Assembly: GCA_021582655.1 (NCBI GenBank)
Contig: CP091135.1
Span: 1,138,665 to 1,179,097 of the forward strand
Direction of reading: 5' to 3'
Source: Nitrosomonas sp.
Lineage (GTDB): Bacteria > Pseudomonadota > Gammaproteobacteria > Burkholderiales > Nitrosomonadaceae
DNA: 40,433 bases
Shown here: piece after piece, positions 1 to 40,433 of the stretch
How the letters are laid out: the number at the start of each line of letters is the position of its first letter
How positions within the stretch are numbered: the first letter of the stretch is position 1
The notes under the pieces: generated by a model
The model's database searches: none
What the model was told of the DNA's origin: nothing
The model's input: the letters and a program-made list of their open reading frames with translations, nothing else
Made by a program: the position numbers and the translations under genes

Positions 1-981
1 AACTATAATCGGCATTAAAACAAACATACTCAATTTTCCAGCCAAATTTGCTTGTTGCGTCAAAGTCGAAATTCCGCCTTCATTAATATACGAAACCACC
101 AATTTGGGGCGAATAATGCTAAAAAGCAGTTTAACAGGCAGATAGCGATCAATTTGCCCATACAAAGACCTTAAGAAACCCAATACAGCCAATGTCTCCA
201 ATGACACAAACTGTTGAATCAGAATTAGCAGCGCTTGTGGTTTATAACAAAAAGTTACTAAGCTTGTTAGATACATTTTTTTACCCAAGCTAAACATCTC
301 ACTTATTTTAGGTGATTCCCAGTCTGTTGTACCTTGTTGCAATCGCAAACGCGATAAGCTCAAAATCAATCCGCAAATACTGATACCGAGCCCCAATACG
401 GATGCAACAACTTCTACGATGACCACTTCTGTTAAAGCAACTTCACCAACACTAAAAAACAATACTCCAATTAGAAATAGCAGGTTACGGATGACTAGAC
501 TTATTTGTGCCACCCCCTGCATTAACAATGCACCGAGAAGCTCGTTACGCACGAGCCTATCCATCGCCTCGATAAAAAACAACCAAACAAAAATCCTCAC
601 CACTTGTTGATAGGATTCCAAATTTGCATAATCGATATAAGCATCAACAGCGAAATAAAGAATCAATAATATTAATAATAAAATCCCGAATCTAATAAGC
701 AGCAAGTTCCTTATATATCGATATAATCGATCGCCAGAAGCATTCAATCGATATTCAGGAACAAACCGCGCCACCACCCATGGCATGCCAAATGCAGACA
801 GCGGTATCATCAGCTCAATAACAGAATGCAATAAAACGAATACACCGTAATCCTGCAGTGGAAGCACACGCACCAAAAGCAGAAGCAAGCAAAAAGTCAG
901 CGCAGCAGAACATGCTTTACCGGTCAAAAAATGCAATGCACTTTTTTTCAGCGCAGCTAACGAATAAACACTTGAGCTCAT
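1..981 (-). CDS. Polysaccharide flippase (Wzx/MOP-like), C-terminus cut by window edge
   Basis: Reading leftward from an ATG at 979-981 the frame is open for 327 codons to the window edge, so the C-terminal part is missing. The product is very hydrophobic. It begins MSSSVYSLAALKKSALHFLT and continues with long alternating membrane helices, a short positively charged loop with VARFVPEYRL, and a region around LVRNELLGALLMQG. This layout is typical of lipopolysaccharide or exopolysaccharide flippases of the MOP superfamily, which move undecaprenyl-linked sugar units across the inner membrane. The family call rests on the helix pattern and general resemblance, not on a catalytic motif, because these transporters have none. 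No strong Shine-Dalgarno is visible. The gene is AT-rich compared with the chemosensory cluster beside it and probably belongs to a glycan locus extending to the left. A generic MATE-type transporter is the alternative. Confidence 0.7.
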   Translation of the reverse strand, partial: MSSSVYSLAALKKSALHFLTGKACSAALTFCLLLLLVRVLPLQDYGVFVLLHSVIELMIPLSAFGMPWVVARFVPEYRLNASGDRLYRYIRNLLLIRFGILLLILLILYFAVDAYIDYANLESYQQVVRIFVWLFFIEAMDRLVRNELLGALLMQGVAQISLVIRNLLFLIGVLFFSVGEVALTEVVIVEVVASVLGLGISICGLILSLSRLRLQQGTTDWESPKISEMFSLGKKMYLTSLVTFCYKPQALLILIQQFVSLETLAVLGFLRSLYGQIDRYLPVKLLFSIIRPKLVVSYINEGGISTLTQQANLAGKLSMFVLMPIIV

Positions 982-1061
982 TAATTAGATCTTATTAATT
1001 GAATTGATATAATCGGAACGTAAAGATAAAGTTCGCCAGATAAAATGTGAATCCATTTCAA

Positions 1062-1075
1062 AGCCTGTTCAGGCT
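1062..1075 (-). terminator. Weak hairpin at end of EAL gene
   Basis: AGCCTG and CAGGCT form a short inverted repeat that overlaps the stop codon of the EAL gene. On the minus strand it is followed by only three T residues. It may help end the chemosensory transcript, but the stem is short and the U-tract is poor. Confidence 0.22.
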
Positions 1076-2301
1076 GTCAAATTTTCATCCCATTTCGTCT
1101 TCCAAGCCACGAATTCCTCGGCCGGCATGGGTGGAGCGAAATAATAGCCTTGTACAATATTACAGCCTGCAGCCTTGACCATCTCGATATCGGCCAATGT
1201 TTCCACCCCTTCAGCGACTATATCGATATTCAAGGCCTTACCCATGCGGGTACACGATTCAAAAATAATCCGTGCCACGCTATCTTCACAAGCGCCATGA
1301 ACAAAGGAGCGGTCAATCTTGAGCTCGGTTAACGGCAACAATTTAAGTTTCTCCACGCTGGAATAACCGATTCCAAAATCATCAATAGATATACCAAACC
1401 CTTTCAGGCGAATCCGACTAACAACCTCGAGCTCAACTGTCAAATCATCAAGCAAACCACTCTCGGTCAGCTCAAAAATAATTCTTGATGCATCCAATCC
1501 GCTTTGTTCAACTATACTCGCCAATAAATCCGGCAAATCGAATTGCGCGATTGTCTCCATCGATAAATTAATCGATACCGACATCGTCAATGAATGCCCC
1601 CGTTGCTCCCAGTCCCGCAAGTGATTGACTGCTTTACGAAAGATAAATACTGTTAATGCACCAATCAAACCATGTTCCTCCGCAACCGGAATGAAAGCCG
1701 AAGGCGGTAAAATACCCAATTGAGGATGATTCCAGCGCACCAGACATTCAGCACCGACGACCCGTGAATCGTCCAGCGACACTTTTGGCTGAAAGTAAGT
1801 TTCAATACAATCAGCTACCAATCCCGCTCCAATTTCTTCAACAGATAGTTTACGTACCGTCGTAGTGCTATCCGTGAATAAACTGATTACTGCGGATTTA
1901 AGTAGAATCGAAACCAGCATACTCTCGTCAAACGGTTTATGAATGATACCGAGAAATTTCAATCCATGTTCTTGTAACAACCGTTGCTGCGTCACAACGA
2001 GTTGTCGATCAACCCCCGAAACGATCACCACTCCACCTTGATATCGCCTTTTGGCCAAATGACGGAAAAATTCTATTCCGTCCATTCCCGGCATGGCCAG
2101 ATCACAAAACATCAATTGCGGGCTGCATTGTTTTGAGTCTATCAAATCAAGTGCTTGCTGCCCGTTCCCGGCTCGAAACAAATACTTCATTCCCAAACCG
2201 GACAAAAGGCTCTCAAGATAATCCAGTACGAAATCGTCGTCATCAATAAGCATGATTTGTGCCGATTTTAATTCAGTAGGAAGATCTTCGGATTTAAACA
2301 T
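1069..2301 (-). CDS. Response regulator with EAL domain (c-di-GMP phosphodiesterase)
   Basis: 410 residues. An N-terminal receiver domain (about 12-130) has the acidic pocket D20-D23, the phospho-acceptor D67 in FCDLAMPG and the conserved lysine K122 in HKPF. An EAL domain follows (about 155-405) with the signature as ECLVR (E185), then FELTE (E280), IDDFGIGYSS (D307, D308), ELKIDRSF (K328) and AEGVE (E364, E367). All metal- and substrate-binding positions appear intact, so it should hydrolyse c-di-GMP to pGpG under phosphorylation control. It is the last gene of the minus-strand chemosensory cluster, 57 bp after the hybrid kinase, and so is the likely output. The start is an ATG; the Shine-Dalgarno is weak. 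In the related Wsp system the output is a GGDEF protein, the opposite enzyme. Confidence 0.92.
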   Translation of the reverse strand: MFKSEDLPTELKSAQIMLIDDDDFVLDYLESLLSGLGMKYLFRAGNGQQALDLIDSKQCSPQLMFCDLAMPGMDGIEFFRHLAKRRYQGGVVIVSGVDRQLVVTQQRLLQEHGLKFLGIIHKPFDESMLVSILLKSAVISLFTDSTTTVRKLSVEEIGAGLVADCIETYFQPKVSLDDSRVVGAECLVRWNHPQLGILPPSAFIPVAEEHGLIGALTVFIFRKAVNHLRDWEQRGHSLTMSVSINLSMETIAQFDLPDLLASIVEQSGLDASRIIFELTESGLLDDLTVELEVVSRIRLKGFGISIDDFGIGYSSVEKLKLLPLTELKIDRSFVHGACEDSVARIIFESCTRMGKALNIDIVAEGVETLADIEMVKAAGCNIVQGYYFAPPMPAEEFVAWKTKWDENLTA

Positions 2302-2358
2302 TTAGCACCCGTACGGTTTTTAGGGGAAATCAATTGATTGTGGATTCGAATCTTTCTA

Positions 2359-4350
2359 TTATTCCCAGGATGATCCATTTATCTTGAAAATTTCGTTTTC
2401 CAATTGCCGTGATATTTTTTGCAGTAACGGTGAGATTTGATGCAGCAACGCTTCCGCAGCTTCCCAATCATTATCGTTATCGGTCTTCTCAAGCGCCTCG
2501 CACAAATCGGCAAAACCAATTGCACCAATCGTTCTGGCGGAAGATTTCAATTTATGCCCCAGTTGATTAAGTGCCGGCAAATCTTTAGCAGCTTGCGCAA
2601 TTTGCATTTCTGTAACCGTCGCATTGGCTACCTCAATGAATTTGAGCCCAAACTTACGAACCAATACGGTATTGTTATGAAACATGTGATACAGCATGGA
2701 CATGTCCACCGGTGCTGCATCATCTCCGGCAACATCGATTTCTTGCGCTACATCGGCACCGCCCCCGGAGGGATCGGTGACCCATTTCGCCAAAGTAAGG
2801 TACATCCGATTCGGATCAATCGGTTTCGGTATGAAATCATCCATCCCAAGTGACAGGCAGCGATTACGGTCATCCAAAGTCACATTACCCGTCATCGCAA
2901 TAATGCGCATTTGTGCAAATCTGGGATTTTTCCGGATACGGCGTGTGGTTTCCAAACCATCCATAACCGGCAAATGGGTATCCATTAACACCATATCAAA
3001 TGACCCGGCCGACAAACATTCCAGAGCTTCCTGTCCATTGTTGGCAATAATTGTCATCGCTCCGGTCAAGCCAAGTAAATCTTCGATTACCAATTGATTG
3101 AACGGATTATCCTCGACAATCAGGATACGGGTTTTTCTTAATTTCTTATGCGCTTCCGTCAATTCGGTAGTTTGTAGTGTGACATTTTCTTCAATCCGCT
3201 TTCCGCGCGTAAAGCGAGCGGTAAAGTAAAAAGTACTGCCACGCCCCAATTCACTTTCAACCCATATCTGCCCATCCATCATCTCAACCAATTGACGGCA
3301 AATCACTAAACCCAGTCCGCTGCCGCCATACTTTCGCTGTGTTGCATTATCCGCCTGTTGATAGGATTTAAACAATCGCTCAATCTGACCAACGCTCAAT
3401 CCAATGCCTGTATCGCATACCGAGAATTTCAGTATCACCGTGTTATCGACCAACTCCTCCGCGGTGATCGTCACTATCACCGATCCCTTTTCAGTGAATT
3501 TAACCGCATTCCCAGCCAAATTGATCAAAATTTGCCCCAATCGGATAGCATCGCCATGTAAAAAACAAGGAATCTCGTGCGGTATAGTAATCTCAAAATG
3601 AACACCCTTTTCACGTGCCAGATAACCAATCAATGAATCGACCCGGCCAAAGCAAGACCGTATGTCGAAATCTTCAAGCACCAATTCAAGTTTCCCGGCT
3701 TCGATACGGGAAAAATCAAGCACATCGTTAATAATGTCCAGCAACGACTTGGCTGCATGGTTGATTTTCTCGACATAATTCCTTTGCGTTTTATTCAAGT
3801 GAGTTTGCAAACATAAATGCGACAAACCGATAATGGCGTTCATCGGCGTACGGATTTCATGGCTCATGGTAGCAAGAAACATGCTTTTCGAATGGCTTGC
3901 CGACTCAGCGGCGCGACGAGCCACCAGCAACTCTTCGCTTAATCGATTGCGCTCCGCCGCCGCGGCCAGACGTGCCATCAACTCATTCGGATGAAACGGT
4001 TTAACCAGGTAGTCGGTAGCTCCGGAATTAATACCGTTAATAACGCTGTCGGTATCTTCTTCGGATGTCAACATAATCACAGGAAGGAATTTAAGATCAT
4101 CGCAATCACGTATTTTCCTACATACTTCAAAGCCATTTAAATCAGGCATGTTCACGTCCAGCAGTACCACATCGACAGGTTGATCTTTCAGAAAACGAAG
4201 CGCGCTATCGCCATTCTCAGCTTCAAAAACGGCGTAGTCGGATGGATTCAGAACTGTACGTACCAGCATGCGGTTAGTCGCCATATCATCAACAACAAGA
4301 ATGCGATAACGCTTGTCAGCTGATTTTCCTGGCTTATTTTCCTGATACAC
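2359..4350 (-). CDS. Hybrid sensor histidine kinase: REC-HisKA-HATPase-REC-HPt
   Basis: 663 residues with no membrane segment and no PAS domain. In order: a receiver domain (about 15-130, phospho-acceptor D65 in LLDVNMPD, K117 in VKPF); a coiled linker; a HisKA domain with H164 in MSHEIRTPMN; an ATPase domain with N-box N277/N281, DTGIG at 313-317 and GGSGLGL at 342-348; a second receiver (about 405-520, D457 in LMDTHLP); and a C-terminal phosphotransfer domain with H599 in LGHKLKSSART. A receiver at the N-terminus means another kinase, most likely the cluster CheA, could set its activity, and the phosphotransfer domain could hand phosphate to the receiver-EAL protein. The GTG start at 4348-4350 has an AAGGA box about 7 nt upstream. 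The 283-bp gap before it could hold a separate promoter. Confidence 0.93.
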   Translation of the reverse strand: MYQENKPGKSADKRYRILVVDDMATNRMLVRTVLNPSDYAVFEAENGDSALRFLKDQPVDVVLLDVNMPDLNGFEVCRKIRDCDDLKFLPVIMLTSEEDTDSVINGINSGATDYLVKPFHPNELMARLAAAAERNRLSEELLVARRAAESASHSKSMFLATMSHEIRTPMNAIIGLSHLCLQTHLNKTQRNYVEKINHAAKSLLDIINDVLDFSRIEAGKLELVLEDFDIRSCFGRVDSLIGYLAREKGVHFEITIPHEIPCFLHGDAIRLGQILINLAGNAVKFTEKGSVIVTITAEELVDNTVILKFSVCDTGIGLSVGQIERLFKSYQQADNATQRKYGGSGLGLVICRQLVEMMDGQIWVESELGRGSTFYFTARFTRGKRIEENVTLQTTELTEAHKKLRKTRILIVEDNPFNQLVIEDLLGLTGAMTIIANNGQEALECLSAGSFDMVLMDTHLPVMDGLETTRRIRKNPRFAQMRIIAMTGNVTLDDRNRCLSLGMDDFIPKPIDPNRMYLTLAKWVTDPSGGGADVAQEIDVAGDDAAPVDMSMLYHMFHNNTVLVRKFGLKFIEVANATVTEMQIAQAAKDLPALNQLGHKLKSSARTIGAIGFADLCEALEKTDNDNDWEAAEALLHQISPLLQKISRQLENEIFKINGSSWE

Positions 4351-4633
4351 GCAAATTCCTTTACAATTGTTTGTTCATTTGTCGGCTTGCTTGCCAAGCC
4401 CCGCGACTGACTTGTCCGATCGCGTAGCTAAAACACATCTCTTTGCCGTAATCGTGTTTTTGTGCGCAGTTTACCACTTTACATATCATCACAGCGCCTC
4501 ATCATGGACATGATCCGGAAGGTGATACTCAAGAAAACAAATGTAGGAAATTGACTCCAACGACAACAAAAACCCCACACTCGAATCATGAACCCGGGAT
4601 ATCAACTTTTATTCTCGATCATCAATATCCGCA

Positions 4634-5680
4634 TCACTTTCGCACCAGGCAAAGCAAATAAGCTGCCATATCTTGCAATTGAACCACCTGATCGACTGCT
4701 TGCAATGTAATCGCCGAGCCCGGCATGCCATATACCACAGCACTTTCTTCATCTTGCACGATGGTATGAGCACCCACCCGGCGCATAGCCAATAGCCCAT
4801 CGGCACCATCAGAACCCATACCAGTCAGCAATACCCCCACACTTCGGTTTCGGCAAATCTCTGCGACTGACTTAAACAGCTGTGTTGCGGAAGGGCGAAA
4901 CCCATTGATTTCCGGATCATTATTGAAACAGGCAATCAAACCACTCTCGTTTCTCGCGATTTGTAAATGCACATTATCCGGTGCGAAATAAATTGTCCCA
5001 GGCTTCAATGGCTGACCATTCTCGGCTAACACCACGCGCACCATCGTACCGCCTTGCAACCAAGCGACCAATCCCCCGATAAATCCTCTACTGATATGTT
5101 GTGTGACCACGATCGGAATGGGAAAATTTAATGGTAAGTTAGAAAAAATACTGAACAAGGCCTGCGGTCCTCCGGTAGAGCAACCAATTGCGACGATTTC
5201 GTGCGCCTTGGTTTGCTGTTGTATCGCAGCTTCAAAAATACCTTGGCAAGGCAAACGATTTGCACCAATCCGCCGTTCCACTTTCACCTTGACCATTGAG
5301 CGTATGGTATCGATCATCTCCTTGCACATTGACTCAAACCCCGGATGATTAAGCCCCACTGGTTTCTCCAGTACCGCCAAAGCACCCTCCTCAATGGCAC
5401 GGAAAGTGACCCTTAATTCCTCATCATCCACACCGGAACTGATCACGACAATCGGCACCGGATTGGTCAACATAATCAATCGGGTGGCTTCGAAGCCGTC
5501 CATAACCGGCATGCAAATATCCATTGTGATCAAATCGGGACTCAATTCATGCGCCAGCCTGACAGCCTCCCGGCCGTCCTTTGCATGCCCGATAACCAGC
5601 ATATCCGGCTCGCTCTCAAAGATCGTCTTCAACAACAAACTGACGACATCGGAATCTTCCACGATCAGGATTTTTACCAT
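4634..5680 (-). CDS. cheB: Chemoreceptor glutamate methylesterase CheB
   Basis: 348 residues from the ATG at 5678-5680, which has a GAGGA box 5 nt upstream; a TTG 15 nt further out is open but lacks this signal. The N-terminal receiver domain carries the acidic pair at E8/D9 and phospho-acceptor D54 in TMDICMP. The C-terminal methylesterase domain carries the catalytic triad S168 (GCSTGG), H195 (TQHISRG) and D291 (MGSDGADG). It removes methyl groups from, and deamidates, receptor glutamate and glutamine side chains, opposing the CheR encoded 6 kb upstream on the same strand. It lies 27 bp after cheA, so the two are surely co-transcribed. In Wsp-type systems this position is WspF. Confidence 0.96.
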   Translation of the reverse strand: MVKILIVEDSDVVSLLLKTIFESEPDMLVIGHAKDGREAVRLAHELSPDLITMDICMPVMDGFEATRLIMLTNPVPIVVISSGVDDEELRVTFRAIEEGALAVLEKPVGLNHPGFESMCKEMIDTIRSMVKVKVERRIGANRLPCQGIFEAAIQQQTKAHEIVAIGCSTGGPQALFSIFSNLPLNFPIPIVVTQHISRGFIGGLVAWLQGGTMVRVVLAENGQPLKPGTIYFAPDNVHLQIARNESGLIACFNNDPEINGFRPSATQLFKSVAEICRNRSVGVLLTGMGSDGADGLLAMRRVGAHTIVQDEESAVVYGMPGSAITLQAVDQVVQLQDMAAYLLCLVRK

Positions 5681-5707
5681 AAATTCCTCAGGCAATCGCT
5701 AGAACCA

Positions 5708-8065
5708 TCAAATCAATTGATTGATCACATCCAACAACACCTTGGATTCGAATTGACTCTTGACGATATAAGCATTGGCACCCACTTCGATGCCACGTTG
5801 TTTCTCCGCCTCACTATTGAGCGAAGTTACGATAACAACCGGCATTCGCCCCAGCTTCTCACTGCGTTTAATATGTTCGCACAATTCAAAGCCGTTCATT
5901 TCCGGCATCTCGATATCGGCGATCACCAAATCAAATGGCTGCTGCTGCAACATCGCCCACGCATTCCGCCCGTTAACCGCAACAGTCACTCGATAACCGT
6001 TAGTTTCCAGAAGGGTTTTCTCAAAAGTACGAATGGTTACCGAGTCGTCAACCACCAAGATGTGTAATTTTCCTGCTTCTGCTTCCACCCCCGTCTCCGC
6101 CACCGGGCGGCTTTCCGTCAACCGCGCGACGTCGGTCAACCGTAAAGCGGCAGTCACCAGATCATGCGGATTCAATACCACAACCACCTCTCCGCTACCC
6201 ATAAAGGTCGCACCCATCACATTACGGACCGATTTCAGCGGCGGTTTGAAGCGTTTGATCACAATTTCGCGTTCACTGACAATCTCATCGACGATCAATG
6301 CAACCCGCTGCATGCCTTTCGCAACCACAATCAAAGATATTTTCTGACCAATCTCCGGCTGATGGCGTTTGATCTCTAATACCACCGCCAACGCTCGCAC
6401 CGGAACCGCTTTATTATCAATCAACACAGCTTGATTACCGCCGACTTCGACAATATTTTGGTGCGTGATCTCCATGACCCGTTCAACCGAGGCAATGGGA
6501 ACAGCGAACATCACATCGTTCACACGCACCAGCAATCCATGGTCCGCGGAAAGCCTGAGCGGCAAGCTCAGCGTAAAAACCGTACCTTGCCCCACGGCCG
6601 TTTCGACGCTCACATTCCCTTTCAAACCGAGAATATTACTCATCACCACATCCAGACCGACCCCCCTGCCGGAAATATTGGTAATGATCTCCTTACTCGA
6701 GAAACCGGGTCGAAAAATCAAATTGATAATTTCCCGGGTGGTAAGCGCGGAGAGCTCATGCTGTGTCACGGCGCGCTTTCTCAGTGCTTGCTGCGCGATT
6801 TGGCCGGCATCGATGCCGATACCGTCGTCCTGAACGACAATTAGAATCCGATTGTCCGCCTTGCTGATCGATATCCTTAATCGCCCTGCAGCCGATTTAC
6901 CCCGATCCAGTCTGTACTGCGGACTTTCAATACCGTGATCGATCGCATTACGCACTAGGTGCATCAGCGGATCTTTGATGCCATCCAGAATAGGGCGATC
7001 GATTTCAATTTCTCCACCGGAAATCTCAAAATTGACCTGCTTGCCCAATTCGGTCGCAACATCTCGAGCCAACCGAGCCAGTGGTTGCAACTGCAGGACA
7101 GCGGGCACCAAATGCAACGCACGCACTTGATCTTGCAACTGAAAATAAGTTTGTCCGCAACGGCGGCTGCTGTCACGCAATCGTTTATATAAGTACTGCG
7201 TATCGGTCCAGAGCCTGCCGAAACCAGCAGTCACGGTTTCCTGCCAATTATTTTGCTGAGCGGCATACGCATCCGCCCGCGCTTTTCCGACTTTTTCCAT
7301 ACCGGTAAGCCACGTACTGGAAAGCGATTGTGCCTGATCGAACAATTGTCTGACAGCATCGACATGCTCATCCATTTCAATTTTGGTTACCAGTAAATCT
7401 TCAATCAAGGCCGAAAACTCATCAAGCTTGTGCATACCGACCCGAATAGCGGCATCACTTTGCAGCATACTGTCACCCGGTGCGGCATCGGCTGCAAATG
7501 GAGAAACAATCGCCGACCGCGATTGAATCCAATCATTCCCCGATGCATGACAGTCAACTGTTTCGGTAAATGCCGCCAGACTTACATTTCGATCCGGCGG
7601 CAGATCGCGCGCCCGATCGGTTATTCGCGGCATTATTCCTGATGTTGAGTCCGGCAATTCGTCGCACCAATGCGTCAATTGATTCAGCAACCCCTGCACA
7701 TCCACACCGGATGGGACGCCGGACTCATGCGCCGTCATGCATTGGCTCATCCGATCAATTCCCTGCAGGCACAAATCGATCGATTGCGCTGTGATGCGTG
7801 CATCCCCACATAAAAATTTACTGAACAAAGTTTCCAGACCATGCGCAATATCAGCCACATCGCGAACATCAATACCGCGTGCCGAGCCTTTTATGTTATG
7901 CGCAGCGCGGAAAATACCGTCCAGGCAAACTTTGCGCTGATCCCCTGAGATCCCCTTTTCCAGGGCCAATAATCCATCCGTGATAATCTGCGATTGATCG
8001 CCGAGTTCGGCTTTAAAAACCGCCACCAGTTGGCGCATCACTTCGGGATCCAGTTTCATGATCAC
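5708..8065 (-). CDS. cheA: Chemotaxis-type hybrid histidine kinase CheA-REC (WspE-like)
   Basis: 785 residues. An N-terminal phosphotransfer domain has H56 in AAHNIKGSARG. A long variable region follows, then a helical dimerisation stretch (about 205-340), a CheA ATPase domain with N-box HLVRNAIDHGIE at 369-380, DDGIGI at 413-418 and GRGVGLD at 466-472, a CheW-like docking domain (about 505-640), and a C-terminal receiver (about 667-785) with phospho-acceptor D717 in IADIEMP. The fused receiver is typical of Wsp/ACF and type IV pilus chemosensory classes and may act as a phosphate sink, since no separate CheY gene is present. The GTG at 8063-8065 is preferred over the ATG two codons later because a GGAG box lies 7 nt before the GTG but 13 nt before the ATG. 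Confidence 0.95.
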   Translation of the reverse strand: MIMKLDPEVMRQLVAVFKAELGDQSQIITDGLLALEKGISGDQRKVCLDGIFRAAHNIKGSARGIDVRDVADIAHGLETLFSKFLCGDARITAQSIDLCLQGIDRMSQCMTAHESGVPSGVDVQGLLNQLTHWCDELPDSTSGIMPRITDRARDLPPDRNVSLAAFTETVDCHASGNDWIQSRSAIVSPFAADAAPGDSMLQSDAAIRVGMHKLDEFSALIEDLLVTKIEMDEHVDAVRQLFDQAQSLSSTWLTGMEKVGKARADAYAAQQNNWQETVTAGFGRLWTDTQYLYKRLRDSSRRCGQTYFQLQDQVRALHLVPAVLQLQPLARLARDVATELGKQVNFEISGGEIEIDRPILDGIKDPLMHLVRNAIDHGIESPQYRLDRGKSAAGRLRISISKADNRILIVVQDDGIGIDAGQIAQQALRKRAVTQHELSALTTREIINLIFRPGFSSKEIITNISGRGVGLDVVMSNILGLKGNVSVETAVGQGTVFTLSLPLRLSADHGLLVRVNDVMFAVPIASVERVMEITHQNIVEVGGNQAVLIDNKAVPVRALAVVLEIKRHQPEIGQKISLIVVAKGMQRVALIVDEIVSEREIVIKRFKPPLKSVRNVMGATFMGSGEVVVVLNPHDLVTAALRLTDVARLTESRPVAETGVEAEAGKLHILVVDDSVTIRTFEKTLLETNGYRVTVAVNGRNAWAMLQQQPFDLVIADIEMPEMNGFELCEHIKRSEKLGRMPVVIVTSLNSEAEKQRGIEVGANAYIVKSQFESKVLLDVINQLI

Positions 8066-8099
8066 AGCACTACTCCGGTTCGCAGGATCAACTCAAGCA

Positions 8100-10241
8100 T
8101 TAAAGCTTGTAGATGCTGATACTATCTTTCAATCTGCTCGCCACTTCGCTCATATCCTTCGCGGATGTTTGTGTTTGCTGAACGCTGGTAACGAATTGCG
8201 CGGTAATTTTATTAATTTCGCTCATAGCAATAGTGGTTTGATCGATACCCAGCACTTCTTGTTGAACCGCAGTAACAATCTGCCTGCTCGCACTCAGGGC
8301 CTCCTCGATCACCGCGCTGAGTTGTCGCATCATTTCACCACTCTTTTCAACCAAAATAACCCCGGCATCCACCCGTTTGTTACCCTCCTCGGCGGCCATC
8401 ACGGCGCGGTCGGTGGCACGGCGGATATCCTGCAGGATTTTCTGCACTTGCGCGGTCGATTGCTGCGACTGAATCGCCAACTCCTTGACTTCCGCGGCCA
8501 CCACGGCAAACCCTTTTCCAGCCTCACCTGCCTTTGCTGCCTCAATAGATGCGTTTAATGCCAGCATTTTCGACTGCTGCGCAATGCTGGAAACCACTTC
8601 GGTGATTTCCCCGATCTGTTGCGTTTGCTCCGATAGCGCAAGTATCGTTTGGGCGATGTTTTCCACCCGCTCTCGAATCACCTCCATACCGGACACCGCT
8701 TGTTCCAATGTCTGCTCACCCAGATTTCCTTCACGTCGCACCCGTTCCGCGACTTCCCCCAATTGCTTGGCTTTCACCAGATTCTCGGCGGATGCTGCGC
8801 GTATTTCTTCCAGGGCCACGGTGATCTCATTTACCGCAGTGGCTTGCTGCGCGGCGCCTGCGGCCTGCGTATTCACCGTGCCTCGTATCTGATTCAGTGC
8901 CACCGATAAGGTACCGCTGGTTTCGCCGATTTGATTCGCAATGCCGGACAGACTTTCCACCATAACGTTCAAGTTCTCACCGATAACACCCAATTCATTA
9001 CCACCATCGACAGCAACACGTTGACGCAAATCACCTTTCGCCACTTTACCGATGAATTCACTATATACCTTCACGCGGTTCTTGTAATCATGATCGATTC
9101 GAATTTGCCGGGTGATATCGGTTGCAATCTTGATGATTTTCACCACTCGCCCCATCTCATCCTTAACGGGTGCATAGGTACCTTGCAACCACTTCTCCTC
9201 GCCCGATTTACTGATACGCAGAAACACTTCGCTTTTACTGTGGCCGTTTCTCAAATCCGTCCAAAATTGCTGACATTCTGCAGAATTGGCGTAATCGGAA
9301 TCGATGAACATACGATGGTTCCGGCGGATAACTTCATCGCTGCGGTAACCCAGTAAATCCAAGAATATTTGATTCGCCGCCAATACGTTGGCATCATGAT
9401 CCAGCTCCAGATAAGCGCAAGTATCATTAATCGCCGATAGAATGCCCTTTAGATTTTGCCGCTCGATTTCCTGCTCGGTAATATCGTAGCGCACGCCAAT
9501 ATACTTTTCGGGCTTGCCGTTGCCGCCCAAAATCGGTGCGATCACCGCATCAACATAATAAGGTGTACCGTCTTTGGCACAGTTCTTGATAACACCGCGA
9601 AAGATCTTTCCGTGTCCGATCGTATTCCAGACTTGCTTAAAAGTAGCTTTCGGCATATCCGGATGGCGCGTAATATTATGCGGGCTGCCGATCAATTCCT
9701 CCCGGCTGTACTTGGACACCTGCACGAATTTCTCATTGATATCGATGATATGCCCTTTCAGATCGGCGTGCGAAACGATGCTGGTCATGTTCACAATCTG
9801 ATTCAGCGTCCGATACTCGGTTTCTTTTGCCAATTGCACCAATTTTCCCTCAGTAATGTCCCTGGCCAGTAATAGCACCTTGGCCGGCTCGCCGTCATCG
9901 TCATGAATCGGGTTGAATGAGGTTTGCAACCAAACTTCGCCGCCTTTGCGGGTTAACCACTTGCTGTCCCCTGCGGCATCGGTTCCCTGTTGCACGGCAA
10001 CCCAAAGCTTTTCGTGTTCAACACCAGCGGCGTAAGCCGGATCGAGCAGATTCCGGTAATGCTTTCCCCGGATTTCTTCCAGGGCGTACCCCAGCAATCC
10101 AAGAAAATTATCATTGGCCGTCATGATGATGCCTGTCGGGTCGAATTCGGCAATACAATGCGAGCGATGTAATGCACCGATCAGCCTCTGGCTATCGGCC
10201 ATCGCATCATCCGCGGCTTTAACACCGACTTTTTGTTTCAT
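8100..10241 (-). CDS. Soluble methyl-accepting chemoreceptor with three PAS domains
   Basis: 713 residues from the ATG at 10239-10241, which follows an AAGGAG box at a spacing of 8; an upstream TTG in frame lacks this. There is no membrane segment, so the receptor is cytoplasmic. Three PAS domains cover about 20-135, 140-255 and 265-385. The second contains ITRHPDMPKATF and YYVDAVIAPI, the pattern of Aer-type redox-sensing PAS domains. A HAMP-like linker precedes a standard signalling hairpin whose tip reads around MLALNASIEAAKAGEAGKGF. The C-terminus (SISIYKL) has no CheR/CheB-docking pentapeptide. It is the only receptor in this cluster, so it probably senses redox state or an internal small molecule. 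The bound cofactor (FAD, haem or none) cannot be read from sequence alone. Confidence 0.94.
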   Translation of the reverse strand: MKQKVGVKAADDAMADSQRLIGALHRSHCIAEFDPTGIIMTANDNFLGLLGYALEEIRGKHYRNLLDPAYAAGVEHEKLWVAVQQGTDAAGDSKWLTRKGGEVWLQTSFNPIHDDDGEPAKVLLLARDITEGKLVQLAKETEYRTLNQIVNMTSIVSHADLKGHIIDINEKFVQVSKYSREELIGSPHNITRHPDMPKATFKQVWNTIGHGKIFRGVIKNCAKDGTPYYVDAVIAPILGGNGKPEKYIGVRYDITEQEIERQNLKGILSAINDTCAYLELDHDANVLAANQIFLDLLGYRSDEVIRRNHRMFIDSDYANSAECQQFWTDLRNGHSKSEVFLRISKSGEEKWLQGTYAPVKDEMGRVVKIIKIATDITRQIRIDHDYKNRVKVYSEFIGKVAKGDLRQRVAVDGGNELGVIGENLNVMVESLSGIANQIGETSGTLSVALNQIRGTVNTQAAGAAQQATAVNEITVALEEIRAASAENLVKAKQLGEVAERVRREGNLGEQTLEQAVSGMEVIRERVENIAQTILALSEQTQQIGEITEVVSSIAQQSKMLALNASIEAAKAGEAGKGFAVVAAEVKELAIQSQQSTAQVQKILQDIRRATDRAVMAAEEGNKRVDAGVILVEKSGEMMRQLSAVIEEALSASRQIVTAVQQEVLGIDQTTIAMSEINKITAQFVTSVQQTQTSAKDMSEVASRLKDSISIYKL

Positions 10242-10310
10242 GTCCGAAGCTCCTTCATAAATAAGATTCAAATACAACGCATTCGCCGGTCGATTATCCA
10301 ATTCATCAAG

Positions 10311-11075
10311 TCAGCTAACCGACTCATCAATATTGATCGCCGGATTGGCAAAAATCGCGGCAACATCCAGAATCACCACTTTTCCCTGATGAATTCCGCG
10401 AACGAAAGCATTGCCATCCATGGGGGGTGATAGATCGGGTGGGGAAAATTCATCGTTATCAATCACCTCATCTACGATCAAACCGGCCTTTAAATTCCCT
10501 TCCTTAACCACGAGAATCCAGGATTCCCGCGGTTGAGCACACCGCGCAATACGGAAAAATTCGCATAAATCGAGCACCGTCAACAGTTCGCCGCGGTAAT
10601 TGATAATGCCGCCGATCACCGGCGGCGTACAAGGCACGCGCGCAATGCCTGCAGCAGGTAAAATCTGTTCGGCATGGCGATAGGATATTCCATATAATTC
10701 CGATTCTCCCAGCCTGAAGCAAATATACTGCTCACGCGCCTGGTGATTTTCCGATTGTGCGCGGCGAGATAAATTCCGGGTACGCGCCCGTAAGATTTTT
10801 CGATCTTCCTCGGTGTGCGGCATCAACATCCAAGCACTGATTTTTGCGGTGGATCCACGCTGCGCCTCACCGGCAAGCTCCGCCGCCGATTCCGTTGCCG
10901 TTGCCGTTACCGCGATGTCCGATTGGCCGCTTTTTCCGGAAGTCGGTTGCAGCGCCTGGGCGAAATCCAATGCCTGATCCAGTTTGGACAATGCCGCCAC
11001 AGCCGGTTTGCGGATACTGGGGGCAATCCGTTTAACATCTTCCGGTTTGCCATCGCTTGTTTTTTTGCTCGCCAT
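10311..11075 (-). CDS. CheW-domain coupling protein with N-terminal extension
   Basis: 254 residues. The last 145 residues form a CheW domain: YICFRLGESELYGISYRHAEQ, VIGGIINYRGELLTVLDLCEF and LIVDEVIDNDEF. The first 110 residues are low in complexity and rich in Ala, Thr, Ser and charged residues, with no recognised domain. CheW domains bridge receptors and CheA in the array; the extension could be a tether to the ATPase encoded just upstream (21-bp gap). The position matches the second CheW of Wsp-type clusters. The ATG start has no strong Shine-Dalgarno, consistent with translation coupled to the upstream gene. Confidence 0.9.
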   Translation of the reverse strand: MASKKTSDGKPEDVKRIAPSIRKPAVAALSKLDQALDFAQALQPTSGKSGQSDIAVTATATESAAELAGEAQRGSTAKISAWMLMPHTEEDRKILRARTRNLSRRAQSENHQAREQYICFRLGESELYGISYRHAEQILPAAGIARVPCTPPVIGGIINYRGELLTVLDLCEFFRIARCAQPRESWILVVKEGNLKAGLIVDEVIDNDEFSPPDLSPPMDGNAFVRGIHQGKVVILDVAAIFANPAINIDESVS

Positions 11076-11096
11076 ATTAATCGCTTGCGTAATCCA

Positions 11097-11813
11097 TCAG
11101 GCGTAATGCACGCGCCCGGATTCCAATATTGCCATCACTTCTTCCGTCAGCGCGACCACCTCCCGTTTCGCGGATACATCGTGCCATTCGCCTATCCATA
11201 ATCCGCGCGCCAGAACATCACTGTATGCAACCCGAAGACCGAGGTGAGACCGTATCTGCGGCAAGGAAAGCTCATCTTGCACCGCATCGTTGAATTCGCG
11301 GGCTGAGCGTGTTTGCTTGCGATAGCGGTTCCACACGATATAGGCTGCAACGCGATATTGCCCGCTGCGCGCTTCGTCGATTGTAGTTTGCAAATCCGAT
11401 ACTGCCCAAATTTCCGCGGCACTCGCACCCAAGGGCAGCAAACAGAGATCGCTCATTACCAGAATCGCCCGAGTAATTTCCGCAATCCGCGGCGGCCCGT
11501 CGATGATGATAAATGCTTGAGTGCCGCACAACGTCTTGACCTTTGCTATCAAATCCAGATGATCGTACGCCGCGGTAACGGTCAAATTGCCCGATCGCCC
11601 GTTCCGCGCGCGAATTAAGCCCCACGCCGCACTGGTACCTTGCGGCATATCGCAATCAATCAACGTTACCGTGTGATGCTGCGACAAAGCACCCGCCAAA
11701 TTGGTGGCAACGGTCGAGCGGCCCGCGCCGCCTTTCAATTGTACGATTCCGATGATTTTCGATTCGCTGCCCGTATATTGCGGCAATGCATCACATTGCG
11801 CTCGATTCAGCAT
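11097..11813 (-). CDS. ParA/MinD-like ATPase of the chemosensory cluster
   Basis: 238 residues of the deviant Walker A ATPase family. The P-loop reads KGGAGRST at 27-34: the signature lysine K27 is present, but the second lysine of the usual KGGxGKT/S is arginine (R32). The A-prime motif LIDCDMPQG (D53, D55) and the Walker B-like FIIIDGPPR are normal. ParA-like proteins in chemosensory operons (ParC of Vibrio, PpfA of Rhodobacter) place or partition signalling arrays, here presumably the soluble array built on the PAS receptor. The gene overlaps cheR by 23 bp and lies 21 bp before the second cheW. No ParB or DNA-binding partner is encoded nearby, which argues against chromosome or plasmid partitioning. 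Confidence 0.88.
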   Translation of the reverse strand: MLNRAQCDALPQYTGSESKIIGIVQLKGGAGRSTVATNLAGALSQHHTVTLIDCDMPQGTSAAWGLIRARNGRSGNLTVTAAYDHLDLIAKVKTLCGTQAFIIIDGPPRIAEITRAILVMSDLCLLPLGASAAEIWAVSDLQTTIDEARSGQYRVAAYIVWNRYRKQTRSAREFNDAVQDELSLPQIRSHLGLRVAYSDVLARGLWIGEWHDVSAKREVVALTEEVMAILESGRVHYA

Positions 11814-13251
11814 AAATCTCTATCTCACTCTCTATAATTTCGGCAAAGCGCGCATAAGTCATGCCGGAAGCGTTATGTACGCACTGATACGGTTTGCCCT
11901 GCGCGTGCATTAACGCACTCGCAAGACTCTTTAACCCCTCTTGGCGGCAATTTTGGTGAATCAACAGCAAACCCAACTGATAATGCGCTTCCGCAAACTG
12001 ATAATCCAGGAAAACCGCGCGGCGCAGGGCTTGTTCGGCTTCGCGAAACCTGGCATCCGCCATCAACATGATCCCTTGCAATAAATAAATATGCTTGTCC
12101 ACCGGATCCAGTCTCAAGCACTTTTCACAAAGTTGCAATGCCTCGGCAATATATCCCAGATTAGCCTGAATCTTCGCTTCCATTTGCAACAACAACAGCG
12201 ATTCGCCTTGTTGTTCGGATATCTTGCCGGCAAGCGCTAACGCATCCCGCCACTGTCCGATTTGCATCAAATCCAATAGCTGCGTCATCGGATTGCCACC
12301 GGCGCCGATTATCGGTTTCACAGGTTCCCGCTTATCCCCTGCGCCCATCGGTGTTGCGAGGCTCACCGATGCCTCCGGACACAATGGTAATTCCGGCAGG
12401 TTGCCGGCAAGCCTAAAATAGCGGGTCTTGTCGTTTTGCACCGCGTCAAATGCAGGCAAAGCGGCATCGAAAAAATCGGAAGGGCCAAGCAACAGTATGC
12501 CATTCGGCGCAAGGCATTCAGCCAGGCGGACCATAACGGCACTCCTGACATTACGTTCCAGATAAAACAATACATTGCGGCACAAAACGATATCGACGGC
12601 ATAGGTTCCCATCAGCAGCGACGGATAACCTTCTTCTGCCAAATTGAGATAAGAAAAATTGACTTGCTGGCGAATTTTTTCACTGATCTGATAATCGTCA
12701 TTTACTTTGCCGAAGTACTTATCCCGGATCGACGCAGGCGTTTCACGCAGCGACCAATCGGTATAACAACCGCGAACCGCATTTTCCAGAAAATATTTGT
12801 TGATATCGGTACCGAGCAGATTCAGCGCCCAGCGGTCGATATCCGGCAATATTTCGTACAACAATATGGCGATGCTGTATATTTCCTGTCCGCTGGAACA
12901 GCCGGCGCTCCATATTCGCAGGGAAAAATCCTGCTGCCGTTGTTTGCGAGCGATCATTTCCGGTATCAATTCGCCGCGCAGCAGCTGCATCTGTTCATGA
13001 TGACGGAAAAAATAACTCTCCCCGTTAGTGATGCGCGCCATGATAAAATCGAACATTGCCGACGATTGCACCTGCGCGGCCAACTCATGCAACAACGCAT
13101 CCGTACCATCGCAGCCGAAATGGTCGCATGCTTCCGAGCAAGCGGAAATAAAAAGCGGCCATTGAAATTCCCGGAACGATATCCCGGTTCGGGCTCCGAT
13201 CAAATCAAGCAGTTTTCGTTCAGAATCGGTGATGGCTCGCTGATGGTCCAT
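11791..13251 (-). CDS. CheR-type receptor methyltransferase with TPR repeats (WspC-like)
   Basis: 486 residues from the ATG at 13249-13251. The N-terminal helical CheR domain contains NGESYFFRHHEQ (77-88). The SAM-binding domain has WSAGCSSGQEIYSIA (114-128), LLGTDI with the acidic D149, and VLCRNVLFYLE (222-232). After about residue 290 come a Pro/Gly linker and three or so TPR units (about 320-450, for example ALQLCEKCLRLDPVDKHIYL). It methylates receptor glutamates with SAM as donor. TPR-bearing CheR proteins are typical of Wsp and other alternative chemosensory clusters, where the TPRs bind receptors or partners. The start is uncertain: a TTG 30 nt upstream is open, and neither start has a good Shine-Dalgarno. 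Confidence 0.92.
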   Translation of the reverse strand: MDHQRAITDSERKLLDLIGARTGISFREFQWPLFISACSEACDHFGCDGTDALLHELAAQVQSSAMFDFIMARITNGESYFFRHHEQMQLLRGELIPEMIARKQRQQDFSLRIWSAGCSSGQEIYSIAILLYEILPDIDRWALNLLGTDINKYFLENAVRGCYTDWSLRETPASIRDKYFGKVNDDYQISEKIRQQVNFSYLNLAEEGYPSLLMGTYAVDIVLCRNVLFYLERNVRSAVMVRLAECLAPNGILLLGPSDFFDAALPAFDAVQNDKTRYFRLAGNLPELPLCPEASVSLATPMGAGDKREPVKPIIGAGGNPMTQLLDLMQIGQWRDALALAGKISEQQGESLLLLQMEAKIQANLGYIAEALQLCEKCLRLDPVDKHIYLLQGIMLMADARFREAEQALRRAVFLDYQFAEAHYQLGLLLIHQNCRQEGLKSLASALMHAQGKPYQCVHNASGMTYARFAEIIESEIEIYAESSAM

Positions 13252-13290
13252 AGCTAACAAATTACCGTACCAATCCCCCAATCACCAAAT

Positions 13291-13791
13291 TCAGACCTGC
13301 GCAAAAGACGAATCTGAAAGTAAAAAATTAACCTCTAAAATACGCGGCATATCCAATAACAGAACGATACCGGTGTTCAATTTTAGCGAAGCCGCAAACA
13401 ACGCCCGACCTTCGCGAAACATATCCTGCATGTGCACGGCATCCGACGTCACCGTTTCGATTTGCATGATCTCATTCGCAATGATCGCCAAGCGCGCTTC
13501 ACCGTCCCCGCAAACCACAATCGGTGTATCCAAATGATAATGTTCGGGATTATTCAAACCCAGCCAGATCCCCAAGTCAATAGTGGCAAGGCTTTTGCCG
13601 TAATAATCGAGCAATCCGGCCAAAAAAATAGCGCCACCTGGTACCGGGTGCAATTCCATCAGCGGCAAAATACATTCCACATAGCGTAAATCGATAGCGT
13701 ATCGCGCGTCCTGAGTACGCAGGCATAGCACCTGGCCCCGAACCTCGCGCGCATCCGCATGATTTTCTTCCGTATTTGTAAATGCTTCCAT
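13291..13791 (-). CDS. cheW: CheW-like coupling protein
   Basis: 166 residues, a single CheW domain: VLCLRTQDARYAIDLRYVEC, FLAGLLDYYGKSLATIDLGI, ARLAIIANEIMQIETV and LNTGIVLLLDMPRIL. It is the first gene of the chemosensory cluster and should link the soluble receptor to CheA. The ATG at 13789-13791 is preferred over a TTG three codons earlier. The 42 bp before it, up to the cytochrome gene, have no obvious promoter but contain a short CCGCC/GGCGG hairpin, so the cluster may be read through from the cytochrome gene or start within that gene. Confidence 0.88.
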   Translation of the reverse strand: MEAFTNTEENHADAREVRGQVLCLRTQDARYAIDLRYVECILPLMELHPVPGGAIFLAGLLDYYGKSLATIDLGIWLGLNNPEHYHLDTPIVVCGDGEARLAIIANEIMQIETVTSDAVHMQDMFREGRALFAASLKLNTGIVLLLDMPRILEVNFLLSDSSFAQV

Positions 13792-13833
13792 AACATACAA
13801 CCGTTGAGACCGCCAACACGGCGGGATGGAAAC

Positions 13834-15681
13834 CTATAAAGTCTTCAAATACTCGATGATGGCGAAAGCGCCGTGCTTATCAGCCGACCAGTCAAGACGA
13901 TATGTTTTGCCGCCTTCGGTAACATCCTTGTCATGCCCCCGATTACTGAAAGCCGGGATGGCATCGACTTTAAAAACATAACCCTCATCCTGCCGCTCGG
14001 TCGCATTCAGATTCCAGGAATAACCAAGCAACTTTTGATCATAATCCAACCGGCTTTTCACAAAACTTCCCGGCCGCTCATCCGGAACCAGCAAATGATA
14101 GACTGTCGGCACGACGCCGTTGTGCAAATAAGGTGCTTGCGCCCAGATACCGTTCAACGGGCGCGCATTATAGCCATGATGCTCGCTATTGGGCGACATC
14201 AGCACGTCTTTTCTATCCGTCAGTGAAACACCATCGAATTCCGCGCACGGATGCCGCGTCTTGCCATTCAGATCGACTGCGGTGTCAGGCGAACAACTCG
14301 CGTACAATTCCTTACGCGCCGCGAAGTTCAGCAACGTACCGACCACATAAGCCCGTTTCATGCTGGTACCAATATCGTATACCTTACCGTTCTTCGGCTG
14401 ATGGCAATCGGCGCAATGCTCCGCAAATAACTTCTGACCATGCCCGGCCAATTCGATATCGACCGGAAATGGATACGGACTGGCCGGCAAACCGTGTAGC
14501 AGTTCGTCCGCGAACGCCGCCACACGCACATCGGTATCATCCAACCCCAAGGTCAGCATAGCGATCAAATTACGATAAACGGGTATCGGCACATTGCCGT
14601 TCCACTGGCCGCCGCCATTGATCAACCGTTTATGGCCCGCATCCCAGCCGGCACGGCGCTGCTTTTGTTCCCACACCGCCATGAAATCGGTGATCCCCGG
14701 TTCCGGCGGCAGTACAATTCCGGCAAACCATTTCAGCAACGGCCGGTTGCGCAAATTGATATAACCGTTAATGGCGCTCAAACCGGTGGCATCCGCCATG
14801 CCCGGAAACCCCGCGATCATTTCGCCATCGAACCCGGCATAATTCTTGGCCACCAACGCAATGAAACCATCGTATTCCGCTTCCGCCCGCTCGGCGAACC
14901 GCCGGATCGTTTTCGCCGCATTCTGCTTAAACAGCGCAATCTGCGCCGTTTCGTAATCCGCATCGAAATTCCTGCCACCCGAGCGGAAATCGCGATAAAA
15001 ATAATTTGAATCGCGCAAATGCACGGCATCCATAGCGGCAAGCAGCTTCTCAGTGAGAATCTGAAACCGCTTCGCACCGGTTTCTCCTGCATAAGCTTGT
15101 TGCAACGTTTGAAAAAGCCTCACCCGGAACTGAACGATATTGAATGTCGTATTGATACCGCCATCCAAATATTCCATTGTTCCATCTTCCAGCCGTACCC
15201 GGCCGATGTGACACGCCCCGCAAGTAAAGGACGCGTAATCGATATTTCCGAGCGCATCACCGCGAGACAATCCACTGAATCCGATACCGCGCGCTACGGG
15301 ATAGGTCGGTTGCCGCTCGTCGGCAAACAAACCCACCGCATCCAGAAAATTCTCGCCGCTTCCCCACAATCCGGGCGCAAGCTCGGGTAGCAATTTCAGG
15401 ATCAGATAAGGTACGCCATCGGTTTCGCTGAAGGCGAAATTACCGAACCAATCGTAAGCAACCTGGTGGGATTGAATATAATCCGCTTTTTGCTGCGACC
15501 GTTGCACGTAAGCTTGCGACCAATCCGCCGGAACCGTATCGACCGCCGCCGGTGATGGAGGTGCTTCCAGCGGATGGGAAATACAAGCTGCAAGCATCGC
15601 GGTAACCAATGCGGCAATAACGACACTCGTAATCGGTCGCCGGGCGGGGTTAACAGCAAAGTACGGTGCAATAGTATTCAC
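13834..15681 (-). CDS. Di-haem c-type cytochrome lipoprotein, RoxA-like
   Basis: 615 residues. The N-terminus carries a signal peptide with lipobox LAAC (C33), so the protein should be membrane-anchored in the envelope. Two haem c sites are visible: CGACH (C154-H158) and CADCH (C423-H427). The C-terminal part contains NGIWAQAPYLHNGVVPT, a stretch shared with di-haem peroxidase-like proteins and rubber oxygenase RoxA. Length and haem spacing also fit the RoxA group, but RoxA itself is a soluble secreted oxygenase and true substrate activity cannot be claimed. The GTG at 15679-15681 follows an AAGGAG box at a spacing of about 6. It lies 26 bp after pgi and 42 bp before cheW on the same strand, so it could share a transcript with the redox-type chemosensory cluster. 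Confidence 0.8.
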   Translation of the reverse strand: MNTIAPYFAVNPARRPITSVVIAALVTAMLAACISHPLEAPPSPAAVDTVPADWSQAYVQRSQQKADYIQSHQVAYDWFGNFAFSETDGVPYLILKLLPELAPGLWGSGENFLDAVGLFADERQPTYPVARGIGFSGLSRGDALGNIDYASFTCGACHIGRVRLEDGTMEYLDGGINTTFNIVQFRVRLFQTLQQAYAGETGAKRFQILTEKLLAAMDAVHLRDSNYFYRDFRSGGRNFDADYETAQIALFKQNAAKTIRRFAERAEAEYDGFIALVAKNYAGFDGEMIAGFPGMADATGLSAINGYINLRNRPLLKWFAGIVLPPEPGITDFMAVWEQKQRRAGWDAGHKRLINGGGQWNGNVPIPVYRNLIAMLTLGLDDTDVRVAAFADELLHGLPASPYPFPVDIELAGHGQKLFAEHCADCHQPKNGKVYDIGTSMKRAYVVGTLLNFAARKELYASCSPDTAVDLNGKTRHPCAEFDGVSLTDRKDVLMSPNSEHHGYNARPLNGIWAQAPYLHNGVVPTVYHLLVPDERPGSFVKSRLDYDQKLLGYSWNLNATERQDEGYVFKVDAIPAFSNRGHDKDVTEGGKTYRLDWSADKHGAFAIIEYLKTL

Positions 15682-15707
15682 ATTATCTCCTTCCCCAATA
15701 ACAAGCG

Positions 15708-17342
15708 TCAGTGATGCGATTTGAAGTGATTAATCAATCCGTTAGTCGAAGCATCGTGAGCCGTCGCAAGTTGCTCGCGAGACAAGTCATTGAGAATATC
15801 GCCCGCCAGTTGCTTACCCAATTCCACGCCCCATTGATCGAAAGGATTGATATTCCAAATGACACTCTGCACAAATACCTTATGTTCATAGAGTGCGATT
15901 AGCGCACCTAGTGTGGTGGGCGTCAATTGATTGAATAATAACGTGGTGGAGGGTCGATCCCCGACAAAAACCTTATGCGGCAACAAACGCCGGATCGATT
16001 CCGCATCCAGTCCCTGCGCCTCCATTTCCATCCGTACTGCATGCGCGGATTTTCCCGCCATCAAGGCTTCGCTCTGAGCGAAGCAATTGGCCAGTAACAT
16101 ACGATGGTGATTTCCGAGTGGATAATGACTCCGGCACGGGGCAAGAAAATCGGCGGAAACGGTTTGCGTACCTTGATGCAGCAATTGAAAGAAAGCGTGC
16201 TGGCCATTGGTACCCGGCTCACCCCAGACAATGGTACCGGTTGAATAATCCACCCTTTCGCCGTCACGGGTCACGCCTTTGCCGTTACTTTCCATTTCCA
16301 ATTGCTGCAAATAAGCCGGAAAGCGATGCAACGACTGATCATAAGGCAATACTGCATGCGATGTCGCCCCGAAAAAATTGATCTGCCAAATGCCGATCAA
16401 TCCCAGCATAACCGGCAGATTCTTATCCAACGGTGCAGTAGCGAAATGCCGGTCCAGCTCACGCGCACCTGCAAGCAAAGCATGAAAATTCTCCATACCG
16501 ACCGCCAACGCGACCGGCAAACCGATCGCCGACCACAACGAATAGCGGCCGCCCACCCAATCCCAGAATTCGAACATATTGTCCGGATCTATACCGAATT
16601 GCTCAACCGCGACACGGTTGGTGGAAACGGCGGCAAAATGCCGGGCAATGTCATTTTCGCCGGCACCTTGCGCCAACAACCATGTTCGCGCCGAGTGCGC
16701 ATTGGCAAGCGTTTCCTGTGTGGTAAAGGTTTTTGAAGCAATGACAAATAGCGTCGTTGCCGGATCGAGTCGCTGCAGGATTTGCGACAAGTGCGCGCCG
16801 TCGACATTTGATACGAAATGAGGGATAACGCCGTGCGTCCAATAAGGTTTCAGCGCATCGGCAACCATCGCCGGCCCGAGATCGGAACCGCCGATGCCGA
16901 TATTCACGATATCGGTGATTTTTTTTCCGGTATAGCCAGCCGATTCTCCGCTTTGGATTGCCGACACAAAACGTGTCATTTGCGACAACACGCGCTTAAC
17001 CGCCGGCATTACATCCTCGCCATCGGTATAAACCGGCTGATCTCCGCGTAAAGCAATATGCAACGCAGCGCGCTGCTCCGTCGAATTGATCTTGTCACCC
17101 GCAAACATCCGGTCAATCCAATATTTTAATTGCTGTTGATGCGCCAAAGCCAACAACAGATCGATCGTTTCCTGATTGATAGGCTGCTTGGAAAAATCCA
17201 TCAGGATATCGTCAAATGATAACGAATACTTCTCGAACCGCCGGCTATCCTGTTGAAAAAGTGTACGTAGGCGCTGCTGCGCCATGACCATTTGGTGAGC
17301 TCGCAAAGCCAGCCACGCGGGCGATTGTGTCAGAGTCGACAT
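15708..17342 (-). CDS. pgi: Glucose-6-phosphate isomerase
   Basis: 544 residues, the normal length of the long bacterial enzyme. It interconverts glucose 6-phosphate and fructose 6-phosphate in the cytoplasm. Family signatures are clear: [13 protein letters not shown] (phosphate binding), [25 protein letters not shown] with the catalytic glutamate, [15 protein letters not shown] with the catalytic histidine, and [15 protein letters not shown] with the catalytic lysine. The start is an ATG at 17340-17342. The upstream 120 bp are very AT-rich and probably hold the promoter, but no clear -35/-10 pair could be assigned. The downstream cytochrome gene starts 26 bp after the stop, so the two are probably co-transcribed although functionally unrelated. 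Confidence 0.97.
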
Positions 17343-18048
17343 ATGATATGTTGTAATCGATTAATTCGATGAATTTGTATTTTATTATCAATACGGCAAG
17401 CATCACCACTTATTTTTCATGTACTTTATTATTTTAATCTTATAACACAATAAATTAAATAAATTTTTATGCCTTATTCAGCCATGTGGGCTCAAGAACG
17501 ATGTTGCCATCATCATACCTGCTTAAGCGATAGCGCCGACGAAGGCGATTTAAGATCAGGAGCGCAACTGCAATCGCTTCATCCACTGGCTTCCGGAAAC
17601 AAACCGCGCGGCAATGGTCGTGCACTTCACCCTCATCGTACACCCCGCCGGAAAAACGCTGATTAACTCGGCGGACACAATGAAACACAAGGCGTACGGA
17701 ACATAGCGAACAGGACATATCCAATGAGATAGGCGAGAAAGTAAGTGCCGCCCAGCAAAGCGACTTGCTCGTGCAACCAATTGATCAGTGTTTCCCTGGA
17801 TTGCCGCGACCGAACGGACACGACCTACGGTAATCGTCATCCATACTTGATGAAATAAAACCATATTGCGTGTTGAAACGGAAATTCAACGGTAATACAA
17901 CGCGCAGCACACCGCCATCACACGCAAATTCTTCAATAATCGTTAACAGGCCGTTGAAACATGATCCGCATGCCGTTGCGGCATTAAGCTGCGATCTATT
18001 TCTCAACGGCCCGCCAAGGCTGATTGTCATGTTGAGACCGAACAGCCA
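17343..18048. other. 706-bp stretch without a convincing gene; AT-rich leader, repeat copy and coding debris
   Basis: The first 125 bp are AT-rich and serve as the pgi upstream region. The remainder contains one MITE-like repeat (17650-17795). On the minus strand, an 81-codon frame (17785-18030, starting MTISLGGPLRNRSQL) runs into the repeat and ends within it as GNPGKH-stop. On the other side, a frame at 17467-17650 ends ILNRLRRRYRLSRYDDGN. Neither has a Shine-Dalgarno or a family I recognise. They look like pieces of older genes broken by the repeat insertion, but this is an inference. Confidence 0.5.
17650..17795 (+). mobile_element. MITE-like repeat, copy A (146 bp)
   Basis: The element starts GGAAAAACGCTGATTAACTC and its other end, read inward on the opposite strand, starts GGAAACACTGATCAATTG, so the termini are imperfect inverted repeats. 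It aligns end to end with copy B at 18693-18837 in the same orientation, with shared blocks such as CTGATTA-CTC-GCG, GTAC-GGAACA, GAC-TATC and GAGAAAG. Length (146 against 145 bp), terminal inverted repeats and lack of a transposase fit a miniature inverted-repeat transposable element. No clear target duplication could be picked out. The internal sequence has diverged widely, so both copies are old. Confidence 0.65.
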
Positions 18049-18498
18049 TCAAGGCCGATGACGCTCTTCCTTCCTTTGTTCGTAGCGCACCAGCTTCGCC
18101 AAATCCAGCAATTGCTCGGACAATAATTGCAGCGCATCGTCCAACGTCAAAATGCCGACCAATTCACCCGCATCATCGACAACCGGCAAACGCCGGACGG
18201 TTTTACGCCGCATCAGTTCAACCGCTTCATGAACGGCGGCATTCTCCTTTACCGTAAACAATTCCTGCGTCATGATATCGCCGACGGTGATCACCGTCTC
18301 ATCCAATTCCGCCGCCATGACCTCGACCACCAGATCACGATCCGTAACGACACCGACCGGTGTTGTTCCACCGTTGGATTTATCGATCACAATCACCGAT
18401 CCGACGTGAAATTGCCGCATCAATTTAGCCGCCGCTTGCACAGCTTCGTCACGCTGAATCACTATTACTTCACGATTGCAAATGTCACTGATAGTCAT
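18049..18498 (-). CDS. Protein with paired CBS domains
   Basis: 149 residues from the ATG at 18496-18498, which has a GAGGAGAG box about 6 nt upstream; an in-frame TTG 54 nt further out lacks one. Two CBS motifs fill the protein: about 8-65 (VIVIQRDEAVQAAAKLMRQF, PVGVVTDRDLVVEVM) and about 72-130 (LFTVKENAAVHEAVELMRRK, LVGILTLDDALQLL). Such stand-alone CBS pairs bind adenosyl ligands (AMP, ATP, SAM or similar) and act as energy or nucleotide sensors on partners that cannot be told from sequence. The gene stands alone between two copies of the same MITE-like repeat and is divergent from acs. Confidence 0.9.
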   Translation of the reverse strand: MTISDICNREVIVIQRDEAVQAAAKLMRQFHVGSVIVIDKSNGGTTPVGVVTDRDLVVEVMAAELDETVITVGDIMTQELFTVKENAAVHEAVELMRRKTVRRLPVVDDAGELVGILTLDDALQLLSEQLLDLAKLVRYEQRKEERHRP

Positions 18499-18692
18499 TT
18501 TTCTCTCCTCGATTTCATGAACCTGATGGATTCGTCCGATTAATGCGACCAATTGGTGCGTAACAGATTTTCTTCCGGATTAGCGGAACCCCAAATGCCC
18601 TTATCCTTGCGCCATCGTTGTGATGACGCCTTAAGCTAAAATCATACTCTCAATCATTTTCATTGTAATGGATAACCAAACAATCCGCTTTG

Positions 18693-18837
18693 GGAAACAC
18701 TGATTAGCTCAGCGAACAAGATAAAGACGGGGTACATGGAACACAACGATCAAGACCTATCAACAAGGCAGGTGAGAAAGCTGAGATACCCTTGCATCGA
18801 AGCGATTCACCCGCATAATCCATCAATCAACGTTTCC
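18693..18837 (+). mobile_element. MITE-like repeat, copy B (145 bp)
   Basis: The left end reads GGAAACACTGATTAGCTC; the right end, inverted, reads GGAAACGTTGATTGATGG, giving imperfect terminal inverted repeats. It matches copy A (17650-17795) along its whole length in the same orientation. It ends about 45 bp before the predicted acs -10 element, so it may have shaped the acs control region. It has no coding capacity. Confidence 0.65.
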
Positions 18838-18879
18838 TTCGATTAAACGCAAGTAACAAAGCGCGGCAACGGACAGCAA

Positions 18880-18888
18880 TGATACAAT
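18880..18888 (+). promoter_or_regulatory. Possible TG-extended -10 element for acs
   Basis: TGATACAAT contains TG-N followed by TACAAT, five of six matches to the sigma-70 -10 box, 42 bp before the acs start. No good -35 hexamer is visible, which the TG extension could compensate for. The acs start itself is supported by a GGAG box 8 nt before the ATG. Confidence 0.3.
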
Positions 18889-18930
18889 CCCGGCAAGCCA
18901 TCATGAATCACGATACCCCGGAGCAATAAC

Positions 18931-20901
18931 ATGCCGACCATCGAATCGGTTTTACACGAAACCCGTGTTTTTCCTCCCGCTACCGCATTCGCCAGTCAAT
19001 CCAACATACCGAGCATGCAAGCGTATCAAGCGCTGTGTGCCGAAGCGGAACAGGATTTTCGAAAATTCTGGGCGGAGCGTGCCAACGCGCATATTCTTTG
19101 GCATCGCCCTTTCACACAAATCCTGAACGATCAGGAAGCGCCGTTTTATCAATGGTTCACCGATGGTGTATTGAATGTATCGTACAACTGCTTGGATCGC
19201 CATCTCGCTACACAGGCGGATAAGGTGGCGATTATTTTCGAATCCGACGACGGCCAGGTCACCCGATCGACTTACCGTGATTTGCACCGCCGGGTATGTC
19301 AGTTCGCCAATGCGCTAAAGGCGCAAAATATCCGCAAAGGCGATCGTGTGGTGATTTATATGCCGATGCGCATCGAAGCGGTGATTGCGATGCAAGCATG
19401 CGCGCGCTTGGGTGTCATTCATTCAGTGGTATTCGGAGGGTTCTCCGCCAAGAGTCTGCACGAACGTATCGTCGATGCCGGTGCCGTTGCCGTCATTACC
19501 GCCGACGAACAAGTACGCGGCGGCAAGCATCATCCGCTCAAAGCAACCGTCGACGAAGCGATCGGCATCAGCGATACCGCCACCGTTCGACGCACCATCG
19601 TTTTTCAGCGCACTGGCGCTTCTGTCCCGTTTGATCCGGCGCGCGATGTATGGTGGGATGAAATCACCCGGGATATCAGCGCGGACTGCGAACCGGAATG
19701 GGTCGCTGCGGAACATCCGTTGTTTACCCTGTATACCTCGGGATCAACGGGAAAACCCAAAGGGGTTCAGCATTCCAGCGCAGGCTACCTGCTCGGCACC
19801 ATGATCAGCATGCAATGGATTTTCGACTATCACCCGAACGATATTTTCTGGTGTACCGCAGACGTCGGCTGGATCACCGGCCATAGCTATGTCGCCTATG
19901 GTCCGTTGGCGCTGGGTGCAACCCAAGTGATTTACGAAGGCATTCCCACCCACCCGCATCCCGGCCGGTTTTGGGAGATCATTCAGAAACACCGGGTAAC
20001 AACGTTTTATACCGCGCCGACCGCGATTCGCTCGTTGATAAAGTCGGGGGCGGACCTGCCGGACCAATACGATCTTTCCTCATTGCGATTGCTCGGCTCG
20101 GTCGGCGAACCGATCAACCCGGAAGCATGGATCTGGTTTTATCAAAAAATCGGGCGATCACGCTGTCCGATCGTCGACACCTGGTGGCAAACCGAAACCG
20201 GTTGTCACATGATCGCACCGGCTCCCGGCGCGGTCGCACTGAAACCGGGTTCCTGCACTTTCCCGCTCCCCGGCATTTTCGCCGCCGTAGTTGACGAAGC
20301 GGGCCACGACGTGGAGCAAGGCAAGGGCGGTTTTTTGGTAATCAAGAAGCCTTTTCCATCGCAAATTCGTACCTTATGGGGCGATCCGGAGCGCTTCAAG
20401 AGAACCTACTTTCCGGAAGATATCGCGGGCGGTCAATATTATCTGGCCGGAGATTCGGCTTACCGGGATGCGGACGGTTATTTCTGGATCATGGGCCGGA
20501 TCGATGATGTGCTGAATGTCTCCGGACATCGCCTGGGCACGATGGAAATCGAATCGGCATTGGTTGCGCATCCCTTGGTCGCCGAAGCTGCAGTGGTCGG
20601 CAAACCGCATCCCGTCAAAGGGGAAGCCGTAACTGCATTCGTGGTGTTGAAAGGCCCGCGCCCGCAAGGTGAAGCCGCCGCTCAAATCTCCGATACACTG
20701 CGGGAATGGGTCACCAAGGAAATCGGCCCGATCGCCAAGCCGGATGAAATCCGTTTCGGGGAGAATCTACCCAAAACACGTTCCGGTAAAATTATGCGTC
20801 GCTTATTGCGTGCGCTCGCCAAAGGCGAGGAAATCACGCAAGATATCTCGACGCTGGAAAATCCAGCCATTCTTGAACAATTAAAACAACCTTCCGCTTG
20901 A
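18931..20901 (+). CDS. acs: Acetyl-CoA synthetase (AMP-forming)
   Basis: 656 residues, the usual length. It activates acetate with ATP to acetyl-AMP and then forms acetyl-CoA in the cytoplasm. Motifs seen: the phosphate loop [10 protein letters not shown] (269-278), [42 protein letters not shown], and the C-terminal SGKIMRR with K620, the catalytic lysine that protein acetyltransferases modify in this family. A GGAG box lies 8 nt before the ATG. The stop codon overlaps the start of the next gene (TGATG), so the MBL-fold hydrolase is translationally coupled. In an autotrophic ammonia oxidiser the enzyme would serve acetate scavenging. Confidence 0.97.
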
Positions 20902-21890
20902 TGCAATCATCCGGTTTATCGCATATGTCATTATCATTGGTAACCGATTACGAATACGGAATCAGCGCCATCGATGCGCAATTTCACCGCCCTAACCGCG
21001 CTGCGATCCACTTATTGGTTGAAAAAGATGCCGTCGCTTTGATCGACACCGGCACCAACTCTTCCATTCCCGGCGTGATCGAAGCGATGCGCCAAAAATC
21101 CATCGCACCCGAAGCGGTTGTTTATGTCATTCTGACTCACATTCACCTCGATCACGCGGGCGGCGCGGGTGAATGCATGCGCCGTTTTCCGAATGCCAAA
21201 CTGGTAGTACACCCGCGCGGCGCCGGCCATATGGCCAATCCTGCGCGCCTGGTCGCCGGTGCAATCGGGGTTTATGGAGAAACCGAATTTCGGCGCGTGT
21301 ACGGCGATATTCCATCCATCGACGCGACTCGTATCATCGAGGCTACCGACGAATTCCGCCTTGATTTCAATGGTCGCGACTTGCTGTTTCTTGATACACC
21401 CGGCCATGCCCGCCATCACAACTGCATTTTTGACGAACGCAGCCGATCGTTCTTCACCGGCGATACTTTCGGTGTCTCTTACCGGGAATTGGATGTGGAT
21501 GGCAGGGAATTTGTATTCCCCACCACATCACCGGTACAATTCGACCCTGAAGCCGCGCACGCCTCGATCGACCGCATCATGGGATACGATCCGCGTTACG
21601 CTTATTTGACACACTACGGCCAAATCGGTCACCTGACACACCATGCCGAAGCGATGCATTTCCTTATCGACGCCCATGTCGCCATTGCACAGCAGGGGAA
21701 AAATGCCCCGGACCGGCAATCGGCGATTTCCTCGGCGTTGCGGGAATTGCTACTGCAACGCTTGACCCAGCACGGCTGCCGCTTGGCACAAAACGAAATT
21801 GATGAGCTGTTGCGTTCGGATATCAGGCTGAATACCCTGGGACTGATGCATTGGCTGGACCATCCCGCCGAGCGGTTCAAGCGACTATAA
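20901..21890 (+). CDS. MBL-fold metal-dependent hydrolase
   Basis: 329 residues. The metallo-beta-lactamase fold is shown by THIHLDHAGG (the HxHxDH metal motif, about residues 79-85), a later histidine in LDTPGHARHHN, the aspartate in FFTGDTFGV, and LTHYGQIGH near the C-terminus. The two-metal site is therefore complete. The family covers hydrolases of thioesters, lactones and phosphodiesters; the substrate cannot be assigned. The ATG overlaps the acs stop codon, so it is made with acetyl-CoA synthetase, which hints at a role near acyl-CoA or acetate metabolism. A second ATG 24 nt downstream is an alternative start. A glyoxalase II-like function is possible but not supported by specific motifs. 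Confidence 0.88.
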   Translation: MQSSGLSHMSLSLVTDYEYGISAIDAQFHRPNRAAIHLLVEKDAVALIDTGTNSSIPGVIEAMRQKSIAPEAVVYVILTHIHLDHAGGAGECMRRFPNAKLVVHPRGAGHMANPARLVAGAIGVYGETEFRRVYGDIPSIDATRIIEATDEFRLDFNGRDLLFLDTPGHARHHNCIFDERSRSFFTGDTFGVSYRELDVDGREFVFPTTSPVQFDPEAAHASIDRIMGYDPRYAYLTHYGQIGHLTHHAEAMHFLIDAHVAIAQQGKNAPDRQSAISSALRELLLQRLTQHGCRLAQNEIDELLRSDIRLNTLGLMHWLDHPAERFKRL

Positions 21891-21953
21891 CCCTCATATG
21901 ATGACGGAAATGATACGCCGCATCGCCGGCAATCCCGACCCAGCGCCTGACAT

Positions 21954-22892
21954 TCAATGCGGCGCCTGTCCATACACCGATAGCATCCACATCGCGATAC
22001 CTGTCAATAACACACATACCGACAGCGCAACATACGCGTTGCGCCGGTAATGTTTAGCCAAAGCTGTTTGTGAGAACGTCGAAATAATGAAAGGGCGCCT
22101 GGAATCATCCGGTCTAGCAAGAATGTTTTCATCCGGCGTCAAAACCGATTGCGCATGTCGTTGTTGCGCCTCGGAAAATGCTTGCCGGCGCGCGACCTCC
22201 CATTCGGCTTGATCGATCCTGCCATTCCCATCGCTATCAAACCGCCGTTTTAACGCCGTCTGATCTTCTTTCCAACCATTGAGTAAATCAATCATTACTT
22301 CGCGTACCGATTGCTTTGTTGCGGATAGCGTTCTGTACTGTCCCAATATGTAAAGGCACTGCCCCGGCAGAATCACTTGTTCACTATAGCGATAGTGTTT
22401 GCCGACGGCATAAACCGCGGATTGGCTTTCCAGGATATGCACACGATCCGGCCATGCCGTGTTGCCGTACCATACCAGCGTCTCGCCACCGGCCACTTCA
22501 GCGCGCCCCGGATCCACATAGCAATGGCTATTGCCGTCTATCAATTGAAACCGCCGATCGCTGGTGTTCCGATATACCGCATTCCAGCAGGTTTGTGTAC
22601 GACCCTGCTCGACGAACGTTTGTTGCTGATCGATCCGGCTGTCGAACCAAAGACAAGGATGATTGGAGAGCGGCGCATAAATGATTTCACCTTGCTCCCC
22701 TTGCCCTTTTCCTATCACCTCCACATAGCCTTGATGCGCCGACCGCAATCGGGTTGTCGGCGTATCCGCGATAAATCGCAACCGCTTCCATTGATGGACA
22801 AAAAAATAAAAACACCCACTCGCCGCCAATAAAAGCAGCATCAATAAATATTGGAATTCCTGCTGCGAAAACGAAACCACGATGTCAACCAT
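21954..22892 (-). CDS. GIDE-domain membrane protein with an EF-hand
   Basis: 312 residues from the ATG at 22890-22892. A membrane helix (about 13-32) is followed by IADTPTTRLRSAHQGYVEVIG (41-61), the hallmark of the GIDE domain shared with mitochondrial MUL1-type E3 ligases, and by ILPGQCLYILG (174-184). Unusually, a perfect EF-hand loop, DSDGNGRIDQAE (219-230, ligands at positions 1, 3, 5, 9 and 12), sits between the GIDE domain and a second membrane helix (about 286-306). No RING finger is present, as is normal for the bacterial family, so no ligase activity is implied. It is the last gene of the AmmeMemoRadiSam operon direction but separated by 117 bp from the hydrolase. A GTG 63 nt upstream is an alternative start. 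Confidence 0.82.
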   Translation of the reverse strand: MVDIVVSFSQQEFQYLLMLLLLAASGCFYFFVHQWKRLRFIADTPTTRLRSAHQGYVEVIGKGQGEQGEIIYAPLSNHPCLWFDSRIDQQQTFVEQGRTQTCWNAVYRNTSDRRFQLIDGNSHCYVDPGRAEVAGGETLVWYGNTAWPDRVHILESQSAVYAVGKHYRYSEQVILPGQCLYILGQYRTLSATKQSVREVMIDLLNGWKEDQTALKRRFDSDGNGRIDQAEWEVARRQAFSEAQQRHAQSVLTPDENILARPDDSRRPFIISTFSQTALAKHYRRNAYVALSVCVLLTGIAMWMLSVYGQAPH

Positions 22893-22968
22893 GATCACCC
22901 GGTATTTAAGCCGTCCGAAACCGTATCGACCGTACAACGAGGTTCGAATAACCACAGGATACAGTCGT

Positions 22969-22995
22969 CTCGTTCGCCGAATTAATCAGCACTCC
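22969..22995 (-). repeat. Possible fragment of the MITE-like repeat (one end only)
   Basis: On the minus strand this reads GGAGTGCTGATTAATTCGGC followed by GAACGAGA, close to the left ends of copies A and B (CTGATTAACTCGGCGGACA, CTGATTAGCTCAGCGAACA). Similarity fades after about 27 bp and no matching right end is visible, so it is either a truncated copy or a chance match. Confidence 0.35.
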
Positions 22996-23009
22996 TCTAG
23001 CCTTCGCTA

Positions 23010-23639
23010 TCACTGCAAATATTTTAAGAACCAATCCGCCGCATAGCCTGCAGCTTGCTCCAATGCGCCCGGTTCCGTAAACAGATGCGTCGCGCCCGGC
23101 ACAATCATCAATTCTCTCTCGCATGTCATCATTGCATAAGCTGTTTGATCCAATTCCATTACGCTGTAATCACAACCGCCGACAATCAATAAGGTCGGGG
23201 TGATCACTGCGCTTAAGGCTTTGCTTCCGACCAAATCGGGACGACCGCCGCGCAATACCACGGCTGACACGGCGGAACCTATTGCCGCCGCAGCTTGTAA
23301 TGCGGCAGCGGCACCGGTACTGCCGCCGAAATAGCCGATTCTCAGACGCTTTGTCTCCGGGTTGTCCTGTAACCAGACGGTAGCGGCAAGCAAGCGCTGC
23401 ACCAGCAAGTCGATGTCAAATCGCGTTCCCTCATTTCGGTCTTCGGCATGCGTCAACAAATCAAATAGCAGGGTCGCAATGCCATGTTGCTGTAATACCC
23501 GGACAACATAAATATTTCTGGGGCTGAAGCGGCTGCTGCCACTACCGTGAGCAAACAACACGATGCCTGCTGCAAAAAGCGGCAACACCAATTCGCCGTC
23601 AAGCTCAACCACGCCGACCGGGATACTCACCGCGGTCAC
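23010..23639 (-). CDS. Alpha/beta hydrolase (dienelactone hydrolase-like)
   Basis: 209 residues, no signal peptide. The fold is shown by VLFAHGSGSSRFSPRN (oxyanion-hole HG), the nucleophile elbow GYFGGSTGA with S107, the acid D157 in LIVGGCDYSV, and H185 in VPGATHLF, giving a complete Ser-Asp-His triad. The GTG at 23637-23639 follows a GGAGGA box at a spacing of 5 and overlaps the stop of the radical SAM gene as GTGA, so it is translationally coupled to the AmmeMemoRadiSam genes. Related hydrolases are often beside phosphoribosyltransferase or AmmeMemo genes. Substrate unknown. Confidence 0.87.
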   Translation of the reverse strand: MTAVSIPVGVVELDGELVLPLFAAGIVLFAHGSGSSRFSPRNIYVVRVLQQHGIATLLFDLLTHAEDRNEGTRFDIDLLVQRLLAATVWLQDNPETKRLRIGYFGGSTGAAAALQAAAAIGSAVSAVVLRGGRPDLVGSKALSAVITPTLLIVGGCDYSVMELDQTAYAMMTCERELMIVPGATHLFTEPGALEQAAGYAADWFLKYLQ

Positions 23640-24733
23640 GTCGATCCTCCGATACGAACCGGAATGCGTTGTCTGCCGAACCTGCCGGCGCGCTGATCAT
23701 AGCGGCCCGCAATCGCCACATTGCAATCCTTACAACACCCCTGCTCGGTCAATTCGTATTGTGCAATGTCGTACCAATCGCGCACGATCAACTCACGTCC
23801 GCACGTGGGACAGTACGTAGTATCGCCTTCGATATAATGTACATTGCCGGTATAAACATAGCGCAGCCCGGCATCCATCGCGATCTGGAGCGCTTTGATC
23901 AACGTCTTGGCCGGCGTCGGCGGTATGTCGCTCAATTTATAATCGGGATGAAAAGCGCTGAAATGCAGCGGCACATCAGCACCCAGATTATTCATGATCC
24001 AATCGCTCATCGCACCGATCTCCTTGCTGGAATCATTCAATCCCGGAATCAACAGCGTTGTCAATTCAAACCAGACATCCGTTTCGTGCCGCAAATAGCA
24101 TAAGGTATCCAGCACAGGCTGCAGATGAGCTCCCGTTTGCTTCACATAAAACGCTTCGCTGAACGCTTTAAGGTCCACATTGGCGGCATCCATTTTGGAA
24201 AAAAAATCGCGGCGCGGCTGTTGATGGACATACCCGGCGGTTACCGCAACGGTTTTGATGCCTTTCTCATGACAGGCATCGGCCACATCCATTGCATACT
24301 CGGCAAAAATCACCGGATCGTTGTACGTAAACGCCACGCTCTTGCAACCGTACTTCTCCGCACAACGCGCAATCGCTTCGGGGCTGGCTTGATCCAGTAA
24401 CTTGTCAAAGCTGCGCGATCTGGAAATATCCCAATTCTGGCAAAACTTGCACGCCAGATTGCACCCTGCGGTACCGAACGACAATACGCTGCTTCCGGGA
24501 TAAAACTGATTCAACGGTTTTTTCTCAATCGGGTCGATACAAAAACCGGACGATCGCCCGTAAGTCGTCAACACCATCGCATCATCGGCGCGTCCGCGAA
24601 CAAAACACGCACCCCGCTGCCCTTCATGCAATTTACAATCACGCGGACACAAATCGCACTGAATACGATCGTCGTCCAAGCGATGCCAGTATCTTGCCCG
24701 ATAACGCTCGGCCACGCCGATCGGCTCATCCAT
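23636..24733 (-). CDS. amrS: AmmeMemoRadiSam system radical SAM enzyme
   Basis: 365 residues from the ATG at 24731-24733, 7 nt after an AAGGAG box. The radical SAM cluster motif is CNLACKFC (C91, C95, C98). An N-terminal cysteine set (CDLCPRDC...GACF, residues 26-43) and a C-terminal ribbon (YCPTCGRELI ... CCKDCN) could bind further Fe-S clusters or zinc. It resembles pyruvate formate-lyase activases but belongs to the group always coded with MEMO and AMMECR1. The reaction of the three-protein system is not established. The gene overlaps the AMMECR1 stop by 8 bp (ATGGATGA) and the hydrolase start by 4 bp. Confidence 0.95.
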   Translation of the reverse strand: MDEPIGVAERYRARYWHRLDDDRIQCDLCPRDCKLHEGQRGACFVRGRADDAMVLTTYGRSSGFCIDPIEKKPLNQFYPGSSVLSFGTAGCNLACKFCQNWDISRSRSFDKLLDQASPEAIARCAEKYGCKSVAFTYNDPVIFAEYAMDVADACHEKGIKTVAVTAGYVHQQPRRDFFSKMDAANVDLKAFSEAFYVKQTGAHLQPVLDTLCYLRHETDVWFELTTLLIPGLNDSSKEIGAMSDWIMNNLGADVPLHFSAFHPDYKLSDIPPTPAKTLIKALQIAMDAGLRYVYTGNVHYIEGDTTYCPTCGRELIVRDWYDIAQYELTEQGCCKDCNVAIAGRYDQRAGRFGRQRIPVRIGGST

Positions 24734-25319
24734 GCGCATACTCCTTGGCAAAATCGATTTCCCGCCATTTACTGAGGGTATACCGCGACAGTTTTACCTC
24801 TTCGTCCCAGAAATTTTCCGGCAAACGCGCTTTTAATTTTAACTGCGCGAGAAACTGCCGCGGCTGCGAAAAGGATTTCCAAACTTGCGGTAACAATGTA
24901 CTGCGATAATCGCCGTATTCGAATACGATGCCATCAACATGCGGGCGCAGTTGCGCCAGCGCTTCGGTTTCATCGGAAAAACCGAGTGGTTGCAGTTCGG
25001 AAAGTAACGATACTTCGATGCACACACCGCTCAATTCACTCTCCGTCAAAGGCATGAACCGCGGATCGCGAAACGCGGCCGATACCGCATTACGCATTAC
25101 ATCATCCGCAAGCGGGCGGTAAGCTTGCAAAGAACCGATACATCCCCGTAACTCACTTTCTTCGGTCAAAGTGACAAATGTTGCACCGGGTTTCGAAAGC
25201 CAATCTTCAGCGGCTGATACTGCCGGTCGTCTGTACGGCGCGCACAACACATCCGCAATCGCTGCGCGTGCGATTTGCAGCAAAATTTTTCCTTGTTCAT
25301 TGCTCCCGATTGGCAACAT
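24726..25319 (-). CDS. amrA: AmmeMemoRadiSam system protein A (AMMECR1 domain)
   Basis: 197 residues. The diagnostic motif LRGCIGSL lies near residue 60, and FRDPRFMPLTESEL follows, both conserved from bacteria to human AMMECR1. The biochemical role is unknown. The ATG at 25317-25319 has an AAGGAGG box 5 nt upstream located inside the end of the MEMO gene, so the two genes overlap by 23 bp and are translated together. Its position between MEMO and the radical SAM gene is the standard order of the system. Confidence 0.94.
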   Translation of the reverse strand: MLPIGSNEQGKILLQIARAAIADVLCAPYRRPAVSAAEDWLSKPGATFVTLTEESELRGCIGSLQAYRPLADDVMRNAVSAAFRDPRFMPLTESELSGVCIEVSLLSELQPLGFSDETEALAQLRPHVDGIVFEYGDYRSTLLPQVWKSFSQPRQFLAQLKLKARLPENFWDEEVKLSRYTLSKWREIDFAKEYAHG

Positions 25320-26112
25320 GACCGCCTCCTTGGCTAAACGCTATCGCTGCATAACCCACCACCCGGTCCGGTAAGCCCGCGATATCCCCCGAATTCCGTA
25401 AATCCAACAATCGCGGTATCAACCGGTGGCGTCGCACCGCAATAATCAAACCGTTAATCGGTATGCATCCACACGCTTGATCATGATGCATCAGCGGCTG
25501 CAGATGCAGTATCGACTCGACGCTATCCGTGTCTTTGTGCTGCGCGACGATATATGGCAAATCATGCGAAAAATCGGAACTGATCACAATCAAGGTTTCT
25601 TCTCCACCCCACACATATTCCAGTACTTCAGCCACACTTTCAGGTGCTGTCGAACCAACCACCAAGGGCAACAACGTGAATTCACCCAGCGTGTTTTGTA
25701 AAAACGGCAGCTGCACCTCTAATGAATGTTCAAATAAATGTGCTGCCCGGTTTTCAGAAATTTGCGGCAAATGCACGACTGCTCGAACCAGATCAGCGTC
25801 CAATTTCACACTGCCAAGCGGTGTATCAAACAGATCCGTACCGGGTAACGCCAATCCTGAGAAAGCTACGCGATGCGCGGGACCGAGCAACACCACGCGC
25901 CGAATCTTTGCAGCGGCTACTCCAAGGCATGCATAGGCTGTTGCCGCGATCGGACCGGAATACGCATAACCGGCATGCGGTACAATCAATGCCTTGGGGT
26001 TGACATCATGGTATTTCGCTTGCGCCAGCAAATATTGCACTTCCTGATTGAGCGTCAATGCATCATTGGGATAGAACAAGCCGGCAACCGCCGGTACGCG
26101 AGCAGTTAACAT
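25297..26112 (-). CDS. amrB: AmmeMemoRadiSam system protein B (MEMO1 family)
   Basis: 271 residues of the MEMO family, related in fold to LigB-type non-haem iron dioxygenases. Metal-site residues described for human MEMO1 are present: H46 (VPHAGYAYSG), H80 (LGPAHRV), H183 (SSDFSHD) and a cysteine at 214 or 216 (DQACGCIPI). The site could therefore bind iron or copper. The enzyme activity is not settled. The ATG follows AGGAGG at a spacing of about 9. It is the first gene of the operon; the 116 bp before it, up to the lipase gene stop, would hold the promoter, though none is clear. Confidence 0.95.
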   Translation of the reverse strand: MLTARVPAVAGLFYPNDALTLNQEVQYLLAQAKYHDVNPKALIVPHAGYAYSGPIAATAYACLGVAAAKIRRVVLLGPAHRVAFSGLALPGTDLFDTPLGSVKLDADLVRAVVHLPQISENRAAHLFEHSLEVQLPFLQNTLGEFTLLPLVVGSTAPESVAEVLEYVWGGEETLIVISSDFSHDLPYIVAQHKDTDSVESILHLQPLMHHDQACGCIPINGLIIAVRRHRLIPRLLDLRNSGDIAGLPDRVVGYAAIAFSQGGGHVANREQ

Positions 26113-26228
26113 TACTCTTATCCTCCTGTTGCCGGATAATGGAGATAAAAAACTTAAGGAAGCGCCGCCGGGAATACAATCAGCCGGATGAAACGGTAAT
26201 TACCATACATACACATCAAAATCGCGGA

Positions 26229-27437
26229 TTACCACCCGCTTTGATAAATACTGATCAAGGCGATTGCATTATTGGCCAGCCGGGTGATACTGTGGCGGTC
26301 GAAACGCAAATCCTCCAGATCCGACACGGTGTCCGGCATGACTTCCTTCAAATCGAAATCGAATTGAATCAGCGGCGTCACATGACTTGCACTCAAATAA
26401 AAATGACCCGATTCATCGGTATTCGAAACCGGATCATGCACATCCGCAATGACGAATATCAAGTCGCTCAGCTGATCCGGCGGCAGCGCCGACGGATAAT
26501 CATCGAAGAAGTCCTTAGGAACCGGAGAAGGATTAAAAGCAAACGTTTCCAAGTTTAATGCGGCACCGGCGGCCTGGGCTAATCCACCGCCCAGCGAATG
26601 CCCGGTTACGGTTATTTTTCGGCCGGGATACTTTGTCATCATCGCCTGCACAAAGTTATACGCATGCTTGAATTGATCATGCACAATGCCTAAAGCCAGC
26701 GCCACATCGGCCGCCTTATCCAGAAAAAAATCCACGCAAAAAAGACAGGTTTCCGTGCCACGAAACGCGATCACCAGATTTCCGGTATCACGGTCTTGAA
26801 AAACCCCGGCCTGCATCCCGGAACTTCTGTCGATAGTTTCGATTAACTGCCAATTGTCGACAACGGTATTATCAAAGTCATATACCGCATCCGCCAACTT
26901 TGCATAAGGTATCGATCTACCCAGCAAATCCACGGCGCGCCGTTCACCGGACTGTAACATGCCATAAGGCTTCCACGTCTCATTCGGCACGTAATCGGTA
27001 TTGTTATACAGCACAACACTGCTCAGTTCGAAAACAAAAGTGTCATCGCCGCTGTCGACCACCCGTATGAGATTCACGGTGTAGCGCTCTGTGCCGAAAA
27101 GCCGGGGTATATCTATCTTGGGAAGCGCCAACAAACCGTCGGTCATCGAAAAAGTAGGACTGTGCGGATCCGACGCTTCATCAAAGTCGGCGTTGATCAG
27201 TTTGAAGCGATTCGGATTCTCGGTCCCCATCCATTGCAACGCCGCTTTATAAATTTGTTCCCCGGAAGTATCCGACACCAGAATCTTTTGTAAACACACC
27301 AAACCGCTGGACTCGATATAAGTGGCCGGCGCAGTTAGCACCGAACATTCGCTCGGTAGCGCACGTACCATCGACGCCGACATTGCCAGTACAGTTAACA
27401 GAAACAGCCGAACGGGAAACCAATTTGCAATTTTCAT
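26229..27437 (-). CDS. Secreted class 3 lipase-like hydrolase
   Basis: 402 residues from the ATG at 27435-27437. A Sec signal peptide (KIANWFPVRLFLLTVLAMSA, then SMVRA) ends near residue 26. The lipase elbow is VTGHSLGGGLAQAAG with S281; candidates for the other catalytic residues are D335 (IADVHDPVS) and H382 (FDRHSITRL), so the triad seems complete. LVIAFRGTET (221-230) is the usual class 3 oxyanion region. The first 180 residues have no recognised domain. Several cysteines (31, 48, 231, 234) could form disulfides in the periplasm or outside. It follows apbE at 79 bp on the same strand but is probably a separate function. The substrate could be lipid or another ester. Confidence 0.85.
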   Translation of the reverse strand: MKIANWFPVRLFLLTVLAMSASMVRALPSECSVLTAPATYIESSGLVCLQKILVSDTSGEQIYKAALQWMGTENPNRFKLINADFDEASDPHSPTFSMTDGLLALPKIDIPRLFGTERYTVNLIRVVDSGDDTFVFELSSVVLYNNTDYVPNETWKPYGMLQSGERRAVDLLGRSIPYAKLADAVYDFDNTVVDNWQLIETIDRSSGMQAGVFQDRDTGNLVIAFRGTETCLFCVDFFLDKAADVALALGIVHDQFKHAYNFVQAMMTKYPGRKITVTGHSLGGGLAQAAGAALNLETFAFNPSPVPKDFFDDYPSALPPDQLSDLIFVIADVHDPVSNTDESGHFYLSASHVTPLIQFDFDLKEVMPDTVSDLEDLRFDRHSITRLANNAIALISIYQSGW

Positions 27438-27516
27438 CGTTAATACTTCAGTTGGATTAATTAAATGCCACAATGCAATACATGATCAAGACGCCTGAGA
27501 ATATATCATAACTTGA

Positions 27517-28419
27517 TTATATCAACGATCCACCGCATACTCCCCGCACATCCACCCACAAATGCGGCAACCCCAATGCGGCGAGCCAATCAGGCCCTCC
27601 CTCTCCCTTCAACATGCCGATCGTCGATGCGCTGCCCGCAACCACACAAAATTCTCCGACGACACTAACCGCCGCCATACAATTAACCGGCCAACCGGTT
27701 TTGGGATTAAGCACATGGCCGTAGCGGACACCGTTCAGCGTGATACAGCGCTCGTAATCACCGCTGCTCGCCAGCGCACCGGAGTGTAACAGCAAGGTTT
27801 GTACAACGCCATCGGGCTTGCGCGGATGACGGATGGCAATCCGCCAAGGACTGCCGTCCGGATGCGGGCCGATGATTTTGATATCGCCGCCCAGATTGAC
27901 CAAACCGTGCCGTACCCCGACATCCCGGCACAGCGCTGCGGCACGGTCGACGGCATATTCTTTCACCACCCCCCCGAAATCGATTTCCATGTCAGGTACG
28001 GTAAAAACCAATACCGGACGCCTCCAATCGACTTTGTGCCAACCGATTTTATCCAGTAATACCTGTATGACGGCTTGGTCCGGTATCGTTCCGGATTTGA
28101 AATCCCAGGCACGACGGAGTATGCCGGAAGTGATGTCGAACAACCCGTCGCTCTGCTGATAGCATGTCGCGGCGTAATCCAGCAATCCGGCCGTTTCCTC
28201 GTCCACCTCGATGCTGCCGCCCTGCGTCGCGATACGATTCATCGCCGACAACAAACTATCGGCACGGTAACGCGAGTACTTGGTTTCCAGTCGCTGCACA
28301 TCGGCCATGACAAGTCGGGCCGTGCGCCCGGCTTCTTTTTCGTTGCATGCGTATAACTGTATCGCACACGGTGAACCCATTGCCTTGAAATCGAATTGAT
28401 AATATTTCAAGCGCCCCAT
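27517..28419 (-). CDS. apbE: FAD:protein FMN transferase (ApbE family)
   Basis: 300 residues. ApbE enzymes attach FMN from FAD to a threonine or serine of a target protein. Motifs: FKAMGSPCAIQLY at the N-terminus, DGLFDITSG (91-99), DFGGVVKEYAVD (147-158), LVNLGGDI (173-180) and GHVLNPKTG (234-242). Two oddities: no signal peptide or lipobox is seen, so it may act in the cytoplasm, and the usual KG of the DxGGxxKG motif is KE here (E154). It lies 26 bp after the DUF3570 gene and is the last gene of that operon. No canonical flavinylation motif (DxxxSGA-T/S) was spotted in the neighbouring envelope proteins, so its target is open. Confidence 0.9.
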   Translation of the reverse strand: MGRLKYYQFDFKAMGSPCAIQLYACNEKEAGRTARLVMADVQRLETKYSRYRADSLLSAMNRIATQGGSIEVDEETAGLLDYAATCYQQSDGLFDITSGILRRAWDFKSGTIPDQAVIQVLLDKIGWHKVDWRRPVLVFTVPDMEIDFGGVVKEYAVDRAAALCRDVGVRHGLVNLGGDIKIIGPHPDGSPWRIAIRHPRKPDGVVQTLLLHSGALASSGDYERCITLNGVRYGHVLNPKTGWPVNCMAAVSVVGEFCVVAGSASTIGMLKGEGGPDWLAALGLPHLWVDVRGVCGGSLI

Positions 28420-28445
28420 ACAGCATTAAGTGCGCGAAATATTTA

Positions 28446-31217
28446 CTAGAATTGGTAGCTCCAAGTCGCAGCCAGCATCCCTTGGCGGTTAACCTGAAAC
28501 CCATTAAAATCGCTGCCAACCGGTTGTATCCACTCGAAGCCGAACCGATTTCCGGCAAACCGGCCACCAGGAATTTGCGCGTTGACACCGAAGCCGACAT
28601 CCCAGAATTGCCCGCCATAGTTCGACGGAAAGTCCATTGGACCGATACGCGCATTAAAAGTATCGAAATCCCGTTTTATTTCGCCTTGCAGGGTGTAAGC
28701 ACCTCGCACCGAAGCGGTCAACCAGTGAGTGACTTGATATCCGCCCCACGCGGTCGCTTGAAACATATCGCCCAAACGGTACCCGGATTTATTTTTATCT
28801 TCCAGTCGCTTAATGCCGCTGAATTGCGCTCCCCACAACCAACGCTGCAACTCACCGGCATACGTCAGGCTTGGCATGAAATCCCAGGTACCGCTGCCCA
28901 ATTGCATGCCGAAATGCATCAATCCGCCATCCGTTTTGAAAATACGCCGATTCTCGATATCCACCTTGCCGGTCGGTGCGCTTAAGCCTAAATTCACATG
29001 CACCCAATGACCGCGCGTATCGAGCAATTTAATCAGCGCTGAAAAATAAGTGTCGCCAACCGCACCGGTTTCATGACCGGCAGCGCTGTTATGCTCGTGA
29101 GTACCCGGCTTGGACGGCGGCGCACCTGCCAGCTTGCGTAAATTCATATCCATATCCATGAACGTGGGCATCAGCATCAAATTGAACCACTTCGTCGGCG
29201 CGTACATCAAGTCGACCATGTGCATGCGCATATCCATGTAGGTTGGTACCAACCTACATGGGATTTCATCGCTGCAACCTTGCTCGACGATCGTTTGATC
29301 GCTTACCTGTTGCGCGCCGTGCAACATGTTGCCGCCGGTCCAGTTATACATGAACCGGTAGCCCGCCATGAAATCGCCCGGCTTATCAAGCATATGTCCG
29401 AACATGATTCCCGCCGGCGGCACTCGGTAATGATGATGCATATGTGCATGTGCATGCGTTGTCGACGAACCCGCCGCACCACCGATCGGCAGCACTGCGG
29501 GTAAGGATTCGATATCAAATTTCACCGCAGCATTTGCCACGTAGTAATCGAAATCCGCAAAGCTGTTGTTTCCACCGCTGCCGATCTGCATTGCGCTCGC
29601 ACGGGTATAGTATTCGAAACCGGCCTCAAAGGCGACGCCGCGCATGATCGACTTGCTCAGCGACACGCCGCCGCTCAGTGCACCAAAACCGGCCAAACGA
29701 TGATCGCTGGAAAAATTTTCCGGCAATTTTGCCGCATCGAACAACACCGTTTTCGGCTGCACATTCAGTAACGCTTCATTGACCAGGTTACCGCTGCTGT
29801 CGACTAAATTGAAATTCGCATCACGGAAATACTGCACCGTGGGATCATTGGGATCGAACCAGATCTGACGCCCCAAGCTATCCACTTCATTTCTGCGGTA
29901 AGTTTGCTGCGAAAACATATACGGACGATAGAAGCTGGCGGCATCTTGCGAATAATAGCGGATCCGCGGCGTCAGCATCCAACCGCCGCCAAGCGGCTGC
30001 ACCCAGTTGGCGTCGAAAGTATGCGTGTTAATGCCCCAATCGTCAGTCGACAACCGATAACCCAAATGTAATGCCGCATCGAATGTATCGATATACTGAA
30101 TATATTTGGCGCTCAGTGCGACTTGATTACGAAAATTCGGCCGTTGTTCCAACAGCGCGCGCAGATCGCCGGTAATCGGTGCCGATTGTCCGTTATTTAA
30201 TTGCAACGGATCGACAAAAATCACCGACATCACCTTATAGGGATTTTCCAAATAACCATTGCTGTAGGTATACCCCGCATTGGCTTCAAGCAAAGCATTC
30301 CTGTTCAGAATCTGCGTTACACCCAGATTGGCTGTCCAGTCCTGCCGATTACCTCGTAAAATTTCGCTCTTTCCACCATCGATTCTCTCAATCTGATGCA
30401 AAAAAGCATTCTTAGTGATATACGGTGAAGCATCGTGATCGAGAATGGCACCGATATTGCTGTTCGAGTACCCCGCGCCATACTTGACGCTGGTTAATTT
30501 TTGATTGAAATCGACACGGCCGCTGATGTTACCGAAACTGGACTTATAGTCCCGCTCCCGCGAGAAACCGCCGCTGACGTTAAGTGCCGCTTCATTCCAT
30601 TCGCGGCTTAAGCCGAAACTGGCTTGATTCCTCGTCTCCGGTGAAGCTGACGATAACACCATCACCGACCGCGGGTCTCTGACTGATGGTCCGCCGAGAC
30701 TCGCATCCGATGTCAATGGTGTTAAATTGCGATCCAGCATCAGATTCGGATTGGTTATGATCGGCGACGCACCGACAACGGTAACTCCCGTCGGCGTATT
30801 GGCAAAAATCGGATTATTCCCCATTGCAGCCAGGGGCGAGCTGGTAATCGGTGTTGCACCTGACCAAGTGTCCTGCGTATAACTGAAATTGAACTTGGTT
30901 CGATCGGTGAGTGAGAAAACGCCGCTGCCGTGCAACACATCGGCGCTGATCGGCTTTAGGTTATTGGGAACATTGACTAAATCACGCTTTCCTTCCTGGT
31001 AGCGGCTGAATTGAAAATTAATTCGATTATCGTCCGCCGCCTGCGCGGAAGCCAGCATCAGTCCGGGCAGCATCAACGCAGCGGAAGTCAGTGCTTGTAA
31101 TGCTTTATTGTTACCGGAAGCTGCGACAGTCTCCGCTTGATGCGGTAAAAGCAGCATTGATACAGATCCCACCGCGGACTGCTGTTCGCCAACTACCGCA
31201 GGTAATGCACCATTCAC
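28446..31217 (-). CDS. DUF3570 outer-membrane barrel fused to a second His/Met-rich barrel domain
   Basis: 923 residues. An unusual 35-residue N-terminal stretch precedes a signal peptide ending ASAQA (60). Residues about 61-570 are a DUF3570 domain (INFQFSRYQEGKRDL near its start), with amphipathic strands typical of an outer-membrane barrel. A linker with HAHAHMHHH (588-596) leads to a second domain (about 600-923) resembling the MetA-type 'transporter' barrels found near metal-resistance genes; it holds Met-rich runs MDMRMHM (661-667) and MLMPTFMDMDM (681-691), plausible Cu(I) ligands. The C-terminus ends in aromatic Phe (WSYQF), as outer-membrane barrels do. The GTG at 31215-31217 is the only start before an in-frame stop four codons upstream; M21 is an alternative. 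Function unknown. Confidence 0.85.
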   Translation of the reverse strand: MNGALPAVVGEQQSAVGSVSMLLLPHQAETVAASGNNKALQALTSAALMLPGLMLASAQAADDNRINFQFSRYQEGKRDLVNVPNNLKPISADVLHGSGVFSLTDRTKFNFSYTQDTWSGATPITSSPLAAMGNNPIFANTPTGVTVVGASPIITNPNLMLDRNLTPLTSDASLGGPSVRDPRSVMVLSSASPETRNQASFGLSREWNEAALNVSGGFSRERDYKSSFGNISGRVDFNQKLTSVKYGAGYSNSNIGAILDHDASPYITKNAFLHQIERIDGGKSEILRGNRQDWTANLGVTQILNRNALLEANAGYTYSNGYLENPYKVMSVIFVDPLQLNNGQSAPITGDLRALLEQRPNFRNQVALSAKYIQYIDTFDAALHLGYRLSTDDWGINTHTFDANWVQPLGGGWMLTPRIRYYSQDAASFYRPYMFSQQTYRRNEVDSLGRQIWFDPNDPTVQYFRDANFNLVDSSGNLVNEALLNVQPKTVLFDAAKLPENFSSDHRLAGFGALSGGVSLSKSIMRGVAFEAGFEYYTRASAMQIGSGGNNSFADFDYYVANAAVKFDIESLPAVLPIGGAAGSSTTHAHAHMHHHYRVPPAGIMFGHMLDKPGDFMAGYRFMYNWTGGNMLHGAQQVSDQTIVEQGCSDEIPCRLVPTYMDMRMHMVDLMYAPTKWFNLMLMPTFMDMDMNLRKLAGAPPSKPGTHEHNSAAGHETGAVGDTYFSALIKLLDTRGHWVHVNLGLSAPTGKVDIENRRIFKTDGGLMHFGMQLGSGTWDFMPSLTYAGELQRWLWGAQFSGIKRLEDKNKSGYRLGDMFQATAWGGYQVTHWLTASVRGAYTLQGEIKRDFDTFNARIGPMDFPSNYGGQFWDVGFGVNAQIPGGRFAGNRFGFEWIQPVGSDFNGFQVNRQGMLAATWSYQF
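29234..29261. repeat. Perfect 28-bp palindrome inside the DUF3570 gene
   Basis: The half CCATGTAGGTTGGT is followed at once by its exact reverse complement, centred on a KpnI-like GGTACC. It encodes P653 to M661 of the protein, in the second barrel domain just before the MDMRMHM run. A perfect 14-bp arm in coding sequence is unexpected, but the encoded residues fit the domain, so its function, if any, is open. Confidence 0.8.
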
Positions 31218-31257
31218 TTCGGATGCTTAGTGCGGCAACACGGCCGATACTGCACGA

Positions 31258-31476
31258 TCAGTAGCAACCGCATCCACCGCCACCTTCGGAAGAATAGGTA
31301 CTGGCCGCCGCCTCACGACTGCTGTAACTATGCATGCGTATGGTGCTTTGCAGTGGGTAAGGATCCACCGACATCTGTGGTTTAGCCAGATTTCCGCGCT
31401 CCCAAACCGCCACATGCGTGCAACCGGAAATTGCATACACTGCCAAGAAGATCAATATCGTATACAAAAATCGCAT
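31258..31476 (-). CDS. Small DUF4266 lipoprotein with Gly/Cys tail
   Basis: 72 residues from the ATG at 31474-31476. A lipoprotein signal peptide ends in the lipobox AISGC (C19). The mature part starts CTHVAVWERGNLAKPQM, the core of the DUF4266 family, and ends in SSEGGGGCGCY. The tail with two cysteines spaced by one glycine (C69, C71) could bind a metal, form a disulfide relay with the TlpA-like protein, or be a site of modification. It lies between the thioredoxin gene (15 bp) and the DUF3570 gene (40 bp). DUF4266, DUF3570, thioredoxin and ApbE genes are recurring neighbours in many bacteria; the role of the small protein is unknown. Confidence 0.85.
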   Translation of the reverse strand: MRFLYTILIFLAVYAISGCTHVAVWERGNLAKPQMSVDPYPLQSTIRMHSYSSREAAASTYSSEGGGGCGCY

Positions 31477-31491
31477 TGATTTACACAATGG

Positions 31492-32013
31492 CTAAGGTTT
31501 TTCTGCCAGAAACTGCTGCACCATAGCACGCAACTGCTCGCTTTCACCTTGTCTGAAACCTTGGTGGATATAACGGACATTGCCGTGACGATCGATGAGA
31601 AAGGAAGATGGCATGGCGATCACCCCGAAATCTTTCGCACACTGCTTGGTTTGATCGGTCACGATCTCAAAATCGGCTGGTACCTTACTCAGAAACGCCA
31701 CGGCATCCATTTTTTTCTCATCCAGATTGACACCGATCACACGTAAACCCTGTGCTTTGAATTCCTGCTCCAATTGATTTAGGAACGGAAACGATTTCAC
31801 ACAAGGTGGGCACCATGATGCCCAGAAGTCAACATAAACAACATCACCTTGCAGTGCATGCAAGCCTTTCGCCGAATCACCCTCCAATGTTGCAAAAGTA
31901 CAATCCGGCGCTGGAATATCGACTTGCTGCGTTGCTGAAGCCGAATTGCCGAATAAGGCCAAGACGATCAGAAAAAGTAATTTTAATGAATGGTTCCGCT
32001 GTTTTTTTAACAT
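31492..32013 (-). CDS. TlpA-like periplasmic thioredoxin
   Basis: 173 residues. A signal peptide (LKLLFLIVLALFGNSASA) leads to a thioredoxin fold of the TlpA/ResA kind with the redox motif WASWCPPC (C68, C71) and the cis-proline in IAMPSSFLID. Extra cysteines at 38 and 109 or so (CTF, KQCAKDF) may add a second pair. Such proteins keep cysteines or copper sites of envelope proteins reduced. Here the likely clients are the Cys-tailed lipoprotein downstream or the two-cysteine secreted protein upstream. The gene starts 23 bp after the upstream stop, within one operon. Confidence 0.92.
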   Translation of the reverse strand: MLKKQRNHSLKLLFLIVLALFGNSASATQQVDIPAPDCTFATLEGDSAKGLHALQGDVVYVDFWASWCPPCVKSFPFLNQLEQEFKAQGLRVIGVNLDEKKMDAVAFLSKVPADFEIVTDQTKQCAKDFGVIAMPSSFLIDRHGNVRYIHQGFRQGESEQLRAMVQQFLAEKP

Positions 32014-32036
32014 GTTTTTTTCACCCGTAGTCCGAA

Positions 32037-32495
32037 TTACTGGAACTGCAACACACCAATATCCGTTGCTGTATGACCACCCTTAGCCGACTCGCAGTGA
32101 TATTCGATCTCGAAAGTTCGCTCACCGGCCGCCGTTTTATTGACCATCATGTAATAAACACCGTCACCGCCTTGCAATGCAATGTAATCGCTGTATGCCG
32201 CATCCCCTGATACGTTATCCGTGATACTGACGGCTTTACTTCCTTTAAAAAGCTGCAAATTGACCAACAGGCCATCAACCGGCGGAGAAACATCTTTGAT
32301 TCTTGCCAGTATGTGATCTGTAGGCTCACCACCTTCACTTGAGCAAGTCACAAATGCAAATCCAGTAAAAGTTTTCGATATTCCTTCCGCATCCATTGTG
32401 GCTCCGGCATTATGCGCACCACCAGACCCGGCGAAACCGACAGTGGAAACGATCATAATCGTTGCCAAGATTTTACCGAATTTCGATTTATTCAT
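32037..32495 (-). CDS. Secreted protein of unknown function, first gene of the DUF3570 operon
   Basis: 152 residues. The N-terminus (MNKSKFGKILATIMIVSTVG) is a signal peptide with probable cleavage near GSGGA, which would leave His as the first residue of the mature protein (HNAGATMDAEG). Two cysteines, in FVTCSS and EYHCES, may form a disulfide. The rest looks like an all-beta domain (LLVNLQLFKG, GVYYMMVNKTAAGERTFEIEY). I do not recognise the family. An AAAGGA/GAGGGG stretch before the ATG supports the start. It has its own promoter with an operator identical in half-sites to that of the YcnI-like gene upstream, so it is co-regulated with it. Confidence 0.8.
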   Translation of the reverse strand: MNKSKFGKILATIMIVSTVGFAGSGGAHNAGATMDAEGISKTFTGFAFVTCSSEGGEPTDHILARIKDVSPPVDGLLVNLQLFKGSKAVSITDNVSGDAAYSDYIALQGGDGVYYMMVNKTAAGERTFEIEYHCESAKGGHTATDIGVLQFQ

Positions 32496-32587
32496 GATGA
32501 GCCCCTCGTCCTTTGAATTTGCAAGACTGGCACAACGTTATATTCCCCAGTTTCTCGGTTATGCCGCGAATGAATCACTTGGATGGT

Positions 32588-32634
32588 ATTATCACTTGAG
32601 TTACAGCAAAAAAACAATGCGACATATTGTCGCA
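32588..32634 (-). promoter_or_regulatory. Promoter with palindromic operator for the DUF3570-apbE operon
   Basis: On the minus strand, the perfect palindrome TGCGACA-ATA-TGTCGCA (32618-32634) is followed directly by a -35 box TTGTTT (32612-32617), an 18-nt spacer and a -10 box GATAAT (32588-32593). The predicted transcript start is near 32581, leaving a leader of about 86 nt. The same arrangement occurs at 33630-33675 before the YcnI-like gene. The operator centre falls near -45, a position suited to an activator touching polymerase or to a repressor blocking the -35 box. Confidence 0.65.
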
Positions 32635-32677
32635 GCTATTGGAGAGGCTCCAGCAGATCCTGAATCTGAAAAAGAAC

Positions 32678-32698
32678 GTGCGGATCGGTGATCCGCAC
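32678..32698 (-). terminator. Intrinsic terminator after the YcnI-like gene
   Basis: On the minus strand GTGCGGATC, a three-base loop ACC and GATCCGCAC form a perfect 9-bp GC-rich stem, followed by GTTCTTTTT. It lies about 30 bp after the stop of the YcnI-like gene and about 45 bp upstream of the next operator, so it separates two transcription units. Confidence 0.75.
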
Positions 32699-32729
32699 TA
32701 AGAGGGAGGTATCAAGCATTTTATGTGGG

Positions 32730-33527
32730 TTACTTCGGCCAAACCTGGTCACCGTCGACAACCACTTTCAAGTCACGATTCAGTTGCGCCGCGGAAGGCT
32801 TGACGATGATATCCAATCCATCCCCACAAGCAGCAGGCAATGCCGCTATGGTCCTATTAACTTTCAGTGTCGCGGGCGAATCATACCCATGCAAACCTTC
32901 AATCTCGAAGTTGGAACCGACAGCAGGAACCCATAATTGCACGGTCGCATTGCTAAAACCGCTTTTATCGGTAACTTCACACACATCGGCGATGGACACT
33001 ACAAATGTCACGCTCTTAGCGCACGAATCCGGATTTATCACTACGCCTGCAGTGGTGAACGGCAGCAACCCGCGGTAACCCGCTTTTAATTTACCGCCAC
33101 CAGCCCAGAAACCCAGCTTATTACCTAAAGAATCCTTAATATATTCCTGCAGCTCGAATACGTCCTTACTCTGAATCAGCGTCACCGGACTTGCCCAGTT
33201 GGTTACGAAATCAGCCAACATTCCGTCGTGTGCCGTGGCAACCACCGACGAATCGCCACCGGCAGGTTTGGTGGTAATAATGGAATCTTTGCCATCCGGA
33301 AAAACAACCACGGTCCCTATCGTATCGATCGTTGAAGCACCGTCGGTTTCATTCTGACAACCATGTGCAATCACAACATCGTTATAGGTACTGCCATGGT
33401 TTGCATTATTTTCGTCGATTGCCGGTACTTTCAAGCGCGTATGCGCAAACGCATTTTGTGTTGCAATAACCGCAAAGGCGATCACCGCCAAAATCACAAG
33501 CCATTCAAATTGGCGACTACCGTTCAT
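32730..33527 (-). CDS. Secreted YcnI/DUF1775-like protein, possible copper binder
   Basis: 265 residues. A signal peptide (LVILAVIAFAVIATQNAFA) ends so that the mature protein begins HTRLKVPAIDENN, placing a histidine at the N-terminus as in copper proteins CopC and YcnI. VVIAHGCQNETDG then a Thr and VVVFPDG resemble the HGC-T-P-G pattern of YcnI (DUF1775), though the protein is longer than usual and the match is partial. Four further cysteines could form disulfides. The ATG follows GGAGATAGGG. It forms its own unit with a terminator after it and a promoter whose operator matches that of the next operon. A copper chaperone or scavenger is a reasonable guess, not proven. Confidence 0.72.
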   Translation of the reverse strand: MNGSRQFEWLVILAVIAFAVIATQNAFAHTRLKVPAIDENNANHGSTYNDVVIAHGCQNETDGASTIDTIGTVVVFPDGKDSIITTKPAGGDSSVVATAHDGMLADFVTNWASPVTLIQSKDVFELQEYIKDSLGNKLGFWAGGGKLKAGYRGLLPFTTAGVVINPDSCAKSVTFVVSIADVCEVTDKSGFSNATVQLWVPAVGSNFEIEGLHGYDSPATLKVNRTIAALPAACGDGLDIIVKPSAAQLNRDLKVVVDGDQVWPK

Positions 33528-33629
33528 TTAACCCTATCTCCATAAAAATGGTTTTTTAATTCTTTCTATGTTTCAATGTATCTGATGCCGGTTAAGTGCA
33601 CTCGGCCAGTAAAACCTATAGCGAAGCGG

Positions 33630-33675
33630 ATTATCAGGATTCACCCACCCGAGATCAATGCGACAAAATGTCGCA
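33630..33675 (-). promoter_or_regulatory. Promoter with palindromic operator for the YcnI-like gene
   Basis: On the minus strand the perfect palindrome TGCGACA-TTT-TGTCGCA (33659-33675; flanking A/T extend it by one pair) is followed by -35 TTGATC (33653-33658), a 17-nt spacer and -10 GATAAT (33630-33635). The predicted start is near 33623, giving a leader of about 96 nt. Operator half-sites, the position of the operator against the -35 box and the -10 sequence are the same as at 32588-32634. Confidence 0.65.
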
Positions 33676-33740
33676 TCGGGTTTTATTAACGAATAACCAA
33701 TTGAATATTAATGAATGTCAATCATAACCATCTGATCAAA

Positions 33741-33757
33741 CGCGACAATTTGTCACA
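33741..33757. promoter_or_regulatory. Second, imperfect copy of the operator
   Basis: CGCGACA-ATT-TGTCACA differs from the perfect operator at two outer positions and keeps the GCGACA-N3-TGTC core. Its centre is 82 bp upstream of the centre of the perfect copy, close to eight helical turns, which would permit looping or cooperative binding. Confidence 0.5.
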
Positions 33758-34127
33758 CCTTCCAACCGATCACTCTGATTAGAATCCGTGCTGCATTTTT
33801 GCCACAACCCGTATCGGCATACTCACTTCGTTTGAACTTAATGCGTACGAATCTTTAATTTTCTAACAATCTGCTTGATAAAATCCGACCCTATTACACG
33901 GTTTTCTGATTGCTTTTTTAGCTTTCTAAAACTGGAGCGGTTTGTCTTGACATTCTAAATAATCCACAATTCTAGGTGTTTACTGAGAGGGGTCTCGCGA
34001 CAACCACAACGAATCCGAATACCATTCTCAATCTATTGATATTTAATGATTATTAAACAGGGAAAATAATTAGGCAATCTAAGAAAAATCTTTAGGAATT
34101 TAAAAGTTAGGTATCGATCCAACTCAA

Positions 34128-34162
34128 TTATTCACAAAGTTATCCACAGAAATTGTGGATAA
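34128..34162. promoter_or_regulatory. Cluster of three DnaA boxes
   Basis: TTATTCACA (34128-34136), TTATCCACA (34140-34148) and TGTGGATAA (34154-34162, reverse orientation) all match the consensus TTATNCACA exactly. The last two form an inverted pair five bases apart. An AT-rich stretch lies on both sides. This could be a replication origin, a DnaA-titrating or DnaA-reactivating site, or DnaA control of selO. No dnaA or dnaN gene is in the window, so an origin is not assumed. Confidence 0.6.
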
Positions 34163-34262
34163 TAAAATAAGATTATGTAAAACAAGATGTTTGTGTATTT
34201 TATTTTAACTCCGACATGAATACCGCCATATTGCCGAAATTTCCAAACTCATCCTATATTTC

Positions 34263-35741
34263 ATGAATGCAAAACTAAATGCTGCAACCAGCGATCTCGG
34301 CTGGCATTTTGATAATAGCTATACTCGCTTACCGGATTTTCTATTCGTAACACTAAATCCTGTACCAGTACGAGCGCCACAACTTATAGTCCTGAATCAT
34401 AAACTTGCCGGATTACTGGGTTTGGAAACCAAGAAGTTATCGAAAACCGAGGCCGCCATGCTATTTTCCGGCAGCAAACTGCCAGATGCGGCGCAGCCGA
34501 TCGCACAGGCCTATGCGGGTCATCAATTCGGTCATTTCACGATGTTAGGTGACGGACGAGCATTATTGATCGGCGAGCATATTACACCTGCCGGGAAGCG
34601 ATTTGACGTTCAATTAAAAGGTTCAGGACAAACCAAATTTTCCCGGCGCGGGGATGGACGGGCAGCCCTTGGGCCGATGCTGCGGGAATATATTATCAGT
34701 GAAGCGATGAGCGCACTTGGCATCCCGACCACTCGCAGCCTGGCCGTTGTTACTACCGGCGAAGCAATCATGCGGGAAACTTTATTACCGGGTGCCATCT
34801 TAACTCGTGTCGCGGCCAGCCACATTCGCGTGGGCACCTTCGAATATGCCGCGGGATTAGGAAATACCGAAGGCATTAAAACGCTTGCTGATTATACAAT
34901 CAGCCGCCATTATCCCGATCTTTTCGATAGCGATAATCGGTATCTTGCATTTCTGCAGGGTGTAATCGAACGACAGGCTTCGCTAATAGCGAAATGGATG
35001 CTTGTCGGATTTATTCACGGCGTCATGAATACTGACAATATGGCCATTAGCGGAGAAACCATTGATTATGGTCCTTGCGCATTCATGGATGCCTATGATA
35101 ACAATACTGTATTTAGTTCAATTGATTATCATGGACGTTACCGCTTTCGCAATCAACCTCATATAGCCCAATGGAATCTCGCACGCTTGGCAGAAACATT
35201 GCTGCCGCTCATCGATGCAAAGTCAGACAAAGCTATTGGATTAGCCGAGCAAGCAATTAACACTTTTCCTGAGTTATTCCAGAAACATTGGTTGACCGGG
35301 ATGCGAAGAAAACTGGGTTTATTCACCGAAGAAGCCGCAGATGTACAGTTAATTGAAGATTTGCTTGCATGGATGCAAAAACATCGCGCCGATTACACCA
35401 ACAGCTTCCGCGCTTTGATATCACCAACATTACCTGCGGATGAACTATTTCATGGTGCTGAATTCGTCGCATGGTTTACAAATTGGAAAGCCAGACTTGT
35501 ACGTCAATCCGGGCTTGAGGAATCATCTCTTTCCATAATGCAAGCTAACAATCCGGTAATTATTCCACGAAATCACCGCGTCGAAGCGGCACTTGCCGCC
35601 GCTACACATAACGATTATTCATTGTTTCATCAACTACTCGCAGCGGTAACAAATCCTTTCGACAACGCACCAAAATATCACCAGTTCACAACTCCTCCGC
35701 TGCCTTCTGAATGTGTGCATCAAACATTCTGTGGAACATAG
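34263..35741 (+). CDS. selO: Protein adenylyltransferase SelO (YdiU family)
   Basis: 492 residues, near the usual bacterial length. SelO is a pseudokinase-fold enzyme that transfers AMP from ATP to Ser, Thr or Tyr of target proteins in redox stress. Motifs: [18 protein letters not shown] (83-100), the nucleotide-binding lysine in [19 protein letters not shown] (116-134), and the catalytic segment HGVMNTDN (D258) with [10 protein letters not shown] (D268). The C-terminus ends QTFCGT, with the cysteine that replaces selenocysteine of animal homologues. The ATG at 34263 has no recognisable Shine-Dalgarno; the leader is AT-rich and contains DnaA boxes about 100 bp upstream. Codon usage and composition look more AT-rich than in the genes to the left. 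Confidence 0.95.
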
Positions 35742-35772
35742 GCAAAATCAATTGAAGTACGTTTATATTGAC

Positions 35773-35811
35773 ATAAGCGAGATTACAGTAACTTACTGCA
35801 GTCCCGCTTAT
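35773..35811. terminator. Long imperfect inverted repeat between convergent genes
   Basis: The arm ATAAGCGAGATTACAGTAA is followed after one base by a near-perfect inverted copy with 16 of 19 positions paired and the rest transitions, allowing partial G-U pairing. It sits between the ends of selO (plus) and comEA (minus), where a two-way terminator is expected. No strong U-tract follows on either strand. Confidence 0.45.
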
Positions 35812-35846
35812 AATGATTTAATGCTGCATTGACTGTCAGCTATTGA

Positions 35847-36137
35847 TTACTGAGCAACCTGAGTTGCCGGTTCAGCAGTCGGTACGGATTCAACAGTAAT
35901 TGCATCACGCAATTGTTTAATGGTACCCGGACCGATACCACTGACTTTTTCCAAATCGTCAATTGCGGTAAATGATCCGACCTTCTCACGATGCTCAATA
36001 ATCGCTTTCGCTTTTGTCGGTCCAATACCTTGCAGCGTTTCTAACTCAGCCTGCGTTGCGGTATTGATATTGACCGCAGCGTAAGCGCTACTGGTTAACA
36101 ACAAGAGCAAAGCGATTACAAAAAACAATTTGTTCAT
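35847..36137 (-). CDS. comEA: ComEA-like helix-hairpin-helix DNA-binding protein
   Basis: 96 residues. A signal peptide (LFFVIALLLLLTSSAYA) is followed by VNINTATQAELETLQGIGPT and KVSGIGPGTIKQL, two helix-hairpin-helix motifs of the ComEA type, then a short Ala/Pro/Thr tail. Such short periplasmic proteins bind incoming double-stranded DNA during natural uptake in Gram-negative bacteria. The ATG follows an AAGGAG box at a spacing of 6. A perfect 10-bp inverted repeat lies in the upstream region. No other competence genes are in the window. Confidence 0.92.
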   Translation of the reverse strand: MNKLFFVIALLLLLTSSAYAAVNINTATQAELETLQGIGPTKAKAIIEHREKVGSFTAIDDLEKVSGIGPGTIKQLRDAITVESVPTAEPATQVAQ

Positions 36138-36171
36138 AGAAACTCCTTTTTCATAAGATTAAAGATCCAGC

Positions 36172-36197
36172 AACCTGTTGCAACATAGCAACAGGTT
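36172..36197. promoter_or_regulatory. Perfect inverted repeat upstream of comEA
   Basis: AACCTGTTGC, a six-base gap AACATA and GCAACAGGTT form a perfect 10-bp inverted repeat, 35 to 60 bp upstream of the comEA ATG. It could be an operator or a leader hairpin. No U-tract follows on either strand, so a terminator is less likely. Confidence 0.4.
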
Positions 36198-36368
36198 CTA
36201 ACAATATCGACTTAAATATATATAAATTTAACTAATCGTAAAAATCTTTGAATCCTTTGTGCCATCGACCCGGAACTAAAACTTATTTGATTGTCGCATT
36301 TGCTTCACGTATATTTCATTCCCCCGGAGCTGGACGGAAATTTTAATGCCGCAATTACAAAGACAACG

Positions 36369-37682
36369 ATGATAGCCAGACAATATGCGCAGGATTTGCT
36401 GAACTTTATCGACGAAAGCCCAAGTCCGTGGCACGCAGTCGCTTCGATTGAAAAAATTATTCAATCATTTCAGTTCGTCAAACTTGATGAGACAATCCGC
36501 TGGCAATTAAATACAGGCGGACGATACTATGTAGTACGCGATGATTCATCAATTATCCTATTCGTAATCGGCAAAAGGATGATCGCTGAATCCGGCTTTA
36601 AAATCGTAGGTGCGCATACTGATTCCCCCGGATTTCGAATTCGACCTAATGGTGCGACTTCAAGTAACGGAATAGCGCGATTGAGCGTAGAAATTTATGG
36701 TGGACCGATACTACCCACCTTCACTGATCGCGACCTCAGCCTGGCTGGGCGAGTCAGTTTCATCGATCATCACGGCAAACTTGCACGTAAATTAATATGT
36801 TTCGAACAATCGTTGCTACGCTTACCGAATCTTGCCATCCATATGAATCGAGGCGTCAATGAAGATGGTTTGAAGCTCCACAAACAAAATGAACTTCCGT
36901 TGCTGTTTGCGCAATTGGTGGACGAACAATTACCCCAGCATTACTTTGCAACATTACTAAAGCAAATCGCGGATCTAGATGCCGCGCAAATTCTATCTTG
37001 GGATCTGGCAGTTTATGACACGCAAAAAGGTGTCTTCTGGGGTGCCAATCAAGAGTTTATTGCGAATAGCCAGATTGACAATCTGGCCTCTTGCCATGCT
37101 GCACTACAAGCAATGTTGACAGAATCCTCATTGAACGATGCAGAGAGTACCTTGGTATGCGCCCTGTTTGATCACGAAGAAATCGGCAGTAAAAGCTACA
37201 TTGGTGCTGCAGGCAGTTTTCTTAGCGATACATTGCAACGTATTAGCTTTTCAACAACCTCAGATCAAGAAGATAATGTGCGTGCAATGGCAAACAGTTT
37301 CCTGATCAGTGCGGATATGGCACATGCCTATCACCCCAACTTTCCCACGGCTTATGATTCCGATCACAAGGTATTCGTCAACAAAGGCCCCGCGATCAAG
37401 TCGAATGCCAATCGGCGCTATAGCTCCGAAAGTATTTCCATCGCGCAGTTTATACAATGGTGCGAAGCAGTCGATATTCCCTATCAGCGCTACACACACC
37501 GTAGCGATCTGCCTTGTGGCAGTACAATTGGCCCTATCGCTTCTGCCAAACTGGGTATACGAAGTGTTGATATCGGATGCCCGATGTGGGCGATGCATAG
37601 CGTTCGAGAAAGCGCTGGGGTACAAGACCACGAATATCTAATCCGAGTGCTGCACTATTTTTTCGATAACAAAGCACAATGA
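36369..37682 (+). CDS. apeB: M18 family aminopeptidase
   Basis: 437 residues from the ATG at 36369, where the family N-terminus (YAQDLLNFIDESPSPWHAV) begins; an in-frame TTG 78 nt upstream would add residues unlike the family. It is a cytoplasmic, oligomeric, two-zinc aminopeptidase removing N-terminal residues, often acidic ones. Metal and catalytic motifs: GAHTDSPGFR (H83, D85), FDHEEIGSKSYIGAAGS, ISADMAHAYHPNF and CGSTIGPIASAK, with a final CPMWAMHSVRE supplying the last histidine. The Shine-Dalgarno is weak. It is divergent from comEA and convergent with copD. Confidence 0.94.
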   Translation: MIARQYAQDLLNFIDESPSPWHAVASIEKIIQSFQFVKLDETIRWQLNTGGRYYVVRDDSSIILFVIGKRMIAESGFKIVGAHTDSPGFRIRPNGATSSNGIARLSVEIYGGPILPTFTDRDLSLAGRVSFIDHHGKLARKLICFEQSLLRLPNLAIHMNRGVNEDGLKLHKQNELPLLFAQLVDEQLPQHYFATLLKQIADLDAAQILSWDLAVYDTQKGVFWGANQEFIANSQIDNLASCHAALQAMLTESSLNDAESTLVCALFDHEEIGSKSYIGAAGSFLSDTLQRISFSTTSDQEDNVRAMANSFLISADMAHAYHPNFPTAYDSDHKVFVNKGPAIKSNANRRYSSESISIAQFIQWCEAVDIPYQRYTHRSDLPCGSTIGPIASAKLGIRSVDIGCPMWAMHSVRESAGVQDHEYLIRVLHYFFDNKAQ

Positions 37683-37771
37683 TTGCAAACTTAACCCATT
37701 AACAATCAATGCGGCTCGTGGCAAAAATTTGCTTTTAACAACAAAATACCAGAAAGCGCCAAACTGAGTGT

Positions 37772-39814
37772 CTAACGGACATATTCGTCTGAAAATACGG
37801 ATATTATTTGCTCACGATTAAGTGCATCAATTTGCTTTTCTAACACTCCGATATCGGACCATCCAAACTGATCCCAAGCCGGGATCCAGCGTGCACGCAT
37901 GTATCCGTTTTTATCAAGCATAAACTCGATATGCTCCAGATTAACTCCTTTTCCGATTATATCTGGATAACCAAGTGTGCGCCGCCACAACATATAACTG
38001 CTAACAATTTCATCTCCACCATGCAAAATTAAATGAAACGGCAAAGATTCCCTTATTTCCGTCAACTCACCAGTGCCTAATTCCGTAATCGGTACCGCGA
38101 TAACCTCAGTATTTTTATTCTTTAATTGGCCGTATGCTTGCGATAATTGCGCCAATCTTTCATTCGATTGCGGCCAAGTGAATAGGATAAGCAATACGTT
38201 TCCTTTGCTGCGATATTCTTGTAAGTTGCCTTGATATCCATCCTGCCCGGTAAAAGAAAAAACTGGCGGCCTTGCAAAGGCTTTATCAGGAACAACATTT
38301 GGCGACAAAATTCTAGCCTGATACCCTCTGGACAATGCATGAAGATAGTTCACCAAATCCCATCGATCATCATCAGTCAATTTTTCAACAAAACCAGGCA
38401 TATCAGTACCCTTCATGCCATAAGTAATCCAGTTATAGAAATCACCGGGGGTATGATCCACAGTATGAAGCTCCATCAGCAGATCCGGCAATTTTGTGGA
38501 TAATGTTCTCGATTTAATCCCGTTTCCCATACCTTGTACACCATGGCATTCCAAACAATGCTGCGCATAGAGTGCCGAACCATTCGCGATTGAAGCAGCA
38601 TCAAACGAAACCGTAGGCTTACGATAGGTTTCTGAATATGCCTCTATCGCGAGAGGAGGCAAGATAATCACAAATGAAGCGATAACAAACAACACCGGTA
38701 TACCAATTAGCCGCTTCAGACTCCATTGTCGCGCAAAACCAATTACTGCTACAGATGCAGCAAGTATCAAAACTACAAAACCACTCCACACTTGCAAAGC
38801 AACATTGGGCTTATTCCACGTGGCGGTAATTGAGAATCTGAAGGGAAAAAACCAATCATCAATAGATGCATTTTTTACAGGCTCGGCATTGGCAATTAAT
38901 GTCGCAATAAGTAGCAAAATGAATGCGAAAAGAAATTCAACACCAACCCAATTCCTCATACCTTGCAAACCACGCCGCATTTCAGGTATTGCACCATTAT
39001 TAGCCAATAGAGGTAACCAATAGGACCGTATCGAAGCTGCTATGATTAAAATAACCCCAAGAAGCGCGACCTTGCCACTTAGCAACAACCCATAGGATGT
39101 AGCAACCAAAGCTGCATAAAAACCTTCGAGCAAGTGATTTGCAATCCAAATCCCGGTCACGATAATCAAACACATTATCGGCAATGCAACTGCAGAGAAA
39201 CGCTTTATGGTCTCAATCACAAATGACTTCGACTCAGGAAGATTCAGGGTATGCTTATCATCATAGATAAGAAGCAAAAGCGCTGGTAGTGCGCCAAACC
39301 AAGCGCCGGCAAAAATCAAGTGAAGTGCATAGGGTACATACGAGGAAAGCGATAATTCATCGGCTGCAATATGACTGGTCAATGAACCGACAAGAAGCGG
39401 AACAGTCGCAAAAAAAGCACATAATACATATCGCCAACGTGTTTTTTCAGCCGCATTAATCAGATATAAAACAAAAAATATCAGCAACAATGATGCTGCC
39501 ACACGCCATAACCAAACCTGACCCACGTGTGTATCACGTAAAATGTTAAACCAGACACTTTGTTGCCACAGATTGCTCATAGAGCCCGTCATCTGTGCAA
39601 CGATGGTGATCAGGCCAACAAGCAAACAAACTGGAATACTAAATGCCAGCCATAAAAACAATCGCTCTAAACGCTGTATCCAACTCCCTGAATAAACTAG
39701 ATGAACAAACTTATTGGAATGAGCAATCGCTATGAATAAACAACTTCCCAATACTACAAAATTCGCCGCAAGTTGTAACCATCGTGCAATTGTTGCAATA
39801 ACCTCCACCATCAT
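37772..39814 (-). CDS. copD: CopD-type copper protein fused to cytochrome c and a thioredoxin-like domain
   Basis: 680 residues in three parts. Residues 1-390 form a polytopic CopD domain with about nine or more membrane helices (HLIFAGAWFGALPALLLLIY is typical). Residues about 405-500 are a c-type cytochrome domain with CLECH (C420-H424) and probable axial ligand M472 (GTDMPGF). Residues about 515-675 look like a SCO/peroxiredoxin-type thioredoxin fold, but the active-site cysteines are missing (FTWPQS at 545-550). CopD is thought to import copper from CopC. The fused haem domain suggests electron transfer to copper or to the partner. This fused form is what I expect after amo genes in Nitrosomonas-type bacteria. 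The start overlaps the copC stop (TAATG). Confidence 0.9.
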   Translation of the reverse strand: MMVEVIATIARWLQLAANFVVLGSCLFIAIAHSNKFVHLVYSGSWIQRLERLFLWLAFSIPVCLLVGLITIVAQMTGSMSNLWQQSVWFNILRDTHVGQVWLWRVAASLLLIFFVLYLINAAEKTRWRYVLCAFFATVPLLVGSLTSHIAADELSLSSYVPYALHLIFAGAWFGALPALLLLIYDDKHTLNLPESKSFVIETIKRFSAVALPIMCLIIVTGIWIANHLLEGFYAALVATSYGLLLSGKVALLGVILIIAASIRSYWLPLLANNGAIPEMRRGLQGMRNWVGVEFLFAFILLLIATLIANAEPVKNASIDDWFFPFRFSITATWNKPNVALQVWSGFVVLILAASVAVIGFARQWSLKRLIGIPVLFVIASFVIILPPLAIEAYSETYRKPTVSFDAASIANGSALYAQHCLECHGVQGMGNGIKSRTLSTKLPDLLMELHTVDHTPGDFYNWITYGMKGTDMPGFVEKLTDDDRWDLVNYLHALSRGYQARILSPNVVPDKAFARPPVFSFTGQDGYQGNLQEYRSKGNVLLILFTWPQSNERLAQLSQAYGQLKNKNTEVIAVPITELGTGELTEIRESLPFHLILHGGDEIVSSYMLWRRTLGYPDIIGKGVNLEHIEFMLDKNGYMRARWIPAWDQFGWSDIGVLEKQIDALNREQIISVFSDEYVR

Positions 39815-40227
39815 TACTGCATTCTAACTTTCACATTAAAATCATAATTAGATTCAATAACATGCCCATCCACAGACATGACACGATAATGCACGGTATA
39901 ACGCCCGGGCTCAATCTGAGGCAATTTCAATACAAGTGACTTCGGATCATCGGCAACAGCTTCCGGACTATTTTCGGTTACAGCATTCTTGTTCGCATCA
40001 CGTACGACGACTGACGCATAGGTACCTTCAATCTTCTCATTAAACCAAAGTTGAATCTGCTTCGGTGACACATTTAAAGTTGATCTACGTGGCGGATCGG
40101 ATTTAACTAAAGTAGCGTGCGCCATAGCCACTCCGGCCTGCAATGACAAAGCAAATAACATCAATAATATAGCCGAGTTAATTATCACTCTTTTGACAAT
40201 ATGATCAAGCGATTGTTTGATAATCAC
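39814..40227 (-). CDS. copC: Periplasmic copper-binding protein CopC
   Basis: 137 residues. The signal peptide ends at VAMA so that the mature protein begins HATLVKSDPPRRS, giving the N-terminal histidine used as Cu(II) ligand. The second site motif SVDGHVIESNY supplies the other conserved Asp and His. The protein carries copper in the periplasm and hands it to CopD, coded directly downstream with a 1-nt overlap. The GTG at 40225-40227 follows an AAAGGA box at a spacing of about 6. The 93-bp gap to the gene upstream has no terminator with a U-tract, so it could share the upstream transcript. Confidence 0.94.
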   Translation of the reverse strand: MIIKQSLDHIVKRVIINSAILLMLFALSLQAGVAMAHATLVKSDPPRRSTLNVSPKQIQLWFNEKIEGTYASVVVRDANKNAVTENSPEAVADDPKSLVLKLPQIEPGRYTVHYRVMSVDGHVIESNYDFNVKVRMQ

Positions 40228-40320
40228 AGTCTGTCCTTTGAAAATTTATATTCTTCATCTCAGATTCACTCTGATAAGATGAGTTCAAGTTCACTTCTCA
40301 TAATCAAAAAAACTCTAATC

Positions 40321-40433
40321 TTAGGCAGCGCCCCCGGATTTCTTTTTCCGGGTCATCAGGAAAGCGGCGGCGCCTGCCACAACCAGCAATACCGGCACAA
40401 TAATCATAGCTTTAGGTGTAGGACGGCCTTCCC
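40321..40433 (-). CDS. C-terminal membrane anchor of a cut-off gene, probably amoD
   Basis: The last 37 codons of a frame that enters from the right edge: EGRPTPKAMIIVPVLLVVAG, then AAAFLMTRKKKSGGAA and stop. This is one membrane helix followed by a basic tail, so the main domain should be outside the cytoplasm. In Nitrosomonas-type ammonia oxidisers the order amoC-amoA-amoB-amoE-amoD-copC-copD is known, and AmoD/PmoD proteins end in one membrane helix. Position and topology fit amoD or its paralogue, but only the anchor is visible, so the name is an inference. Confidence 0.5.
   Translation of the reverse strand, partial: EGRPTPKAMIIVPVLLVVAGAAAFLMTRKKKSGGAA

What the first reader, a model, noticed from the sequence alone, without database searches (positions are those of the whole stretch)
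32588..33757. Two promoters share an identical operator (TGCGACA-N3-TGTCGCA) placed the same way
Both the YcnI-like gene and the downstream secreted-protein/TlpA/DUF4266/DUF3570/ApbE operon have a perfect 17-bp palindrome touching a TTG-starting -35 box, then GATAAT after 17 or 18 nt. The distance from operator to -10 is 24 and 25 nt. A third, weaker copy lies further upstream at 33741-33757, and a terminator at 32678-32698 separates the units. This is strong internal evidence for one regulator controlling both units. The GACA...TGTC core faintly recalls CusR/CopR boxes (ATGACAA-N2-TTGTCAT), but the spacing differs, so the regulator is unknown.
Basis: seen in the sequence. Interest (0 to 1): 0.75.

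Follow-up and report, generated by a model that had tools for sequence, protein, structure and literature searches.

The report
RegA redox-regulator boxes before metal genes
Two promoters in an ammonia-oxidising bacterium carry the same DNA landing site, and comparison with many relatives points to the known RegB/RegA redox-sensing switch as the protein that uses it, linking the cell's redox state to genes for metal-related secreted proteins.

Summary
A weaker copy lies at 33741-33757. The claim of one shared regulator is supported; "regulator unknown" can be replaced. The palindrome fits published RegA/PrrA/RegR boxes. In 120 genomes of the order it occurs in 29 of 50 with a RegA orthologue and 1 of 70 without. 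It stands just upstream of regB-regA in most regBA loci examined, though not in this genome. In the family it abuts -35 with -10 typically at +23, and precedes YcnI-like genes, the 152-aa/TlpA/DUF4266/DUF3570/ApbE unit, FecI-type sigma factors, TonB receptors and TonB. Best explanation: phosphorylated RegA activates both units from a site centred near -44. Binding, direction of control and signal are inferred, not shown. The operator is a new member of a known kind; its novelty is a crisp palindrome with fixed promoter geometry that lets part of the RegA regulon of nitrifiers be read from sequence.

The parts
32618..32634 (.). operator 1 (TGCGACATATTGTCGCA), RegA-type box upstream of the 152-aa/TlpA/DUF4266/DUF3570/ApbE unit
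   Evidence: exact match; 1 mismatch to RegR box, 0 to RegA consensus
32612..32617 (-). -35 TTGTTT abutting operator 1
   Evidence: sequence
32588..32593 (-). -10 GATAAT, 24 nt after operator 1
33659..33675 (.). operator 2 (TGCGACAAAATGTCGCA), RegA-type box upstream of the YcnI-like gene
   Evidence: exact match; 0 mismatches to RegR and RegA consensuses
33653..33658 (-). -35 TTGATC abutting operator 2
   Evidence: TTGATN conserved in L041-L043
33630..33635 (-). -10 GATAAT, 23 nt after operator 2
   Evidence: conserved in L041-L043
33741..33757 (.). distal weaker operator, 82 bp upstream of operator 2 (2 mismatches); a TAGAAT lies 22 nt downstream on the + strand
   Evidence: site pair spaced 80-81 bp also in L041, L042, L043
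32678..32698 (-). intrinsic terminator-like hairpin after the YcnI-like gene
32730..33527 (-). secreted YcnI-like protein, 265 aa; predicted mature N-terminal His1 invariant in both alignments, His27 invariant in one (33 rows) and at least 90% in the other (26 rows)
   Evidence: model pLDDT 88; best Foldseek hit 3esm; signal peptide by eye
32037..32495 (-). 152-aa protein with signal-peptide-like start, first gene after operator 1, no Pfam or NCBIfam match
   Evidence: relatives also carry the operator
31492..32013 (-). TlpA/ResA-like thioredoxin-fold protein
   Evidence: Pfam Redoxin/AhpC-TSA; NCBIfam ResA/DsbE/TlpA models below cut-off
31258..31476 (-). DUF4266 small protein ending GGGCGCY
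   Evidence: Pfam PF14086, E 4.6e-18; sequence
28446..31217 (-). DUF3570 protein (family shown elsewhere to be flavinylated by ApbE)
   Evidence: Pfam PF12094, E 3.1e-108; PMC8238504 passages
27517..28419 (-). ApbE FMN transferase
   Evidence: Pfam PF02424, E 1.7e-70

Best explanation
The two palindromes are boxes for RegA, the Fis-type response regulator of the redox-sensing RegB/RegA (PrrB/PrrA, RegS/RegR, ActS/ActR) two-component system, encoded elsewhere in this genome (C1:1786786-1788610). RegB reads the quinone pool through its GGxxNPF segment and phosphorylates RegA. A RegA dimer binds GCGAC-N5-GTCGC, centred near -44, directly against a poor -35 box, and helps RNA polymerase at both promoters. 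The secreted YcnI-like protein and the 152-aa/TlpA/DUF4266/DUF3570/ApbE unit are thereby switched together. Shown here: the sites, their preferred promoter geometry, their conservation, their fit to published RegA-family boxes, their co-occurrence with regA, and their recurrence before regBA in relatives. Inferred: binding, activation rather than repression, and the signal (known for RegB in other bacteria).
For: (1) Operator 2 matches the RegR box GNGRCRTTNNGNCGC exactly and operator 1 with 1 mismatch (consensuses from PMC5506826 passages). All 136 distinct sites lie within 2 mismatches of the RegR, PrrA and RegA consensuses, against 0.4%, 0.8% and 14.6% of shuffled sites; since those sites were picked with the palindrome pattern, this says only that the pattern lies inside the published boxes. 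(2) Co-occurrence in 120 order genomes: site in 29 of 50 with a RegA orthologue and 1 of 70 without (Fisher 2.8e-13); 25 of 46 versus 1 of 70 outside the window's genus. (3) The 30 best-scoring of those 50 regA loci, taken without regard to the motif: 21 hold a site at up to 1 mismatch, 18 of them 315-385 nt upstream of the GGxxNPF codon, i.e. before regB, against 5 of 600 base-shuffled loci. Under the stricter test (RegB frame and 450 nt upstream held): 11 of 18, and 19 of 27 in family loci. (4) Own RegA: Fis-type HTH with LNMHRRTLQR identical to PrrA 1umq; best NCBIfam hits ActR/PrrA/RegA and ActS/PrrB/RegB. (5) Of 84 sites oriented only by the neighbouring gene, 28 have a strict -10 at exactly 23 nt (6 on the opposite side). 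(6) RegA controls iron-uptake genes in Methylomonas (PMC13274454 abstract and one section).
Against: The window's own genome has no box before its regB: best match 5 mismatches in the scanned 260 nt. None was found either in G014 (N. europaea-like; up to 2 mismatches) or in G074, G016, G087 (up to 1 mismatch). G054 (84% complete) has 4 exact-pattern sites but only weak response-regulator matches, best E 3.4e-13. RegA and RegB score below NCBIfam's equivalog cut-offs (196.8 of 250 and 273.5 of 350 bits). 21 of 50 genomes with a RegA orthologue have no exact site. Published RegA boxes are degenerate with variable half-site spacing, unlike this palindrome. In Methylomonas, ChIP showed direct binding only at feo, not at the TonB receptor or tonB promoters. 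The co-occurrence test does not correct for relatedness. No binding or expression data exist here for this organism.
Confidence: 0.83

Rival explanations
1. RegA binds the boxes but represses: the operator abuts the -35 element and blocks RNA polymerase when RegA is phosphorylated.
For: The operator ends exactly where TTG of the -35 begins, close enough for steric exclusion; RegA-family proteins are recalled to act both ways.
Against: The distance to the -10 has a sharp peak at 23 nt, which an activator needs and a repressor does not; the -35 boxes are poor (TTGTTT, TTGATC); in At. ferrooxidans RegA bound mostly upstream of -35, apparently without competing with polymerase (PMC5506826 passages).
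Confidence: 0.2
2. A different palindrome-binding regulator (metal-responsive or CRP/FNR, CusR/CopR-type) uses the site and merely travels with regBA.
For: Targets include metal-related genes: TonB receptors, FecI-type sigma factors, a CtaG-type assembly protein and YcnI-like proteins; the window's regB has no box; G054 has sites without a strong RegA match.
Against: 7-8 mismatches to the CusR box for the three window sites and none of 136 sites within 2; the spacing is odd and 1 bp longer than the recalled CRP site; site presence tracks regA across families and the site sits before regB repeatedly.
Confidence: 0.1
3. The palindromes are transcription terminators or mobile hairpin repeats rather than operators.
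For: Both are flagged as terminator-like by scan, and operator 1 is followed by a T-run on the minus strand; the sites often occur in pairs.
Against: A canonical terminator-like hairpin already precedes operator 1 (32698-32678); a -10 recurs at a preferred distance; many sites have no T-run (seen, output partly cut); the spacing of paired sites varies from 53 to 166 bp; 134 of 136 sites lie outside ORFs of more than 150 aa.
Confidence: 0.05

Closest known systems
RegR box of Bradyrhizobium japonicum (GNGRCRTTNNGNCGC)
   Same: Same GCGRC-N5-GNCGC frame; operator 2 matches exactly
   Different: Published putative boxes have imperfect half-sites and variable spacing (PMC4064962 passages); here a perfect 17-bp palindrome at a preferred place
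PrrA site of Rhodobacter sphaeroides (YSCGGC-N5-GWCRMA)
   Same: Same half-site spacing of 5; 130 of 136 family sites within 1 mismatch; recognition helix LNMHRRTLQR of 1umq identical to this genome's RegA
   Different: Known targets are photosynthesis and respiration genes (recalled); here metal-related secreted and flavinylation genes
RegA control of iron uptake in Methylomonas sp. DH-1 (PMC13274454)
   Same: RegB/RegA raises feo, tonB and a TonB receptor (abstract and one section read); TonB receptors and TonB also follow the box in Nitrosomonadaceae loci
   Different: No box was found by term search in its text; only feo was bound directly; the 6 methanotroph-type YcnI-like loci lack the box
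DUF3570/ApbE/thioredoxin/DUF4266 flavinylation clusters (PMC8238504)
   Same: The same four gene types occur in the downstream operon here
   Different: The passages read describe no regulator

Membership tests
RegA/PrrA/RegR-type operator | GCGNC and GNCGC half-sites 5 bp apart, fitting a published consensus | tested here: met
   0 and 1 mismatch to the RegR box for operators 2 and 1
RegA/PrrA/RegR-type operator | Genome encodes a RegB/RegA pair with the quinone motif and a Fis-type HTH | tested here: met
   L140 2287-3558 (GGSTNPF) and 3551-4111 (Response_reg, HTH_8); best NCBIfam hits ActS/PrrB/RegB and ActR/PrrA/RegA
RegB/RegA protein family | Scores above NCBIfam equivalog cut-offs NF033791/NF033792 | tested here: not met
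   196.8 of 250 bits and 273.5 of 350 bits; by far the best hits but below the cut-offs
RegA/PrrA/RegR-type operator | Site co-occurs with regA across genomes | tested here: met
   29 of 50 RegA+ against 1 of 70 RegA- genomes; counter-example G054 in the family
RegA/PrrA/RegR-type operator | Autoregulatory site before regBA | tested here: inconclusive
   Present before regB in 18 of 30 order loci and 19 of 27 testable family loci; absent in the window's own genome
RegA/PrrA/RegR-type operator | Direct RegA binding to the site | not testable with these tools
   needs EMSA or footprinting
CusR/CopR box | ATGACAA-N2-TTGTCAT | tested here: not met
Fur-controlled promoters | 19-bp Fur box near the promoter | tested here: not met
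   No overall excess in the 150 nt downstream of 84 oriented sites: 4.8% against 3.4% of resampled segments at 13 of 19 or better; two single sites reach 16 and 17 of 19, so Fur may join at a few (Fur consensus recalled)
YcnI/DUF1775 | Pfam or NCBIfam match | tested here: not met
   0 families even at E 10 in Pfam and E 1 in NCBIfam
YcnI/DUF1775 | YcnI-like fold with N-terminal metal-binding His | tested here: inconclusive
   Best Foldseek hit 3esm, E 2.8e-3, probability 1.00, TM 0.35 by query and 0.56 by target, rmsd 10.4; no hit at E 0.001 or better; 3esm as a YcnI-domain structure is recalled; predicted mature His1 invariant

The most novel reading that the evidence does not exclude
In several Nitrosomonas-type loci the RegA box drives tandem series of short promoter units without long reading frames (4 in N. 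aestuarii, several in N. marina-like loci), next to YcnI-like genes, and most units share a TCCTCCAYR element. If these are small RNAs, nitrifiers would have a redox-switched bank of tandem regulatory RNAs, comparable in logic to iron-controlled RyhB/PrrF, inside a RegA regulon whose box is strict enough to be read from sequence.
Probability: 0.28. Interest if true: 0.75.

Novelty: new member of a known kind. Interest (0 to 1): 0.57.

Why it matters
RegB/RegA is a global redox switch whose regulon has been hard to read from sequence because the published boxes are degenerate; an At. ferrooxidans study says its search for RegA sites failed, likely for that reason (PMC5506826 passages). A study of the betaproteobacterium Accumulibacter states that no RegAB sites had been identified there (PMC6446978 passage). 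In this family a strict 17-bp palindrome, often 23 nt before -10, marks many candidate targets, so at least the strong part of the regulon can be listed by scanning (weaker sites would be missed). That would tie redox state to TonB/FecI-type uptake, secreted YcnI-like proteins and the flavinylated DUF3570 system in ammonia oxidisers, whose enzymes depend on copper and iron. My searches for Nitrosomonas with RegA or RegB listed nothing on this by title; of the papers listed I opened passages of two (PMC6446978, PMC8415719).

Tried and rejected
Fur as the regulator: many targets look iron-related and a fur-like gene (by reading) lies beside one site (L072), but no overall excess of Fur boxes was found downstream of the sites, and the box reported before N. 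europaea fur is unrelated in sequence (PMC3050691 passages). CusR/CopR: rejected by mismatch count. CRP/FNR: rejected on spacing (17-bp odd palindrome; consensus recalled, no call).

Literal search for the half-sites in papers gave 194 papers; none of the 20 listed looked relevant by title. A three-sequence DNA alignment put one row in the wrong orientation; I drew nothing from it. RNA structure in the ORF-less units: 3 predicted pairs, none with compensatory change, and no Rfam match in 5 sources, so small RNAs remain a guess. The 6 methanotroph-type homologues of the YcnI-like gene among the 70 loci lack the box.

Rows dropped before counts: 6 of 76 loci with under 600 nt upstream, 2 of the 83 downstream proteins were left out (one runs into masked letters, one near-duplicate), loci without a RegB frame or with under 450 nt upstream (3 of 30 family, 12 of 30 order) in the strict tally, while the '18' counts every order locus with a site 315-385 nt before GGxxNPF. 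The table used site counts read by hand and RegA presence; that the 120 genomes are G000, G016, G074, G087 and G125-G240 is my inference from the handles. The 20 sites were picked by me, with a preference for genomes with several sites and A/T-rich centres. The geometry sites came from loci partly chosen because they hold the motif; orientation was set by gene position only. One search kept the best 80 of 122 relatives. One search shows 25 of 38 families. The output was cut, so some of its loci were not seen in full.

Full report
OBSERVATION. On the minus strand each perfect copy is followed at once by TTG of a -35 box and then by GATAAT after 24 nt (operator 1) or 23 nt (operator 2). The 2.46-Mb genome holds the exact form three times and forms with one mismatch twice; the relaxed form TGYGRCANNNTGYCRCA occurs 4 times, its reversed control 0 times. 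Other places in this genome, with genes named by reading the sequence only, are a paralogue of the YcnI-like gene (C1:201737; homology), a His-rich amidohydrolase (2132523), the upstream side of a moeB-like gene (2111000/2111015, two overlapping boxes) and a place between an HD-GYP-like gene and a kinase-like gene (13225).

RELATIVES. The window's genus is taken to be Nitrosomonas because its homologues lie in records of that name. In 125 genomes of the family, 106 hold TGYGACA-N3-TGTCRCA, and 4 hold the reversed control. The YcnI-like protein has homologues in 78 of 125 genomes, all in the window's genus. Of 30 such loci, 18 have a box (up to 3 mismatches) within 600 nt upstream; the other 12 are second genes of tandem pairs. 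In public records (76 loci, most named Nitrosomonas, 6 methanotroph-type, a few without genus name), 56 of 70 testable loci have a box at up to 1 mismatch, and none has one in the 550-nt stretch inside the gene used as control. The 14 without comprise the 6 methanotroph-type loci and 8 others, of which 7 appear to be the same tandem second genes (six by equal contig length, one by near-equal length and position). The 152-aa first gene of the DUF3570 unit also follows a box in other genomes (L023, L024, L031, L032, L042).

PROMOTER GEOMETRY. From 136 distinct sites, 84 could be oriented by the position of the neighbouring gene alone. A strict -10 (at least 5 of 6) stands at exactly 23 nt in 28, against 6 on the opposite side. 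A relaxed -10 at 22-26 nt stands in 51, against 12. The positions directly after the operator read TTG (T 86%, T 64%, G 60%), so the operator abuts the -35 and the spacer is 17. With a start about 7 nt after -10, the operator centre lies near -44, where activators that touch the sigma subunit usually sit (inference from established knowledge). In three close orthologues (L041-L043) TTGATN and GATAAT are conserved.

THE REGULATOR. Scanning 300 genomes of the order and fetching 20 sites that I picked from it showed boxes beside a RegB-like kinase (GGxxNPF) and/or a Fis-type response regulator in five loci, L093, L094, L103, L104 and L109 (in L109 the box lies on the far side of regA, before a TonB receptor). 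Three tests followed. First, co-occurrence: in 120 order genomes a RegA orthologue (E at most 1e-40) is present in 50; the box occurs in 29 of those and in 1 of the 70 others, Fisher 2.8e-13, and 8.7e-12 outside the genus. Relatedness of genomes is not corrected for, although the sample spreads over some 50 families. Second, the 30 best-scoring of those 50 regA loci, without regard to the box: 21 hold one at up to 1 mismatch, 18 of these 315-385 nt before the GGxxNPF codon, that is just upstream of regB; 5 of 600 base-shuffled loci hold one. With the stricter tally it is 11 of 18. In the family, 19 of 27 testable regA loci hold one at the same place, those of genera g3 and g4 as TGCGGCA-N3-TGCCGCA. 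Third, the published boxes: operator 2 is a perfect RegR box and operator 1 misses by one. The box therefore behaves like a RegA site. Against this, the window's own regB has no box, nor do four other genomes of the genus examined (G014, G074, G016, G087), so autoregulation is not universal; a strong RegA match is missing from G054, which has 4 sites but is 84% complete. The window's RegA and RegB fall short of NCBIfam's equivalog cut-offs although those models are clearly the best hits.

WHAT IS CONTROLLED. First genes after boxes with a fitting -10 in fetched family loci numbered 83. Pfam on 81 of them (25 of 38 families shown) found 6 ECF sigma factors, 5 amidohydrolases, 3 TonB-dependent receptors, 2 MauG-type peroxidases, 2 TonB proteins and single cases of CtaG/Cox11, PepSY and a histidine kinase. 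Roughly 35 of the others look YcnI-like by their N-terminal sequence (my reading). The set was assembled from loci fetched for the motif or for the YcnI-like gene, so the proportions are not a census. The downstream unit is 152-aa protein, TlpA-like, DUF4266, DUF3570, ApbE. DUF3570 proteins are flavinylated by ApbE, and such clusters often include a thioredoxin-like protein and DUF4266 (PMC8238504, passages). Independent support for RegA acting on metal uptake comes from Methylomonas sp. DH-1, where RegB/RegA raises feo (bound directly by ChIP) and, perhaps indirectly, tonB and a TonB receptor (PMC13274454, abstract and one section).

THE YCNI-LIKE PROTEIN. It matches no Pfam or NCBIfam model. 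An AlphaFold2 model from 33 aligned sequences has mean pLDDT 88. Its best Foldseek hit is 3esm (E 2.8e-3, probability 1.00, TM 0.35 by query and 0.56 by target, rmsd 10.4; no hit at E 0.001 or better), which by recall is a YcnI-domain structure. If the signal peptide is cut where it appears by eye, the protein starts with His; this His1 is invariant in both alignments (26 and 33 rows) and His27 in the 33-row one, at least 90% in the other. A copper or iron site is plausible but untested.

VERDICT. The finding is right and its open question has a likely answer. The operator is a member of the RegA/PrrA/RegR box kind; what is unusual is its strict symmetry and its preferred promoter position. 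Activation by RegA~P is my best mechanism (about 0.7 given RegA). Direct binding was not tested.

Noticed in passing
In L085 (3 of 4 units), L078, L198, L206, L208 and L218 a TCCTCCAYR element follows 127-168 nt after the start of the box, and several units share GGATAGCCCTCT. No Rfam match in the 5 sources scanned and no conserved fold. Possible small RNAs.
   Followed up: partly
L007:6001-6032 and L008:4211-4242 (own genome): Two boxes overlap by two bases to form a 32-bp palindrome-like element (the first half is weaker in L008), each with a -10-like hexamer (TAAATT, TAGAAT) 23 nt downstream.
   Followed up: no
L072:18141: A box lies between a TonB receptor and a fur-like gene; the adjoining sequence matches by eye a primer printed for N. 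europaea NE0616 (PMC3050691 passages), so G014 is probably N. europaea or close to it.
   Followed up: partly
L093, L094, L103, L104, L109: Outside the family the box near regBA is shared with or close to a TonB-dependent receptor or PepSY gene: between divergent genes in L094, L103 and L104, neighbouring in L093 and L109 (genes named by reading). This suggests an old link between RegBA and outer-membrane uptake.
   Followed up: partly
window 33741-33757: The distal weak site has TAGAAT 22 nt downstream on the + strand and could serve a divergent promoter toward the gene at 34263. Paired sites spaced 80-81 bp recur in L041, L042 and L043.
   Followed up: partly
window 37772-40227: CopC and CopD-cytochrome fusion genes lie nearby; no box at up to 3 mismatches lies in the 206 nt held upstream of the CopC gene.
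   Followed up: no
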